Positions 1 to 64,000 are shown, counted from the first letter of the stretch. The stretch: 64,000 bases of DNA from Longimicrobiaceae bacterium (GCA_036375715.1 DASVBS010000060.1:62001-126000), one strand, 5' to 3'. Translations and numbers: made by a program. The notes: a model not told the origin generated them from the letters alone.

Positions 1-1269
1 TGGTGTGCGCGCGCCCTGCGAGAAGCGGGTCTGGCTCGCCGGGTGCTCTTCGGCGCAGCCCTCGCGGCAGTCATCACCGCGATCGCATGTCTGCTGCAGG
101 CGTACGGCGTCAGATCGGACTTCTTTTCGCTGAACCGGTCGCCCGGCGGGACGCTGGGAAATCGCAACTTCGTGGCGCACCTCGTCTCTTTCTCGCTGCC
201 GGTCCTGCTGCTGACCACGTTGCGCGCGTGGCGCAACCTCGGCTTCGTGATCGGGGCGTCGGGAACGGCGATCGCGCTGTGGGCGTTGATCCTGACCCGC
301 TCGCGCGCCGCGTGGCTGGGGATGGCGGTCGCACTCCTCGTGCTCGCGGTGGGTGCTCTGCTCTCGCGTCCGGTCCGGCGGGACCGCCGATACCTGCTGC
401 GCACCGCGCTGTTGATGGTGTTCGCGTTGGGAGGGGTGGCGGGCGCCGTCTCGTTGCCCAACGCGCTGAAATGGCGTTCCGAATCGCCCTACCTGGAGAC
501 GGCCCGCGGAGTCGTGAACTATCGTGACGGTAGCGGCCGCGGGCGCTTGCTCCAGTACCGGAGTTCCCTCAAGCTGCTCGGAGATTATCCCGTGCTCGGC
601 GCCGGACCGGGGAACTGGCAGGTGCATTACGCGGAGCATGCCGAGGCGAACGATCCCTCGCTGGACCGGACGGAGGCAGGGCTGACCGCGAACCCCTGGC
701 CGAGCAGCGATTGGGTGGCGTATGTCAGTGAGCGGGGGCTGCTCGGGTTTGGCTTGCTGGTCCTGGGCGGCGTGGGGCTCGTGGTCGCGGCCTGGCGGAG
801 GCTGCGCACCGCTCGCGACTCGGAAGAAGGACTCGCCGCGATCGCGTGTGTGGCGGTGGTGGCGGCGACGGTCACCACCGGGATGTTCGATGCCGTCCTG
901 CTGCTGGGATGGCCCACGCTCCTAGTGTGGGCTACCCTCGGTGCGCTGTGGAGCCCCGAGACGGCGCGCGGCGTTTCAGCTCCGGCCGCGCTGAAGATGA
1001 TCGTGGTGTTGCTGCTCGCCCTCGGCGCCTCTGCAGCCGCGGTGCGTAGCCTGGGCTCCCTCTCGGCGATGACGATCTTTGTCGGCGATCCGAGCCCCGA
1101 GCGCCTGGAGATGGCCGCAAAGCTTGACCCGGGAAACTACCGCGTGAGGATTGCGGCGGCCCGCAATCATCGCCGGGGTTCGGAAGGGCGCTGCCGACAC
1201 GCCGGCGCCGCGCTACGGTATTTTCCCAACTCGGCCTCGGCGCGAAGCCTGGCGAGGAGCTGCGACTGA
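1..1269 (+). CDS. O-antigen ligase (Wzy/WaaL-type) family membrane protein, 5' end missing
   Basis: The reading frame is open from base 1, so the start lies upstream of the window. The visible part carries several hydrophobic segments, a typical ligase-family stretch with N-R-N-F and later L-T-R-S-R-A-A-W-L-G. A large periplasmic-loop-like section follows with Y-R-S-S-L-K-L-L-G-D-Y-P-V-L-G-A-G-P-G-N-W, which matches the Wzy_C pattern. The family joins or polymerises surface polysaccharide repeat units at the periplasmic face of the inner membrane. The C-terminal about 100 residues after the last membrane segments look soluble and somewhat TPR-like. Which reaction it performs (ligase, polymerase or protein glycosylation) cannot be told from sequence. 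Confidence 0.75.
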   Translation, partial: WCARALREAGLARRVLFGAALAAVITAIACLLQAYGVRSDFFSLNRSPGGTLGNRNFVAHLVSFSLPVLLLTTLRAWRNLGFVIGASGTAIALWALILTRSRAAWLGMAVALLVLAVGALLSRPVRRDRRYLLRTALLMVFALGGVAGAVSLPNALKWRSESPYLETARGVVNYRDGSGRGRLLQYRSSLKLLGDYPVLGAGPGNWQVHYAEHAEANDPSLDRTEAGLTANPWPSSDWVAYVSERGLLGFGLLVLGGVGLVVAAWRRLRTARDSEEGLAAIACVAVVAATVTTGMFDAVLLLGWPTLLVWATLGALWSPETARGVSAPAALKMIVVLLLALGASAAAVRSLGSLSAMTIFVGDPSPERLEMAAKLDPGNYRVRIAAARNHRRGSEGRCRHAGAALRYFPNSASARSLARSCD

Positions 1270-1375
1270 GGAGGCGTCCGGCGCCCCCATCGGCAGTGAA
1301 ATTGCGGCGCCGCTGGCCGTCACGCCGTCGAAAATATCGGCGATTCCAACTGCGGTACTCAGAGGGAGGAGCGGA

Positions 1376-2299
1376 ATGGAGCTGGGGATGGTCGGCCTGG
1401 GCAGGATGGGCGGCAGAATGACGGAGCGCCTGCTGCGAGGCGGGCACCGCGTGGTGGTGTACGATCTCGACCCCGAGTTGACGCGAACGATCGGAGAGCT
1501 GCCCGGCGCGGAGCCGGCGGAGTCGCTCCAGGCGATCGTCGATCATCTACAGCCGCCTCGCGTGCTCTGGGTGATGGTGCCGGCCGGGGATGCCACCGAG
1601 CAGACCCTGCTGTCGCTGGCGGACGTCGTGGCCCCCGGCGACATCCTCATCGATGGCGGCAACTCGAACTGGCACGACACCAAGCGGCGCGCCACCCTCC
1701 TGCGCGAGCGCGGCCTGCGCATGCTCGACGCCGGCACCAGTGGGGGCGTATGGGGGCTGGAGGTCGGATACTGCTTGATGGTGGGTGGCGAGGCGGACGC
1801 GTTCGCCCATTGTGAGCCGATCTTCCGCACGCTCGCTCCGCCGAACGGCTACCTGCACGTGGGGCCGAATGGGGCGGGCCACTTCACCAAGATGGTGCAC
1901 AACGGGATCGAGTACGGCCTCCTGCAGGCCTACGCCGAGGGGTTCGAGATCCTGCACGCCTCAGAGTTTCCGCTGGATTTGCGGGCGATCGCCGCGCTCT
2001 GGAACCAGGGAAGCGTGGTTCGGTCCTGGCTGCTCGAGCTGCTCGAGCGCGCTTACGCGGAGGAGGGCCAGGACCTCGAGCGCATCCGGGGATGGGTGGC
2101 GGACTCCGGAGAAGGGCGATGGACGGTCGAGACGGCGCTGGATCTCGACGTGCCGGCACCGGTCATCACCCTTTCACTGCTCAGCCGCTTCCGATCACGC
2201 CAGGCGGAATCCTACTCGGCCCAGGTCATCGCCGCGCTGCGCAGCCAGTTCGGGGGCCACGCCGTGCGTGAGAGCCCGCCGGGCGAAGGCAGGGATTGA
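1376..2299 (+). CDS. gnd: 6-phosphogluconate dehydrogenase, short (YqeC-like) form
   Basis: Oxidatively decarboxylates 6-phosphogluconate to ribulose-5-phosphate with NAD(P)+, in the cytosol. The 307-residue protein opens with the Rossmann motif G-L-G-R-M-G (about residues 7-12). It has the substrate motif G-G-N-S-N-W-H-D-T near residue 95 and the catalytic Lys172 in [12 protein letters not shown]. It lacks the long C-terminal extension of the ~470-residue classical enzyme, so it belongs to the short class. I chose ATG 1376 because an AGGGAGGAG ribosome binding site precedes it; upstream in-frame codons give no family sequence. The stop overlaps the zwf start (TGATG), so the two are translationally coupled. 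Confidence 0.93.
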
Positions 2300-3852
2300 T
2301 GCAGATGGCAGAGCCCATCTCGATGGGCCAGCGGATGCGGGCGGGTTGCCCCGCGGGTCCGCTCGCGCTCGTCATCTTCGGAGGAACGGGCGACCTCACG
2401 CGCAGGAAGCTCCTCCCCGCGCTGTTCCGTCTCCATCGCCAACAGCTTCTGCCCGCGGGCTTCGCTCTCGTCGGCGTGGGCCGCGAAGACATCCGCGATT
2501 CCGGGTACCGTTCGCTCGTGCGGGAGGCGCTCGCGTCGCTCGAACCTTCGGCCGCAGAGTGGGAGGCCTTCGGGGGCCGCGTCTTCTACCAGTCCGGCGA
2601 CTTCACCAGGCCCGAGCTCTTCCTCTCTCTCCATCAGCGGCTCGAGCAGATCACTACGACGTGCAATACGCAGGGAAATCTGCTCTACTACCTGGCGATC
2701 CCGCCCGGGCTGATCAGGACCGTGGTGGAGGGCCTCGGCCGCGCCGGGCTTCTGCGGGACCCGGAAGATGAAGCATGGTCTCGCGTGGTGGTGGAGAAGC
2801 CGTTCGGAAGGGATTTCGACAGCGCCGTGAAGCTGAACCAGGTGCTGCGGGGCGTGCTCGACGAATCCCAGATCTACCGCATCGACCACTACCTGGGGAA
2901 AGAGACCGTCCAGAACCTGCTGGTCTTCCGCTTCGCCAACCTCCTCTTCGAACCGCTCTGGAACCGCTCCCTCATCGATCACGTGCAGATCACCGTCGCC
3001 GAGTCGGACGGGATCGGCACGCGGGCCGGCTATTTCGAGCGGGCGGGAGCGCTGCGGGACATGGTGCAGAGCCACCTTCTGCAGCTCCTGGCGATCATCG
3101 CAATGGAGCCGCCGGGCTCCTACGACCCGGAATCGATCCGCAGCGAGAAGGTGAAGGTACTCCGCTCGATCCACGTGGACGGCGAGGCCGACCTGAGTCG
3201 GGCGCTGGTGCGCGGGCAGTACGTGGAGGGCGAGGTGCCCGGCGCCGGACGGGTGCCTGCGTACCGCGCCGAGAAGGGCGTGGACCCGTCATCGACCACG
3301 GAGACGTACGTGGCGCTGCGGCTGTGCATCGAGAACTGGCGGTGGGCGGGAATTCCGTTCTACCTGCGCACCGGCAAGCGGCTCCCCAGAAAACATACGG
3401 AGGTGGCGATCCACTTCCGCCCCGCGCCGCACCCGATCCTGGACCGCGTAGATCGCGACCTCCCCGCGCCGAACGTCCTGATCCTGCAGATCCAGCCCGA
3501 GGAGCGAATCTCCCTGCAGTTCGAGGCAAAGGTTCCCGGCCTGGCCGGTCCGCTTCGCCAGGTCAGCATGGACTTCGACTATCTGACCGCCTTCGAGGAG
3601 CGTTCGCCCGAGGCGTACGAGCGGCTACTGCTCGACGTGATGCTGGGTGACCCGACCCTGTTTGCGCGGGAGGACGAGGTCGAGGCCGCGTGGGCGATCG
3701 TGACCCCGCTTCTGCAGGCGATGGAGGCCGGTGTGGTGCCGCTGGAGACCTATGCGGCGGGGAGCTGGGGACCGGAAGGAGCCGTGCGCCTGCTGGAAGA
3801 GGGTGGGCGTCGGTGGCGTGATCCCGGTGCGTCCGTGGGAGGCCGATCGTGA
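2299..3852 (+). CDS. zwf: Glucose-6-phosphate 1-dehydrogenase
   Basis: Oxidises glucose-6-phosphate to 6-phosphogluconolactone with NADP+, the first step of the oxidative pentose phosphate pathway. The 517-residue protein shows the nucleotide-binding motif [12 protein letters not shown] (about residues 27-38). The active-site signature R-I-D-H-Y-L-G-K-E has His197 as the expected base and Lys201. Length matches the family. ATG 2299 overlaps the gnd stop by one base; a TTG three bases earlier is also in frame. Its own stop overlaps the pgl start (GTGA). gnd-zwf-pgl is therefore a compact three-gene unit covering the whole oxidative branch. Confidence 0.96.
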
Positions 3853-4595
3853 ACCCGTTGATCGGACGCATCGAGGAACACTCGAACCCAGACGAGCTCG
3901 CCCGCGCCGCCCTGGAGAGCTTCCGCTCGATCGCCCGGGACGCGGTCGAGCGCCGGGGGCGCTGCGTCGTCGCCCTGACCGGCGGCTCCTCTCCCGAGAG
4001 ACTCTTTCGCCTGCTCGCCGATCCCGTGTTGGCCGACGAGATCCCCTGGGAGCGCGTGCACTTCTTCTGGGGCGACGAACGGGCCGTTCGTCCTGGCCAT
4101 CCTCGCAGCAATTCCCGGCTTGCCGACCGCCTCTTCATCCGCCCGCTCGCGCTCGCCGGGGCGAACGTTCACCGGATCCATGGGGAGCTGGGAGCCCGTC
4201 GTGCCGCGGAGCGCTACGAAGCCGAGCTGCACCGCTTCTTCGGCGAGCACCCCCGATTCGACCTCGTTCATCTGGGCTTGGGGGACGACGGGCACGTTGC
4301 GTCGCTCTTCCCGTTCGACGCGACGACCCTGCACGAGCGGGTGCGTCTCGCGCTGCCGGCTCTCCACCCTGCGCTGGGGGAATGGCGGGTGACGCTGACC
4401 TACCCGGTTCTGCGTGCCGCCCGGCACATCGAGTTCCTGGTGCCGTCGTCGGCGAAGGCGCGTGTGCTGCGCCGGGCGATGTACGGGCCGCTGGACCCCA
4501 TCCGCATTCCCGCCCAGGGCGTCAGGCCCAGGCACGGAGATCTCCTCTGGCGCGTGACCAGCGAGGTTCTCGCCGCCGCCCGCGCCGGCGATTGA
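3849..4595 (+). CDS. pgl: 6-phosphogluconolactonase
   Basis: Hydrolyses 6-phosphogluconolactone to 6-phosphogluconate, linking Zwf and Gnd. The 248-residue protein has the DevB/Pgl family signatures L-T-G-G-S-S-P near residue 42, F-F-W-G-D-E-R-A-V near 74, and [14 protein letters not shown] near 142. The GTG start overlaps the zwf stop by four bases, which fixes the start. A 95-bp gap separates it from glgB; I see only a weak 5-bp hairpin there. Confidence 0.94.
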
Positions 4596-4690
4596 AGCCC
4601 GCTCGGTCGGGCCCAGTACGAGCCCATGGCGGCACGCCGTTCGCATCCTCGGGGCCGCGATTTTCGTCCGTCCCACCCACTCGTTGATCG

Positions 4691-6886
4691 ATGTCAGAGG
4701 CCACGTCCGCTCGCGATATCCGGCTGATCGCTCACGGCGAACACTCCAATCCATTTTCCGTGCTCGGGCTGCATCGCGTCCTGACCGACGGGGCCGTAAC
4801 CGGAATCGTGCGCGCCTTCGTGCCGTGGGCGACTCGCCTCGTCGCGGTGTTCGACGGGAGGGAGCCGATCGAGCTCGAGCGTATTCACCCGGCCGGGTTC
4901 TTCGCCGCGCTCGCACCCCCGGACCTCCCACGCCCATATCGCCTCCGCGCCACGGACCCGAATGGGTCGGAGGTGGAGTTCTACGATCCTTACTCCTTTG
5001 GCCCCACCCTGGGCGAGCTGGATCTGCACCTCCTGGGTGAGGGCACCGACCTGCGGATGTACCACAAGCTCGGGGCACATCCGCATACGATGGACGGCGT
5101 CAGCGGCGTCCGCTTCGCGGTCTGGGCCCCCAACGCGCAGCGGGTGAGCGTGGTGGGCGATTTCAACGACTGGGACGGTCGTCGCCACGTCATGCGCGTC
5201 CATCCGGGCGTCGGAATCTGGGACATCTTCATCCCCGGTATCGGGCCCGGCGCCCTCTACAAGTACGAGATCAAGCCACGTCACGGAGCCCCTTTTCTGA
5301 AGAGCGACCCGGTCGCGTTCCAATCCGAAGTGCGGCCGGCGACGGCCTCGATCGTGAGTCGACTCGACGGCTACACGTGGACGGACGACGAGTGGATGAG
5401 GCATCGCTCAGCGCGTCGTCCCGAGGATGGGGCCATGTCCGTCTACGAGATGCACCTGGGATCGTGGCGCTGGCGCGAGGGGCGGCCGTACACCTACCGG
5501 GAGATGGCGGACGAGCTGCCCGCGTACCTGACCGAGATGGGCTTCACTCACGTGGAGTTTCTGCCGGTGATGGAGCACCCCTACGACCCCTCGTGGGGCT
5601 ACCAGGTGACCGGCTACTTCGCGCCCACCAGCCGCTTCGGCTCACCTGACGATTTCAGACACCTCGTCAACGAGCTCCACCGGAACGGGATCGGCGTCAT
5701 CCTCGACTGGGTTCCGGCCCACTTCCCGCGCGATCAGTCCGGACTGCGCCATTTCGACGGCACGCCACTCTACGAGCACGCCGACCCCCGCCAGGGCGAG
5801 CATCCCGACTGGGGCACGATGATCTTCAATTATGGGCGCAATGAGGTCCGCAACTTCCTGGTCGCGAACGCCCTCTTCTGGCTGGAGGAGTTCCACGCGG
5901 ACGGTTTGCGGGTCGACGCCGTCGCCTCGATGCTCTACCTGGACTACTCCCGCAAAGAAGGCGAGTGGCTGCCGAACCGCTACGGGGGGCGCGAAAACCT
6001 GGAGGCGATCGACTTCTTCCGGACGCTCAACCGCATCGTCCGGGAGCGACATCCCGGGACGCTGATGATCGCCGAAGAGTCGACCGCCTGGCCGGGGGTG
6101 ACGCAAGCGGTGGAGGCGGGCGGGCTGGGGTTCCACCTCAAGTGGAATATGGGGTGGATGAACGACTATCTCCGGTTCATCGAGCACGACGCGATCTACC
6201 GCAAGTACCACTTCGGGCTGCTCACCTTCTCGCTGGTCTATGCCTTCAGCGAGCGATTCATACTGCCGCTGTCCCACGACGAGGTCGTCCACGGCAAGCG
6301 CTCGCTGCTCGACAAAATGCCGGGGGACGAGTGGCAGAAGTTCGCCAACATGCGCCTCACCCTGGGCTACATGTGGACTCACCCCGGTAAGCAGCTCCTC
6401 TTCATGGGTGGGGAGATCGGGCAGTGGCGCGAATGGACCGAATCGTCACCGCTCGACTGGTACCTGTTGGAACGGCCGCTGCATCGTGGCCTTCAGCACT
6501 TCGTCAAGGACCTCAATCGCGTCTACCGGGCTACTCCGGCGCTCTGGCAGAAGGACTCCACGTACGAGGGCTTCGAGTGGATCGACTTTCACGACGTGGA
6601 GAACACCATCCTGTCCTTCGTGCGCAAAGGAAACGATCCTGAGGACGAGGTGGTGGTGGTCTGCAACTTCACGCCCGTTCCACGGCATGATTACCGCATC
6701 GGCGTCGCCCGTGCCGGCTGGTACCGTGAGCTTATCAACAGCGACGCCGAGTTTTACGGTGGGAGTAATCTCGGCAACGCCGGCAGGGTAGTCGCCGAGG
6801 AGGTGCCCGACCATGGCCGCCCCTTCTCACTGCGGCTGACACTGCCGCCGCTGGGTATGCTCATTCTCCAGCGCGAGCGCGGGTGA
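4691..6886 (+). CDS. glgB: 1,4-alpha-glucan branching enzyme (GH13)
   Basis: Transfers alpha-1,4-glucan segments to make alpha-1,6 branches in glycogen-like polymer. The 731-residue protein has an N-terminal domain, then a CBM48 domain with F-A-V-W-A-P-N-A-Q-R-V-S-V-V-G-D-F-N-D-W near residues 140-160. A GH13 barrel follows with nucleophile Asp409 (G-L-R-V-D-A-V), acid/base Glu462 (I-A-E-E-S) and Asp530 (L-S-H-D-E-V-V-H-G-K). The segment Y-S-R-K-E-G-E-W-L-P-N after the nucleophile is typical of branching enzymes and separates it from GlgX and TreZ. It sits after the pentose-phosphate genes and supplies the branching step of the GlgE pathway encoded downstream. Confidence 0.96.
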   Translation: MSEATSARDIRLIAHGEHSNPFSVLGLHRVLTDGAVTGIVRAFVPWATRLVAVFDGREPIELERIHPAGFFAALAPPDLPRPYRLRATDPNGSEVEFYDPYSFGPTLGELDLHLLGEGTDLRMYHKLGAHPHTMDGVSGVRFAVWAPNAQRVSVVGDFNDWDGRRHVMRVHPGVGIWDIFIPGIGPGALYKYEIKPRHGAPFLKSDPVAFQSEVRPATASIVSRLDGYTWTDDEWMRHRSARRPEDGAMSVYEMHLGSWRWREGRPYTYREMADELPAYLTEMGFTHVEFLPVMEHPYDPSWGYQVTGYFAPTSRFGSPDDFRHLVNELHRNGIGVILDWVPAHFPRDQSGLRHFDGTPLYEHADPRQGEHPDWGTMIFNYGRNEVRNFLVANALFWLEEFHADGLRVDAVASMLYLDYSRKEGEWLPNRYGGRENLEAIDFFRTLNRIVRERHPGTLMIAEESTAWPGVTQAVEAGGLGFHLKWNMGWMNDYLRFIEHDAIYRKYHFGLLTFSLVYAFSERFILPLSHDEVVHGKRSLLDKMPGDEWQKFANMRLTLGYMWTHPGKQLLFMGGEIGQWREWTESSPLDWYLLERPLHRGLQHFVKDLNRVYRATPALWQKDSTYEGFEWIDFHDVENTILSFVRKGNDPEDEVVVVCNFTPVPRHDYRIGVARAGWYRELINSDAEFYGGSNLGNAGRVVAEEVPDHGRPFSLRLTLPPLGMLILQRERG

Positions 6887-6939
6887 AGCGATGAGCGATC
6901 GGTTGAAAGGGCCGTAACCATCTGAACGAGGGTAGGGCG

Positions 6940-7527
6940 ATGGCTGAGAAGAGAGGCGCGGAGGCGGATCCGGGCCCGGCGAAGAAGAGCGCGCCGGCCA
7001 AGGGGGCTCGTAGCTCGGGCGAGGCGAAGGCGCCGCGCGGTCGAAGCGCCGCGCGCGCGTCGGCCACGACGGCGGAAGGAAGCGCCAGCGGAAGGACAAC
7101 CAGCGCTCGCGGAGCGTCGAAGGGCAATGGTCGCGCGGGGCGCGCCTCCGCCGCCAGCAAAGGCGGTCGCGGGAGCCGCAGCGGAGGAACCCGATCCGGT
7201 GTCAATCTGCGCAAGGATCTCCGCGAGTTCGCCAGCGCTCGGCCCGATGGGTGGGGCCACGACGACTGGCTCCGCTTCCTGGACGATCTCCAGGCACGCG
7301 GTCACAACATCAACGATCGCGACCAGATCGGCCTGATGCTCGAGCGCGAGCGGCTGGCGCTCACCCTGGAGCGGATACCGGGCGTGGGTCCGCAGCGGGT
7401 GAAGAGCATCGCCGACCGCTACGGGTATGTCTGGCGGCTGCGCGAAACCGACCCCGACCAGCTCGCGCGTGAGGCGAACCTCCCCCGCTCGGTCGCCGAG
7501 AAAGTCATTCAGGCCGTCCGCGGCTGA
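6940..7527 (+). CDS. Helix-hairpin-helix protein with a long Ala/Lys/Arg/Ser/Gly-rich basic tail
   Basis: 195 residues in two parts. Residues 1 to about 85 are low-complexity and strongly basic (Ala, Lys, Arg, Ser, Gly), like histone-H1-type bacterial DNA-binding tails. The remainder is a small folded domain ending in R-I-P-G-V-G-P-Q-R-V-K-S-I-A-D-R-Y, a helix-hairpin-helix motif, followed by a second hairpin-like stretch (L-P-R-S-V-A-E-K-V-I-Q). Together they suggest non-specific DNA or RNA binding. I do not recognise a named family. It lies 53 bp after glgB, with ATG 6940 preceded by GAGGGTAGGG, and is followed by a hairpin before the convergent treY. Function is inferred from composition and motif only. 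Confidence 0.75.
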   Translation: MAEKRGAEADPGPAKKSAPAKGARSSGEAKAPRGRSAARASATTAEGSASGRTTSARGASKGNGRAGRASAASKGGRGSRSGGTRSGVNLRKDLREFASARPDGWGHDDWLRFLDDLQARGHNINDRDQIGLMLERERLALTLERIPGVGPQRVKSIADRYGYVWRLRETDPDQLAREANLPRSVAEKVIQAVRG

Positions 7528-7550
7528 CCTCGTCCGATCGCAGCCCTGCG

Positions 7551-7577
7551 CCGCCTCCTCCTTCCCGGAGGAGGCGG
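7551..7577. terminator. Perfect 11-bp hairpin between convergent genes
   Basis: CCGCCTCCTCC and its exact reverse complement are separated by five bases (TTCCC). It lies in the 81-bp gap between the ends of the HhH gene and treY, which converge. There is no T-run on either side, so it is probably a bidirectional stop or mRNA 3'-end stabiliser, not a classical intrinsic terminator. Confidence 0.55.
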
Positions 7578-7608
7578 ATGAGCAGCGCAGCAGAGGCAGC
7601 AGAAGCGG

Positions 7609-10521
7609 TCAGCGCGGGGCGCGTTCCAGCACTTCGACGGGAAAATCCTGGAGGATCTCGCGGATCGGCAGTCCTGCCGGGCCTTCGCTCTCATCTCCCA
7701 GCCGGCGTCCGGAAAGCAATCCCACCCAGGGTCCGGGGAGCGGGCTCGGGGGGGAGTCCAGCGCGGTGCCATTCCACACCGACGGGTCGGGAAGGATCCC
7801 GTTGTCCTGGCCGAGCAGGCTCAGGCCGAGGCGGGGCACCACCACGATGATCTCCGTGGCCCCGTCGCTCCGATGGAAGGCGACGACGTGGTCGGCCCGC
7901 TCGCCTCTGGCGCCGAGCGGGACGTAGCCCCCCGAGCGGAACAGCTCCGGCTCGCGTTTGCGTAGGTGCAGCAGCATCCGCAACAGGTAGAGCTTCGCCC
8001 GACCGTCCCTCCAGCTCTCGACCAGCGAGCGCGCCAGTTCCGCACGATCCTCCTCTCCGTTCAACCGACCTACGATCTCGCCGAGCATTGCGCGACGCCG
8101 CTCGAAATCGACCGGCCGCCGGTTGTCCGGGTCCACCAGGCTGAAGTCCCAGATCTCCTGTCCCTGATAGATGTCCGGGACGCCGGGGCACGTCAGCTTG
8201 AGGATCGTCTGCGCGAGCGAATTCAGTGCACCCGCTCGAGCGACACGCTCCTGTAACGGCAGAAAGGACTCGAAGAAAGGACCCGAAGGGTTGCCGCTCT
8301 CCGCCGGCTTCAGCACAGCGGCGACGAAGCCGCGCACCGCCTCGTCGTACTCCTCGTTGGGATCGATCCAGCTGGTGTGAACCTTCGCCTCGCGCGTCGC
8401 CTTCTCCATATACCGCTGCAACCGCGCGGTGAGCTCCGTTGCCTCCTCCGGGCTCGTCGGGTCCAGCGGCCAGGCCCCCATCAGTGTCTGGTAGAAGAGG
8501 TATTCGTCGTTCCGTGTGGGGATCGGATCGCCGTCTTCGGAGCGGCGCTTGTGCACGGCGTTGATCTCCGCCCAGCGGCGAACCGCCTCTCCCCAAGCCT
8601 CCGGCATCTCCGCGAGCACGTCGATCCGCGCGCGCACGTCTTCCGATCGCTTGGTGTCGTGTGTAGAGGTGGTATTGAGCGACAGGGGCCACTTCGTCGA
8701 ACGTCGTTCCACCCAGCGGTGGAATTCCGCCGGCGCCACCCCGAAGCGGCTCGGCTCGCCGCCTACCTCGTTCAGCGAAACCAGGCGGTTGAAGATGTAG
8801 AAAGCGGTATCCTCCACCCCTTTGGCCATCACCGGCCCGGTGAGCTGCTGGAACTTCATCACGAAGCGGGCATGCCGCTCCCGCGCCTCGGCGGTCAGGT
8901 CGTCCGGCCAGCGCAGCAGCAGGATGTCCCGGATGAAATCGAAAACCGACCGGCTCGTGGCGCGGTTGCGACGGATCGCCGTGCGGATGGCGCGCTCGAC
9001 GTGTTGCCGGTCCTCCGGCGACACGCGCCCCCGTTCCGCGTCGATGTAGGTGCGGTAGACGGGGAAGCTGGCGATGGTCTCTCGCAGCGCGTCCTTGAGG
9101 CTGCCCAGGGTGAAATCGCGGTGGCGGCGGTTCGATTCGGAGATGCGGTCGAGAAGGTAGGCGAGCACGTTCAGCTCGCTCACCAACCCCATCCGCATGA
9201 TCAGGCTCTTGCGCAGGTAGACCAGCCGGTGATAGTCCACTTCCCGTCCGACGAAGTCGCGGTAGATCGCATGCATGCGCGCTTCGGCGCCCGGGTCCAC
9301 GAAGAGACCGTTGAGCTGGTTGAGAAATTCGTAACCCACCGTCCCTGCCACCGGCCAGCCTTCAGGAAGTGGCTCGTCGCCGGTGAGGATCTTCTCCACG
9401 GCCACGTAAACGGGATGGCCAGCCCGGCGCTCGCACTCCCGCTGCAGGTTCTCCAGGTAGCGCGTGGGGTCGTAGAGCCCGTCGGGGTGATCGATGCGCA
9501 GCCCGTCGACGCGGCCCTCGGCCACCAGCTTGAGGATGAAGTCGTGGGTGGCGTGGAAGACTTCCGGCCGCTCGACTCGCACGCCCGCGAGCTCGTTGAT
9601 GTCGAAGAAGCGTCGATAGTTGATCTCGTCGGCGGCCACGCGCCAGTAGGCGAGGCGGTACGCCTGATCCGCCAGGATGCGCTCGAGGTCGTCGAAGCTG
9701 TGCGGCTCGCCCACGCGGCCATTGAAGGCCTCGAGCGATGCTTCCATGGCCCGGCGAAATTCTTCCGATTCCGCTTCCAGCGCCGCGAGCCGGCGCTTGG
9801 AGACGATGTTCTCGCGCTTGCGCTCCGCGACGCTGCGCTCGTCGGTACGGTCTCGCGGTGGCAGGTGCTCGAGCGCGGTGACGATGCTCTCGAGCTCGAC
9901 CAGGTGATCGTGCTCCGGGTGGAGGCGCCGGCTCATTCGCTCCAGCACGTCGCGCAGGATGAGCGTCGACGATTTGGGGGAGATCGGGAGCCGGTGCTCG
10001 TGATAGGTGAGGGTGAAGCGTCCGTCCGCGAAGCCGAGTCGCAGCTCGCCGTTCTCGAGCACCCGGCCGAACTGGTCGCCGAGAATGGGCAGGAGCACCT
10101 TACCCGCGAGCTCCGGCTTCAGCGGCTGCCAGTCGATGTCGAAGTAGGGCGCGTACACGGAGCTCGGCCCGTTCTCGAGCACGTCGAGCCACCACTCGTT
10201 GTCGGATTGGCCGACCCCCATGTGGTTCGGGACGATGTCCAGTAGCTGGCCCATGTCGTGGGCCCGCAGGGCGCGGCTCAGGGAGATGTGCTCTTCCTCG
10301 CTGCCGATCTCGGGGTTGAGGCGCGCGTGGTTGGTGATGTCGTATCCGTGAACGCTTCCGGGACGGGCCTGCAGGTAGGGCGAGGCGTAAAGCCAGGAGA
10401 CCCCCAGCTCGTGCAGGTAGGGCACGAGCTGGATCGCGTCACGGAAGGTGAGATCTTTGTTGAACTGTAGACGGTACGTCGAGAGTGGTGCCCGGGCGGG
10501 GAGAGTGAAGCCATCGCTCAT
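7609..10521 (-). CDS. treY: Malto-oligosyltrehalose synthase (GH13)
   Basis: Rearranges the reducing-end alpha-1,4 bond of a maltodextrin to alpha,alpha-1,1, giving maltooligosyl-trehalose for TreZ. The protein is 970 residues from ATG 10521, where homology (S-T-Y-R-L-Q-F-N) begins about 15 residues in; an upstream ATG at 10599 would add 26 unlikely residues. It shows D-I-V-P-N-H-M, nucleophile Asp344 ([10 protein letters not shown]), acid/base Glu376 (A-V-E-K-I-L), and Asp622 ([12 protein letters not shown]), all hallmarks of TreY. The C-terminal end has the usual P-D-I-Y-Q-G-Q-E motif. It is the only gene of the glycan cluster on the minus strand and is divergent from glgX-treZ-glgE. Confidence 0.95.
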
Positions 10522-10752
10522 GCGTTCGTCCAACGGCTGGGCGGAGTGGGTGCCACAGCCCCCTGCGGTGGCCCTGGCGGAGCGGTTCGGGAGTTGCAAG
10601 AACCAGGCACGGCCGCATCTGCCCGGGCCCGCTTCCGGGCGCCCATCAGCTCCGGCCGTTCCGGATCCGGATCACCGAACGATCGAATTCATGCTGCGAG
10701 CGTGTGCGCGCGCCCCGAGGCGGGGATGGGATCGAGACGCGGAAGGCGCCGT

Positions 10753-12885
<2,133 letters not shown>

Positions 12886-12887
12886 CG

Positions 12888-14753
12888 ATGGCGATGGGCA
12901 CCGAGCCGCTCGGAGCAACGCTCGAGAAAGGGGGAGTTCACTTCCGGGTCTGGTCTCCGGGCTCGAATAGGGTGGAGGTGGTGATCGAGTCGGGAGCGGA
13001 GCAGGAGGCATATCCTCTTCAACTCGAGGCGGAGGGGTACTTTTCAGGGCGCGTGGAGGGGCTTGGGGCAGGCACTCTCTACCGCTTCCGTCTGGACGGG
13101 GGCGAGGCGTTTCCCGATCCGGCCTCGCGCTTCCAGCCCCAGGGGGTACACGGACCGTCGGAGGTGATCGATCCGGATGCGTACGCCTGGGGAGACGAGG
13201 GGTGGAGCGGGATTGCCCTGGAAGATCTGGTGATCTACGAGCTTCACGTGGGGACCTTTACGCCGGAGGGCACCTTCGAGGGAGCCACACAGAAGCTTCC
13301 CTACCTGGCGGAACTGGGGGTGACGGCGGTCGAGCTGATGCCGGTGGCCAACTTCCCGGGCGAGCGGAACTGGGGATACGATGGGGTCGACCTGTTCGCC
13401 CCCGCGACCGCCTATGGCCGCCCCGAGGATCTGAAGCGCTTTGTGGATGTGGCCCATCAGCAGGGGCTCGCCGTGCTCCTGGACGTCGTGTACAACCACC
13501 TCGGTCCCGAGGGGAGCTATCTGCCTGCCATCACCCACGGCCACTACCTCACCGATCGACATCACACGCCCTGGGGTCAGGCGATCAACTTCGATGGCCC
13601 GGGCAGCGGCGCGGTCCGGGATTTCGTCCTGCGCAATGCGTTGTACTGGATCGAGGAGTACCATGTCGACGGGTTGCGGCTGGATGCCAGCCATGCCATC
13701 GTCGACGACTCCTCCAAGCACATCCTCCAGGAGCTGGCGGAGGCGGTGCACGGGCTTCCCGGCCCTCGTCGACTGCTGATCGCTGAGGACGAGCGGAATG
13801 AGCGCCGACTGCTGCTTCCTCCGGATGAGGGGGGATATGGCCTGGACGGCGTCTGGGCCGACGACCTTCATCATCAGATCCGCCGACTCGTAGCGGGCGA
13901 CAGCGAGGGGTACTTTGCCTCGTACTCCGGCACCGTCCGGGATATCGTGGAAACGCTGCGGCGGGGATGGTTCTTCGAGGGTTTGTCGCCGGGAGAGACA
14001 CCCAAGCGGCGCGGGACTTCGGCGCAAGGGATCCCCGCGCCCCGCTTCGCGCACTGCCTCCAGAACCACGACCAGGTGGGGAACCGCGCCTTCGGGGAGC
14101 GGTTGAGCCACGACATCGGGTTGCCGCTCTATCGGGCGGTGTCGACGCTGTTGCTCTGCAGCCCGTATACGCCGCTCCTCTGGATGGGACAGGAATGGGC
14201 CGCCAGCTCGCCCTTTTTATACTTCACCGATCACCCACCCGAGCTCGGGCGGCTGGTGACCGAAGGACGACGGGAGGAGTTTCGACACTTCTCTGCCTTC
14301 CGGGACGAAGCGGTGCGGCAGACGATCCCGGACCCGCAGGCGCCGTCAACCTTCGAGCGTTCCAAGCTGAACTGGTCGGAGCGGGAAAGGCCGCCCCATG
14401 CGGGTGTGCTGCGGCTCTACCGGGAGCTGCTCGCGATCCGCCGTGACCACCCGGCGATGCGCGATGCGGACCGTGATCGCTGGTCGGTGTTCGCGCTGGG
14501 AGAGGGCGCCCTGGGACTGCGGCGCAGTGCCACGACCGGCGAGTCGCTGTTGCTCCTGGTAGCCCTGCGCGGCGAGATCTTCCTTCCGCAGCAAGCTGAA
14601 GGAGACCTGGCTCCGCCCTCGGGAAGGCGATGGCTGCCGCTGATCGCGACCGAGGAGCTGCGCTTCGGAGGGGGCGGCGCCTGGGGCAGACTGGAAGCCG
14701 ACGGCTCCATGCAGCTTCTGGCCCCCGTTGCCGTGCTGTTGCGCGCGGCGTGA
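12888..14753 (+). CDS. treZ: Malto-oligosyltrehalose trehalohydrolase (GH13)
   Basis: Cleaves the alpha-1,4 bond next to the trehalose end made by TreY, releasing free trehalose. 621 residues from ATG 12888; a GTG at 12882 overlapping the glgX stop (GTGA) and an ATG at 12894 are also in frame. Features are an N-terminal CBM48-like domain, D-V-V-Y-N-H-L-G-P-E-G, nucleophile Asp266 (G-L-R-L-D-A-S-H), acid/base Glu300 (I-A-E-D-E-R-N) and Asp395 (C-L-Q-N-H-D-Q-V-G-N-R). The last is typical of TreZ. Coupling to glgX makes sense: the debrancher feeds the trehalose-releasing pair. Confidence 0.95.
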   Translation: MAMGTEPLGATLEKGGVHFRVWSPGSNRVEVVIESGAEQEAYPLQLEAEGYFSGRVEGLGAGTLYRFRLDGGEAFPDPASRFQPQGVHGPSEVIDPDAYAWGDEGWSGIALEDLVIYELHVGTFTPEGTFEGATQKLPYLAELGVTAVELMPVANFPGERNWGYDGVDLFAPATAYGRPEDLKRFVDVAHQQGLAVLLDVVYNHLGPEGSYLPAITHGHYLTDRHHTPWGQAINFDGPGSGAVRDFVLRNALYWIEEYHVDGLRLDASHAIVDDSSKHILQELAEAVHGLPGPRRLLIAEDERNERRLLLPPDEGGYGLDGVWADDLHHQIRRLVAGDSEGYFASYSGTVRDIVETLRRGWFFEGLSPGETPKRRGTSAQGIPAPRFAHCLQNHDQVGNRAFGERLSHDIGLPLYRAVSTLLLCSPYTPLLWMGQEWAASSPFLYFTDHPPELGRLVTEGRREEFRHFSAFRDEAVRQTIPDPQAPSTFERSKLNWSERERPPHAGVLRLYRELLAIRRDHPAMRDADRDRWSVFALGEGALGLRRSATTGESLLLLVALRGEIFLPQQAEGDLAPPSGRRWLPLIATEELRFGGGGAWGRLEADGSMQLLAPVAVLLRAA

Positions 14754-14829
14754 CCTGGGTGGGAGCGGAGCCTGGCGCACCGCTTGCTGCCCCCCGGAAG
14801 CCCGAATCGAACCGGAACAGGAGACGGAA

Positions 14830-16848
14830 ATGGCCTCGCGGATCGACGCCAGCAGGAAGATCGTCATCGAGGACGTGGCGCCGCAGCTCGATTGCGGTCG
14901 CTACGCGGTAAAGCGGGAGGTTGGCGACGAGCTGGAGGTCAGCGCAGACATCTTCAAGGAGGGGCACGACGCCATCGCCGCCGCGATCCGGTACCGCGCC
15001 GAGGACGAGCAGGATTGGCGCGAGGCGCGGATGCATTTCGTCGACAACGATCGCTGGGCGGGAAAGATCACGCTGGAGCGGAACGCTCGCTACTACTACA
15101 CGGTGGTCGCCTGGACAGACTGGTTCGGAAGCTGGCGGGCGGAGCTGAAGAAGAAGTTCGACGCCGGGCAGGAAGTCGGTAGCGAGCTGCTCGAGGGCGC
15201 CGCGATCGTGCGCCGCAGCGCCGCTCTGTCCAGCGGAGGCGATCGCGCCCGACTCGAGCAGCTGAGCGCGGCGATCGGAGGCGAGGGTCCCGAGATCGAG
15301 CGCGTCGCCATCGCCATGTCGGATGAGTTGCTGCAGCTCGTGGAGAGCTACCCCGACCGATCCGACCTCACCGCCTTCGACCGGGAGCTGGCGGTGCAGG
15401 TGGACCGGGTGGCAGCTCGCTTTGCCTCCTGGTACGAGCTCTTTCCCCGATCGATGTCGGATGATCCCAACCGACATGGCACCTTCGACGACGTCATCCG
15501 CAAGCTCCCCTACGTTCGGGACATGGGCTTCGATGTCCTCTATTTCCCGCCCATTCACCCGATCGGGCATACCTTCCGCAAGGGGAAGAACAATTCTCTC
15601 GCTGCGAAGCCGGGAGACCCCGGGGTCCCGTACGCGATCGGCAGCGAGGAGGGCGGGCACAAGGCCGTGCACCCGGAGCTCGGCACCCTGGAGGACTTTC
15701 GCCGGCTGGTGGCCGCCGCGCGCGAGCACGGCCTGGAGATCGCGCTGGACTTCGCCATCCAGGTCTCTCCGGACCATCCCTACGTCCGCGAGCACCCCGA
15801 GTGGTTCTACATCCGTCCCGACGGAACCATCAAGTACGCCGAGAACCCACCCAAGAAGTACCAGGACATCTATCCCCTGAACTTTTACGGAGAGAACTGG
15901 GAAGAGCAGTGGGAGGAATGGAAGTCGGTGGTGCTCTTCTGGATCGAGCAGGGGGTGAAGATCTTCCGGGTCGACAATCCCCATACCAAGCCGGTGCAGT
16001 TCTGGGAGTGGATGATCCGTGAGGTGCAGCGTGATCACCCGGATACGATCTTCCTCTCGGAAGCCTTCACCCGGCCGAAGATGATGCGGACCCTGGCGAA
16101 GGCGGGCTTTACCCAGTCCTACACCTACTTCACCTGGCGCAACTTCAAGTGGGAGCTCCAGGAGTACCTGACGGAGCTCACCGCCGGACCGATGCGGGAG
16201 TATTTCCGGGGCAACTTCTTCGTGAACACTCCGGACATCAATCCGGAGTTCCTGCAGAAAGGAGGGCGACCCGCGTTCATCATCCGCGCCGTGCTCGCCT
16301 CCACACTGTCCTCCCTGTGGGGCATGTACTGCGGATTCGAGTTGTGCGAGGCAGCCGCGATCGAGGGCAAGGAGGAATACCTGGACTCGGAAAAGTACCA
16401 GATCCGCGCGTGGGACTGGGATCGCCCGGGCAACATTCGCGACATCATTACCCGCCTGAACCAGATCCGGCGCGAGAATCCGGCACTGCACGAGTACGAC
16501 AACCTGCGCTTCCATCTGTGCGACAACGACCAGGTGCTATTCTACGAGAAGTCCACGCCGGATCGGTCCAACTCGATCTTCGTCGCGGTCAGCCTGGATC
16601 CCTTCGCGACGCAGGACGTGACGCTGATGTTCCCGATGGACGTCATCGGCGTCGGCGAGCACGACGCCTGGGAGGCGGAGGATCTCCTGGCCGGGGGCGT
16701 GCGCCTCTGGCACGGGTCGCACCAGCACATGCGCATCGAGCCCCACGATCCCGCCCGGATCTGGCGGGTGGTGCGCTGGGTCCGTTCCGAGCGTGATTTC
16801 GACTACTTCATGGAGGAGGTGGTAGTACCCTTCCCGCGCGCCTACTGA
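14830..16848 (+). CDS. glgE: Alpha-1,4-glucan:maltose-1-phosphate maltosyltransferase
   Basis: Extends alpha-1,4-glucan by two glucose units using maltose-1-phosphate and releases phosphate. 672 residues from ATG 14830, downstream of GGAACAGGAGACGG. The N-terminal beta-rich domain matches DUF3416 (D-C-G-R-Y-A-V-K-R near residue 19). The barrel has nucleophile Asp382 (F-R-V-D-N-P-H-T-K-P), acid/base Glu411 (L-S-E-A-F-T-R-P) and Asp469 in T-P-D-I-N-P-E, which replaces the usual H-D of other GH13 enzymes and is diagnostic for GlgE. The end has M-Y-C-G-F-E-L-C-E. It depends on maltose-1-phosphate, which the fused TreS-maltokinase encoded about 5 kb downstream would supply. Confidence 0.96.
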   Translation: MASRIDASRKIVIEDVAPQLDCGRYAVKREVGDELEVSADIFKEGHDAIAAAIRYRAEDEQDWREARMHFVDNDRWAGKITLERNARYYYTVVAWTDWFGSWRAELKKKFDAGQEVGSELLEGAAIVRRSAALSSGGDRARLEQLSAAIGGEGPEIERVAIAMSDELLQLVESYPDRSDLTAFDRELAVQVDRVAARFASWYELFPRSMSDDPNRHGTFDDVIRKLPYVRDMGFDVLYFPPIHPIGHTFRKGKNNSLAAKPGDPGVPYAIGSEEGGHKAVHPELGTLEDFRRLVAAAREHGLEIALDFAIQVSPDHPYVREHPEWFYIRPDGTIKYAENPPKKYQDIYPLNFYGENWEEQWEEWKSVVLFWIEQGVKIFRVDNPHTKPVQFWEWMIREVQRDHPDTIFLSEAFTRPKMMRTLAKAGFTQSYTYFTWRNFKWELQEYLTELTAGPMREYFRGNFFVNTPDINPEFLQKGGRPAFIIRAVLASTLSSLWGMYCGFELCEAAAIEGKEEYLDSEKYQIRAWDWDRPGNIRDIITRLNQIRRENPALHEYDNLRFHLCDNDQVLFYEKSTPDRSNSIFVAVSLDPFATQDVTLMFPMDVIGVGEHDAWEAEDLLAGGVRLWHGSHQHMRIEPHDPARIWRVVRWVRSERDFDYFMEEVVVPFPRAY

Positions 16849-16873
16849 GCCACCCTCCGGTCCGGAGATCGAG

Positions 16874-18532
16874 ATGCCCGAAACCCTCGTTCCCGCACGT
16901 CATCAGCCTCCGCTTCCGGTCGATCGCTTCCTGCTGGAGGAGAGCCCGGATCCCGAAGCGATCGAGATGGACGTGGTGATCGTGGGAGGTGGGCCGGCGG
17001 GCCTGTCCACGGCAATCGAGCTGTCGCGCCTCGCGCGATTGGACGCCGAGCGCGGAGGATCGCTGGGCGAGCTCCAGATCGCGGTGCTGGAGAAGGCGGC
17101 GAGCCCGGGCGAGCACAACCTCTCCGGCGCCGTGGTCAACCCCGTCGCGTTCCGCGAGCTCTTTCCCGACCGGTCAGCGGCGGACCTGCCCTTCCGTCAG
17201 CGGGTCGAGAAGGAGGAGGTGCTGCTCCTCACCGAAGGGCGCGCACAGCGCATCCCGACGCCCCCGAGCATGCGAAACGAGGGGTTCTACGTCGCCTCAA
17301 TCTGCGAGATCGTCCGGTGGCTCGCCGAACGGGCCGAAGAGGCCGGGGTGAATCTGCTTCCTGGATTCCCGGTAGGCTCGCTGCTGATGCACGAGGGTCG
17401 CGTGGTGGGCGTCCGCACCGTCCCTGCCGGGCTGACTCGGAGCGGCGAGCCCGGTCCGCGCCACGAGCCCGCGACCGACGTCATCGGGCGTACGGTGGTG
17501 CTCGCCGAAGGAACGCGCGGAGCGCTCACCCTCGCCTATCTGCAGCAGCAGGCGATCACCTCGCCGAACCCGCAGATCTATGCCCTCGGGGTGAAGGAGG
17601 TCTGGGAGACCCGCACCCCGCTCGATCGGGTGGTGCACACGCTCGGCTGGCCGCTGCCGAGCGACGCGTTCGGCGGGAGCTTCATGTACCCCCTCGAGCC
17701 GACCGTCGTGGCGATCGGCCTGGTGGTCGGACTCGACTACCATGACTCGACCCTGGACGTCCACCAGCTCCTCCAGCGCATGAAGACACACCCGTACTTC
17801 CGGCGGTACCTCGAGGGCGGGGAGATGGTGGAGTGGGGCGCGAAGACGATCCCGGAGGGCGGCTACTATTCGCTGCCTGAACGACGCAGCGGCGACGGCG
17901 TCGTGATCGTCGGAGACGCCGCCGGATACGTCGATGTGCCCTCGCTGAAGGGAATCCACTACGCGATGCATAGCGGCATCCTCGCCGCCCGAGCGATCTT
18001 CCGCGCGCTGCGCGAGGGTGAGGCGACCGCAGCCGCTCTGGCGGCCTATGACCGCGCGGTGGAAGACAGCTTCATCATGCGTGATCTGTACAGGTCGCGG
18101 AACATGCGGCTGGCCTTCAAGGGCGGGCTGCTGAAGGGAGGTGCCCGGGCCGGTCTGATGGCCCTCACCGGCGGCCGGTTTCAGGGGAAGCGGATCGAAA
18201 TGGAGGCGGACGCCGCGGTTCCTCGCAGGGTCGCCCCCGAGCAACCATTCACTCCCGACGGATCGCTCACCTTCAGCAAGGTGGACGCGGTCTTCAAGTC
18301 GGGGAACCAGACCAGGGACGACATCCCCCAACACCTCCTGGTAGGGAGTGACATCCCCGCCGAAGTCGCCCGGTTCTATCAGCACGTCTGTCCCGCGGGG
18401 GTATACGAGCGCCAGGGCGAGCGTCTCATCGTGAATGCCCCCAACTGCATCGACTGCAAGGCCACGGACGTGCTCGGCCCGCGCTGGACGCCTCGCGAAG
18501 GGGGAAGCGGGCCCTCCTACAAGCGGATGTAG
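16874..18532 (+). CDS. Electron transfer flavoprotein-ubiquinone oxidoreductase, one Fe-S cysteine replaced
   Basis: Passes electrons from ETF, fed by acyl-CoA and amino-acid dehydrogenases, to the membrane quinone pool. 552 residues: FAD-binding V-I-V-G-G-G-P-A-G-L-S near residue 37, the E-H-N-L-S-G-A segment, a second FAD contact V-I-V-G-D-A-A-G near 345, and a C-terminal ferredoxin-like part beginning C-P-A-G-V-Y. In the family the cluster is held by C...C-x2-C-x2-C. Here the end reads N-C-I-D-C-K-A-T-D-V, so the fourth ligand position is Thr. The rest of the tail (W-T-P-R-E-G-G-S-G-P) is normal. ETF itself is not in the window. It follows glgE by 25 bp, which may be operon position only. 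Confidence 0.9.
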   Translation: MPETLVPARHQPPLPVDRFLLEESPDPEAIEMDVVIVGGGPAGLSTAIELSRLARLDAERGGSLGELQIAVLEKAASPGEHNLSGAVVNPVAFRELFPDRSAADLPFRQRVEKEEVLLLTEGRAQRIPTPPSMRNEGFYVASICEIVRWLAERAEEAGVNLLPGFPVGSLLMHEGRVVGVRTVPAGLTRSGEPGPRHEPATDVIGRTVVLAEGTRGALTLAYLQQQAITSPNPQIYALGVKEVWETRTPLDRVVHTLGWPLPSDAFGGSFMYPLEPTVVAIGLVVGLDYHDSTLDVHQLLQRMKTHPYFRRYLEGGEMVEWGAKTIPEGGYYSLPERRSGDGVVIVGDAAGYVDVPSLKGIHYAMHSGILAARAIFRALREGEATAAALAAYDRAVEDSFIMRDLYRSRNMRLAFKGGLLKGGARAGLMALTGGRFQGKRIEMEADAAVPRRVAPEQPFTPDGSLTFSKVDAVFKSGNQTRDDIPQHLLVGSDIPAEVARFYQHVCPAGVYERQGERLIVNAPNCIDCKATDVLGPRWTPREGGSGPSYKRM

Positions 18533-18553
18533 TGGTGGGCGGGGCGCGCGGAC

Positions 18554-18559
18554 TATATT
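18554..18559 (+). promoter_or_regulatory. Possible -10 box (TATATT) before the RDD gene
   Basis: TATATT stands out in otherwise GC-rich sequence 32 bp before the RDD-protein start and just after the ETF-QO stop. No good -35 box lies 16-18 bp upstream, so this is a weak call. Confidence 0.3.
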
Positions 18560-18590
18560 GGGGCTCGCGCCATCCCCACTCCCGCCGCCC

Positions 18591-19796
18591 ATGTTCTCAG
18601 ATTCGCAATCACAACCCCGCCGGGTTCGGCGATCCGCCGTTACCCAGGAGGCGCTCTCCGTGGCGCCGGGGGTGCTCGGCCTCCCCCTCGCAAGTCCCTG
18701 GCGGCGCGCGGGAGCGATCGCGATCGACGGCGCGCTCTGCGCCATTCTCGCCAACGCCCCTGGCGTGCTCTTCGGCCTCGCGGCGGCCTACGTGCTGTTC
18801 CGGGTCTCGGGACGAGCCAGGCCCGGCGCGGGCTACCTCTCCCGTACCTTCCGGCTCCTCTTCCGCGTAGGCGGCGCGTTCGTGCTCTTCCTCGCGGCCA
18901 TCGGCACCTGGGATTCCATCCGCGACCGGATCAGTGCCAACGAGGAGCGCCAGGCTTCGCCCGGCGTCGAGGTGTCCATCCAGCGGGAAGGGGAGGAAGT
19001 CGCTACCGGGCTGAATCTCAGCGGGATGCAGGCGGTCCAGTTCGGGACCGGGGTGGTGTCGCTACGTACCGCTGAGAACGAGGACGAGGCCCGCCGAGCG
19101 GTCATCGGCCTGCTCGAGAGGCTTCGCGCGGCGGGGATGTCGGGGTCGGAGGCGCGGGCTGCCGTTCGGGACCTGGCCGGCGACGTGGAATCGAAGCCAT
19201 GGCTTGCCGCTGCCGTGGAGGGCGTGCTCACCGAGGACGCGGAGACGGACGAAGAGGCCGGAGAGGTCGCTCCGGACAGCACCGAGGCGCAGAACTCGCT
19301 GGTGGCGGCCTACGCGGCGGCGATCGCCGCCGATGACAGTGCCACGGCGGACTCTCTGCGACCATCGATGGTCGCGCTCCTGGCCCGCGACACGGTCGCC
19401 GTGCTGTCGCGGGAAATGGCTTCCGTGGAAAGCGAGCGGAACGACCTGCGCGCGCGAGTGAACGAGCTCGAGGAGGAGCTCGAGGAAGGACCCGGAATCG
19501 TGACGCTTATCCGCGGCTTCATCGAAGACCTGGGTCTCGGGCTCGGATGGTTCGGGCTCTACTTCACGGCAACCACCGCGATGTGGCACGGCACGACCCC
19601 CGGCAAGCGCTTGTTTGGCATCCGCGTGATCAGCCTGACCGGCAGGCCGATCGGATGGTGGGCTTCTTTCGAGCGCTTCGGCGGCTACGCGGCCGGCTTC
19701 GCCACAGGCTTGTTGGGCTTTCTCCAGATCCTGTGGGACGACAACCGCCAGGCGATCCACGACAAGATCGCGGCCACGGTGGTGGTCCGCGACTGA
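18591..19796 (+). CDS. RDD-family membrane protein with a large insert splitting the domain
   Basis: 401 residues. The start at ATG 18591 gives a short polar N-terminus, then S-P-W-R-R-A-G-A-I-A-I-D-G (the RDD first-helix signature) and two or three membrane segments up to about residue 105. A soluble acidic stretch follows, of about 200 residues, ending in a coiled coil (M-A-S-V-E-S-E-R-N-D-L-R-A-R-V-N-E-L-E near residue 280). The second half of an RDD domain then resumes with T-T-P-G-K-R-L-F-G-I-R-V and ends H-D-K-I-A-A-T-V-V-V-R-D. RDD proteins are membrane proteins of mostly unknown, possibly transport-related, role. The family is recognisable; the insert is unusual. Confidence 0.75.
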   Translation: MFSDSQSQPRRVRRSAVTQEALSVAPGVLGLPLASPWRRAGAIAIDGALCAILANAPGVLFGLAAAYVLFRVSGRARPGAGYLSRTFRLLFRVGGAFVLFLAAIGTWDSIRDRISANEERQASPGVEVSIQREGEEVATGLNLSGMQAVQFGTGVVSLRTAENEDEARRAVIGLLERLRAAGMSGSEARAAVRDLAGDVESKPWLAAAVEGVLTEDAETDEEAGEVAPDSTEAQNSLVAAYAAAIAADDSATADSLRPSMVALLARDTVAVLSREMASVESERNDLRARVNELEEELEEGPGIVTLIRGFIEDLGLGLGWFGLYFTATTAMWHGTTPGKRLFGIRVISLTGRPIGWWASFERFGGYAAGFATGLLGFLQILWDDNRQAIHDKIAATVVVRD

Positions 19797-19938
19797 TCAC
19801 TCCGGTCGGATCCGAGCTCGAAGCGCCCCTCCTTCCGCCATTCTCGAACAAGGCGCGAATCTTGACATCCCGCCGCTGCCAGCCCCCCGGCGCGATGCGC
19901 CCGCCACCCAATCCCTCCCGACCCGCATCTGATTACGG

Positions 19939-21258
19939 ATGGCTGCGCTCTTCGATCACCCCTGGTGGCTGCTCACCCTCGCGGCGATCGGCGTCGTCGC
20001 GATCTGCGCGGTCGGCATCACGCTCTTCAGCGGAGTGGGCGACCGGCCGGCCGAAGCGAAGCTGAGCGGGGAATGCACGGTGGATTCCGAGGAGTTCCTG
20101 CACGCGATCGCCGGCGTCGTGAACGCACCGCTCGGACGCGGAGGTCGCGCCCGGCTCCTCAACAACGGCGATGAGTTCTACCCCGCGCTCTTCGAGACCC
20201 TGCGACGGGCCGAGAAGACCATCAACTTCATGGTCTACATCTGGGAGCCGGGGAAGGTGAGTGACACCCTCTTCGAGATCCTGACCGAACGGGCGCGCGC
20301 AGGCGTGCAGGTGCGCGTGATGGTGGACGGGTTGGGCGGCCACAAGGCACACGCGGGGAACATCGAGCGGCTGCGGCAAGCAGGAGCGCAGTGGGCCTGG
20401 TTTCACCCGCCGCGATTCGGTATGCTGACGCGCCTTCACAAGCGAAATCACCGCCGAGCCATCATCGTGGACGGCTCGATCGGGTACACCGGAGGGGCCG
20501 CCGTAATGGACAAATGGATGGGCGACGGCTTCTCCGAGGAGAGTTGGCGCGATTGCATGGTGGAGGTAACCGGAAGGCTCGCTGGCAACCTCCAGTCCGC
20601 CTTCACCTCCCTCTGGGTTCACGTGACCGGCGAGATGCTGGTCGGATCCGAGTTCTACGGTGACGGATCCGAGGGGCAAGGGGATGGCCAGGACAGCGGC
20701 GAGCCGATATCGATGCATGTGAGCGTGGTCAGCTCTCCGTCGGGCGAGGCGCACCCGATGCGCTCGCTCTTCTGGCTCTCCTTTCGTGCCGCCTGCGACC
20801 ACCTCTACATCACCAACCCCTACTTCGTCCCCGACGACATCATGTGCGCCGTGCTTCTCGGTCGTGCGCGGGCGGGGGTAGACGTGCGGATCCTCGTGCC
20901 CGGCGAGAAGATCGATGTCAAGCTCATCCGCTGGGCGAGCCGCTCCGTGTACGAGTCGATGCTGGAGGCAGGCGTGCGCATCTACGAGTACCAGCCGGCG
21001 ATGATCCATCAGAAGACCGCGGTGGTGGACGGCAGGTGGACGCTGGTCGGCTCCGCGAACATGGACGTGCGATCGAAGGAGCTGAACCAGGAGAACACGC
21101 TCGGGATTCTCGACGTCGGCTTCGCGCGCGAGGTGACCGAGACCTTCTTCCGCGATCTCGAGCACTCCCGTGAAATCCGGCTCGAGGAGTTCCGCCGCCG
21201 ACCGCTCCTTCACAAGGGGCTGGAGAAGGTGGCGGGGCTGTTCGAGGAGCAGTTCTAG
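19939..21258 (+). CDS. Phospholipase D-family cardiolipin synthase-like protein
   Basis: Likely makes cardiolipin or transfers phosphatidyl groups at the inner membrane. 439 residues: one N-terminal hydrophobic segment (W-W-L-L-T-L-A-A-I-G-V-V-A-I), then two PLD motifs. The second is canonical H-Q-K-T-A-V-V-D-G (about residue 357). The first is H-R-R-A-I-I-V-D-G (about residue 172), with Arg in place of the catalytic-motif Lys, while the following G-Y-T-G-G is normal. The intervening sequence (I-Y-I-T-N-P-Y-F-V-P-D-D) is typical of bacterial Cls. Length is close to the family. It stands alone, 142 bp after the RDD gene. Confidence 0.85.
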   Translation: MAALFDHPWWLLTLAAIGVVAICAVGITLFSGVGDRPAEAKLSGECTVDSEEFLHAIAGVVNAPLGRGGRARLLNNGDEFYPALFETLRRAEKTINFMVYIWEPGKVSDTLFEILTERARAGVQVRVMVDGLGGHKAHAGNIERLRQAGAQWAWFHPPRFGMLTRLHKRNHRRAIIVDGSIGYTGGAAVMDKWMGDGFSEESWRDCMVEVTGRLAGNLQSAFTSLWVHVTGEMLVGSEFYGDGSEGQGDGQDSGEPISMHVSVVSSPSGEAHPMRSLFWLSFRAACDHLYITNPYFVPDDIMCAVLLGRARAGVDVRILVPGEKIDVKLIRWASRSVYESMLEAGVRIYEYQPAMIHQKTAVVDGRWTLVGSANMDVRSKELNQENTLGILDVGFAREVTETFFRDLEHSREIRLEEFRRRPLLHKGLEKVAGLFEEQF

Positions 21259-21373
21259 GCGGAGCGGTTCGGGAGCGGTCCTTCAGCGCCGACCCTCCCG
21301 ATAGGCCGGAAGGGCACTCGGCCCAGGGCGCCACCAGGCAGCCCGCACCATACACCCCAGCACAAGGGTCCAT

Positions 21374-22012
21374 ATGACGACAGCTCGCCGTCTGTTCGCC
21401 AGCGCGCTCGGGCTGATGCTCGCGCTCCTCGCCGCACCGCTCTCGGCGCAGCTCTGCGCCGGCCTGCCGATGGGGAAGGGCCAGACCGCAGTCGGGCTCA
21501 CCGCCGGATTCCCCGAAAACGCAACCAGCGTTGGTGTCGACGGGCGCTACAAGCCCACCGACGATGCGTTGATCGGGCTGAGCTACTCCCTCACCTCCAT
21601 CGACGACGACGCCGGCGACGACATTCCCTCGCAGCACACCTTCGGTGTCCGTGCCGGGTACAGCTTTACCGCTCCGCTGGCAGTAGAGGGTCCTCAACTC
21701 GGAATCTGCCCCAATGCCGGCGTTCGATACACCGACTGGGAAGAGATCAATGTCTACGCGATCCCTCTCGGCGTCGGCTTCGGCACGGCCTTCGACCTCG
21801 GCGACGGCTCCACGCGGCTGTCTCCGTACGTGAACCCCAGCCTCGTGTTTTCCAAGCTGGATGCCGACGGAGCTGAGAGCGACTGGGAGAACGACGTTGG
21901 CATCACGGCCGGCGCCAATCTGATCGTTACCAATCTCTTTTTCGGAGCGCTTTTTACCAAAGTGGGTGACGCCGACGGGGTCTTCGGCCTCCAGGGCGGA
22001 CTAGTGTTCTGA
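21374..22012 (+). CDS. Secreted outer-membrane beta-barrel-like protein
   Basis: 212 residues with a clear signal peptide ([24 protein letters not shown], cleavage likely after A-x-A near residue 23). The mature part alternates short polar and hydrophobic stretches rich in Gly, Asp, Tyr and Phe, and ends in G-G-L-V-F, a C-terminal aromatic as in many outer-membrane barrels. No specific family recognised. It lies between a cardiolipin synthase-like gene and treS, with its own 115-bp upstream gap, in which I saw no clear promoter. Confidence 0.65.
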
Positions 22013-22115
22013 TCTTTCCCGGGCTGTCGGACCCGGCTTGGCAGGGAACGCTTCCTGCACCCTCGCGCGGCACTCGATTTCACCTTTTGATCTGATTGCG
22101 CGCAAGGACTCCAAC

Positions 22116-25100
22116 ATGCCGGGTTCGGACAGCCTGTGGTACAAGGATGCCGTCTTCTACGAGCTGCACGTCAAGGCATTCCAGGACTCGAACGGCGACG
22201 GGATCGGGGACTTCCGCGGGCTCATCGACAGACTCGATTACCTGCAGGACCTCGGCATCGACGTCATCTGGCTGCTCCCTTTCTATCCTTCTCCGCTTCG
22301 CGACGACGGTTACGACATCGCGGACTACTACGGGGTCAACCCGCAGTACGGCACGATCGACGACTTCCAGCGCTTCCTCGACGAGGCGCATCAGCGGGAT
22401 CTGAAGGTCATCGCCGACCTCGTCCTCAACCACACCTCCGACCAGCACCCCTGGTTTCAACGGGCGCGTCGCTCCCCCCGCGGCTCTCCAGAGCGGAACT
22501 TCTATGTCTGGAGCGACGACGACACCAGATACTCCGGCGCCCGCATCATCTTCACCGATTCCGAGCCGTCCAACTGGACCTGGGATCCAGTGGCAGAGCA
22601 GTACTACTGGCACCGGTTCTTTGCCCACCAGCCGGATCTGAACTGGGACAATCCGGTGGTGAAGGAGCGGATGTTCGAGGTGATGGAGTACTGGCTGGAT
22701 CGCGGGCTCGACGGATTTCGCTGTGACGCCGTTCCCTACCTGATCGAGCGGGAAGGGACCAACTGCGAGAACCTGCCGGAGACGCACCAGATCCTGAAGG
22801 AATTTCGCGCCCGGATGGACGCGAAGTATCCGAATAGGATCCTGCTGGCGGAGGCGAACCAGTGGCCCGACGACGTGCGCCCCTATTTCGGCGACGGCGA
22901 CGAGTTTCACATGGCGTTCCACTTCCCGCTCATGCCGCGGATCTTCATGGCCGTTCGCCAGGGGCTGCGGCGACCGATCGTGGAGATCATCGAGCGCACG
23001 CCCGAGATCCCTCCGCAGTGCCAGTGGTGCATGTTCCTCCGCAACCACGACGAGCTCACGCTCGAGATGGTGACGGACGAGGAGCGAGACTACATGTACC
23101 GCGAGTACGCCGCCGACCCCAGGATGCGCATCAACCTGGGGATCCGTCGGCGTCTCGCGCCCCTGATGGACAACGATCGCCGCAAGATCGAGCTACTGAA
23201 CTCGATCCTGTTCACCATGCCGGGCTCGCCCATCATCTACTACGGAGACGAGCTGGGCATGGGAGACAACATCTACGTCGGTGACCGCGACGGGGTGCGG
23301 ACGCCGATGCAGTGGTCTCCCGACCGGAACGCCGGCTTCTCCCGGGCCGAGGCAGCGCGGCTCTACCTGCCAGTCATCATCGACTCCGTCTACGGATATC
23401 AGGCGATCAATGTCGAGGCGCAGCAGCGCTCACCGTTCTCGCTGTTGAACTGGATGAAGCGGCTCATCCAGGTCAGGAAGCAACACCAGGCTTTCGGGCG
23501 AGGCTCCATCGAGTTCCTGGAGCCCAGCAATCCCCACGTTCTCGCCTACGTTCGCGAGTACGAAGGCGACGCGATCCTGGTGGTGAACAACCTCGCCGGG
23601 ACCGCGCAGATGGTGCAGCTGGAGCTCCCGCGCTTCCGCGGCTGTGTTCCCGTGGAGATGCTGGGCCACACCGAGTTCCTGCAGATCGACGAGTCGCCCT
23701 ACGCCCTCACCCTGAGCCCCTACGGCTTCTTCTGGTTCTCGCTGCGCCGGGTTCCCGCGCCCGGCGAGAAGGAAGAAGAGGTCATCGCGCGGACGTGGTC
23801 TGAGCAGGATGCGGAGCTGCTGGAGCACACCGCCTCCGTTGCCGGGATCGTGGGGTCGATTCCCATCGAGTGGCTCCGTGCGCAGCGGTGGTTCCGCGGT
23901 AAGGCGCGCGAAGTCGTGGGAATCGAGCTCGCCGACCACGTGCTTTTGCGCCCCGACAACGGCCCTCCCACGCTGCTCGCCTTCATCCGCGTGCGCTACG
24001 CGGAAGAGGATCCGGAGATCTACACGCTCGCGCTGAGCATCCGCGCTCCCGCCGCGGGCATCGAGCCGCTTCTCACCATCTCCGTGGGCAGTCGGGAGGT
24101 GAAATTCTATGACGCGCTGCAGGATCCCGATTCGGTCCTGATGCTGGTGGATCTGGTCGAGTCGACCGGCAAGCTCGCCACCTCCAAGGGCTCGCTGCAG
24201 GGTACCCCCACCGAGGCGCTCAACCGCCTGGTCGGCTCGCGGCTCCCCGTCCGCCTCATGTCGGCGGAGCAGAGCAACACGTCGGTGATCCTGGGTGAGC
24301 GCCTACTGCTCAAGGTCTTCCGGAAGCTCGAGGACGGCATCAACCCCGACCTCGAGATCTCGACCTACCTGCAGGAGCATACAGGCTTCCAGGCGCACCC
24401 CACGCTGGCCGGATGGATCGGATACGAAGGGGAGCAGAACGCCCCGCTGGCGGGCCTCTTCGAATTCGTGGAGAACACGGGAGATGCCTGGGCATACACG
24501 CGCAAGAACCTCGATCGCTTCTTCCAGGCCGCGAGCCGGAGCGCTGCCGACCCGCTCTCTCCGCTGGGCCGCGAGGCGCTCCGCCGAATGAGTGGGGAAT
24601 ACCTCGATGCGGCCCGCAACCTGGGAGAGTTGACCGGTGAGATGCACCAGGCGCTCGCCTCGGGTGAGGGAGGAGATCCCGATTTCGATCCTGAGCCGAT
24701 CGGACCGGATGATGTCGCGCGCTGGAGCGAAGAGTTCGTCCGGCACGTCGACGACATCCTCTCGGCAGTCGGCAGACGGCTCGAGGCGATTCCCGGTGTC
24801 TTCCCGCCGCACGTCCTCAACGCCCTCGCGGCGGTGGTGAACGAGGCTCCGAACTACCGAGAGCTGGGCAGAGATATCGAGCTTCTCCACGCGGCGGGAT
24901 TGGTGAAGACCCGGTATCACGGCGATTTCCATCTCGGGCAGCTTCTCCGCGTGGCCGGGGAATCTCCGCTGCGTTGGGTGGTGACGGACTTCGAGGGAGA
25001 GCCAGGGAGACCGCTGGCCACCCGTCGGTCCAAACACTCCCCGCTGCGCGACGTCGCAGGAATGCTTCGCTCCTTCGACTACGCCGTGCGGACGGCGATC

Positions 25101-25379
25101 GTCGATCATCTCACCGACAGCATTCTCGTCCGGTCTACACTGGAGAACTGGGCCGAGGCATGGCTGCGGGAGGTACGCGCGACCTTCCTGGCGGCCTATC
25201 GGCAGGAAACGGAGGGGGCGCCCTTCGTGCCCGAGGATTCCGAGCATCTCCGTCGGATCCTCCGCGTCTTTGAGCTGGAGAAGGCGATCTACGAGCTCGG
25301 CTACGAGATGAACAATCGGCCCGATTGGATCTGGGTCCCGGTGGCGGGCATTCGCGAGCTGACCGGAGGAATGGTTTGA
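22116..25379 (+). CDS. treS: Fused trehalose synthase-maltokinase (TreS-Mak)
   Basis: The N-terminal GH13 domain interconverts trehalose and maltose; the C-terminal kinase phosphorylates maltose to maltose-1-phosphate for GlgE. 1087 residues from ATG 22116. The TreS part (1 to about 560) has Asp204 ([10 protein letters not shown]), Glu246 (L-A-E-A-N-Q-W) and Asp312 (R-N-H-D-E-L-T). The Mak part (about 590-1087) has S-A-E-Q-S-N-T-S-V near residue 714 and the catalytic loop Y-H-G-D-F-H-L-G-Q with Asp937, then D-F-E-G-E-P, as in aminoglycoside-kinase-like folds. Fusion of the two is known in several phyla. The stop overlaps the next start (TTGA), so the following GH13 gene is coupled to it. Confidence 0.96.
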
Positions 25380-26659
25380 CGCCCGTCATCTACAACCTCT
25401 TCCAGCGGCTCGTGGGGCCCACCACCCGCTGGGCCGAGCACGCCGGGCGCGCCGCGGCGATGGGTTTTAACTGGCTGTACCTGAACCCGTGGCACTACCC
25501 CGGCTTTTCCGGAAGCCTGTACGCGCCGAAAGAGTTCTTTCGCCTCAACCCGCTCTTCACGCCGCCCGGATCCGACGGGTATGATCTCACGCCGCTACGC
25601 GAGGCGCTGGCGGCGGTACAGGCACTCGGGCTCGTGCCCATGATGGACCTGGTGGTGAATCACACCTCCAAGGACGCCCTGCTCGCGGAGCAGCACCCCA
25701 CCTGGTACGTCCGCGACGAGTCCGGGGAGCTGGTCAGCCCGTTCGTGGTCGACCCGGACGATCCATCCAAGGTGACCGTCTGGGGCGATCTCGCCGAGAT
25801 CGACAACGCCGGCTCGCCGGATCGAAAGGCGCTGTGGGAGTACTGGGCGAACCTCGTGCGCGAGTCGATCCGCCTCGGCTTTGGCGGATTCCGCTGCGAC
25901 GCGGCCTACAAGGTGCCCGCCGAGCTCTGGCGCTTCCTCATCGAGGCCGCGCGCGACGTCGATCCCGGCGTACGGTTCTTCGCCGAGACGCTCGGAGCTC
26001 CCGTGGAAGACGTACTCGCGCTGCGTCAGGCCGGCTTCGACTTCATCTTCAACTCCACCAAATGGTGGAACTTCAGCGATCGGTGGGCGATCGAGCAGCA
26101 CGAGCGCTTCCGCGGCGTGGCGCCCTCCATCTCCTTCCCGGAAACCCACGACACCCCGCGACTGGCTGCGGAGAGCGGCGGAAGTGAGGCCGTGCAGCGG
26201 CAGCGGTACGCCTTCGCCGCAGGGTTCTCCGCGGGCGTAATGATGCCGGTAGGCTATGAGTTCGGCTTCCGGCGCCAGGTGAACGTGGTGCACACGATGC
26301 CATCGGACTGGGAAGTTCCCCGCTTCGACCTGCGCTCCTTCATCGCCCGGGTGAACCGCCTGAAGCTGTCGACTCCCGCACTGCAAGGAGAGCCGGCGCT
26401 GCGCACCCCCTGGGGACTGATCGGAGACGTGCTCCTGCTCGAGCGAACTGTGGAAGGAGCCGGCCAGGAGCCACTCACTGCCTGGATTCTGGTGAACAAG
26501 CGCGTGGATGCGGAATTCGACGTGCGCCTCGCCGATGTGGCCGGGCCTTCTCACCGGCTGCACCGGGTATGTCGGGACGACGGACCGACCGAGGGAGAGG
26601 CCCTGCCGGAGAGCGTGCATCTCGCCGGCGCGGAGGTCGTGTATGTCCTCCCTGCCTGA
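25376..26659 (+). CDS. GH13 alpha-amylase-family enzyme of unassigned specificity
   Basis: 427 residues, a compact GH13 barrel with a short C-terminal beta domain and no CBM48. All catalytic residues are present: Asp175 (G-F-R-C-D-A-A-Y-K), Glu204 (F-F-A-E-T-L-G) and Asp259 (F-P-E-T-H-D-T-P-R). Unlike GlgE it keeps the H-D motif, but N-S-T-K-W-W-N-F after the acid/base region and M-P-V-G-Y-E-F-G-F near residue 288 recall the GlgE/maltosyltransferase side of the family. The start is TTG 25376: GGAGGA lies 6 bp upstream and the codon overlaps the TreS-Mak stop. Coupling suggests a role with maltose or maltose-1-phosphate. That is inference; amylase, maltosyltransferase and sucrose-phosphorylase-like activities are all possible. 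Confidence 0.8.
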
Positions 26660-26683
26660 GCTCCATACGATTCCGGCAAGCCC

Positions 26684-28216
26684 ATGAACTCCTCCGGCGC
26701 CCGGCGATCCGGCTTGCCGCTGCTCGACGACGGCCGTCTGAGCGGCGTGCTGCTGCATCCGACCTCGCTACCCGCGCCGGGCGGAGTGGGAAACATCGGA
26801 GCCGCGGCACATCGCTTCATAGAGTGGCTCGCCGCCGCCGGCCAATCGTTCTGGCAGATTCTGCCACTCGTGGATACTGACGAAGGGGGCTCCCCCTACA
26901 ACGGCCTTTCGGCGGTTGCGGGAAACACGGTGCTCATCGACCTGCAGGAGCTGGTCATCGAGGGCCTTCTCGATCCGGGGGAGTTGGAAGAAGATCACCC
27001 TGCTTCGGATACCGTCGATTACCCGGCAGTCATGCGCCAGAAGGGCAAGCTGCTGGGGCTCGCCTTTCGGCGCCTGCGGTCACTGCCCTGGCACCGGCTG
27101 CACCTTCCGCTGCGGGAGTATCGCGCGCGGCAGGCGCACTGGATCGAGGACTACGCCCTCTTTCGCTCGTTACGCGACCGCGACGGCGCGCCGTGGACCG
27201 GCTGGCGCCCCGAGCTCAGGGGGCGCCAGGCCGACGCGCTGCGAGCCGCGCGGGAGGAGCTCGAGGAGGAGATCGCGCGCTGCGTCTTCCAGCAGTTCCT
27301 CTTTGATCGCCAGTGGGCGGCCGTCCGTACGCACGCCCACGAGAACGGCATCGCCATCATCGGCGACATTCCCATCTTCGTCGCGCACGACAGCGCCGAT
27401 GTCTGGGCGCACCAGGACCTCTTCCGGCTGGATTCCGACGGCCATCCCACGGTGGTGTCGGGAGTGCCGCCGGACTATTTCAGCAAGACGGGCCAGCGCT
27501 GGGGAAACCCGCTGTTCAACTGGGACGTGATGAGGGGGAGTGGATATGCCTGGTGGATCGAGCGCTTCCGGCGTACGCTGGAGTGGGTCGACGTGGTGCG
27601 GATCGACCATTTTCGAGGCTTCCAGGCCTACTGGGAGATCCCGGCGGAGGAAGAAACCGCCGTGCACGGTGCGTGGAAGGAGGGCCCGGGCGCTGAGTTC
27701 TTCCGAGCGATGCAGCAGCGGCTGGGCGCGGTGCCCGTGATCGCCGAGGACCTCGGCCTCATCACTCCAGAGGTCGACGCGCTGCGAACGGAGCTGGGAT
27801 ATCCGGGAATGCGGGTGGTACAGTTCGCCTTCGACGGCGATCCCCGGAACCCTCACTTGCCGGAGAACTACCCCGAGCACACGGTCGCGTATACGGGGAC
27901 GCACGACAACGACACCATTGTCGGGTGGTGGTCGACCGCCTCCCCGGCCGAGCGGGAAGTGGCGAGGCAGAGGTGGAGATCGTCCGAGCTGCCCGTGCAC
28001 GAAGCTTTCATCGACCTCGTTTTTCGTTCTCCGGCGCGGATCGCGATCGTGCCTTTGCAGGACGTTCTCGGGCTGGGCAGCGAAGCCCGCATGAATACGC
28101 CCGGCACGAGCGAGAACAACTGGACGTGGCGCCTGCGCGAAGGACAGCCGGGACCCGAGGATGCCGAGCGGCTCCGCAGGCTGACCTGTGATGCGGGTCG
28201 CTGTCGCGATCGCTGA
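26684..28216 (+). CDS. malQ: 4-alpha-glucanotransferase (amylomaltase, GH77)
   Basis: Disproportionates malto-oligosaccharides, lengthening short chains and releasing glucose. 510 residues. Early motifs are G-V-L-L-H-P-T-S-L-P and W-Q-I-L-P-L; the barrel has nucleophile Asp308 (V-R-I-D-H-F-R-G-F), acid/base Glu355 (I-A-E-D-L-G) and Asp408 (G-T-H-D-N-D-T). Family-typical P-P-D-Y-F-S-K-T-G-Q-R-W-G-N-P-L is present. It lies 24 bp after the GH13 gene, so treS-mak, this GH13 gene and malQ look like one operon. Confidence 0.96.
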   Translation: MNSSGARRSGLPLLDDGRLSGVLLHPTSLPAPGGVGNIGAAAHRFIEWLAAAGQSFWQILPLVDTDEGGSPYNGLSAVAGNTVLIDLQELVIEGLLDPGELEEDHPASDTVDYPAVMRQKGKLLGLAFRRLRSLPWHRLHLPLREYRARQAHWIEDYALFRSLRDRDGAPWTGWRPELRGRQADALRAAREELEEEIARCVFQQFLFDRQWAAVRTHAHENGIAIIGDIPIFVAHDSADVWAHQDLFRLDSDGHPTVVSGVPPDYFSKTGQRWGNPLFNWDVMRGSGYAWWIERFRRTLEWVDVVRIDHFRGFQAYWEIPAEEETAVHGAWKEGPGAEFFRAMQQRLGAVPVIAEDLGLITPEVDALRTELGYPGMRVVQFAFDGDPRNPHLPENYPEHTVAYTGTHDNDTIVGWWSTASPAEREVARQRWRSSELPVHEAFIDLVFRSPARIAIVPLQDVLGLGSEARMNTPGTSENNWTWRLREGQPGPEDAERLRRLTCDAGRCRDR

Positions 28217-28270
28217 GGCACCGGGGTCGGGGAACGCCCGGCGAACACAATGTAAGGGAGGCGTACCCAC

Positions 28271-28978
28271 GTGAACGATCGAGTGGTTCTGGTGACCGGC
28301 GGCGCCGGCAACGTTGGGAGGGCCGTGACCAGCGCGTTCCTGCACGCGGGTGCGCGCGTGGCCGTGCCGCTCTATCGAACCGATCAGGAGGGCACGCTCG
28401 AGCGGTTGGCCCGTGAGCATGCAGGTAGACTGCACACGTTCGGGATCGATCTGACCACCGAACGCGGGGCGGAGCAGGCCGTACGGCAGGTGTTGGAGTG
28501 GGGCGGGCGCATCGACGCCGTCGCGCACATGATTGGCGGGTATAGCGGCGGAGTCCGGCTGGCGGAGACGCCGGTCGAAGAGTGGGACCGGATGATGGAC
28601 CTGAATGTGAAGTCGGCCTGGTTGGTCTCGCGCTTCGTGCTCCCGCGCGTGGTCGAGCAGGGTGGGGGATCGCTCGTATTCGTGTCCTCACGCGCAGCGG
28701 TCCGAGGCCGCGCGAATCACGGTGCGTACGCGGTGGCGAAGTCGGCGCTGATCACCCTGGCGGAGGCGATCGCGGAGGAGTACGGGATGGAGGGCGTGCG
28801 CGCGAACGTCGTGCTTCCCGGGACCGTCGACACTCCGCAGAACCGCCGCGCCATGCCCGACGCCGACCACTCTCGCTGGACGCCACCCGAGCAGATCGCA
28901 GACGTGATCGTCTTCCTGGCGTCGCCAACCTCGGCGGCGATCAACGGCGCCGCAATTCCGGTCTACGGACGGAGTTGA
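28271..28978 (+). CDS. Short-chain dehydrogenase/reductase (SDR) oxidoreductase
   Basis: 235 residues, classical SDR fold: cofactor motif T-G-G-A-G-N-V-G (about residues 9-16), and the catalytic pair Ser (V-S-S-R-A-A) and Y-A-V-A-K near residues 156-160. R-T-D after beta-2 suggests NADP(H), though this is weak. Substrate unknown. GTG 28271 has AAGGGAGG nine bases upstream. It follows malQ by 54 bp and precedes a lipoprotein gene; neither neighbour defines its substrate. Confidence 0.85.
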   Translation: MNDRVVLVTGGAGNVGRAVTSAFLHAGARVAVPLYRTDQEGTLERLAREHAGRLHTFGIDLTTERGAEQAVRQVLEWGGRIDAVAHMIGGYSGGVRLAETPVEEWDRMMDLNVKSAWLVSRFVLPRVVEQGGGSLVFVSSRAAVRGRANHGAYAVAKSALITLAEAIAEEYGMEGVRANVVLPGTVDTPQNRRAMPDADHSRWTPPEQIADVIVFLASPTSAAINGAAIPVYGRS

Positions 28979-29011
28979 GGCGTCCTTTTACCCTCGAGCA
29001 AGGAGGCAAGG

Positions 29012-29506
29012 TTGAACGGGAAACCCTGGATGGTACCGGCTCTGGCATTGCTCCTGGGTGCGTGCGGCGGCGACGCGGCGGACACCGAAATGGCTGGGGC
29101 CGACAGCGCGCAGGTGGAGGAAGGGATGGCGCCGACCCCGACAACGGAGGACCAGATGGGCGCGATGGCCACCGCCGTGGCGATGACGGCCTTGGGTGGC
29201 GGTACGGCCACCGGCGAGGCGATCCTGACTCCGAGCGGGTCCGGTACCGAGGTGAACGTGACGCTCAACGGGCTGGAGGCGAACTCCACGCACCCCGGCC
29301 ACATTCACCAGGGTACCTGTGACTCCGTCGGCTCGGTAGTCGCGCCGCTCTCGGAGATCACCGCCGACGCCTCTGGTACCGGAAGCATGACGACGACGGT
29401 GGAGCTCGGTGCCGATAGCCTCTTCGCCGGGAACTACATCGTCGTCTACCACGACCCGGGCGGAACGCCGATGGTCTGTGGCCAGGTGGAAGAGCACGTG
29501 ATGTGA
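29012..29506 (+). CDS. CHRD-domain-like lipoprotein
   Basis: 164 residues. The signal peptide ends in a good lipobox (L-L-L-G-A-C-G-G, Cys at about residue 18). A short acidic linker is followed by a domain with G-E-A-I-L-T-P, H-P-G-H-I-H-Q-G-T-C and Y-I-V-V-Y-H-D-P-G. The H-x-x-H-I-H pattern and overall layout resemble CHRD/superoxide-dismutase-like immunoglobulin-type domains. The His residues could bind a metal, but no enzyme activity can be claimed. TTG 29012 is chosen because AGGAGG lies six bases upstream. It ends 9 bp from the convergent E1 gene. Confidence 0.7.
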   Translation: MNGKPWMVPALALLLGACGGDAADTEMAGADSAQVEEGMAPTPTTEDQMGAMATAVAMTALGGGTATGEAILTPSGSGTEVNVTLNGLEANSTHPGHIHQGTCDSVGSVVAPLSEITADASGTGSMTTTVELGADSLFAGNYIVVYHDPGGTPMVCGQVEEHVM

Positions 29507-29515
29507 GGTGGGGCC

Positions 29516-31639
29516 TCAGTATCGGCGCAGCTCCTCGATGACCGTTGCCACCTCCTCCGCCTCGGGCAGAATCGCTCGCTCGAGGCGGGGGGCGTAGGCG
29601 ACCCAGGTGTCGAGAGAGGCCACCCGGCGCACGGGGGCGTCCAGCCAGGGGAAGAGCTCGTCGGCGATGCGCGCCGCAAACTCGGCCCCGATGCCCCACG
29701 ACAGAGCGTCCTCGTGCACGATCATCACCCGGTTGGTCTTCCTCACGGAGGCCGCGATGGTCTCCATGTCGAAGGGGTTGAGCGAGCGCAGGTCGATCAC
29801 TTCTGTCGATATCCCCGAACGCTCCTCGACCATCCGGGCGGCCTGCAACGAGCGCTGCACCAGGGCGCCGCAGGTCACGACGGTCACGTCGCTTCCCTCC
29901 CGCACCACCTTCGCCTTGCCGAAGGGAATCATGTACTCGGGCCCCGGATAAGGGCTCTTGTTGTAGACCTGGCGATAGAGGTGCTTGTGCTCCAGGAAGA
30001 TGACCGGATCGTCGCAGCGGATCGCGGTGCGGAGCAGGCCCGCCGCGTCCAGCGCGGTGGCCGGGAGCACCACCCGTAGCCCCGGGCAGTGCGCAAAGAT
30101 CGACTCGCCCGTCTGCGAGTGGTAGATCGCCCCGCCCTTGAGGTAGCCCCCGTAGGTGACGCGGATCACCATCGGGCTGCTCCAGAGGTTGTTGGAGCGG
30201 TAGCGGAGCGTCGCGACCTCGTCCCGGATCTGCATCATGGCGGGCCAGATGTAGTCGAAGAACTGGATCTCGACTACGGGTTTGAAGCCGCGCACCGCCA
30301 TGCCGTAGGCGCGTCCCACGATGTTCGCCTCGGCCAGCGGCGAGTTGAAGACGCGCGTCGATCCGAACTCGCGTTGCAGACCCGCCGTCACCTTGAAAAC
30401 GCCCCCCTTACCCTGTACTCGATCGAGGATCTCCTCGTGCGAGCAGTCGGCGACGTCCTGGCCGAAGATCACTACCCGCGGGTCGCGACGCATCTCGTCC
30501 CGCAACGTCGCATTGATGAGATCGACCATCGTGGTCTCGCTCCCCTGGAAGCGAGGCTCGTCTTCCGTGTCGAACTCGGGTGCGGTGGGGGGGCGGTCGG
30601 GTGAGTAGAGGAAGTCCAGCGCCGTGGAGGGATCGGGTTGTTCGGCCGCGAGCGCCTGGTCCGTCGCGGCGTTGACCTCCTCGCGCACCTCCCGTTCGAT
30701 CGCGTCGAGCTCCTCGCGCGAGACCCCGTACTCCTCCATCAGGAGCGTGGCGGTCCGCACGATCGGGTCGCGAGCCGCCTCGGCCTCACGCATCTCGGCC
30801 GTCTTGTAGAAGCGCTCGTCGTCGGAGAGCGAGTGTGAGTACGGACGGATCACGTGGGCGTGGACGAAGGCGGGCCCCCGCCTGCCGCGGGCCCATTCGA
30901 CCGCACGTTTCATCGTCTGATGGCTCTCGACGATATCGGTGCCGTCGCACTCCATCACCAGCAGGTTGGGGAAGCTACGCACCAGCCGGGAGATGCTGCC
31001 GCCCGCCGTGTTGACCTCCACGGGGACAGAGATCGCGTACCCGTTGTCCTGGATGACGTAGACAACGGGAAGCGAAAGGTTGCAGGCGGTGTTCAGGCTC
31101 TCCCAGAACTCCCCCTCCGAGGTGGTGCCGTCGCCCCCGCTCACGAAGACCACCTCGTCGTCGCGCGCGCGGGTCGCCCGGACCAGCTCCTCGTCCCCCA
31201 GCGAGCCGGCCCTGACGCCCGCTTCGGCCGTGCCCACGGCCTGGAGGAACTGGGTGCCGGTCGGAGAAGAGGTGGAGACGATGTTCAGGTCGGGCCGCCC
31301 CCAGTGTGAGGGCATCTGACGACCACCCGAGGAGGGGTCCGAAGCCGCCGCCACCGCTTGGAGCAGGTGGTCGAGCGCCGTCATTCCCACCTGTAGAGAA
31401 AACGCGCGGTCCCGATAATAGAAATAGAACCAGTCGACTCCCGGGATGGCCTGGCCCCCGGCCGCGACCTGGATCGCTTCGTGGCCGGCGCCGGAGATCT
31501 GGAAGAAGATGCGGTTCTGCCGCTTGAGCTGGATCTCCTTGTCGTCCAGGCGGCGCGACAGGACCATGCAGCGGTAGTACCCCAGAAGGGTCTCCCGATC
31601 GAGGGTCGGCTCGGTCTGAGGCTCGGTTTGAGTCGCCAT
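29516..31639 (-). CDS. 2-oxoacid (branched-chain/pyruvate-type) dehydrogenase E1, fused alpha and beta subunits
   Basis: Thiamine-diphosphate E1 component of a 2-oxoacid dehydrogenase complex. It decarboxylates the oxoacid and acylates the E2 lipoyl group. 707 residues from ATG 31639. The alpha part (1 to about 370) has H-E-A-I-Q and the ThDP motif [12 protein letters not shown] (169 onward). The beta part (about 385-707) starts [10 protein letters not shown] and has F-N-S-P-L-A-E and [11 protein letters not shown]. Such fusions are known in Bacteroidota and relatives. Sequence favours the branched-chain type, but pyruvate is possible. No E2 or E3 gene is in the window. An upstream in-frame ATG at 31783 is not supported. 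Confidence 0.9.
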
Positions 31640-31706
31640 TTCGCTTTCCTGGCATGGGGGATCGGGAGGCGTTTCTTTCTCCCGTCCCGTCAGGGCTGCT
31701 GTGGTT

Positions 31707-31715
31707 AGTATACCA
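31707..31715 (-). promoter_or_regulatory. Extended -10 promoter element upstream of E1
   Basis: On the minus strand the sequence reads TGGTATACT, an extended -10 (TGn plus TATACT), 68 bp before the E1 start codon. The -35 region 17 bp upstream is poor (TGGCCG), which fits an extended -10 promoter. Confidence 0.45.
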
Positions 31716-31863
31716 GCGCCGGCGGGGCCCGGCCAGGCTGCCCCGGTGCGCGGAACGGCCTGGAGCCGAAAGGTCCGGGCCACCGCTCCGCGGGTGGAAG
31801 TGTATGTGTTTCGCGCGCTTCAAGGCGCGTCAGTGTTCCCTCGGCAGTGCCTCGGGAGGGGCT

Positions 31864-32262
31864 ATGCTCAGACTCCTTCTCGTCTGCGGTCTGCTCGTCG
31901 TGGTGGCGAGTCCCACCGCGCGGGCATGGATCCGTCCTCACCTCGCTCCCATCCTGAATCCGGCCTACGAGTGGTCCGTGCGTTCCAGGGTGAGTGAGAT
32001 CGCGCGAACGATCGAGGCGGAGAGGGCGGCCAACCACGAAATTCCGATGGTGGGGCCGATTCCCGACTTCGTGCGCCGCCACTATTTCCAGAAGGACAGC
32101 CATCTGGATCCCTGGGGTACCCCGTACCACCTGCTCCAGACCGCGGACGGCCTCCAGGTGGCTTCCGCCGGCCCCGACCGTCAGATCGGGACGGAGGACG
32201 ATATCCTGTCGCCCCCGGTGGGGAAGGAGGAGGCGGCGGGGAGGTTGGGGGAGACAAGGTGA
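31864..32262 (+). CDS. Orphan GspG C-terminal-like protein with a cleavable signal
   Basis: 132 residues. A hydrophobic N-terminus ends in S-P-T-A-R-A-W, a likely Sec signal and not a type IV pilin leader. The body carries the major-pseudopilin C-terminal pattern: D-P-W-G-T-P-Y near residue 83 and S-A-G-P-D-R-Q-I-G-T-E-D-D-I, the calcium-loop region of GspG. The pilin helix is absent, so it is not a working pseudopilin by itself. Its last codons and stop lie inside the left arm of an 8-bp repeat (32253-32278), so the natural 3' end may have been changed by that element. Confidence 0.65.
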   Translation: MLRLLLVCGLLVVVASPTARAWIRPHLAPILNPAYEWSVRSRVSEIARTIEAERAANHEIPMVGPIPDFVRRHYFQKDSHLDPWGTPYHLLQTADGLQVASAGPDRQIGTEDDILSPPVGKEEAAGRLGETR

Positions 32263-32462
32263 CAAGGTGACGGGGTGACGGAACGGGTGACAAGGTGGAG
32301 GGCGTGGCAGGGCGGCGATCTGAGTCAGGGGTGGTTGCACCTAGAAGCGCCCAGCCCGAAGGCGAGCGTTCCGACAGCCCGCATGCTGACGGTTTGCCAA
32401 CCAGAGGCCTTTCGCCTGCCAGCCCGCTTCAGCCGTTCACCCTGTCACCTTGTCACCTTGTC
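32253..32462. repeat. Inverted pair of 8-bp (ACAAGGTG) tandem repeats
   Basis: The left arm, 32253-32278, is copies of the octamer ACAAGGTG with slight variation. The right arm, 32437-32462, is its reverse complement with 25 of 26 bases matching. About 158 bp of non-repeat, apparently non-coding sequence lies between, starting with a further loose copy at 32287-32297. The left arm includes the stop codon of the GspG-like gene; the right arm ends 53 bp before coaE. See the related elements at 33806, 40631 and 42857. Confidence 0.85.
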
Positions 32463-32515
32463 ACCCCCTCACGCCCCGCCCTACCTTCGCTGCTCGCAAC
32501 TGCAACGGAGGAGAC

Positions 32516-33127
32516 ATGCTCAAGGTCGGGCTGACGGGGAACATCGCGGCCGGCAAGTCGACGGTGGTGGATGTCTGGCGAGAGCTGGGAGCCAGGGTGG
32601 TCGACGCGGACGAGCTCGCGCGCCGGGCGGTGGAACCGGGCAGTCCGGGGCTGCGACGGATCGTCGAGCGTTGGGGGACAGGCGTGCTGAACGCCGCCGG
32701 TGAGCTGGATCGGGCCGCGATGCGCGCCCGTGTGTTCTCCGACCCGGCGGCGCGCAGCGAGTTGGAATCCATCATTCACCCCTTCGTCGCCGCGGCGCGC
32801 GACGCCGAGTTCGCCGCGGCGGAACGCGAGGGCGACCCGGTGGTGGTCGCCGATATCCCTCTGCTCTTCGAGGTGGGGCGAGAAAAGGAGTTCGACCTCG
32901 TGGTCCTGGTCGACGCCCCGGAGGCGGTCCGCCGAGAGCGGCTGGTGCGCGACCGCGGACTCGACCCGGTGGAGGCCGACCGCATGATCGCGGCACAGAT
33001 GCCCGCCACCGAGAAGCGCCCCCGCGCGGATATCATCATCGACAACGCCGGATCGCTGGAAGCGCTACGAAACCGCGCACGCGAGGCCTGGAGCGAGATC
33101 CTGCGTCGGGCAGGGGAGGGGAAGTGA
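32516..33127 (+). CDS. coaE: Dephospho-CoA kinase
   Basis: Phosphorylates dephospho-CoA, the last step of coenzyme A synthesis. 203 residues with Walker A G-N-I-A-A-G-K-S (about residues 8-15), the D-A-D-E-L-A-R motif near 34, I-I-H-P near 85, and D-I-P-L-L-F-E near 113. All are typical of CoaE. ATG 32516 has GGAGGAG just upstream. The stop overlaps the next gene (GTGA). Confidence 0.95.
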   Translation: MLKVGLTGNIAAGKSTVVDVWRELGARVVDADELARRAVEPGSPGLRRIVERWGTGVLNAAGELDRAAMRARVFSDPAARSELESIIHPFVAAARDAEFAAAEREGDPVVVADIPLLFEVGREKEFDLVVLVDAPEAVRRERLVRDRGLDPVEADRMIAAQMPATEKRPRADIIIDNAGSLEALRNRAREAWSEILRRAGEGK

Positions 33128-33801
33128 ACGTGGGGGAGGCCCGCATCCGGGTGGACATGCACACCCACACGCGCCGCTCCTTCGACTGCCTCACTACCCC
33201 CGAACGCTACCTCGACGCCCTCCGAGCTCGCGGGATCCATCGCGCCTTCGTCACCGATCACAACGCCATTGACGGCGCCCTGGAGATGTACGCCCGGGCG
33301 CCGGACCTCATCCTGGTCGGCGAGGAGGTGAAGACCCGCGAGGGGTTCGACCTGATCGGCCTCTTCCTCCGCGAGCTGATCCCCCGCGGTACGCCCGCCC
33401 GTGAGGTCGCCGAGCGGATCCGGGATCAGGGCGGAGTCGTCTACCTTCCCCACCCCTTCGACGTGGGCCGCTCGGGCGCCGGGGAGGCGCACGCCGATCG
33501 CCTGGCCGACCTCATCGATGTGGTCGAGGTCCACAACGCCCGCTGCTTCCGCGCCGCGACCAACGCCCGGGCCCTCGCCTGGGCGACCGCGAAAGGGAAG
33601 CTGCCGGGCGCTGGCTCAGACGCCCACACCGCCGCCGAGCTCGGCAACGGCTTCGTCGAGATGCCCCCCTTCGAACCCACCCGCGAAAGCTTCCTTGCCG
33701 CCCTCGCCCGGGGCGAGATCGGCCGCCGCACCCTCGCCGGCCCCTGGGTGAGGATCGCGTCCACGTACGCGAAGGCGCACAAGCGCATCTTCGGGGTGTG
33801 A
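33124..33801 (+). CDS. PHP-domain metal-dependent phosphoesterase
   Basis: 225 residues. Metal-binding pattern of the PHP fold: D-M-H-T-H-T (about residues 11-16), F-V-T-D-H-N-A near 41, E-E-V near 62, and G-S-D-A-H-T-A near 164. Likely a hydrolase of a phosphoester substrate such as a nucleotide or sugar phosphate; the substrate is unknown. The GTG start overlaps the coaE stop by four bases. The gene ends directly against the GAATTAC repeat element. Confidence 0.85.
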   Translation: MNVGEARIRVDMHTHTRRSFDCLTTPERYLDALRARGIHRAFVTDHNAIDGALEMYARAPDLILVGEEVKTREGFDLIGLFLRELIPRGTPAREVAERIRDQGGVVYLPHPFDVGRSGAGEAHADRLADLIDVVEVHNARCFRAATNARALAWATAKGKLPGAGSDAHTAAELGNGFVEMPPFEPTRESFLAALARGEIGRRTLAGPWVRIASTYAKAHKRIFGV

Positions 33802-33805
33802 TTAT

Positions 33806-33988
33806 GAATTACGAATTACGAATTACGAATTACGAATTACGAATTACGAATTACGAATTACGGAGCCGTTGCGAACGGCAGAGGTCACAAAGGTAAGCCC
33901 AGCGGACGCGCGGAACACCGCCCTTTCCTCTATTGTGAGCTCTGCGGTTTGCCGTAATTCGTAATTCATAATTCGTAATTCATAATTG
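33806..33988. repeat. GAATTAC heptad repeats in inverted arms between convergent genes
   Basis: The left arm, 33806-33861, is eight perfect tandem copies of GAATTAC. The right arm, 33954-33988, is five copies of the reverse-complement heptad (GTAATTC, two of them as ATAATTC, the last ATAATTG). The 92 bp between are unrelated to the repeat. The element fills the whole gap between the stop of the PHP gene (33801) and the stop of the convergent small gene (33994). It is very AT-rich against a GC-rich background. Confidence 0.9.
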
Positions 33989-33993
33989 CAGTC

Positions 33994-34362
33994 CTATTCC
34001 GCTTCCTGCGCAATCGCCAGGTATTCGAGCAGTTGCTCGCTGGTGAGCTGGTGCAGTTGTCGCGCGATGGAGGCGAACTGGGTCGGGATCGGGTCGGAGC
34101 CTTTGCGCACGAGGTCCGGGTCGATGTCGATCGTCCAGGCGGGGAGCTCCACGTCGCCGGTCGGGTCGATCCATTCCAGCGAGTGGAAGACCAGCGTCGC
34201 GCCCAGCTCGGAGGGTTCGTCCACGTAGGGAGCGACCTCCGCTTCGACCAGGTAGAGTTGATTGCCCTGCTGGACCGTGCGGAAGCCGAACGCCATGCCG
34301 AGTGTTCCTTCCCCCTCTTCGTCGTGATGGTGTTCGTGATGAAGGTGTTGATCGTTTGTCAT
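33994..34362 (-). CDS. Hypothetical small protein with a His/Glu-rich N-terminus
   Basis: 122 residues. The first about 20 contain a run rich in His, Asp and Glu (H-L-H-H-E-H-H-H-D-E-E-G-E), a possible metal-binding tail. The rest looks like one small alpha/beta domain and ends in a helix (L-T-S-E-Q-L-L-E-Y-L-A-I-A-Q-E). I do not recognise a family. It lies 44 bp after the helicase gene on the same strand and is probably co-transcribed with it. Confidence 0.6.
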   Translation of the reverse strand: MTNDQHLHHEHHHDEEGEGTLGMAFGFRTVQQGNQLYLVEAEVAPYVDEPSELGATLVFHSLEWIDPTGDVELPAWTIDIDPDLVRKGSDPIPTQFASIARQLHQLTSEQLLEYLAIAQEAE

Positions 34363-34406
34363 CTCTCTTCCCGGTTCAGGGGTGGAACTGCTCGCTAGCC
34401 CGGTGA

Positions 34407-37163
34407 TCAGCGTCGGCGGCGATTCCCTTGGCCACGCTCCCTTCTCCTGCGTCCTCTCGATTCGGTGCGTCCCTTCTCGTCGTGCTCGCCCTGCTCGTCC
34501 CGCGAGGTGCCCTTCCGCCCGGTCGCTGGGCCTGTTGGCCGCGGACCCGCTCGCTCCCGTCGTCCTGATCGCTTCCCACGGCGCGGTCCGCGCCCCTCCT
34601 CCGCGCCGCCCCGCCCGCGTCGCTCCGGTCGTTCACGCACGAGCAGCCCCTCCTGGCGCAGATCCACGCGTGGGCGGGCGGCGAGCTCTCTGGCCTCCTG
34701 CAGAGAGGTTGCCCGCAGCGCTTCACGCTTGCCGCGGAGAACGGTCCAGTGCAGCGGCCGGTCGAGCTGCGGAACGTCGTCGTTGTCGATCCGCTGGAGC
34801 AGTTTCTCGGGTACGCGCACCCGGACAACCGCCGTTCCTTCCTCGATTGCATAGTCCAGCGGCCATTCCTCGCCGCTGAGCTCCAGGGTATCGGGGAGGG
34901 CGAGCCAGCGCTGCCGTTCTTCGGGCGTGGCCCATTCGTCCGGGTCGATCTTCAGGTCCGCTTCGAGGAACTCCGCGTAGGAGCCGACCCCCTGCAGCTT
35001 CGCCAGGAAGTACTGGCGGAGCGCTTCCTCGGACACCTCCCGGGTGGCTCCTCCGGAGCGCCGGTAAACCTCGCGGAGCTCTCGCACCCGCTCCCGATTC
35101 TCTCGCACGTCGCGGTGGTATGCCACCCCCGCCGCCATGGCCGTAGCGAGCGCCCCCCGGGCCGCCTCCGCGAGATTCTCGGGGAACTCCGTGATCGGCT
35201 GCTCTTCGGAGTCCAGCTCGAAGCCCTGGTAGCTGCGGACCGATCGGGCGCGCAGCGGAGCGCGACGATGCCCGGGATCGTAAACAACCTCGACCTCCCC
35301 GCGTTCGGCGAACTCCCACAGCAGCTCGTACGGGATCTGGGTGCCCTCGATGGACCCGCGTGCGCGGCCAAAGCGATCGGAAAAGTAGCGCAGGTCTCCC
35401 ATCACCGCGCCCCAGCGGCCGCAGACGCTGGTGGGCGACACCCGCACCTGCTCTCCCCAGCTCGTTTCCTCGTCGATCACCAGGGCGAAAGGGGCAACCC
35501 GCGCGAGGAGCCGCTGCCACTCTCGCTCCAGTTTGCGGGTCAGTCGCGGGAAGCGCGCCGGCAGTTCCAGGTCCATGGACCGGTAGATGGAGGCGATCCC
35601 CAGCGCCGCGTCTTCGATCGAGCGGACCAGCACGCCCCGCTCGTCGGCCCACTCGGTGAGCGCGGTCTCGTCGAACAGATGCCGCGGCAGTCCGTACACG
35701 GTTCCCAGCGAGCCGCACTGCTCCAGCGCGTCCTGATAGAGCTGATACGCGGTGAGATGGTCGCTGCCGGGCACGACATAGGCCCCGATGTACCGGTCGG
35801 CCCGGGTCATCCGATGAAGGGACTCGATCGACGCGCAGGTGGCGACGACAGGCACGAGCTCCGACGGACCCTGGACCAGCAGCTCACCCCAGGGACGATC
35901 GACCGGGAGCACCTCCACCTCTCGCCCGTAGCGCGTCAGCCGATCCCCTTCGATGAGGCCGCGCCGCTCGAGCAGCTCGACCGCCCTCCGGTACGCGATC
36001 CTGTCGAGAGGAACCGGCAGGTCCAGCTCGTCGGCCCTCACCCCCATGTCGGCGCAGGTCATCGCCACACGCTCCGGATCCCCCGCGAGCTGGAAGTTGG
36101 GCGCCGTCGGCTGCAGCGAGTCGAAATCGATGTCTCGCTCCGACAGGATCCACACTTCTCCCCCTTCGACCCGGCCGTGGACTCGCCCCGCCATCTGCAG
36201 GATCTCGTTGGCGCCCAGAGGCAGGCGGGTCAGAACGCCCTTGCCCCGTTCGACCAGCGTGGTGAACTGCGCGTCCTCGATCACCACGGTGTCCAACCCC
36301 TGAATGTTGAGCGCGGACTGTCCCGCCGCCGTCATCGACAGCAGGTAGGGGTGGGGAGCGTCGCCTTCGAGAAAGGGGCGGAGCTTGGTGATGGGCTCAC
36401 CGCCGTGATAGTAGGCGGTGAAGATCTTCGGCCACCGCCCGGCCACGGTGGTCGCGATCTCCTCCGTCGAAGCCCTGGTGGGTACGAAGACCGCGACTCC
36501 GCGGTCTTCCTTGATGACGTGCCGCAGGAACCGGTCGCTGAGAAACTCCAGCGGCTGCGTGGTCCGGGAAATGCGCACCCGGGCGGCCTTCTGCGGATCG
36601 AAGGCGCTGGTCTCGATGACCTCCGCGGAATCGAGGTATTCGGCGTAGAAGGTGGGGTCGACCGTTGCGGAGAGCCAGATGAACCGGCACCCGGCGCGCT
36701 TTCCCAATGCCAGGCAGAGTTCCAGCTCGGCCGAGGTCTGATGGATCTCGTCCACCACGATCGTGTCATCGCCTACGATGAGATCGTCCTGGAGCCAGCG
36801 TCGCGCGATCCCCGTGGTAACGATGACCACGTTCCAGGTAGGTGTCTCCGGCGTCGCCTCCCGTTCGCGATTCACCACCCCCACCCGCAACGGCGTACCG
36901 ACGATCTCCTCGGCGATCGGCCGGATCGCCAGCGTCTTGCCGGTTCCCGTTCCGGCAACGATCCCGAAGCCTTGGCCGCTGGCGGCAAGCCGCCGGATGT
37001 CGTCCCCGTGCTCCTCCTCCAGCACCGTCCGGATCCCGGTGAGACCCACTCCGAGCTCGATCGTCTCGCACGCCGCGCGTGTCGGCGCGATGACCACCAG
37101 ACGCCCTCCCGTCGGCCGGCCGGGATATCGCTCCGAGGGTGGGATCGTGGGAACGTGAACCAT
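34407..37163 (-). CDS. DEAH-box (HrpA/HrpB-like) helicase with Arg/Gly-rich tail
   Basis: 918 residues from ATG 37163. Walker A G-T-G-T-G-K-T (71-77), motif II D-E-I-H, motif III W-L-S-A-T-V, and motif VI Q-M-A-G-R-V-H-G-R show an SF2 DEAH helicase. The middle and C-terminal parts, including W-P-L-D-Y-A-I-E-E-G, resemble the helicase-associated and C-terminal regions of HrpA/HrpB, so an RNA substrate is likely but not proven. The last about 90 residues are a low-complexity, highly basic R/G/E-rich tail, common in RNA-binding proteins. It is divergent from a TPR gene across a 240-bp gap in which I see no convincing promoter boxes. Confidence 0.85.
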   Translation of the reverse strand: MVHVPTIPPSERYPGRPTGGRLVVIAPTRAACETIELGVGLTGIRTVLEEEHGDDIRRLAASGQGFGIVAGTGTGKTLAIRPIAEEIVGTPLRVGVVNREREATPETPTWNVVIVTTGIARRWLQDDLIVGDDTIVVDEIHQTSAELELCLALGKRAGCRFIWLSATVDPTFYAEYLDSAEVIETSAFDPQKAARVRISRTTQPLEFLSDRFLRHVIKEDRGVAVFVPTRASTEEIATTVAGRWPKIFTAYYHGGEPITKLRPFLEGDAPHPYLLSMTAAGQSALNIQGLDTVVIEDAQFTTLVERGKGVLTRLPLGANEILQMAGRVHGRVEGGEVWILSERDIDFDSLQPTAPNFQLAGDPERVAMTCADMGVRADELDLPVPLDRIAYRRAVELLERRGLIEGDRLTRYGREVEVLPVDRPWGELLVQGPSELVPVVATCASIESLHRMTRADRYIGAYVVPGSDHLTAYQLYQDALEQCGSLGTVYGLPRHLFDETALTEWADERGVLVRSIEDAALGIASIYRSMDLELPARFPRLTRKLEREWQRLLARVAPFALVIDEETSWGEQVRVSPTSVCGRWGAVMGDLRYFSDRFGRARGSIEGTQIPYELLWEFAERGEVEVVYDPGHRRAPLRARSVRSYQGFELDSEEQPITEFPENLAEAARGALATAMAAGVAYHRDVRENRERVRELREVYRRSGGATREVSEEALRQYFLAKLQGVGSYAEFLEADLKIDPDEWATPEERQRWLALPDTLELSGEEWPLDYAIEEGTAVVRVRVPEKLLQRIDNDDVPQLDRPLHWTVLRGKREALRATSLQEARELAARPRVDLRQEGLLVRERPERRGRGGAEEGRGPRRGKRSGRRERAGPRPTGPATGRKGTSRDEQGEHDEKGRTESRGRRRRERGQGNRRRR

Positions 37164-37403
37164 GAATTGCGGACGTGTGTCGATACTCTGCAATTGGGGG
37201 CGCAAGCTCCGGCCGCGGTCGCGAATTCGCAAGTATGCCGCCAGGCGCCGCGGTCGTCCTGCGCTCGAACGGCTCGCAGCCCCGCTGGTTGCCACCCGTC
37301 GGGCGAAGGCGCCATTGGATTTTCCGGATAGATCGACTTTCGTTCGGGGGCGGCAACACGCTTCCCGCGTACGCCTTCGAAAGCGGTTTTACGGTGGAAA
37401 CGG

Positions 37404-39251
37404 ATGAATAATCTGCGAGATCTGCAGGTGCAGGCGCGAAGCCTGGAAAGTGCCGGCCAGCACGCTGCGGCGCTCAAGCTGTACGAGCGCATTCTGGAGG
37501 AGCCCGCGGGGCAGCGTGACGGCGGTGTGTGGGTGCGGAAGGCGCGCCTCCACCTCGCCCTGTCGCAGCAGACGGAGGCCGCGGAGAGCTACGCCACCGC
37601 AGCGGAGCGCTACCAGAGCATGGGGCTGGCAAATCTGGCCCTGGCGCAGAGTCAGCGTGCGGAGCAGGTGGATTCATCGCGGCCGGAGGGCTTCCTGCGC
37701 AGCGCCCGCCTGGCGGCGTCGCTGGGATATGCTCGCGACGCGCGGAGCAGCTTTCTGGCGTATGCCGATCGCGCGATCGCCACGAACGAGGAGGCCGCCG
37801 CGGTTGCCGCCCTACGGGAGTGTCTCTCCTTCTTCCCGGAAGACGAGGCCGTTCGCGCGCGGCTGGTAGAGCTCGCGGGTGAGGCGCCGCCGTACCCGCC
37901 CGTGTCGTTGCCGGAGGTGTCCGTGCGCGAGCGCATCGCTCCGACGGAAACGGAAGCCGGGCCGGCGGCTGTCCTGGAGGCCGACCCCGACGTCGGGGCC
38001 GCGCCGGCGGAGGTAGACGAGGTAGGGGTAGAGGAGCTGGTAGAAACATCAGCGGGTGCACCCGACGCTGCGCCGCAGGTGGAGCCACTCGAAGGCTTCG
38101 AGCCTACACGCGTCGAAGGGCCCTTCGACGCCTCACCGGAGGTGGAGCTGGAGAGCGACGCCGCCGAGGGCGCGTCTGATCCGGCGGTGTTCGCATCGCT
38201 CGATCTGGAAGGGGGCGAGGTTTCCGAGGAAGAAGAGCCCGACGCGGCCGAGGTCGAACCCCTGCCGCTTCTCGGCGTCGAGCCGGGCACCGTTGCGCCG
38301 ACCCCGGCGGAGGAGATTGCCGCCGCACGAGCGCGCGTAGCCGACAACCCGGGTGACCTGACGGCGCGCCGGGAACTGATCGCCCTGCTGCGAGCGCACG
38401 GAGCTCCGGAACTTGCTGAGGCCCTGGCTGACGCCGAGCGTCACTTCGCCGAGGCCGGGCGCATGGCCGAGGCGCTGCGCTTCGTGGAGGAGCTCGCTCG
38501 GCTAGAGCCGCGCGATACGGCTCTGCAGCAGCGGCGCGTCGAGCGGGCGCTGCGCGCGGGAGATCGGCAGGCTCTCCTCGATGCGTACCTCGCCCTCGCG
38601 GATGCGCTCGAAGCGGAGCGGAGGGTGGACGCCGCACGCGACGCGCTCCGGCGAGTGCTCGAGCTCGAGCCCGACAACGAGCGGGCGCGAGCCGTGGTGG
38701 GAGCGCCCACGAGCCTTTCACCAGCACGGGAGTACGTGGACCTGGGGGAGCTGATCCTGTCGGGGGTGCAGCAGGAGGCGACCCGTTTCCAGGTGGCGGC
38801 CCTGGAGCCGACGGGAGACGAGGAATCCGATTTCGAGGAGATCCTGAACCTCTTCCGCCAGAAGATCGCGCGCAGTCTCGACCCGAAGGATTCCGCCAGC
38901 CACTATGATCTTGGTCTGGCATTCAAGGAGATGGGGCTGCTGGACGACGCCATTATCCACCTGCAGAGCGGGTTGAGGGGTGGAGCCAATCCCCTGGCCA
39001 CGCTGGAGGTCCTGGGTGAGTGCTTCGTTCTGAAGGGGCAGACCTCCCTCGCGGCGCGCGTTTTCGAGCGTGCGACCCGCCTGGAGGGAGTGGGCGAAAG
39101 CGATCTGGTGGGGGTGCTCTATGGTCTCGCGCGCTGCCAGGAAGAACTGGGTCAGCGGGAGCAAGCCCGGGGAACGTACGAGCGCATCGTGGCGGTCGAT
39201 CTCTCGTTTCGCGACGCGGCACAGCGACTCGAACGACTGCAATCCCGCTGA
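37404..39251 (+). CDS. TPR-repeat protein with acidic low-complexity linker
   Basis: 615 residues. N-terminal TPR-like helices (residues 1 to about 155) are followed by an acidic linker of about 150 residues rich in Glu, Ala, Val, Pro and Asp. A second TPR array (about 300-615) includes A-S-H-Y-D-L-G-L-A-F-K-E-M-G-L-L-D-D-A-I near residue 495. No signal peptide or membrane segment, so probably cytosolic. TPR arrays are scaffolds for protein partners; none is evident here. The first about 50 residues are well predicted from ATG 37404. The 78-bp gap after it carries the promoter of the next gene. Confidence 0.8.
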   Translation: MNNLRDLQVQARSLESAGQHAAALKLYERILEEPAGQRDGGVWVRKARLHLALSQQTEAAESYATAAERYQSMGLANLALAQSQRAEQVDSSRPEGFLRSARLAASLGYARDARSSFLAYADRAIATNEEAAAVAALRECLSFFPEDEAVRARLVELAGEAPPYPPVSLPEVSVRERIAPTETEAGPAAVLEADPDVGAAPAEVDEVGVEELVETSAGAPDAAPQVEPLEGFEPTRVEGPFDASPEVELESDAAEGASDPAVFASLDLEGGEVSEEEEPDAAEVEPLPLLGVEPGTVAPTPAEEIAAARARVADNPGDLTARRELIALLRAHGAPELAEALADAERHFAEAGRMAEALRFVEELARLEPRDTALQQRRVERALRAGDRQALLDAYLALADALEAERRVDAARDALRRVLELEPDNERARAVVGAPTSLSPAREYVDLGELILSGVQQEATRFQVAALEPTGDEESDFEEILNLFRQKIARSLDPKDSASHYDLGLAFKEMGLLDDAIIHLQSGLRGGANPLATLEVLGECFVLKGQTSLAARVFERATRLEGVGESDLVGVLYGLARCQEELGQREQARGTYERIVAVDLSFRDAAQRLERLQSR

Positions 39252-39261
39252 CAGCCGGGTT

Positions 39262-39290
39262 TTGACAGTCGTCCGCGCGGCGGTTAGCTT
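39262..39290 (+). promoter_or_regulatory. Sigma70-type promoter for the polyprenyl synthase gene
   Basis: TTGACA (39262-39267), a 17-bp spacer, then TAGCTT (39285-39290). The start codon is 40 bp downstream. It lies just after the TPR gene stop. Confidence 0.65.
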
Positions 39291-39329
39291 CCCGCCCGCC
39301 CGCGTTCAACTTTCCCGCGCTACGAGCAG

Positions 39330-40316
39330 ATGCTTCGCACCGCGCCTCCGAAGCTGTCCCAGATCCAGGATCCCATCGTCGATCGGCTGGACCGGGTCGT
39401 CGACGAGTTCCGTCGCATCGTCGCGGCCGATTTCGATCGGGTCACCGAGATCAACGACTACCTGCTGCAGGTGCGGGGCAAGCTCTTCCGTCCCAGCCTC
39501 CTCCTTCTCTGCAGCGAGATCGGCGGCCGTTCGCGCCCCGAGGCGGAATCGCTCGCCGCGGTGGTCGAGCTGATCCATCTCTCCACTCTGGTCCACGACG
39601 ACGCCGTCGACCACTCCGTTCTGCGGCGGGGGATGCCGACCGTCAACGCCATGTGGAGCCACCAGGTCGCCATCATCATGGGCGACTATCTCTACTCCCG
39701 CTCGGTCAGCGAGCTGGCCCGGCTGGGAGACATCGAGCCGGTGCGCATCCTCGCTGCGGCGGCCAACGCCATGTCGGTGGGCGAGCTGCGGCAGCTCGCC
39801 TCCTGCGATGCCCTCGACTTCACCGAGCAGGACTATCACCTGCTGATCGAGTGCAAGACTGCGTCGCTCATCGCGGCCGCGTGCGAGCTCGGCGCCCTCT
39901 ACGGCGATCCGACCTACCGGGTGCCCCTGGCCCGCTTCGGGCACGATCTGGGGATGGCCTTCCAGATCGTGGATGACCTGCTCGACTACACCTCCGACGA
40001 GGCCGCGCTGGGCAAGCCGGCCGGGCTGGACCTGCGGGAGCACAAGGTGACCCTTCCCTTGCTGTACGCGCTCCCGCGGATGAGCAGGAGCGAGCGGGAG
40101 CGGGTGGAGGCCTTCTTCGCCGAGCCGATCCCCGACGACGCCGAGATCGCGGCGATCGTGCAGATGGTGCGCGATCGTGGCGGCTTGGATTATGCGAAGT
40201 CGCAGGCGCTCATGTTCGCCCAGAGGGCGCGTGAGTCGCTGGAAGGCCTGCCCATGAGCCCGGCTCTCCAGGCGCTGCGGGAGAGCATCGCCTACGTCGT
40301 GGAACGCCGCCACTGA
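39330..40316 (+). CDS. Polyprenyl diphosphate synthase (long-chain, trans)
   Basis: Extends an allylic diphosphate with isopentenyl diphosphate units, giving the side chain of a respiratory quinone (octaprenyl/heptaprenyl type). 328 residues. The first Asp-rich motif is L-V-H-D-D-A-V-D with Asp90, Asp91 and Asp94, followed by L-R-R-G. The second is Q-I-V-D-D-L-L-D with Asp215, Asp216 and Asp219. Both match the IspB/HepT family. Chain length cannot be read safely from sequence. It stands alone behind its own promoter and is followed by a small membrane-protein gene. Confidence 0.92.
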   Translation: MLRTAPPKLSQIQDPIVDRLDRVVDEFRRIVAADFDRVTEINDYLLQVRGKLFRPSLLLLCSEIGGRSRPEAESLAAVVELIHLSTLVHDDAVDHSVLRRGMPTVNAMWSHQVAIIMGDYLYSRSVSELARLGDIEPVRILAAAANAMSVGELRQLASCDALDFTEQDYHLLIECKTASLIAAACELGALYGDPTYRVPLARFGHDLGMAFQIVDDLLDYTSDEAALGKPAGLDLREHKVTLPLLYALPRMSRSERERVEAFFAEPIPDDAEIAAIVQMVRDRGGLDYAKSQALMFAQRARESLEGLPMSPALQALRESIAYVVERRH

Positions 40317-40349
40317 CGGGAATAAACCGTTGCCTCGGTTGGAGGGTTG

Positions 40350-40625
40350 ATGAACGTTGCAATCCGCCGAAGGGTGGGTCGCTTGTCGATGGTCGTGCTG
40401 GTGGGGTTGGTGCTCGGCGCATTGCTGACGGAGCTGACCGTTCGTTTTCTCCCGGAGAGCGCGGCCAGGGAGTTCTTCACCACCTCGGTCGCCGCCGCCT
40501 TCGGCCCTCTGGTGATCGACCTCGTCGCGGTCGGCGTGACCATCGGCCCCCTGGTCTTCCACCTCAACGCCCTCAGCGTGGCGGGAATACTGATCGTGGC
40601 GCTGGCGGCGAGGGCGTGGCTGTAA
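40350..40625 (+). CDS. DUF4321-like small membrane protein
   Basis: 91 residues with two hydrophobic segments (L-S-M-V-V-L-V-G-L-V-L-G-A-L-L-T-E near residues 12-28 and the C-terminal third). The layout, including L-P-E-S-A-A-R-E-F-F between them, fits the DUF4321 family of unknown function. ATG 40350 has GGAGGG just upstream; an adjacent TTG is also possible. It follows the polyprenyl synthase by 33 bp and may share its transcript. Confidence 0.65.
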   Translation: MNVAIRRRVGRLSMVVLVGLVLGALLTELTVRFLPESAAREFFTTSVAAAFGPLVIDLVAVGVTIGPLVFHLNALSVAGILIVALAARAWL

Positions 40626-40630
40626 GGGAA

Positions 40631-40929
40631 AGAAGCTAGGAGCCAGAAGCTAGAAGCAAGAATTCTTTGGGCCGGCCTCGAGGTTTAGGGCCGGCCCATT
40701 GCCGTGTTCTGGATTCTGCATTCTGACCCTTGTTCCCCGAGCCACTTCGTCGGGCCGGCTGCAGTCCGTGGCTCCAGGCGCCAACCTCGGATTACGTGAG
40801 GCTCCGGCACGCCCGAGATAGAGACGTCTGGCACCTGAGGGGGCAGAAGGAGGATAGGTAGAATGCTCCGGGGCCGGCGCTCTCACATCGAGGCCGGCCC
40901 CAGAATATTCTAGCTTCTAGCTCCTAGCT
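40631..40929. repeat. Heptad-repeat inverted element with two internal GC-rich hairpins
   Basis: Fills the 310-bp gap between two convergent genes. At the left edge are five heptads of consensus AGAAGCY, the last being AGAATTC (40631-40665). The segment 40634-40655 pairs with 40908-40929 on the opposite strand with 21 of 22 matches. Inside are two strong palindromes, 40668-40698 (10-bp stem of GGCCGGCC type) and 40870-40901 (9-bp stem). A further heptad run lies near 40705-40725 (TTCTG-containing units). No gene is visible in it. Confidence 0.85.
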
Positions 40930-40935
40930 CCTCCC

Positions 40936-42759
40936 CTAGCTCGCCACCGTCCTCCTCAACACCTCCTCCCGATTGTCCACAATCTCCGCCTCTTCGCGCA
41001 GGCTCTGGACGAACCGGGCGATCTCCTGCTGGCCCTGTTGGAGCTGCACCAGCATGCGGAGCGAGCCCTTCTGCTTCTGGAATTCCTCGGGGTCTGCTTC
41101 GGTGCGCTCGGTGGGACGGACGATGAAGAGGCCGGCGGGCGTCTCGACGACGTCGCTCACCTGGCCCACGGGAGTACCGAAGGCGGCACCCACGGCGGCA
41201 TTCGCCTGACCGAACGCCGGGTTCGGGCTGAGGCGCGTCACCGGTCCGATCGACTGCACCTCTAGCCCGCGTTCGCTCGCCGCGGCTTCCAGGGTCTTGC
41301 CGCCCCGAACCTCGGCCACGATCTGACTTCCGATCTCGCGCGCCTGGGCCCGCTTCTTCTCCTGGATGAGGCGCCGGCGAATCTCAGGCGTGGCCTCCTG
41401 CAGCGACATCTGCCCCGCCGGCGTAAAGGCCTCTCGCTCCACCACGTAGAACGCCTGGGGAGTCTCGAAGAGCGGGCTGACGGTCTCTCCGTCCTCCGCG
41501 GCGGATTCCTCCTCGGCCCACTCGATCGCCTCGAGCGTGGAGCCGATGCCCGGGACCAGCGACTGCTCGGCGGAGACCAGTACGCTCTGGCGCACGATCG
41601 CGTTGGTGGCCCGCGCCGCGCGTTGTACCCCGACCTGCTCGGCCAGCGTCTCCAGCGAGTCTGCACGGGCATAGAGCCGGTCCAGCGCCGCCTCGGTGGG
41701 CTCGATCGGGATCAGGATGTGCCGTGCACGGGCCGTATCCCCCTCCCGTTCCTCCACCCGGATCAGGTGATAACCGAAGGGGGAGAGGATCGGCTCGGAG
41801 AGCTCCCCGATAGGCAGGGAGAACGCGGCCTCGTCGAAGACCTCGGTCATCTGCCCGCGCGTGAACTGCCCCAGGTCGCCGCCGCGATCACGGGTACCCG
41901 GATCGGCCGACTCCCGCTGCGCCACCGCGGCGAAGTCCGCCCCGTCCAGGATCTCCTGTCGCACGGCCTGCGCTCGCTGCAGCGAGGCGGCCGTGTCCTC
42001 CGCCGTAGGAATTTTGGAGAGCATCGCGATGGTGAACCGCGCGGTCGCGGGACGGCGGAAGGAATCGCGGTTCCGCTCGTAGTAGGCACGGATCTCGGCG
42101 TCGGTGACCTCCACGTCGCCGGGGACGAGCTTCGCCACGTTCAGCGCGACGTAGTCCGCCGTGACCGTCTCGTTGCGATCCTTCCAGAGCTGCCACAGCT
42201 CGGCGTCCGAGATGTACATCCCCGCCGTCACCTGACGCAGCAGCTTCTCGCGCGGGATGATGCTGCGGTAATAGGCCTCGAGCTGGAGGAGCATCTGCTC
42301 GTTCGCCGTGGGCCCGGTCAGGAACTGCTGCCACTTCTGGATGTCGAACTGTCCATCGGTCATGAACAGCTCGTTCTGCATCAGCTGCGGATGCGGGTTC
42401 CAGAGCGCCGCCTGGCGGATCTCCTCGTCGGTAACCCCCAGCTGCCGCCGCTCCATCTCCTGCTGTATCAGGATGTCGTTCACCACCTGATTGAAGGCCG
42501 CATCCTCGAGCTGGCGGATCTGTTCGGCGGTGAGCTCACCCCCGGCCTGCGCCCGCGCCTGGTTGTAGAGTTCCTGGTAAGCAGCCGAATATGCCTGATA
42601 GGAGATGGACTGACCGTTGACGCGCCCCAGCTCGCCCGTCTGCATGCCCGCGCTCCGACCGGAGATGTCCATCCCCCATTCGAAGACCATCAAGCCCACG
42701 AATGCGAGGGCTACGATGATCATGATGATCTTCGTTTTCTCCCGCAGATCTTGCATCAT
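40936..42759 (-). CDS. PpiD/SurA-like periplasmic peptidyl-prolyl isomerase and chaperone
   Basis: 607 residues. A single N-terminal membrane anchor (I-I-M-I-I-V-A-L-A-F-V-G-L-M-V-F-E-W, about residues 11-28) places the rest in the periplasm. A SurA_N-like helical domain (about 35-200) with Q-L-E-D-A-A-F-N-Q-V-V-N-D-I-L-I is followed by a parvulin domain with G-G-D-L-G-Q-F and P-F-G-Y-H-L-I-R-V. A second, degenerate PpiC-like region follows (R-A-R-H-I-L-I onward). It probably assists folding of outer-membrane and secreted proteins. The start is one of two adjacent ATGs (42759 or 42756). Confidence 0.85.
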   Translation of the reverse strand: MMQDLREKTKIIMIIVALAFVGLMVFEWGMDISGRSAGMQTGELGRVNGQSISYQAYSAAYQELYNQARAQAGGELTAEQIRQLEDAAFNQVVNDILIQQEMERRQLGVTDEEIRQAALWNPHPQLMQNELFMTDGQFDIQKWQQFLTGPTANEQMLLQLEAYYRSIIPREKLLRQVTAGMYISDAELWQLWKDRNETVTADYVALNVAKLVPGDVEVTDAEIRAYYERNRDSFRRPATARFTIAMLSKIPTAEDTAASLQRAQAVRQEILDGADFAAVAQRESADPGTRDRGGDLGQFTRGQMTEVFDEAAFSLPIGELSEPILSPFGYHLIRVEEREGDTARARHILIPIEPTEAALDRLYARADSLETLAEQVGVQRAARATNAIVRQSVLVSAEQSLVPGIGSTLEAIEWAEEESAAEDGETVSPLFETPQAFYVVEREAFTPAGQMSLQEATPEIRRRLIQEKKRAQAREIGSQIVAEVRGGKTLEAAASERGLEVQSIGPVTRLSPNPAFGQANAAVGAAFGTPVGQVSDVVETPAGLFIVRPTERTEADPEEFQKQKGSLRMLVQLQQGQQEIARFVQSLREEAEIVDNREEVLRRTVAS

Positions 42760-42856
42760 GGTCGGATCAGGCTCCAGCTCAGATGGGGCGGTTCAGCATG
42801 CACGATGTATCGGAAACAGCGGAATTTAGCGGATCCGAAGAGCGAGACGCAAGTTC

Positions 42857-43145
42857 GGAAGCCAGAAGCCAGGAGCCAGAAGCCAGAATTCCCCTTCCTC
42901 GGGCTTCCTGGCGTCCTGGCTCACGTCGACACCAGCCCAGAACGTCAAGCTTGAGCCGTGGCTCATGGCCCGCGCACAGCCGCCGGCCGTCGGACGGGAA
43001 AACTCAAGCCAGAACTAGCTGCTTCCGGTACTTTGGGGTGGGTTCTCGGCGAAGGCGGCAGCCTCTTTCGGGAACTATCGCCCCCTTGGTCAAGGAACCC
43101 CCGAACAAGAAAATTCTGGCTTCTGGCTCCTGGCTCCTGGCTTCC
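42857..43145. repeat. Heptad-repeat inverted element between divergent genes
   Basis: The left arm, 42857-42890, is heptads of consensus RGAAGCC; base 42891 completes a terminal AGAATTC. It pairs with 43112-43145 on the opposite strand with 33 of 34 matches. The 221 bp between are non-repetitive and look non-coding. The element takes up most of the 482-bp gap between the PPIase start (42759) and the next gene (43242), ending about 20 bp before that gene's promoter. The arm design (five heptads ending AGAATTC) is the same as in the 40631 element. Confidence 0.88.
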
Positions 43146-43165
43146 CGGATTCCGTCCTCCCTCAA

Positions 43166-43194
43166 TTGACCACCCTGGAGCGAGCGTGTAACTT
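43166..43194 (+). promoter_or_regulatory. Sigma70-type promoter of the aroQ-efp-acc gene run
   Basis: TTGACC (43166-43171), a 17-bp spacer, then TAACTT (43189-43194). The TPR-gene ATG is 47 bp downstream. It is the best promoter before the long co-directional set up to 58.1 kb. Confidence 0.65.
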
Positions 43195-43241
43195 GAACGC
43201 CCTCAATCCGTCACTTTTCAATTCCCCGCGCGGGCCCGACC

Positions 43242-44957
43242 ATGGCTGAGTCCCCCTCCGAGCTCCAGCTCGAGATCGAAAAGCTCGAGCGCAAGCACGC
43301 GGAGAATCCCGAGGGTCGCTTCTTCGTGCCACTTGCCAACGCATACCGGAAGCTCGGCGATCTGGAGACGGCCGAAGCCCTGCTGCACGCGGGTATCGAG
43401 CGACATCCCGACTACCTGAGCGCGCGCATCGTGCTGGGTCGCTGCCTGGCCGATCGAGGAGCGGTGCAGGAGGCCGAGGAGGAGTTCCGCTTCGTGCTCT
43501 CCCAGGATCCCCAGAACCTCATCGCCCTACGCACTCTGGGCGAGCTGGCGGCGGCCGCGGGACGGACCAACGAGGCGGTCGAATGGTACAATGAGCTGCT
43601 GGCCGTAGACCCCATGAACGAGGAGGCGCGGCAGGCGCTGGAGCGGCTCGGTAGCCCGGCTTCGGCGGACGAATCGGAGGAAGAGTTCCACGCGGGCGGC
43701 GACTGGTGGCAGGCCGGCGATGTCGAGCCGACCGGTGCCGAGGTCCCGGCTGACGCCGGGAGCGAAGCCGCTGAAGCAGGCGCCGACGATCCCCTGTTCT
43801 ACGGCGACATCTCTCTCGAAGACGCCACCATCGCCCCCTCTCCAGTGCCTGAAGGAGCCTTCGATGTGGATGAGCCCGTCGCCGCCCCGTCGGGGCTGGA
43901 ATCGGAGCTCGAGCCCTCGGACGAGGAGCCGGATGCGGAAAGCTATGGCGGCACGGGGGCGGGCGAGGTGGTCACGGAAACGATCGCCGAGCTGTATGCG
44001 CGCCAGGGACTGCACGATCGGGCGATCTACGTCTACCGCGAGCTGATCCGCCGGCGTGGGGGGGATTCCACGCTGGAGCGTCGACTCGCCGAGTTGGAGC
44101 GGCTGGTGGGCGAGGCAGGGGGCGAGGAGGAACTCCCCGAGCTCACGCTCCGGGACGACGAGGCACTGGAGACCCCATCGCTGGATGCAGAATCGGATGC
44201 AGAGGAGGATGCGTTCGCCGACAGCGTCTCCGAGGGCTTTGCCACCGCTCTGGGTGAGGAGTCGTGGCTGGAAAGCGACGAGGAGGTCGGGGTGAGCACT
44301 GCGGAAGGGGCTTCGCCGGAGCTCTTGGCCGCTTCGGCAAGCGCCGGAGGGGGCGCGACCATCGTCGATTTCCTCGCCGGGCTGGCGGCGTGGAGGCCGG
44401 GCCAGGGCAGGACGGCCACGGGCTCGGCAACGCCGGAGGCCACGGCGCCCGAGGAGGAATTCACCGCCGGGGAAGTGGCCACCGCCCCGCCGTCCACGGC
44501 AGACCCCGGGGAGACGGAGCCGGCACCGGAGACCTCGGCCACCATCGACTCCTCGAGTGAGTCGGCGCCGTACGCCGGAGCCGAGTCGGAGCCGTGGGGA
44601 GCCGCGGCTGGAGGAGACGAACCGCAGGGTGACGACCTTCCCTACCTCGAGCAGGTCGAGCGGCCGTGGTCATCCACCGGAACGGGTTCTGCGGACGACG
44701 AGCCCTTCCCGTGGGAGCTGCCGGAGGGCGATACGTTCGAGCAGGCGGAGCCGATTGCGGAATCGGAGTCGAGCACCCACTCCGAGTACGGGTTGGAGGA
44801 AGCCGAATCGGCTCCCGCTGAAGACGGTGCGGATCACCCCGAGCCCGCGGAGCCGTCGCCCGCGGCCCGTGATGAACGCGCGGAGGCCGCGGGCGACGCC
44901 ACGGACGACGAGGACCTCGAGTCGTTCCAGGCCTGGTTGCGGAGCCTGAAGAGATGA
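43242..44957 (+). CDS. TPR protein with long acidic low-complexity C-terminus
   Basis: 571 residues. The N-terminal about 135 form TPR helices ([22 protein letters not shown] and two further repeats). Residues about 140-570 are mostly disordered and rich in Glu, Ala, Ser, Pro and Asp. One helical island near residues 240-285 ([19 protein letters not shown]) is a further TPR. No signal peptide. The stop overlaps the aroQ start (ATGA). Partner and role unknown; it shares its layout with the TPR protein at 37.4 kb. Confidence 0.8.
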
Positions 44958-45406
44958 TCATCGCCGTCCTTCACGGCCCCAACCTGAATCTCCTCGGCCA
45001 GCGCGAACCCTCGATTTACGGTGCGGACACGCTGGCCGAGGTCGATGCGCGCCTGGTGAGCCTCGGCTCCGAGCTGGGGGTACAGGTGAAGCACTTCCAG
45101 GCGAACGGAGAGGGCACGCTGATCGACTATGTGCACGCCCTGGCGGGGGAGGTCGACGGCTTCCTCGTCAACGCCGGGGCGTACACGCATACGAGCATCG
45201 CCCTGCGGGACGCGCTCGTGGGCGTCGCGCGCCCCTACGTGGAGGTGCATCTCTCCAACGTGCACGCACGTGAACCCTTCCGGCACCACTCCTACCTCAG
45301 CGATCGCGCGGTGGGAGTGGTCGCAGGATTTGGCGTGGAGAGTTACCTTCTAGGGCTGCGCGGTCTCGTCGGGTATCTGCGACGGATCGCGAACAGCGCG
45401 AACTGA
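44954..45406 (+). CDS. aroQ: 3-dehydroquinate dehydratase, type II
   Basis: Dehydrates 3-dehydroquinate to 3-dehydroshikimate in the shikimate pathway. 150 residues, the usual type II length. It has [13 protein letters not shown] with catalytic Arg17 and Tyr22, [15 protein letters not shown] near residue 74, and [11 protein letters not shown] near 98. ATG 44954 overlaps the preceding stop by four bases. Confidence 0.96.
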
Positions 45407-45422
45407 AGCGATAACATGGACC

Positions 45423-45447
45423 ACGCCGGGGGCACTGCCACCGGCGT
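45423..45447 (+). promoter_or_regulatory. Small hairpin in the efp leader
   Basis: ACGCCGG pairs with CCGGCGT across an 11-base loop, just before the efp ribosome binding site (AAAGGGAGA). It may affect translation or be an mRNA processing feature; the evidence is only the inverted repeat. Confidence 0.3.
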
Positions 45448-45465
45448 AATTCAAAGGGAGACGTC

Positions 45466-46032
45466 GTGGCGACGACCGCCGATTTTCGCAACGGAATGAC
45501 CCTCCAGTTGGACGGCACGCTGTACACCCTGATCTACTTCCAGCACGTGAAGCCGGGTAAGGGTGGCGCGTTCGTCCGGACCAAGCTGAAGAACGTGCTG
45601 ACGGGTGCGGTCCTCGAGCGGACCTTCCGGGCGGGTGAGAAGGTCGAGGAGGTGCGCCTGGAGCGCAGACCGGTCCAGTACAGCTACACCGACGGGCAGC
45701 TGTACTATTTCATGGACCAACAGACCTTCGAGATGATTCCCCTCAGCGAAGACGTGATCGGGGAGGACCAGCTGCTGTACCTGAAGGAGAACATGGAATG
45801 CGAGGGGCTGGTCCACAACGACCGGATCATCTCCGTGGAGCTGCCTTATTTCGTTGAGCTGGAGATTGTCCAGACCGACCCCGGCGTGCGCGGTGACACC
45901 GCCCAGGGCGGGACCAAGCCGGCGAAACTCGAAACCGGGGCCGTGGTTCAGGTCCCCCTCTTCCTCAACGAGGGAGACGTGATTCGCGTCGACCGGCGCG
46001 AGGACAAGTATCTCGAGCGCGCGAACCGATGA
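45466..46032 (+). CDS. efp: Elongation factor P
   Basis: Binds between the P and E sites of stalled ribosomes and promotes peptide bonds at polyproline stretches. 188 residues, normal length, with three OB-like domains. The loop V-K-P-G-K-G-G-A-F carries Lys32, the site modified in EF-Ps of the lysine type. No EpmA/EpmB or other modification gene is in the window. The GTG start has a good AAAGGGAGA upstream. The stop overlaps the accB start (ATGA). efp next to accB is a common bacterial arrangement. Confidence 0.96.
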
Positions 46033-46628
46033 ATCGTCCGGAAAGGCAGCGTCCGACTTCGCAGGGGGAGGGGAGCGGGTCCGGGTCCGGCGAGGAGCAG
46101 CTGCGCGCTGCGCCGCAGCCGATCGCCGACCTGGATTTCCTGAGGGGGTTGATCGCGGCGGTGGACGACAGCGGTATCGACTCGCTCGAGATCTCACGCG
46201 GCGGCACCCGTATCCGCATCTCCAAGACGCCGGGCGGCGCCGCGACCGCGGCCCACTCCGTCGCGCCGGCCGCGGAGGCGCATCCGCCCCCGCCGGCCCC
46301 GGCCAATCCGCCTGCGCCGCCACCCGCGCCGGGCGCCGCAGCTGAACCGCCGGTGCCGGCTCCACCCACCACGCCCCCGAACAACTGGGTGGAGATCAAG
46401 TCTCCCATGGTGGGCACCTTCTACCGCGCTCCTTCCCCGGAGGCCCCCCCGTACGTCGAGGTCGGCTCGCGCGTGGTCCGGGGGCAGACCCTCTGCATCC
46501 TCGAGGCGATGAAGCTCATGAACGAGCTCGAATCGGACGTCGCCGGCGTGGTGCGGGAGATCCTCGTCGAGAACGGACAGCCGGTCGAGTACGGGCAGGT
46601 CCTTTATCGCATCGAGCCTGACGCGTGA
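46029..46628 (+). CDS. accB: Biotin carboxyl carrier protein of acetyl-CoA carboxylase
   Basis: Carries biotin between the carboxylase and transferase parts of acetyl-CoA carboxylase. 199 residues: an N-terminal domain, a Pro/Ala-rich linker (about residues 80-120), then a biotinyl domain with E-A-M-K-L-M-N-E, Lys162 being the biotin site. It overlaps both neighbours (ATGA with efp, GTGA with pilT), so translation is chained. Its partner accC comes after pilT. Confidence 0.95.
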
Positions 46629-47812
46629 GCGAGAACGCTGGCCCGCTGCGGACCGAGGCCGACCCTCGCCCGGTCGCCCCGGCGGACGGTAGCGAGTTCA
46701 GCCTCCGCCGCGCGCTGGAGGAGATGATCCGGCGCCGGGGCTCGGACCTGCACCTGAAGGTCGGGCGTCCACCTGTCGTGCGCGTGCACGGCGAGCTCAT
46801 CCAGACCCCGCTCCCCCCGCTGCGCACCGAAGACCTGCGGCGTGCCGCGGAACAGCTTCTCACCCCGCGGCAGCGCGAGGAATTCGCGGAGCGGAAGGAG
46901 ATCGATTTCGCGGTGGGCGTGCAGGGTCTCGGTCGCTTCCGGGTCAACCTCTTCCAGCAGCGGGGAACCCTCGCTTTCGCTTTCCGCGCCGTGCCCTTCG
47001 AGATCCCATCGATCGAGGACCTCCTTCTGCCCCCGGTGCTGAAGGAGATCGCCCTCTCGTCGCGCGGATTGGTTCTCGTGACCGGGGCGACGGGAAGCGG
47101 CAAATCGACCACCCTCGCCACCATGCTCCGCTACCTCAACGAGCGGCGAGCGGTCAACATCGTCACGATCGAGGACCCCATCGAGTTCCTCCACCGTGAC
47201 GTGAAGGCGATGATCAGCCAGCGCGAGGTGGGGAACGACACCCTGTCCTTCAATGAGGCGCTGCGGCACGTTCTTCGTCAGGATCCGGACGTCGTCATGC
47301 TGGGAGAGATCCGTGACCGGATCTCCATGGAGACGGTGCTGAAGGCGGCGAACACCGGCCACGCCGTGTTCTCCACCCTTCATACGACCGACACCAGCCA
47401 GACCATCACCCGGGTCATGTCGTTCTTCCCGCCGCACCAGCACGGGGAGATCCGGAACCTGCTGGCCGATGCGCTGCGGGCGGTCATATCGCTGCGACTG
47501 ATCCCACGGGCGGACGGGAGTGGGCGCGTCCCCGCGGCCGAGATCCTCATCAATACCGCCGCGGTATCCGACCGCATCCGCTCCGGCGAGGGGATCCACA
47601 TGCTGCTGGATCTCATCGCCGAGGGGCGAACCCAATACGGGATGCAGTCGTTCGACCAGAGCCTGATGGACCTCTACCGTAACGGGTTGATCACTCAGGA
47701 GATGGCCCTCCATTACGCCACCAGCCCGTCCGAGTTCGCTCTGCGCGCCTCGGGCATCGAAGCCTCCTCCGACCTGACCTTCGAGCCTGGAGCCGGTCGG
47801 GGGGATATCTGA
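46625..47812 (+). CDS. pilT: Type IV pilus retraction ATPase
   Basis: A hexameric ATPase that depolymerises type IV pili for twitching motility. 395 residues: N-terminal PAS-like domain, Walker [10 protein letters not shown] (Lys160), Asp box region E-D-P-I-E-F, Walker B with V-V-M-L-G-E-I-R-D near residue 222, and the H-T-T-D-T-S His box. The C-terminus continues about 40 residues beyond the core. Length fits PilT (350-400), and there is no pilus operon around it. It is translationally locked between accB and accC; no other pil gene is in the window. Confidence 0.9.
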
Positions 47813-47813
47813 T

Positions 47814-49148
47814 ATGTTCCGGAAGATCCTCATCGCCAACCGTGGCGAGATCGCCCTGCGGGTAATTCGCGCCTGCAAGGAGCTCGGTGTACGCACGGTG
47901 GCGGTGTTTTCGGAGGCAGACCGTGAGTCGCTGCACGTGCGCTTCGCCGACGAAGATGTCTGCATCGGTCCGCCGTCGGCGCGCGAGAGCTACCTGAACA
48001 TCCCACGGATACTGGCCGCCGCCGAGATCACCGGCGCTGACGCCATCCACCCCGGGTACGGTTTCCTCGCGGAGAACGCCGAATTCTCGGAGATCTGCCA
48101 GCGTAGCGACATCACCTTCATCGGACCCACGCCCGAGCAGATCAGGCAGATGGGTGACAAGGCCGCCGCCCGGCGGGCGATGAAGGAGGTGGGCGTGCCG
48201 ATCGTGCCGGGCACCGACGTGTTGACCGACCCCGAGGAGGCCCTCAAGGCAGCCCGGGACATCGGATTCCCGGTGCTGATCAAGGCCGCGGCCGGTGGCG
48301 GGGGGAAAGGGATGCGGGTGGCTCGGGATGCGGAGGATTTCCTCCGCCAGTTCGCCATGGCCCGCAACGAGGCAGCGGCCGCCTTCGGGGACGAGAGCGT
48401 CTATATCGAGAAGTTCCTTGCCCGGCCGAGGCACATCGAGTTTCAGATTCTGGGCGACCAGCACGGACGGGTGGTCCATCTCGGCGAGCGCGACTGCTCG
48501 ATCCAGCGACGGCACCAGAAGCTGATCGAGGAGGCTCCCTCCCCGGCGCTCACCCCGGAATTGCGCCAGAAGATGGGGGAGGCGGCGGTTCGCGGCGCGT
48601 CCGCTATCGAGTACGTGGGCGCGGGTACGATCGAGTTTCTGCTCGACGAGGATGGCTCCTTCTACTTCATGGAGATGAACACCCGGATCCAGGTGGAGCA
48701 TCCCGTCACGGAGATGATCACCGGGTACGATCTGGTGAAGGAGCAGATCCGTGCCGCCGCTGGCCTGCCGCTCTCGGTGTCCGACCCAATCGAGTTCCGG
48801 GGGCACGCCATCGAGTGCCGCGTCAACGCGGAGGATCCGGACCGGAACTTTGCTCCGTCGCCGGGAACCATCCAGACTTTTCATCCGCCCGGCGGACCGG
48901 GCGTGCGCCTGGACACGCACGTCTATGCCGGCTACCGGGTACCGCCGTTCTATGATTCGCTGCTGGCGAAGCTGATCGTGCACGGCTCCAGCCGGGAGGA
49001 GGCGCTGGCGCGCATGCGCATCGCCCTCTCCTCTTTCGTCGTGGAGGGGGTCCATACGACCATCCCCTTCCTGCTCCGGGTGCTGGATCACCCGGACTTC
49101 ATTGCCGGGGACGTTGATACGAAGTTCCTCGAGCGAATGGGTCTATAG
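47814..49148 (+). CDS. accC: Biotin carboxylase subunit of acetyl-CoA carboxylase
   Basis: Carboxylates the biotin of AccB with bicarbonate and ATP. 444 residues, family length. ATP-grasp features include [11 protein letters not shown] near residue 160, the [13 protein letters not shown] segment near 200, [11 protein letters not shown] near 285, and E-C-R-V-N-A-E-D-P near 335. ATG 47814 starts one base after the pilT stop codon. Confidence 0.97.
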
Positions 49149-49163
49149 CCTGCCAGGAGTTGC

Positions 49164-49901
49164 ATGAGACTGGACGTGTTTCTGACGCCCGGGGAGCTTT
49201 CTCCCGCGGACATCCTCGACCGGCCGGTGGTCGTGATCGACATCCTGCGCGCGACGACCTGCATCGTGCAGGCGCTGAGTGCCGGCGCGAAGTCGATCTA
49301 CCCGGTGTCCTCGATCGAAGAGGCACTGCGGCTGGCGAACACCTTCGGCCGCGACGACGTTCTGCTGTGCGGTGAGCGCAAGTGCCTGCCGATCGAGGGC
49401 TTCGATCTCGGCAACTCACCCCGGGAGTTCTCGCCCGATCGGGTGGCCGGCAAGACCCTGGTGATGAGCACCACCAACGGCACCCACCTGATGTCCATGA
49501 CGGGCGGCGCTGCGCGCGTGCTCATCGCCGCGATGCTGAACCTGCGCGCGGTAGTGGAGGACCTCGTGCGCGCCGAAGCCGAGCCTGTGCTCGTCTGCTC
49601 GGGCCGGGAGAAGCACTTCGCGCTGGAAGATGCTTCCTGCGCGGGGCTGCTCGCCTCACGGTTGATGGAAGCCCGTCCAGGCGACTGGGTCCTGAACGAC
49701 GGCGCGCGGGCGGCGCTCGCGCTCGCTCGCGAGTTCCCGCCTGACGAGACCCTCTTCCGCATGACCCGCTCCGGTCGGGCGGTGGAGATGGCCGGAATGT
49801 CGGAGGACCTCGCCTTCTGCGCGCGGGTAGACACCCACGACATCGTGCCGATCCTGCACGACCGGACCATCACGCTCTCCCAGACACCGGTCGGCTCGTA
49901 G
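49164..49901 (+). CDS. comB: 2-phosphosulfolactate phosphatase (ComB) family protein
   Basis: In methanogens ComB removes phosphate from 2-phosphosulfolactate during coenzyme M synthesis. Bacterial members are widespread and their role is often unclear. 245 residues with V-V-I-D-I-L-R-A-T-T near residue 24, S-T-T-N-G-T near residue 97, and L-E-D-A-S-C-A-G near 153, all family features. No other coenzyme-M or sulfolactate gene is here, so a true CoM role is doubtful. ATG 49164 lies 15 bp after accC. Confidence 0.85.
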   Translation: MRLDVFLTPGELSPADILDRPVVVIDILRATTCIVQALSAGAKSIYPVSSIEEALRLANTFGRDDVLLCGERKCLPIEGFDLGNSPREFSPDRVAGKTLVMSTTNGTHLMSMTGGAARVLIAAMLNLRAVVEDLVRAEAEPVLVCSGREKHFALEDASCAGLLASRLMEARPGDWVLNDGARAALALAREFPPDETLFRMTRSGRAVEMAGMSEDLAFCARVDTHDIVPILHDRTITLSQTPVGS

Positions 49902-49960
49902 CCAGGCGCTCGAACCGGCCGGATGCAGCTCGGGATCCGGCTCTTCCTCCCCGAAGTTCG

Positions 49961-52339
49961 ATGGCACGTAAGAAGTCGTCCAACGCCGGCTCGCACAGCC
50001 TGGAGCGGGAGCTCTGGGCGCTGGCGCTGCTCGCCCTGGCGATCCTCCTCTTCCTCTCTTTCGTGCCGCCATCCTGGATGGGCTCCACCGGGACGCGCCT
50101 CTTCCCGGAGGGGAACATCGTCGGCCGCGTGGGGCGCGCGATCGCCGCGGGTGCGTGGGGATTTTTTGGAGTGACCGGGTTCCTGCTCCCGTTCCTCCCG
50201 GCGGTCTGGGCGGCGCACGTGCTCGGGCGCGTGGAACGCGCCACCGCCTGGCGGGGAACGGGACTGCTGGCGGGGGTGATCCTGCTGCTCCCGACGCTGC
50301 TGTTCGCCTTCTCCTCACCCTCCGGCCGAGTACCCGCCTCCGCCGGGTGGTTCGGCGTGGCGCTCGGAGCCCCGCTGGCCGCGATATTCGGCTGGCTCGG
50401 GGCGGGACTGCTGCTGACCTTTGCTCTGGCCGCTGTTTCCGTCGTGACCGTGGGGTGGAATCCGCTGCGCGCGGCCTTTCGCGGCGGGCTCAACGCGCTG
50501 GGAGGCGCCCGGCGCGGAGTGGCCGCCGGGGTGGCCATCCTTCCACGGCCGGGCATTTCCGCGCGGCACGGAGACCCGGAGCGCACCGAAGCCTTCGAGA
50601 ACGAGCAGGACGCGTATCCGAGCTGGGCGGACTCACAGGACACCTGGCTCGACGACGAGGACACCCTCCCGCTTCCGCCACCAATCGACTCTGCCGCGAG
50701 GGCCGCTACATCCAGCGACGCCCCGTCCGCACCCCCCGCGGCTTCGAGGAGCAAGGCTCGCGATGCGCGGTCGGAGCTGCTGGCCGAGGATGCGGGGGAT
50801 CCGGATGCGCTTGATCTGCCGCCCACCACCCTGCTGACCCCACCACCCCCTGGCGACGACGCTCGCAACCGGCAGGCGCTCGACGAGCTCGGCCAGGCGC
50901 TGGTGGCCAAGCTCGCCACCTTCCGCATCGAGAGCGAGATCGTGGGGATGACGGTCGGCCCGGTGGTGACGCAGTTCGAGCTGGCGCCGGCGCCTGGAGT
51001 GAAGGTGGCCCGGATCGCCAATCTCGATGCGGATCTGGCGCTGGCCCTGCGTGCGCCGTCGGTGCGGATCGTGGCGCCGATCCCCGGTAAGGGGGCGGTC
51101 GGCGTCGAGGTGCCGAACCCCGAGCCGCAGATGGTCTACTTCCGCGAGGTGTTGGAGTCGCCGGCATTCCGCTCGAGCCGGGCGCAGCTCCCGCTCGCGC
51201 TGGGGAAGGACATCGCGGGCCGGCCGTACGTCGCCGATCTCGCCCGCATGCCGCACCTGCTCATCGCCGGCGCCACCGGCTCGGGGAAGTCGGTCTGCGT
51301 CAACACCATCGTCACCTCGCTCATTTACCGGCACTCCCCCCGCAGCCTGCGCTTGCTGATGGTGGACCCGAAGATGGTGGAGCTCAGCATGTACAACGAC
51401 CTCCCCCATCTTCGGCACCCGGTGGTGACCGACAACAGCGAGGCGGCGGGGGTGCTCAAATGGGCGGTCCTGGAGATGGAGCGGCGATACGCGCTACTCT
51501 CGCACAACGGTGTGCGGAACATCCAGGACTTCAACCAGCGGCTCGAGCGCGGGCAGATGATGCGGTCGCCAGACCCGGAGGGGGAGGACGGCGACCCGGA
51601 TCGCTGGATCTACCGCTCGGGGCCCCTGCCTTACATCGTCTTGATCATCGACGAGCTGGCCGACCTGATGATGACGGTGCAGGGAGAGGTGGAGAAACCG
51701 CTGGCGCTCCTCGCCCAGAAAGCGCGCGCGATCGGCATCCACCTGATCCTGGCCACACAGCGCCCTTCGGTGAACGTGCTGACCGGCCTCATCAAGGCGA
51801 ATTTCCCGAGCCGAATCGGATTCCGGGTCTCCTCCAAGGTCGATTCGCGCACCATCCTCGATCAGAACGGCGCCGACAGTCTGCTCGGCAACGGCGACAT
51901 GCTTTTCCTCCCGCCCGGACAGAGTGATCCGCTGCGGATCCAGGGTGCCTTCCTGTCGACCGAGGAGACGGAGCGGTTGATGGACTGGTACCGGGAGCAA
52001 GCCGCGCTACGGAAGGCGGCGGCCGGGGAAGTCGCTGATTCCCAGGAAGTCGACATCCTGGAGATCGTTCGGGCGGCGGAAGGGGAGTCGGAGCGCCTCG
52101 AAGCGGAGGACGACATCGCCGAGCGCGACAAGCTCTTCCGGGAGGCGGCAGAGCTGTGCATCCAGCACCAGGGAGGGTCCACTTCGCTTCTGCAGCGGCG
52201 TTTGCGAATCGGCTACGGGCGGGCGGCCCGCATCATCGATCAGCTCCATCACGCCGGCGTGCTCGGGCCCCCGGATGGCTCCAAGCCGCGCGAGGTGCTG
52301 GTCGATCTGATCCAGCTCGATCAGATCGCCCCCGAATGA
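49961..52339 (+). CDS. ftsK: DNA translocase FtsK/SpoIIIE
   Basis: Moves chromosome termini through the closing septum and helps dimer resolution. 792 residues: about four N-terminal membrane segments (residues 20-185), a Pro/Asp-rich linker, and a RecA-like motor with G-A-T-G-S-G-K-S (Lys443) and a Walker B region L-I-I-D-E-L-A-D-L near residue 563. A winged-helix gamma domain ends the protein (L-L-Q-R-R-L-R-I-G-Y-G-R-A-A-R-I-I-D). The linker is short relative to E. coli FtsK and closer to SpoIIIE. Start ATG 49961. Confidence 0.95.
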   Translation: MARKKSSNAGSHSLERELWALALLALAILLFLSFVPPSWMGSTGTRLFPEGNIVGRVGRAIAAGAWGFFGVTGFLLPFLPAVWAAHVLGRVERATAWRGTGLLAGVILLLPTLLFAFSSPSGRVPASAGWFGVALGAPLAAIFGWLGAGLLLTFALAAVSVVTVGWNPLRAAFRGGLNALGGARRGVAAGVAILPRPGISARHGDPERTEAFENEQDAYPSWADSQDTWLDDEDTLPLPPPIDSAARAATSSDAPSAPPAASRSKARDARSELLAEDAGDPDALDLPPTTLLTPPPPGDDARNRQALDELGQALVAKLATFRIESEIVGMTVGPVVTQFELAPAPGVKVARIANLDADLALALRAPSVRIVAPIPGKGAVGVEVPNPEPQMVYFREVLESPAFRSSRAQLPLALGKDIAGRPYVADLARMPHLLIAGATGSGKSVCVNTIVTSLIYRHSPRSLRLLMVDPKMVELSMYNDLPHLRHPVVTDNSEAAGVLKWAVLEMERRYALLSHNGVRNIQDFNQRLERGQMMRSPDPEGEDGDPDRWIYRSGPLPYIVLIIDELADLMMTVQGEVEKPLALLAQKARAIGIHLILATQRPSVNVLTGLIKANFPSRIGFRVSSKVDSRTILDQNGADSLLGNGDMLFLPPGQSDPLRIQGAFLSTEETERLMDWYREQAALRKAAAGEVADSQEVDILEIVRAAEGESERLEAEDDIAERDKLFREAAELCIQHQGGSTSLLQRRLRIGYGRAARIIDQLHHAGVLGPPDGSKPREVLVDLIQLDQIAPE

Positions 52340-52435
52340 TAGTCGACCCGTGTGCGCATCGTCCGGAGCAGCGCCGATGCCCGGAACGCGTCGTGCACGC
52401 CCGGGTACGAGCGGGCTCACCTGAGCCGATGAAGC

Positions 52436-53329
52436 ATGCGGAGAACACGCCTGTTGACGATTGCCGCGCTCGTCGTCGCTTCCGCGTGCCGCGGCGGTGA
52501 CGACGCGCGAGTTGCTGAGAATCAGAGGGTGCCAGTCTGGCGCAGCGACTCCCCGCGGGTAGCTGCAGCCGACCAGCCGTCGGCGCCGGATTCCGCCGAG
52601 CCGGCGCCGGTGGTGGCCGTCGCCGACGCGGAGCCGTCGCAGGACACCCCCACTACAGCCGATCCTCCAGCCACAGCAACCGCCCCGACTACGTCGGATC
52701 CGGTGGCCGAGGCCGACATCGAGGCCGCTGACCCCTCCACTACAGATCCCACCGCCGAGGAGATCCTGCTCCGGGCGGAGCGGGCGTACGAATCGGTGCG
52801 TACCCTGCGCGCCGACTTCGTTCAGGACCTCACCGTCCCGCTACTCGACGACACCCAACGCAGCCGCGGCGAGCTCTTCCACCGCAAGCCCGACCTCTTC
52901 CTGATGCGCTTCAGTGACCCACAGGGGGATGTCGTGGTGGCCGACGGGAGCTACCTCTGGCTCTACTATCCGAGCACCGATCCCGGGCAGGTGATCCGGA
53001 CCTCCATGGGGCAGGCCGGTCGACTGGATCTGCAGCGGGAGTTCCTCAGCAACCCGACCGAGAAGTTCGACGCCACACTCGAGGGGGCCGAAACCGTCGC
53101 GGGTCGTCCGGCGCAGGTGCTCACGCTGATCCCCCGCGAGCCGCGCGGCTATAGCCGCGTGCGCATCTGGATCGACGACCAGGACGGACTCGCCCGCCGC
53201 TTCGAGATCAGCGAGGACAACGGAAACGTGCGGACGGTCGAGCTCCGCAATCTGAGGGTGAATGTGGAGCTCTCGGCTGATCTGTTCCGCTTCACGCCCC
53301 CGCCGGGCGCGGAGATCTTCGATCAATGA
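52436..53329 (+). CDS. LolA-like outer-membrane lipoprotein carrier, lipoprotein form
   Basis: 297 residues. The signal peptide ends V-V-A-S-A-C-R-G-G, a weaker lipobox than usual, so the protein may be anchored. A long Ala/Pro/Asp/Thr-rich linker (about residues 25-105) leads to a LolA domain beginning A-E-E-I-L-L-R-A-E-R-A-Y-E. It contains L-R-A-D-F-V-Q and the R-G-E-L-F-H-R-K-P segment. Classical LolA is a soluble periplasmic carrier of about 200 residues, so the anchor and linker are unusual. It lies 96 bp after ftsK, an order (ftsK-lolA) known in other bacteria. Confidence 0.8.
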   Translation: MRRTRLLTIAALVVASACRGGDDARVAENQRVPVWRSDSPRVAAADQPSAPDSAEPAPVVAVADAEPSQDTPTTADPPATATAPTTSDPVAEADIEAADPSTTDPTAEEILLRAERAYESVRTLRADFVQDLTVPLLDDTQRSRGELFHRKPDLFLMRFSDPQGDVVVADGSYLWLYYPSTDPGQVIRTSMGQAGRLDLQREFLSNPTEKFDATLEGAETVAGRPAQVLTLIPREPRGYSRVRIWIDDQDGLARRFEISEDNGNVRTVELRNLRVNVELSADLFRFTPPPGAEIFDQ

Positions 53330-53356
53330 GGGCGTGATCACCATCAACACAGGGCC

Positions 53357-53860
53357 ATGGCCAAGAACGCCACCTTCGATATCACTTCGTCCGTCGACCT
53401 GCAGGAGGTCGACAACGCCGTCAACCAGGCGCGCAAGGAGATCTCTCAGCGCTACGACTTCAAGGGTGCCACGGCGGAGATCGACTTCGATCGGAGTGCC
53501 GGCACGCTCACCCTCACCGCTGACGACGAATACCGACTCAAGGCGGTGATCGACGTGCTCCAGTCGAAGCTGATCAAGCGTGGAGTGCCCATCCGTAACC
53601 TCGACTACGGTAAGGTAGAGACCGCGGCGGCCGGAAAGGCCCGGCAGTTGATCACCCTCCAGCAGGGCATCTCGTCGGAGAAGGCGAAAGAGATCGTGAA
53701 GGCGATCAAGAGCGGGGGCTTCAAGAAGGTCCAGGCGCAGATCCAGGACGATCAGGTGCGGGTGCAATCGCCCTCCATCGACGAGCTGCAGGCGGTGATC
53801 GCCGCGCTGAAGAAGGAGGATTTCGGCATCGAGCTGCAGTTCGGGAACTTCCGCTCCTGA
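53357..53860 (+). CDS. YajQ-family nucleotide-binding protein
   Basis: 167 residues, matching the YajQ family throughout: [15 protein letters not shown] near residue 7, Q-R-Y-D-F-K-G-A near 31, L-I-K-R-G-V near 75. Some members bind cyclic di-GMP and act as effectors, others bind tRNA or nucleotides; the ligand here is unknown. It is separated by 27 bp from the lolA-like gene and 15 bp from hemL. Confidence 0.92.
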
Positions 53861-53875
53861 TCGGGGGCCGAGCGA

Positions 53876-55165
53876 ATGAGCCAGCGCAACTCGCACGACC
53901 TCTTCGACCGGGCACAGCAGCTCTTTCCAGGTGGCGTCAGCTCTCCCGTGCGCGCCTTTCGCGCGGTGGGGGGCGAACCCTTTTTCGTCGATCGGGGGAA
54001 GGGCGCGCGCCTGTGGGACGTGGACGGCAACGAGTACATCGATTACGTGCTATCCTGGGGCCCGCTGCTCTTCGGGCACGCCCATCCCCGTGTCGTGGGT
54101 GCGGTGACCGAGGCCGCGGCGCGAGGGACCTCGTATGGCACGCCGATTCCCGCCGAGATCCGGCTGGCCGAGCTGGTGCGAGCCTTCTTCCCCTCCATGG
54201 AGCTCCTCCGCTTCGTCAACAGCGGGACGGAGGCGACCATGTCCGCCGTGCGCCTGGCGCGCGGATTCACGGGTCGGCCGCTCCTGTTGAAGTTCGAGGG
54301 TTGCTACCACGGTCACGGCGACTCCTTCCTGGTGAAAGCGGGCTCCGGAGTGGCTACGCTCGGCCTCCCGGACTCGCCCGGTGTCCCGGCTGAGCTCTCT
54401 CGCCTTACACTGACGGCTCCGTTCAACGACCTCGACGCGGTGGAGGACGCCTTCGCCTTCCACGGCGATCGCATCGCCGCGGTGATCGTCGAGCCGGTGG
54501 TGGGCAACGCCGGCTTCATTCCGCCAGTCGAAGGGTTTCTGGAGGGGTTGCGGGCGATCACCGAGCGCCACGGGGCATTGCTGATCTTTGATGAGGTGAT
54601 GACGGGGTTCCGGGTGGCGCCGGGCGGCGCGCAGGAGCGTTTCGGCGTCGCGCCGGACCTCACCACCCTCGGCAAGGTCATCGGTGGCGGGCTGCCGGTG
54701 GGGGCCTACGGCGGGCGGCGCGACATCATGCAACAGGTGGCTCCTTCGGGGCCGGTGTACCAGGCGGGAACGCTCTCGGGCAACCCGGTCGCGATGGCGG
54801 CGGGGATCGCGCAGCTCGAGCTGATTCAGGAGCTTCGTCCGCACGCCGAGCTGGAGCGACGTACCCGGCGCCTGGTGGATGGCCTGCTGGCCAACGCGGC
54901 CGAGCTGGGGGTCGACTGCTCCGGCGGCAGCCTCGGCTCGATGTGGGGGCTGTTCTTCACCCGCGGCCCGGTGCGCAATTACGCTGAGGCCCGGACCAGT
55001 GACGTCGACCTTTTCAGACGCTATTTCCACGCATCGCTCAGGCGGGGCGTCTTCTTCGCGCCCTCCGCCTTCGAGGCCGGTTTCCTGTCCACCGAACACC
55101 GCGAAGCGGATGTCGACGACACCATCGATCGGGCTCGCGAGGCGTTGCGGGAGAGTCTCGGTTAG
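53876..55165 (+). CDS. hemL: Glutamate-1-semialdehyde 2,1-aminomutase
   Basis: A PLP enzyme converting glutamate-1-semialdehyde to 5-aminolevulinate, the C5 route of tetrapyrrole synthesis. 429 residues; [10 protein letters not shown] near residue 18, G-C-Y-H-G-H near 143, F-D-E-V-M-T-G-F-R near 239, and [10 protein letters not shown] with PLP-binding Lys267. Length is normal. Its 3' end overlaps the next gene by 56 bases. Confidence 0.96.
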
Positions 55166-56414
55166 GGGTGCTACCTTACTACTCCTGTTAGCGTCGGCTG
55201 CCTGCGTGCGGCGTGAGCCTCCCCTTGCTCCCGCGCCGGAAGCTGGCCGCGCCCTCCCGCGGGCCGAGCCGACGGTGCGGGTGGGACTGCTGGTGGATAC
55301 ATCCGCGGCGGAGATCGGCGGAACGCGGGGAGTGGAGTTGTCGACGCCGTCGGGGGGCAGGCTGCGACGCGTTCAGGCGGGCGGCTCGGTTACCGTGAGC
55401 GCGGATGGTGTGGGGCGGCTCCGGGTGGGAGGCGAGCCGGTGGCGGCTCCGGAAGGGATGCTGATTGCCCGAGCTGCGGACGGTGGCGCCGTATCCGTCA
55501 ACGGACGACCGTACCGCGGTGAGCTCCTCCTGCGAGCGGACGGTCCGGGTCGATTGGCGGTCGTCAACCGGGTCGACCTCGAGGCCTACCTCCTGGGCGT
55601 GGTGCCGCGGGAGATCGGTCGCGTGGGTCCGGAGCGCTTCGAAGCCGCCAAGGCACAGGCGGTCGCTGCGCGGACGTACGCCGTCCGCTACCTCGGGCGT
55701 CGCGAATCGCTGGGATTCGATGTGTTCGCCTCCGTCGAGGATCAGGTCTACGGAGGGATGTCGGACGAGTACGACCTGGTGTCCCGCGCCGTGCGAGAGA
55801 CAGAGGGCGAGATCCTGGTGTACGGAGGCCAGCCTATCGAGGCGTACTACCACTCCACCTGCGGCGGGCATACCGCCGCGATCGACGAGGTCTGGGACGC
55901 CGATCCGGTCCCGTACTTGCGAGCGGTGCGCGACGTCGATCCCCGCACCGGGCAGGCATACGACCACTTTTCGAGCCGCTTCCGCTGGACGCAGCGCTGG
56001 AGCGCCGCCGAGCTCAACCGGATCCTCGCGCAAACCCTGGCGGACTCGGTACCTGCCGGCGTGAGCGGGGTGGGCGAGCTGCGCGATATCCGCATCCTGG
56101 AGCGGACCGAGTCCGACCGCATTCGCCGGATGCGCATCACCACGACCACCGGCGATTTCTACGTGGGTGGTGACCGCATCCGCTGGATCTTCCGAACCCC
56201 GGAAGGCGCGATTCTCAACAGCTCGCGCTTCGATGTGGAGATCGTCCGCGACGGCAGCGGCAACCCGGTCGAAGTGATCGCGACGGGAGGTGGCTGGGGG
56301 CACGGCATCGGAATGTGCCAGGTGGGAGCGATGGGACGCGCGGAGGCGGGGCAGGATTACCGCACCATTCTTCAAGCTTACTACTCCGGGGTAGAGTTGC
56401 TGGACCTGTACTGA
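55110..56414 (+). CDS. SpoIID/LytB-domain lipoprotein
   Basis: SpoIID proteins are lytic transglycosylases acting on peptidoglycan stripped of stem peptides. 434 residues from ATG 55110. No start codon exists between the hemL stop and the signal sequence, so the start must lie inside hemL. This ATG gives a basic n-region, then a hydrophobic run and L-A-S-A-A-C (lipobox-like). The domain has [26 protein letters not shown], and ends [17 protein letters not shown]. All are typical. In a non-sporulating diderm it probably remodels peptidoglycan. Confidence 0.82.
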
Positions 56415-56443
56415 GGCCCGCACCCGGAGCTTACCCGAAGACC

Positions 56444-57142
56444 ATGAAAACGAAGATACGGGGGCGTGTGATGGGACGGGGTCTGATCGGTCTGCTTCTG
56501 CTGCTGGTACCTCTCCGGGCGGCGGCTCAGAGACTGGAGGACTACGACTACGAGAACCTGCGGTTTCGGGGCATCGGCGCGGAGGTGGGCTACGTGCTTC
56601 CGTGGAACATCGAGCCCACCGTTTCCTACGGGCTGCGCGGCGACATGGGCTTCGCGGGCCCGCACGTTCGCATCGTTCCCGCGATCCGCTACTGGACGTC
56701 GGAGCTACGCGACGAAGAAGTCGACCGCCTCGCCACTCAATTCATCGAGATCTGCTCGCGGCGCGCCCCCGGTAGCTGCCCCGGCTCCCTGGATCTCGGA
56801 GAGGTTCGTCGGAGCGACCTCGAGCTGAGCCTCGACGCTCACGTGGTGCCCGACGTCCCCACGGTGCTCGTACCCTATGCGGGCGCCGGCGTCGGTCTTC
56901 ATCTGCTGAATGGGGGGGGCGAGGCGATCGACGGCACCTTCGTCGAGGACCTGCTCGATACCGTGGCGCCGGGCATCAATCTGCTGGGTGGGGTGATGCT
57001 CGACCTGGGCTTCGTGGTGCAGTTCTCGGCGGAGGCACGGCTGGCGTTGACCAGTGACGTGCAGTACGGGACCCTACTCGTGGGGGGTGTCTGGAACTTC
57101 CCGCCACCGCCCGCGGCGATCGCGCGAAGAGGTGCGCGGTGA
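56444..57142 (+). CDS. Secreted outer-membrane beta-barrel-like protein
   Basis: 232 residues. Signal peptide L-I-G-L-L-L-L-L-V-P-L-R-A-A-A-Q, likely cut after A-A-A near residue 28. The mature part has alternating beta-strand-like stretches (G-A-E-V-G-Y-V-L-P, Y-A-G-A-G-V-G-L-H, V-V-Q-F-S-A-E-A-R) and ends near G-G-V-W-N-F. Two cysteines (C-S-R-R-A-P-G-S-C) could form a disulfide. No specific family recognised. Start is ATG 56444; the stop overlaps the next gene's GTG. Confidence 0.62.
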   Translation: MKTKIRGRVMGRGLIGLLLLLVPLRAAAQRLEDYDYENLRFRGIGAEVGYVLPWNIEPTVSYGLRGDMGFAGPHVRIVPAIRYWTSELRDEEVDRLATQFIEICSRRAPGSCPGSLDLGEVRRSDLELSLDAHVVPDVPTVLVPYAGAGVGLHLLNGGGEAIDGTFVEDLLDTVAPGINLLGGVMLDLGFVVQFSAEARLALTSDVQYGTLLVGGVWNFPPPPAAIARRGAR

Positions 57143-58152
57143 CGCTTCCGCCCGCGGGGATCCGGATCGCCGTGGTGGGCACCGGGGCCATCGCTCAGGT
57201 GGCCCATCTTCCCATCCTCTCTCGCATGCCCGGGGTAACCCTGACCGGTCTCTTTGACGCCGACCGGCAGAAAGCGCTCACCCTCGCCGAGCGTCTGGAC
57301 GTCCCGCGGGTCTTCGACTCCGTGGAAGCAGTCTGGGAGGACGATGACGTGCAGGCGGTGATCATCGCCACCCCCAGCAACCTGCACGGGGAGCAGGTCC
57401 GAGCGGCGCTCAGCGCCGGGAAGTTCGTCTTCTGTGAGAAGCCGCTTGCCCTCACCGCCGAGGAAGCGCGCAGCGTGCTGGCCACCCCGGGCGCCGATGG
57501 ACGGTTGATGGTGGGGATGAACCAGCGTTTTCGCCCCGACGCGAGTACCCTGCGCCACGAGGTCGCGGCCGGGCGGATCGGGTCGGTTGGCTACCTGCGG
57601 GCGGGATGGCTGAACCGGCGGGCTGGGCCGATCCGCAGGACCTGGCGGCATCGCCGGGCCAGGGCGGGTGGCGGGGCATTGATGGACCTGGGGATTCAAC
57701 TGCTCGATCTCTGCCTCTGGCTGGTCGACTACCCTCAACCGCGGCGATTGGTGGCGCACATGCTCCGCGAGCAGGGCAGCGAAGTGGAGCATACCGCCAT
57801 GGTCGTCCTCGAGTTGCAGGGTGGGGTGGTGGTGAACCTCGAGGTCACCTGGGACCTGGTTTCGGATCGCGACCGGCTCTACCTGAACGTGCAGGCTTCT
57901 TCGGGCTCGGGTTCGCTCCCCCCGCTCAGGGTACTGCGCGAGACCGATAGCGGTGTGGTGGACGTCACACCCGATGCGCCTCCTGAACGGGAGAACCTCT
58001 TCACAGTCTCTTATCGCAACGAGCTGACCCGCTTCGCCGAGGCGGTGCGTGGCGAAGCGACCCTGCCGGCTCCCAGGGAGCAGGAGGTCCTGCTCCGCCT
58101 GATCGAGGCGGCTTACACCTCCGCGGAGCGGGGAGAAGAAGTCAGGTTCTGA
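57139..58152 (+). CDS. Gfo/Idh/MocA-family oxidoreductase
   Basis: 337 residues, an NAD(P)-dependent sugar or polyol dehydrogenase-type protein. N-terminal Rossmann motif V-V-G-T-G-A-I-A near residue 10; the family's C-E-K-P-L-A-L motif near residue 100 with the conserved Lys; then the alpha/beta substrate domain. The substrate cannot be told. The GTG start overlaps the preceding stop (GTGA), making it the last gene of the long co-directional set. Confidence 0.88.
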   Translation: MTLPPAGIRIAVVGTGAIAQVAHLPILSRMPGVTLTGLFDADRQKALTLAERLDVPRVFDSVEAVWEDDDVQAVIIATPSNLHGEQVRAALSAGKFVFCEKPLALTAEEARSVLATPGADGRLMVGMNQRFRPDASTLRHEVAAGRIGSVGYLRAGWLNRRAGPIRRTWRHRRARAGGGALMDLGIQLLDLCLWLVDYPQPRRLVAHMLREQGSEVEHTAMVVLELQGGVVVNLEVTWDLVSDRDRLYLNVQASSGSGSLPPLRVLRETDSGVVDVTPDAPPERENLFTVSYRNELTRFAEAVRGEATLPAPREQEVLLRLIEAAYTSAERGEEVRF

Positions 58153-58211
58153 CCAGCCGATGCCCGTCGGAGCGACTCGCTTGCGGTCTTCTCCGCAAGG
58201 CCCGTCGGCGC

Positions 58212-58240
58212 TTCCATCCCGCTGCCCTTTCCACTATATT
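58212..58240 (+). promoter_or_regulatory. Sigma70-type promoter of rpmE
   Basis: TTCCAT (58212-58217), a 17-bp spacer and TATATT (58235-58240), in a 159-bp gap. The rpmE start is 71 bp downstream. Confidence 0.55.
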
Positions 58241-58311
58241 CAATAGCTTCGATCGGAAATCTTCGTCTGTCCCGGCGTGCCGTCCGGGACCTCTGCAACG
58301 GGAGGCTCGGA

Positions 58312-58524
58312 ATGAAGCCGGACATTCATCCCACGTATCAGAAGGCGACGGTGCACTGCGCGTGCGGGAATACCTTCGAGACCCGCTCGACGCTGCCGGA
58401 TATTCACGTCGAGATCTGTTCCGTCTGTCATCCGTTTTTCACGGGGAAGCAGAAGCTGGTGGACACCGCCGGCCGGGTGGAGCGATTCCGGCAGCGTTAC
58501 GGCGGCGGCACCGCCTCGAAGTGA
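58312..58524 (+). CDS. rpmE: 50S ribosomal protein L31
   Basis: 70 residues, full length. It is the zinc-binding (C+) form: C-A-C near residue 16 and C-S-V-C near residue 37 give the four ligands. N-terminus M-K-P-D-I-H-P and [13 protein letters not shown] are family-typical. A GGGAGG site precedes ATG 58312. It has its own promoter and terminator. Confidence 0.96.
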
Positions 58525-58528
58525 TCGC

Positions 58529-58560
58529 GAGCCGGGGCGAGCCCCCGGCTCATTTTTCTT
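58529..58560 (+). terminator. Rho-independent terminator after rpmE
   Basis: GAGCCGGGG pairs with CCCCGGCTC around a five-base loop, followed by ATTTTTCTT. It begins four bases after the rpmE stop. This is the clearest intrinsic terminator in the window. Confidence 0.88.
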
Positions 58561-58635
58561 GGTGCCTCTCGCCCCGAGCGGGAGGAGACCGCGGAGGATT
58601 CGCATCACAGCACCCGCTGGTCACAGCTGTCTCCC

Positions 58636-59697
58636 ATGGAAGATCGCCTACGCGAACTCGAACAGCGCTACGAGGAGCTCTCCAGCCTGCTCGCCGATCC
58701 GGCCACCATCGCGGATCCGCCGCGACTGAGGGAGGTATCGCGCGAGCACGCCCGGCTGGCGGAGGTGGTGGAGGCGGGCCGGCGCTGGCGTCAGGCGAGA
58801 GACGAGGAGCGCGACGCGCGGGCTCTGTTGCAGGAAGCAGGGGCGGACGCCGAGCTCGCCGAGCTGGCCCGAGGGGAGCTGGAGCGGCTCAAGCCGGAAG
58901 TGGCGCGCCTGGAGGAGCAGCTGAAGCGACTGCTCGCCCCGCGTGATCCGCTCGACAATCGGGATGCCGTGGTCGAGGTCCGGGCTGGAACGGGAGGCGA
59001 CGAGGCGGCTCTCTTCGCCGGCGACCTCTTCCGCATGTACAGCCGCTACGCCGAGTCGCGGGGCTGGAAGGTGGAGCTCGTCAGCCTCTCGGAGGGTTCG
59101 CAGGGTGGCGTGAAGGAAGTGATCTTCGTGGTGCGGGGTCCAGACGCCTACGGCGACCTGCGCTACGAATCCGGCGTGCACCGGGTGCAGCGGGTCCCGG
59201 TCACCGAGAGCCAGGGGCGAATCCACACCTCTGCCGCCACGGTCGCGGTGCTTCCCGAGGCCGAAGAGGTGGACGTGGAGATCAACGAGGGCGACCTGAA
59301 GATCGATGTCTACCGTTCTTCCGGGCCCGGCGGGCAGTCGGTGAACACCACCGATTCGGCCGTTCGCATCACCCACCTTCCGACCGGCTTGGTGGTGACC
59401 TGCCAGGACGAAAAGTCGCAGCATAAGAACCGCGAGAAGGCGCTCGCGGTGCTGCGCTCGCGACTGCTCGACCTTCGCATTGCCGAGCAGGAGGCGGAGC
59501 GCGCGCGCGATCGGCGCCTCCAGGTGGGGACGGGTGATCGCTCGGCGAAGATCCGCACCTACAACTTCCCCCAGAGCCGCGTCACCGACCACCGGATCGG
59601 CTACACCACCCACGCCCTGCAACAGGTGCTCGACGGCGGCCTCGACGAGATCATCGAGCGCCTGCGCCTCGCCTCGCAGGAGGAAAGAGCGGCGTGA
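58636..59697 (+). CDS. prfA: Peptide chain release factor 1
   Basis: Reads UAA and UAG and triggers release of the finished chain. 353 residues. The codon-recognition P-x-T motif is P-V-T (in R-V-P-V-T-E-S-Q-G-R-I-H), as in RF1, and the catalytic G-G-Q is residues 232-234 (S-G-P-G-G-Q-S-V). The stop overlaps the prmC start (GTGA), so the factor and its modifying enzyme are made together. Confidence 0.97.
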   Translation: MEDRLRELEQRYEELSSLLADPATIADPPRLREVSREHARLAEVVEAGRRWRQARDEERDARALLQEAGADAELAELARGELERLKPEVARLEEQLKRLLAPRDPLDNRDAVVEVRAGTGGDEAALFAGDLFRMYSRYAESRGWKVELVSLSEGSQGGVKEVIFVVRGPDAYGDLRYESGVHRVQRVPVTESQGRIHTSAATVAVLPEAEEVDVEINEGDLKIDVYRSSGPGGQSVNTTDSAVRITHLPTGLVVTCQDEKSQHKNREKALAVLRSRLLDLRIAEQEAERARDRRLQVGTGDRSAKIRTYNFPQSRVTDHRIGYTTHALQQVLDGGLDEIIERLRLASQEERAA

Positions 59698-60575
59698 GGG
59701 CAGCCTGGACGATTCTCTCTCTGCTCCGCTGGACCTCGAAGTATCTCCAGGAGAAAGGATTGCCCGAGCCGCGTCTCGATGCGGAGCTGCTCCTGGCGGA
59801 CGCGCTGGGCTTGAAGCGTCTCGACCTGTACCTGCAGTTCGACCGACCGCTTTTGCCGGAGGAGCTGGCGGAGTTCAAGCAGCGGCTGCGCAGGCGTGCG
59901 CGCCGCGAACCCTTGCAGTACATTGCTGGGCACGCCGCTTTCAGGAACCTGACCCTCGCCGTTGACCGGCGGGTATTGATCCCCCGGCCGGAAACCGAGG
60001 TGCTGGTGGACCTCGTCCTGACGTGGGGGTCGGGCAGGCACGGTCTGAGCGTGCTGGACATCGGTACGGGGTCTGGCGCAATCGCCCTGGCTCTGGCCAC
60101 CGAGGGGGAGCAGGTGTTCCGCCGCGTGGTGGCCACCGACGTCTCGCCCGGTGCGCTGGAGGTCGCTGAGCAGAACCGCGTGGCGGTGGGGGCCCGGGTG
60201 GAGTTCCGTCAGGGTCCCTTCTTCGAACCGGTCCCGGGCGAGCGCTTCGACGTCGTCGTTTCCAATCCGCCCTACGTGGGCGAGCTCGAGCGGCCGACGC
60301 TTGACCCGGAAGTGGCGGATTGGGAGCCGCCCGAGGCGCTCTTCTCGGGTCCGGACGGGCTCGAGGTGATCCGCCGGCTGGTCGAGGAAGCGCCTCGCCA
60401 TCTGAGTCCGGGCGGTCTGTTGGCGCTGGAGATCGGGGCCGGGCAGGGAGAGGCGGTGCAGGACCTGCTCCGCGCCACGTCCGGGTTCGAAGCAGTGGAA
60501 GTGAAGCCGGACCTGGCCGGGCGTGATCGTGTCGTTCTGGCGCACCGGGGCAGTGGTTCTGGCTCCCGTACATGA
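59694..60575 (+). CDS. prmC: Release factor glutamine methyltransferase
   Basis: N5-methylates the glutamine of the GGQ motif in release factors, using SAM. 293 residues: N-terminal helical domain, SAM motif D-I-G-T-G-S-G-A-I near residue 122, and the catalytic N-P-P-Y-V near residue 193. All typical of PrmC/HemK. It overlaps prfA by four bases. Confidence 0.95.
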   Translation: MRAAWTILSLLRWTSKYLQEKGLPEPRLDAELLLADALGLKRLDLYLQFDRPLLPEELAEFKQRLRRRARREPLQYIAGHAAFRNLTLAVDRRVLIPRPETEVLVDLVLTWGSGRHGLSVLDIGTGSGAIALALATEGEQVFRRVVATDVSPGALEVAEQNRVAVGARVEFRQGPFFEPVPGERFDVVVSNPPYVGELERPTLDPEVADWEPPEALFSGPDGLEVIRRLVEEAPRHLSPGGLLALEIGAGQGEAVQDLLRATSGFEAVEVKPDLAGRDRVVLAHRGSGSGSRT

Positions 60576-60587
60576 GAGGAGTCGATT

Positions 60588-60944
60588 GTGGATCAGATCA
60601 GAGAGCGCGCACGTGAGGTCGGGCGGCTCATCGCGCAGACCGATGAGTACAAGGCACTGAAACGCGCAAACGAGCGGCTGTCCGACGACCGCGAGGCGGT
60701 TTCGACCATCAATCGCCTCTCCGAGCTCGAGGTCGAGCTCACCAACCTGTTACGGTCAGGACGGCAGCCCGACGAGGAACAGCAGAAGGAATACGAGGAC
60801 CTCGTCGAGACGCTGCAGCAGATGACGGTGTACCAGGGGGTCGTAGCGGCGCAATCCAACTTCGATCGGCTCATGGAGCGGATCAATGAAGAGATTGCGC
60901 AGGGGATCCAGGCCGGCGATCAGAGTCGGATCATCCTTCCCTGA
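60588..60944 (+). CDS. YlbF-family (Com_YlbF) protein
   Basis: 118 residues, largely helical, with the family's I-R-E-R-A-R-E-V-G-R-L-I start, Y-K-A-L-K-R-A-N-E-R-L near residue 19 and Q-S-N-F-D-R-L-M near residue 90. In Bacillus YlbF forms a complex with YmcA and YaaT that affects RNase Y-dependent mRNA decay. Whether that holds here is unknown. GTG 60588 has GAGAGGA upstream; it lies 12 bp after prmC. Confidence 0.85.
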   Translation: MDQIRERAREVGRLIAQTDEYKALKRANERLSDDREAVSTINRLSELEVELTNLLRSGRQPDEEQQKEYEDLVETLQQMTVYQGVVAAQSNFDRLMERINEEIAQGIQAGDQSRIILP

Positions 60945-60957
60945 TCCGGAGCGCTGC

Positions 60958-61656
60958 GTGACCAGCTTCATCCCCGGGTGGTTGCGGAACGGGTTCCTGA
61001 ACCTCCTTCGGCCGGTCCCTCAGCGTCTGATCGACCGGGGGATTCACCCCAACGCGGTGACCACCGTCGGGTTCGCCGTGACCATTTCCGCTGGTGTCGC
61101 CTTCTTCCTCGGACACGTCCGGATCGGTGGCTTCCTGGTCCTTATCGGGGGGATCTTCGACATCCTCGACGGCCAGGTGGCCCGCGGTAGCGGCCTCTCC
61201 TCGGTCTTCGGCTCCTTCTACGACTCCACTCTGGACCGCATCTCCGAGATCGTCGTCTTCCTGGGGATCCTGTCGCTCTACGGGGGTGGGCACCCGGACT
61301 TCCCGCTCCCCTGGATGGTCTATCCCGTTGCCCTGGCGCTGGCCGGCTCCCTGATGGTCTCGTACACTCGCGCTCGCGCCGAGGCCCTCGGGCTCGACTG
61401 CAAAGTGGGCCTGATGCAGCGGCCGGAACGGGTCGTGCTGATCGGCGTCGCCGCCATGCTGTTCGGCGGGGCATGGAATGGTGCGGTGCTGACTGGGGTC
61501 TTGCTGCTGATGGCGGTCCTCACGAACTTCACCGCGTTCCAGCGCATAGTCTGGGTCTATCGGCACACGCGCCGGGAGGTCACCCGCGATCGAGTGGCGG
61601 TGGCCGGACCGCGGCTGCAGCGGTCTCCCAAAACACAGAGCAAACGCAGAGCATGA
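60958..61656 (+). CDS. CDP-alcohol phosphatidyltransferase, probable phosphatidylinositol(-phosphate) synthase
   Basis: Moves a phosphatidyl group from CDP-diacylglycerol to an alcohol at the inner membrane. 232 residues from GTG 60958 (GGAG upstream). The family signature is complete: D71-G-x2-A75-R76-x8-G85-x3-D89-x3-D93. About five membrane segments. The stop overlaps the inositol-3-phosphate synthase start (ATGA). This makes inositol or inositol-3-phosphate the likely acceptor; phosphatidylglycerophosphate synthase is the alternative. Confidence 0.88.
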   Translation: MTSFIPGWLRNGFLNLLRPVPQRLIDRGIHPNAVTTVGFAVTISAGVAFFLGHVRIGGFLVLIGGIFDILDGQVARGSGLSSVFGSFYDSTLDRISEIVVFLGILSLYGGGHPDFPLPWMVYPVALALAGSLMVSYTRARAEALGLDCKVGLMQRPERVVLIGVAAMLFGGAWNGAVLTGVLLLMAVLTNFTAFQRIVWVYRHTRREVTRDRVAVAGPRLQRSPKTQSKRRA

Positions 61657-62990
61657 ACAGACCAACCCCGCGGCCAGCGACCGGAAAGCTGGGTATCCTC
61701 CTTCCGGGCCTTGGCGCGGTTTCGACGACGTTCATCGCCGGTGTAGAGCTCGCCCGCCGCAGTCTTGGGCGACCGATCGGCAGCCTGGCCGAGTACGGTA
61801 CGATCCGGCTGGGCAAGCGCTCGGAGGGGCGCACGCCGAAGATCCGGGATTTCGTCCCCCTCACCCCTCTGCGGGACATCGTATTCGGCGCCTGGGACCC
61901 GATCCCGGACAACGCCTACGAGTCAGCTCTCAAGGCCGGGGTCCTCGACCGCTACACCCACATCGAGCCGATCGCCGAGCAGCTCAAGCGCATCGAGCCG
62001 ATGCCCGCCGCATTCGATCAGCGGTACGTGAAGCGACTGCAGGGAACCAACGTCATCCCGGGAGATTCGAAGCGCGAGTGGGTCGAGGCGCTGCGCGCTG
62101 ACATCCGACGCTTCCGCTCGGAGAACAACTGCGAGCGCCTGGTGGTCGTGTGGTGCGGCTCGACGGAGATCTACATCAAGCCCAGCGCGATTCACCAATC
62201 GCTGGAGGCGTTCGAGGCCGCGATCGACGCCGACGACCCCGGGGTCTCGCCGAGCATGCTGTACGCCTACGCCGCCCTCTCCGAGGGCGTGCCGTTCGCG
62301 AACGGAGCGCCCAACCTCACGCTGGATTTCCCGGCGATGATCGAGCTCGCCGAGCGGAACGGCGTGCCGATCGCGGGCAAGGACTTCAAGACCGGCCAGA
62401 CGCTGATGAAGACCATCATCGCACCTGGCTTGAAGGCACGCATGCTGGGCGTCGACGGCTGGTTCTCCACCAACATCCTGGGGAACCGCGACGGCGCGGT
62501 CCTGGACGATCCGGAATCGTTCAAGACCAAGGAGGAGTCGAAGCTCAGCGTGCTGGAATACATCCTCCAACCGCAGCTCTATCCGGAGCTCTACGGCGAC
62601 GTCTACCACAAGGTGCGGATCAACTACTATCCGCCCCGCGGCGACGCCAAGGAGGGGTGGGACAACATCGACATCCGCGGGTGGCTCGACTACCCGATGC
62701 AGATCAAGGTCGATTTCCTCTGCCGGGATAGCATCCTGGCCGCGCCCATCGTCCTCGATCTGGCGCTCTTCCTCGATCTTGCCGCCCGTGCGGGGATGTC
62801 GGGGATCCAGGAGTGGCTCTCCTTCTACCTCAAGAGCCCGATGCACGCGGAGGGGATCTACCCGGAGCACGACCTCTTCATCCAGCACACCAAGCTGAAG
62901 AACACACTGCGCTGGATGATGGGGGAGGAGCAGATCACCCACCTCGGCCTCGAGTACTACCTCACGCCGACGGAGGTGGGCAGCGACTGA
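61653..62990 (+). CDS. ino1: Inositol-3-phosphate synthase
   Basis: Converts glucose-6-phosphate to myo-inositol-3-phosphate with bound NAD. 445 residues. N-terminal L-G-I-L-L-P-G-L-G-A-V near residue 12, then the tetrapyrrole-like MIPS core with F-A-N-G-A-P-N near residue 216 and A-G-K-D-F-K-T-G-Q-T near residue 241 (catalytic Lys region), and M-L-G-V-D-G-W-F-S-T-N-I-L-G-N-R-D-G. All match the family. It is coupled to the phosphatidyltransferase by ATGA. Confidence 0.94.
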   Translation: MNRPTPRPATGKLGILLPGLGAVSTTFIAGVELARRSLGRPIGSLAEYGTIRLGKRSEGRTPKIRDFVPLTPLRDIVFGAWDPIPDNAYESALKAGVLDRYTHIEPIAEQLKRIEPMPAAFDQRYVKRLQGTNVIPGDSKREWVEALRADIRRFRSENNCERLVVVWCGSTEIYIKPSAIHQSLEAFEAAIDADDPGVSPSMLYAYAALSEGVPFANGAPNLTLDFPAMIELAERNGVPIAGKDFKTGQTLMKTIIAPGLKARMLGVDGWFSTNILGNRDGAVLDDPESFKTKEESKLSVLEYILQPQLYPELYGDVYHKVRINYYPPRGDAKEGWDNIDIRGWLDYPMQIKVDFLCRDSILAAPIVLDLALFLDLAARAGMSGIQEWLSFYLKSPMHAEGIYPEHDLFIQHTKLKNTLRWMMGEEQITHLGLEYYLTPTEVGSD

Positions 62991-63645
62991 CGGGTCCTTC
63001 CTCACGCTGGCGGAGCGCGGCGAAGCCGAGCTCCGCGTCCGCGGCTCCCGCTTCCTCGGGGTCGCCGCGCCGGCGGACTCCGAGGAAGCGGCACGCGAGC
63101 TCCTGGGCGAGCTGCAACGCCGCTACTTCGACGCAACCCATCACTGCTCGGCCTGGCGGCTCCGCAATGGCGTCTGGCGCGCAAACGACGCCGGGGAGCC
63201 GAGCGGCAGCGCCGGCGGGCCGATCCTCGCCGCGATCGACGCGGCAGGCGTGGTCGACGCTGCGGTGGTGGTCGTGCGCTACTTCGGCGGCACCAAGCTG
63301 GGCGTGGGCGGCCTCGTACGCGCCTACGGCGAGGCCGCGCAGGCGGCACTGGCCGCCTGTCCGCGCCGGCACGCCATTCCCGCCGTACGGATCCTCATCC
63401 GCTACCCCTACAGCCACACCGCCGCGGTGATGCGGGCGCTGGAATTCGCTCGGGCGACCGGGATCGAGCACGGCTACTCGGAGGCCGCGGCTGCCGCGGA
63501 GGTGCGCGCGGTAGCGCCCGAGGGCTCGCTGGCGGCGCTCGCCGACCTGCTCCGCGAGCAAACTTCGGGCGAGGTCGCCGCCGAGCCGATCGGTGAGACG
63601 ATCATCTACCGCGCGGCCCCGGACCAGGGGTCGACTTCGGCTTGA
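62989..63645 (+). CDS. YigZ/IMPACT-family protein, no canonical start codon found
   Basis: The frame shows a full IMPACT (UPF0029) domain: G-S-R-F-L-G near the start, T-H-H-C-S-A-W-R, N-D-A-G-E-P-S-G-S-A-G-G-P-I and V-V-R-Y-F-G-G-T-K-L-G-V-G-G-L-V-R-A-Y, then a DUF1949-like C-terminus. Family length is about 200-220 residues, which fits a start near 62989. Between the previous in-frame stop (62917-62919) and the first in-frame GTG (63250, inside the domain) there is no ATG, GTG or TTG. A strong GGAGGT lies at 62972-62977. The start is therefore unusual (perhaps CTG 63007), or a base is missing. The coordinate given is where the homologous frame begins, not a proven start. Confidence 0.75.
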   Translation, partial: DGSFLTLAERGEAELRVRGSRFLGVAAPADSEEAARELLGELQRRYFDATHHCSAWRLRNGVWRANDAGEPSGSAGGPILAAIDAAGVVDAAVVVVRYFGGTKLGVGGLVRAYGEAAQAALAACPRRHAIPAVRILIRYPYSHTAAVMRALEFARATGIEHGYSEAAAAAEVRAVAPEGSLAALADLLREQTSGEVAAEPIGETIIYRAAPDQGSTSA

Positions 63646-63670
63646 CGCTCGCCCGGCACTCCTCTAGGTT
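63642..63670 (+). promoter_or_regulatory. Sigma70-type promoter before the last gene
   Basis: TTGACG (63642-63647), a 17-bp spacer, then TAGGTT (63665-63670). The next start codon is at 63832, leaving a leader of about 155 bp in which I see no other gene. Confidence 0.5.
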
Positions 63671-63831
63671 GGACCGAGCAGGACGTGCCCGGCGGCCGGG
63701 CGGCCGGGCGATTCTTTCCGCGCCAGCGGTACGCGTGTGATGAGCCATCCCTTCCCCGTACAGCGACTTTTCCGATCTGGCGCTGCTGGCACGCGCCGCG
63801 GGCCGGCGGCTTGCGCCAGGAGGAGGAAGGA

Positions 63832-64000
63832 ATGAGCGAGATCCTGCTGGCGGAAGCCGTGATGGACCGCCTCAAACAGCGGTATCCCTGCTATCACGAA
63901 ACCGCTTACCTGTTTATTCTCTCGGCGCTCCACTACAGCATCGAGCGCCTCGACGAGCCGCGGCACATCACCGGGCGCGAGCTGGCCGAGGGATGCCGCG
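63832..64000 (+). CDS. Minf_1886-family protein, 3' end cut by the window
   Basis: The first 56 codons are visible. The sequence R-Y-P-C-Y-H-E-T-A-Y-L-F-I-L-S-A-L-H-Y and H-I-T-G-R-E-L-A-E-G matches the small Minf_1886-type family of unknown function. An excellent AGGAGGAAGG site precedes ATG 63832. Confidence 0.7.
   Translation, partial: MSEILLAEAVMDRLKQRYPCYHETAYLFILSALHYSIERLDEPRHITGRELAEGCR

Follow-up and report, generated by a model that had tools for sequence, protein, structure and literature searches.

Short tandem arrays that face their own inverted copies across an intergenic gap raise the question of whether they form one kind of element, and of how both arms come to carry the same unit. 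An earlier note on the window analyzed here (64,000 bp, C60:62001-126000 of a 4.37-Mb Longimicrobiaceae genome in 87 contigs) had described a common design in four gaps, termed E1 to E4. The window sequence bears this out: each of the four gaps contains a pair of inverted arrays with 7- or 8-bp units, and such pairs occur throughout the genome. The reported arm matches of 25/26 (E1), 21/22 (E3) and 33/34 (E2 and E4) were reproduced. The layout is given below, with product names of window genes (coaE, PHP, PPIase/SurA-N and others) taken from Pfam calls.

32253-32278 / 32437-32462: E1 core arms, octad GGTGACAA; 25/26 nt match, spacer 158 bp
32235-32278 / 32437-32480: E1 arms with imperfect extension
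32235-32278, plus strand: E1 left arm, with the GGTGACAA octad array at 32253-32279
32279-32436: E1 interior; no second copy found in the genome
32437-32480, minus strand: E1 right arm, inverted octads TCACCTTG; the coaE start (32516) lies ~35 bp further on
33801-33834 / 33953-33986: E2 arms, heptad ATTACGA/ATTATGA (GAATTAC family); match 33/34
33801-33863, plus strand: E2 left array, ~9 units of ATTACGA/ATTATGA, about 62 bp
33864-33951: E2 interior, with a weaker inner inverted pair GCAGAGGTCACAAAGG / CCTCTATTGTGAGCTCTGC
33952-33987, minus strand: E2 right array, 5 units, 6 bp short of a small converging minus-strand gene (33994-34362)
40634-40655 / 40908-40929: E3 arms, heptad AGAAGCT/AGGAGCC; match 21/22, spacer 252 bp
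40631-40662, plus strand: E3 left array, AGAAGCT/AGGAGCC, 5 bp past the stop of a 92-aa plus-strand gene (40347-40625)
40663-40907: E3 interior, with GGGCCGGCC inverted motifs at both ends (near 40669-40697 and 40870-40901)
40908-40932, minus strand: E3 right array, 3 bp short of the converging PPIase/SurA-N gene (40936-42759)
42857-42890 / 43112-43145: E4 arms, heptad AGAAGCC/AGGAGCC; match 33/34, spacer 221 bp
42858-42888, plus strand: E4 left array, AGAAGCC/AGGAGCC
42889-43113: E4 interior, single copy
43114-43144, minus strand: E4 right array; promoter-like TTGACC-17-TAACTT ~20 bp downstream, before a TPR gene (43242)

The spacer of E2 measures 118 bp between the arms and 88 bp when counted from the end of the left array, and the interior of E3 also contains a small ATTCTGC heptad run. 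E3 and E4 flank the PPIase/SurA-N gene on either side and belong to one heptad family (AGAAGCC-type). The four gaps therefore hold three unit families, not four; the proposal that arms stay complementary while the unit changes from element to element was borne out. The E4 gap is divergent, and the promoter-like sequence beside it is common to relatives.

Inverted pairs across the genome

The sampled sequence comprised 832 kb, about a fifth of the genome, and contained 62 strong inverted repeats with a spacer of at most 450 bp, almost all of which consist of 7- or 8-bp arrays in inverted orientation; a second-order Markov control yielded 1. Tandem periods of 7 and 8 predominate in this sample, the remaining periods being rare and mostly coding. 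The arms of the window elements recur by the hundreds when the whole genome is scanned, with 456 matches to the GAATTAC pattern, 104 to CCAGRAG and 136 to GGTGACAA, and 0 for each reversed-pattern control. The earlier statement that the elements lie only between genes is largely accurate, in that 131 of the 136 period-7 arrays in the 832-kb sample are intergenic according to a crude gene model (simple codon-model calls, 674 genes, 85.6% coding). It fails at two gene ends in the window, where the left array of E1 contains the stop codon (32260-32262) of an upstream T2SSG-like ORF (31654-32262) and that of E2 begins at the final base of the stop codon of the PHP-domain gene.

Among arrays found by tandem structure alone, 52 neighboring same-unit pairs within a gap are inverted, compared with 4 that are direct. 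Purine-left/pyrimidine-right neighbor pairs have their unit, or word, in common in 48 of 63 cases (permuted mean 20.7, maximum 34). In addition, a partial inverted partner was detected for 48 of 91 arrays that had seemed unpaired (control, 1), some of these 48 being pairs missed owing to another array in between. Paired arrays are separated by a median of 95 bp, and the outer edge of a pair lies a median of 21.5 bp from a gene. Pairs occur in 22% of the gaps of at least 150 bp, with a convergent:divergent ratio of 13:5 compared with 35:50 among gaps of that size (p=0.02). Element location has a 3'-end bias, most elements lying at the 3' ends of genes.

Polarity agrees within the unit family for 52 of 52 pairs, including AATTACG (26/26, or 26:0), AAGCCAG (8/8) and AAGGTGAC (6/6); the AACGGAT and AAAATTC families have a polarity opposite to that of these three. 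The polarity of AATTACG, AATCCCT and AACCAATC is unchanged in other genomes, and words in one Anaerolineae, one Thermoflexus and one Chitinophaga genome have a single polarity each, with few counts per word. Independent arrays paired at random would be expected in both polarities, and fixed polarity is observed instead. The unit of organization is the inverted pair, with one word and a fixed polarity per word.

Distribution across bacteria and word replacement in orthologous gaps

The class is large and patchy in distribution, and it appears, vanishes and changes word between related bacteria. The GAATTAC word, with its 456 matches in the window genome, has 0 in the 20 further genomes compared within the family (9 other genera). 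Across 85,000 scanned species, the GAATTAC pair was found in 92 stretches, which lie in Bacteroidota, Chloroflexota, Verrucomicrobiota and other phyla, with carriers including Chitinophaga, Ferruginibacter, Saprospiraceae, Prevotellaceae, Desulfocapsaceae, Anaerolineae, Thermoflexus, Akkermansia and Hydrogenedentota. Because the search used that word and polarity, the word and polarity of these stretches are no independent evidence; their breadth is. GAATTAC was found in 19 of 79 Chitinophaga genomes, in a few of them in bursts. De novo scans, in which some of the comparison genomes are fragmentary MAGs, recovered a like architecture made from AGTCTTC, AGTCGTC, ATCAGCT and AGGGAAC in G001 (from a sister genus), from TTAGTCC in G015, and from AAGTGCT, AAGGATG and AATCCCT in Chloroflexota genomes; several relatives have almost no such arrays. 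Other words also recur between unrelated genomes in small numbers (AGCCAGG, AAGTGCT and AAAGTGC). Carriage by phages was rejected, the GAATTAC pair pattern having 0 matches in 2.9 million viral contigs.

Comparison of orthologous gaps revealed elements gained or lost with their arms paired, which unpaired slippage alone does not describe. Relatives share the gene order around E3 and E4. In G001, the E3 gap holds an inverted GGGAACA-type pair enclosing a classical terminator hairpin, and in the E4 gap the promoter-like sequence seen beside E4 is immediately preceded by an inverted AGTCTTC pair. The E1 gap of G015 contains nested pairs of AAGTGCG, TTAGTCC and GCACTCA words, that of G001 is short and without arrays, and the E2 gap of G008 carries an unpaired TTCACCC array. 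The different words in orthologous gaps indicate that these sites have been occupied repeatedly; words differ between lineages and are replaceable in one orthologous gap. Array-free E1 gaps, as read from the sequences, measure ~5-105 bp, compared with 253 bp in the window genome. As they are shorter by more than the arms, some of the interior appears to have arrived with the arms in the window lineage, unlike in the Chitinophaga gap described next.

Arms around terminators in Chitinophaga

Three Chitinophaga species have a plain terminator in the convergent gap that follows a retron reverse transcriptase (RT) gene. In G040, this gap contains the GAAGACCTGAGC..GCTCAGGTCTTC terminator without GAATTAC arms, and in its close relative G078 the same GAAGACCTGAGC..GCTCAGGTCTTC core lies between eight and three GAATTAC units; the arms in G044 are TAGCTGT / GCTAAAA. 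G078 and G040 differ by the gain or loss of both flanking arms, the terminator core itself being conserved. Three further gaps have an armed hairpin in some species and a plain terminator in others, and in a fourth, two species have a degenerate left array only.

In C. solisilvae, variant units are mirrored at the matching place in the opposite arm in 29 of 51 cases (57%), compared with 10% on permutation (maximum 25%), and this mirroring indicates that the two arms of one element are copies of each other. The test supersedes an earlier within-element arm comparison, whose positive result for the AGAAGCC and GGTGACAA families was biased because the repeats had been chosen for complementarity.

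Nature and origin of the elements

On balance, these are probably dispersed, non-autonomous, hairpin-forming intergenic elements, in which inverted arrays of 7- or 8-bp words surround a core, mostly at gene 3' ends, with arm-to-arm copying and a mainly selfish or neutral character. The word array of one arm would be copied across the base of the hairpin into the opposite arm, possibly by conversion from arm to arm or by template switching, a route well established for imperfect inverted repeats. Existing arrays may seed new sites via single-strand or hairpin-mediated copying, and slippage in steps of 7-8 bp would set array length. At transcription boundaries, whether 3'-end or bidirectional, the hairpin would be tolerated and may itself act in part as the boundary. 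Some elements could come to occupy terminator sites and perhaps assume some of the terminators' function, although the element would mainly be a selfish or neutral passenger and no dedicated regulator.

Several observations count against this account. Almost every interior in the window genome is single-copy, so whole-element copy-and-paste of the conventional type is not seen here; the arm variants of its GAATTAC elements are unmatched (0.877 within vs 0.868 between elements); array-free orthologous gaps are shorter, as described above; target-site duplications of a clean kind were not seen; a terminator would be pointless in the divergent gap of E4; and no writer enzyme was found among the Y1 and RVT_1 families searched. 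The Y1/RAYT transposase (PF01797) has no match in the window genome (G000), G001, G033, G034, G035 or G044, and RAYT/Y1 was rejected as the writer because the window genome and several word-rich ones lack it. RVT_1 reverse transcriptases are likewise missing from G000, G015, G034, G035 and G038, and in Chitinophaga, where RVT_1 is a type XIII retron RT, they are present with and without the words; telomerase-like writing by reverse transcriptase was rejected on both grounds.

Ordinary MITEs, whose arms would be terminal inverted repeats for a transposase encoded elsewhere and which move as whole units, are a serious rival and a credible, if less likely, explanation. This reading is best supported in Chitinophaga, where an armed hairpin family (element A) comprises dozens of dispersed copies with 85-97% identity and a common core. 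Fixed polarity, presence and absence at orthologous sites and the patchy distribution are also in keeping with MITEs. However, many copies with a common interior are not seen in the window genome, array length is variable, and the six genomes named above lack Y1/RAYT. In the compared Chitinophaga gaps, whole gap contents have been replaced, and neither a clean junction nor a clean target-site duplication was seen. Cargo-bearing large versions were also rejected, there being no convincing example of paired arrays around gene-sized cargo.

A role in stopping transcription is possible for the elements, but that they are in general maintained by selection as stops for transcription, bidirectional or at 3' ends, with the heptads as stem-base extensions of terminator hairpins, is rather unlikely. 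Such stops would agree with the bias toward convergent gaps, with the armed hairpins found at the position of the plain terminators of sister species in three compared gaps and the RT gap, and with the folding of each whole E1-E4 gap as one rod (z -5.9 to -8.8). Some Chitinophaga elements enclose a terminator, and one element sits inside an A/T-flanked terminator palindrome. On the other hand, E1-E4 have no U tract by the criterion of a GC hairpin plus T tract, and no canonical terminator was called in them; divergent gaps hold 5 of 51 pairs, plus E4; nearly 80% of gaps of at least 150 bp have no pair; and the commonest word is missing from all sampled relatives. Two structural origins were rejected: the whole element as a quasi-palindrome, given that E1-E4 form rods but the interiors of 48 elements do not exceed ordinary gaps in structure or symmetry, and insertion into a palindromic target, given that complementarity of the outer flanks is not above chance.

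It is improbable that a horizontally mobile activity writes paired inverted 7-8 nt templated words at gene borders in many phyla, with fixed polarity per word, and replaces words in place. Slippage that expands each array independently, with the arms linked neither by function nor by copying, is scarcely tenable: long heptad repeats are over-represented in many bacteria, with polymerase slippage proposed (work cited in PMC4692102 and PMC4679880), and some arrays are unpaired, as in the E2 gap of G008, but the idea is already contradicted by the 52:4 inverted pairing, the fixed polarity, the one word carried by both arms and the identical words at hundreds of loci and across phyla. Structured non-coding RNA genes, suggested in the earlier note, are likewise scarcely tenable, and a dedicated structured RNA has no support: whole gaps fold strongly, but the arms account for the folding, the interiors are not conserved and, over the 48 elements, show no more structure than ordinary gaps, and an Rfam covariance search of the elements gave no match.

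Relation to known repeats and significance

Like REP/REPIN palindromes, the elements are dispersed intergenic hairpins with two inverted units around a spacer. REP/REPIN palindromes are not known to have tandem units, and, unlike in REPIN/RAYT systems, the RAYT-type (Y1) transposase is missing from the window genome. According to PMC4692102, GGGAATC heptads form 70-75 convergent inverted pairs per Xanthomonas genome; the inverted arrangement, once taken as an addition to known repeats, is therefore not new, and the elements here vary on a known theme. As described there, the Xanthomonas repeats have the same period of 7, intergenic location at many loci, inverted convergent pairs and excess of convergent over divergent gaps, and lie 0-50 bp from genes, the pairs here being likewise near gene edges. 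The same text describes them as G-quadruplex-forming (GGGANTN) and largely position-conserved between two genomes, whereas the units GAATTAC, GAAGCCA and GGTGACAA have no G3 tract, and the arms here change word between genera. Also unlike the Xanthomonas repeats, the words recur in other phyla, and one family (GGTGACAA) has period 8.

The proposed resemblance to cyanobacterial STRRs was confirmed, as Nostoc/Calothrix STRR heptads and GGGGA(T/C)T repeats are also intergenic, lineage-specific heptad arrays; PMC4692102 gives only a few inverted pairs for Anabaena, whereas inverted pairing is the rule here. In TAACTGA repeats, one heptad is similarly common to distant lineages (Beggiatoaceae, Cyanobacteria and Bacteroidetes) with a patchy distribution, and PMC4679880 suggests horizontal transfer, with the mechanism not found. 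In that account, they are direct (1 inverted case vs 169 direct sets) and mostly just upstream of start codons, in contrast to the inverted arrays here. In the P6b stem of the Nostoc tRNA-Leu group I intron, complementary heptad arrays pair and heptad classes are repeatedly replaced in place, as here, but within a self-splicing intron at a single locus (PMC4476775).

New here are the non-G-rich units, words common to several phyla, fixed polarity and word replacement at orthologous sites. The literal element sequences were not found in the papers searched, nor were fixed polarity, cross-phylum recurrence or orthologous intergenic word replacement met in the partial texts covered, which included subscription journals thinly. 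Heptad arrays have so far been reported piecemeal (in cyanobacteria, Xanthomonas and Beggiatoaceae), and their origin is without consensus. In the array-rich genomes sampled, arrays appear to come usually as inverted pairs, with burst-like spread, and fixed polarity, bursts and word replacement make the question of origin testable. Close species with and without arms in one gap can now be named, in which arms are gained or lost in pairs and armed hairpins alternate with terminators.

Sequences within and beside the elements

The left arm of E1, the octad element 5' of coaE, encodes the final residues of a T2SSG-like protein (window 31654-32262, upstream of coaE), and orthologue similarity to this 202-residue protein stops at about residue 184-194. 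A second dispersed hairpin family of the window genome, GATCCTGAGCGAAGCGAAGGATC, lies within or adjoining some elements, at the following sites:

L018, 1797-1851
L004, 13285-13340
L024, 10962-10989
L039, 14807-14889
L011, 11182-11210

Octad arrays of GGTGACAA were also found on three putative viral contigs from IMG/VR (L244-L246).

Retron reverse transcriptase in Chitinophaga

The Chitinophaga gene beside the convergent gap compared between species encodes a retron reverse transcriptase of type XIII (E ~1e-193 to PADLOC RT_XIII):

L247, 3480-5435
L248, 3106-5068
L249-L253, orthologues

The RNA upstream of this gene is strongly conserved and returned no matches in an Rfam search; 10 pairs of its long stem carry compensatory changes across the six species compared.

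Nesting in GAATTAC elements

Arrays of the heptad GAATTAC are very dense in Prevotellaceae MAGs (L043, L056, L061, L108 and others), where they are nested at several levels and enclose short hairpins such as CCGGCTTCGG. Degenerate CAGAGGTCAC-like motifs are present in the interiors of several GAATTAC elements:

window, 33864-33951 (E2, heptad element)
L010, 5295-5463
L020, 15172-15343

In these interiors CAGAGG is confined to the left half and CCTCTG to the right half (6:0 and 4:0, respectively); together the motifs make up a nested inverted pair that looks older.
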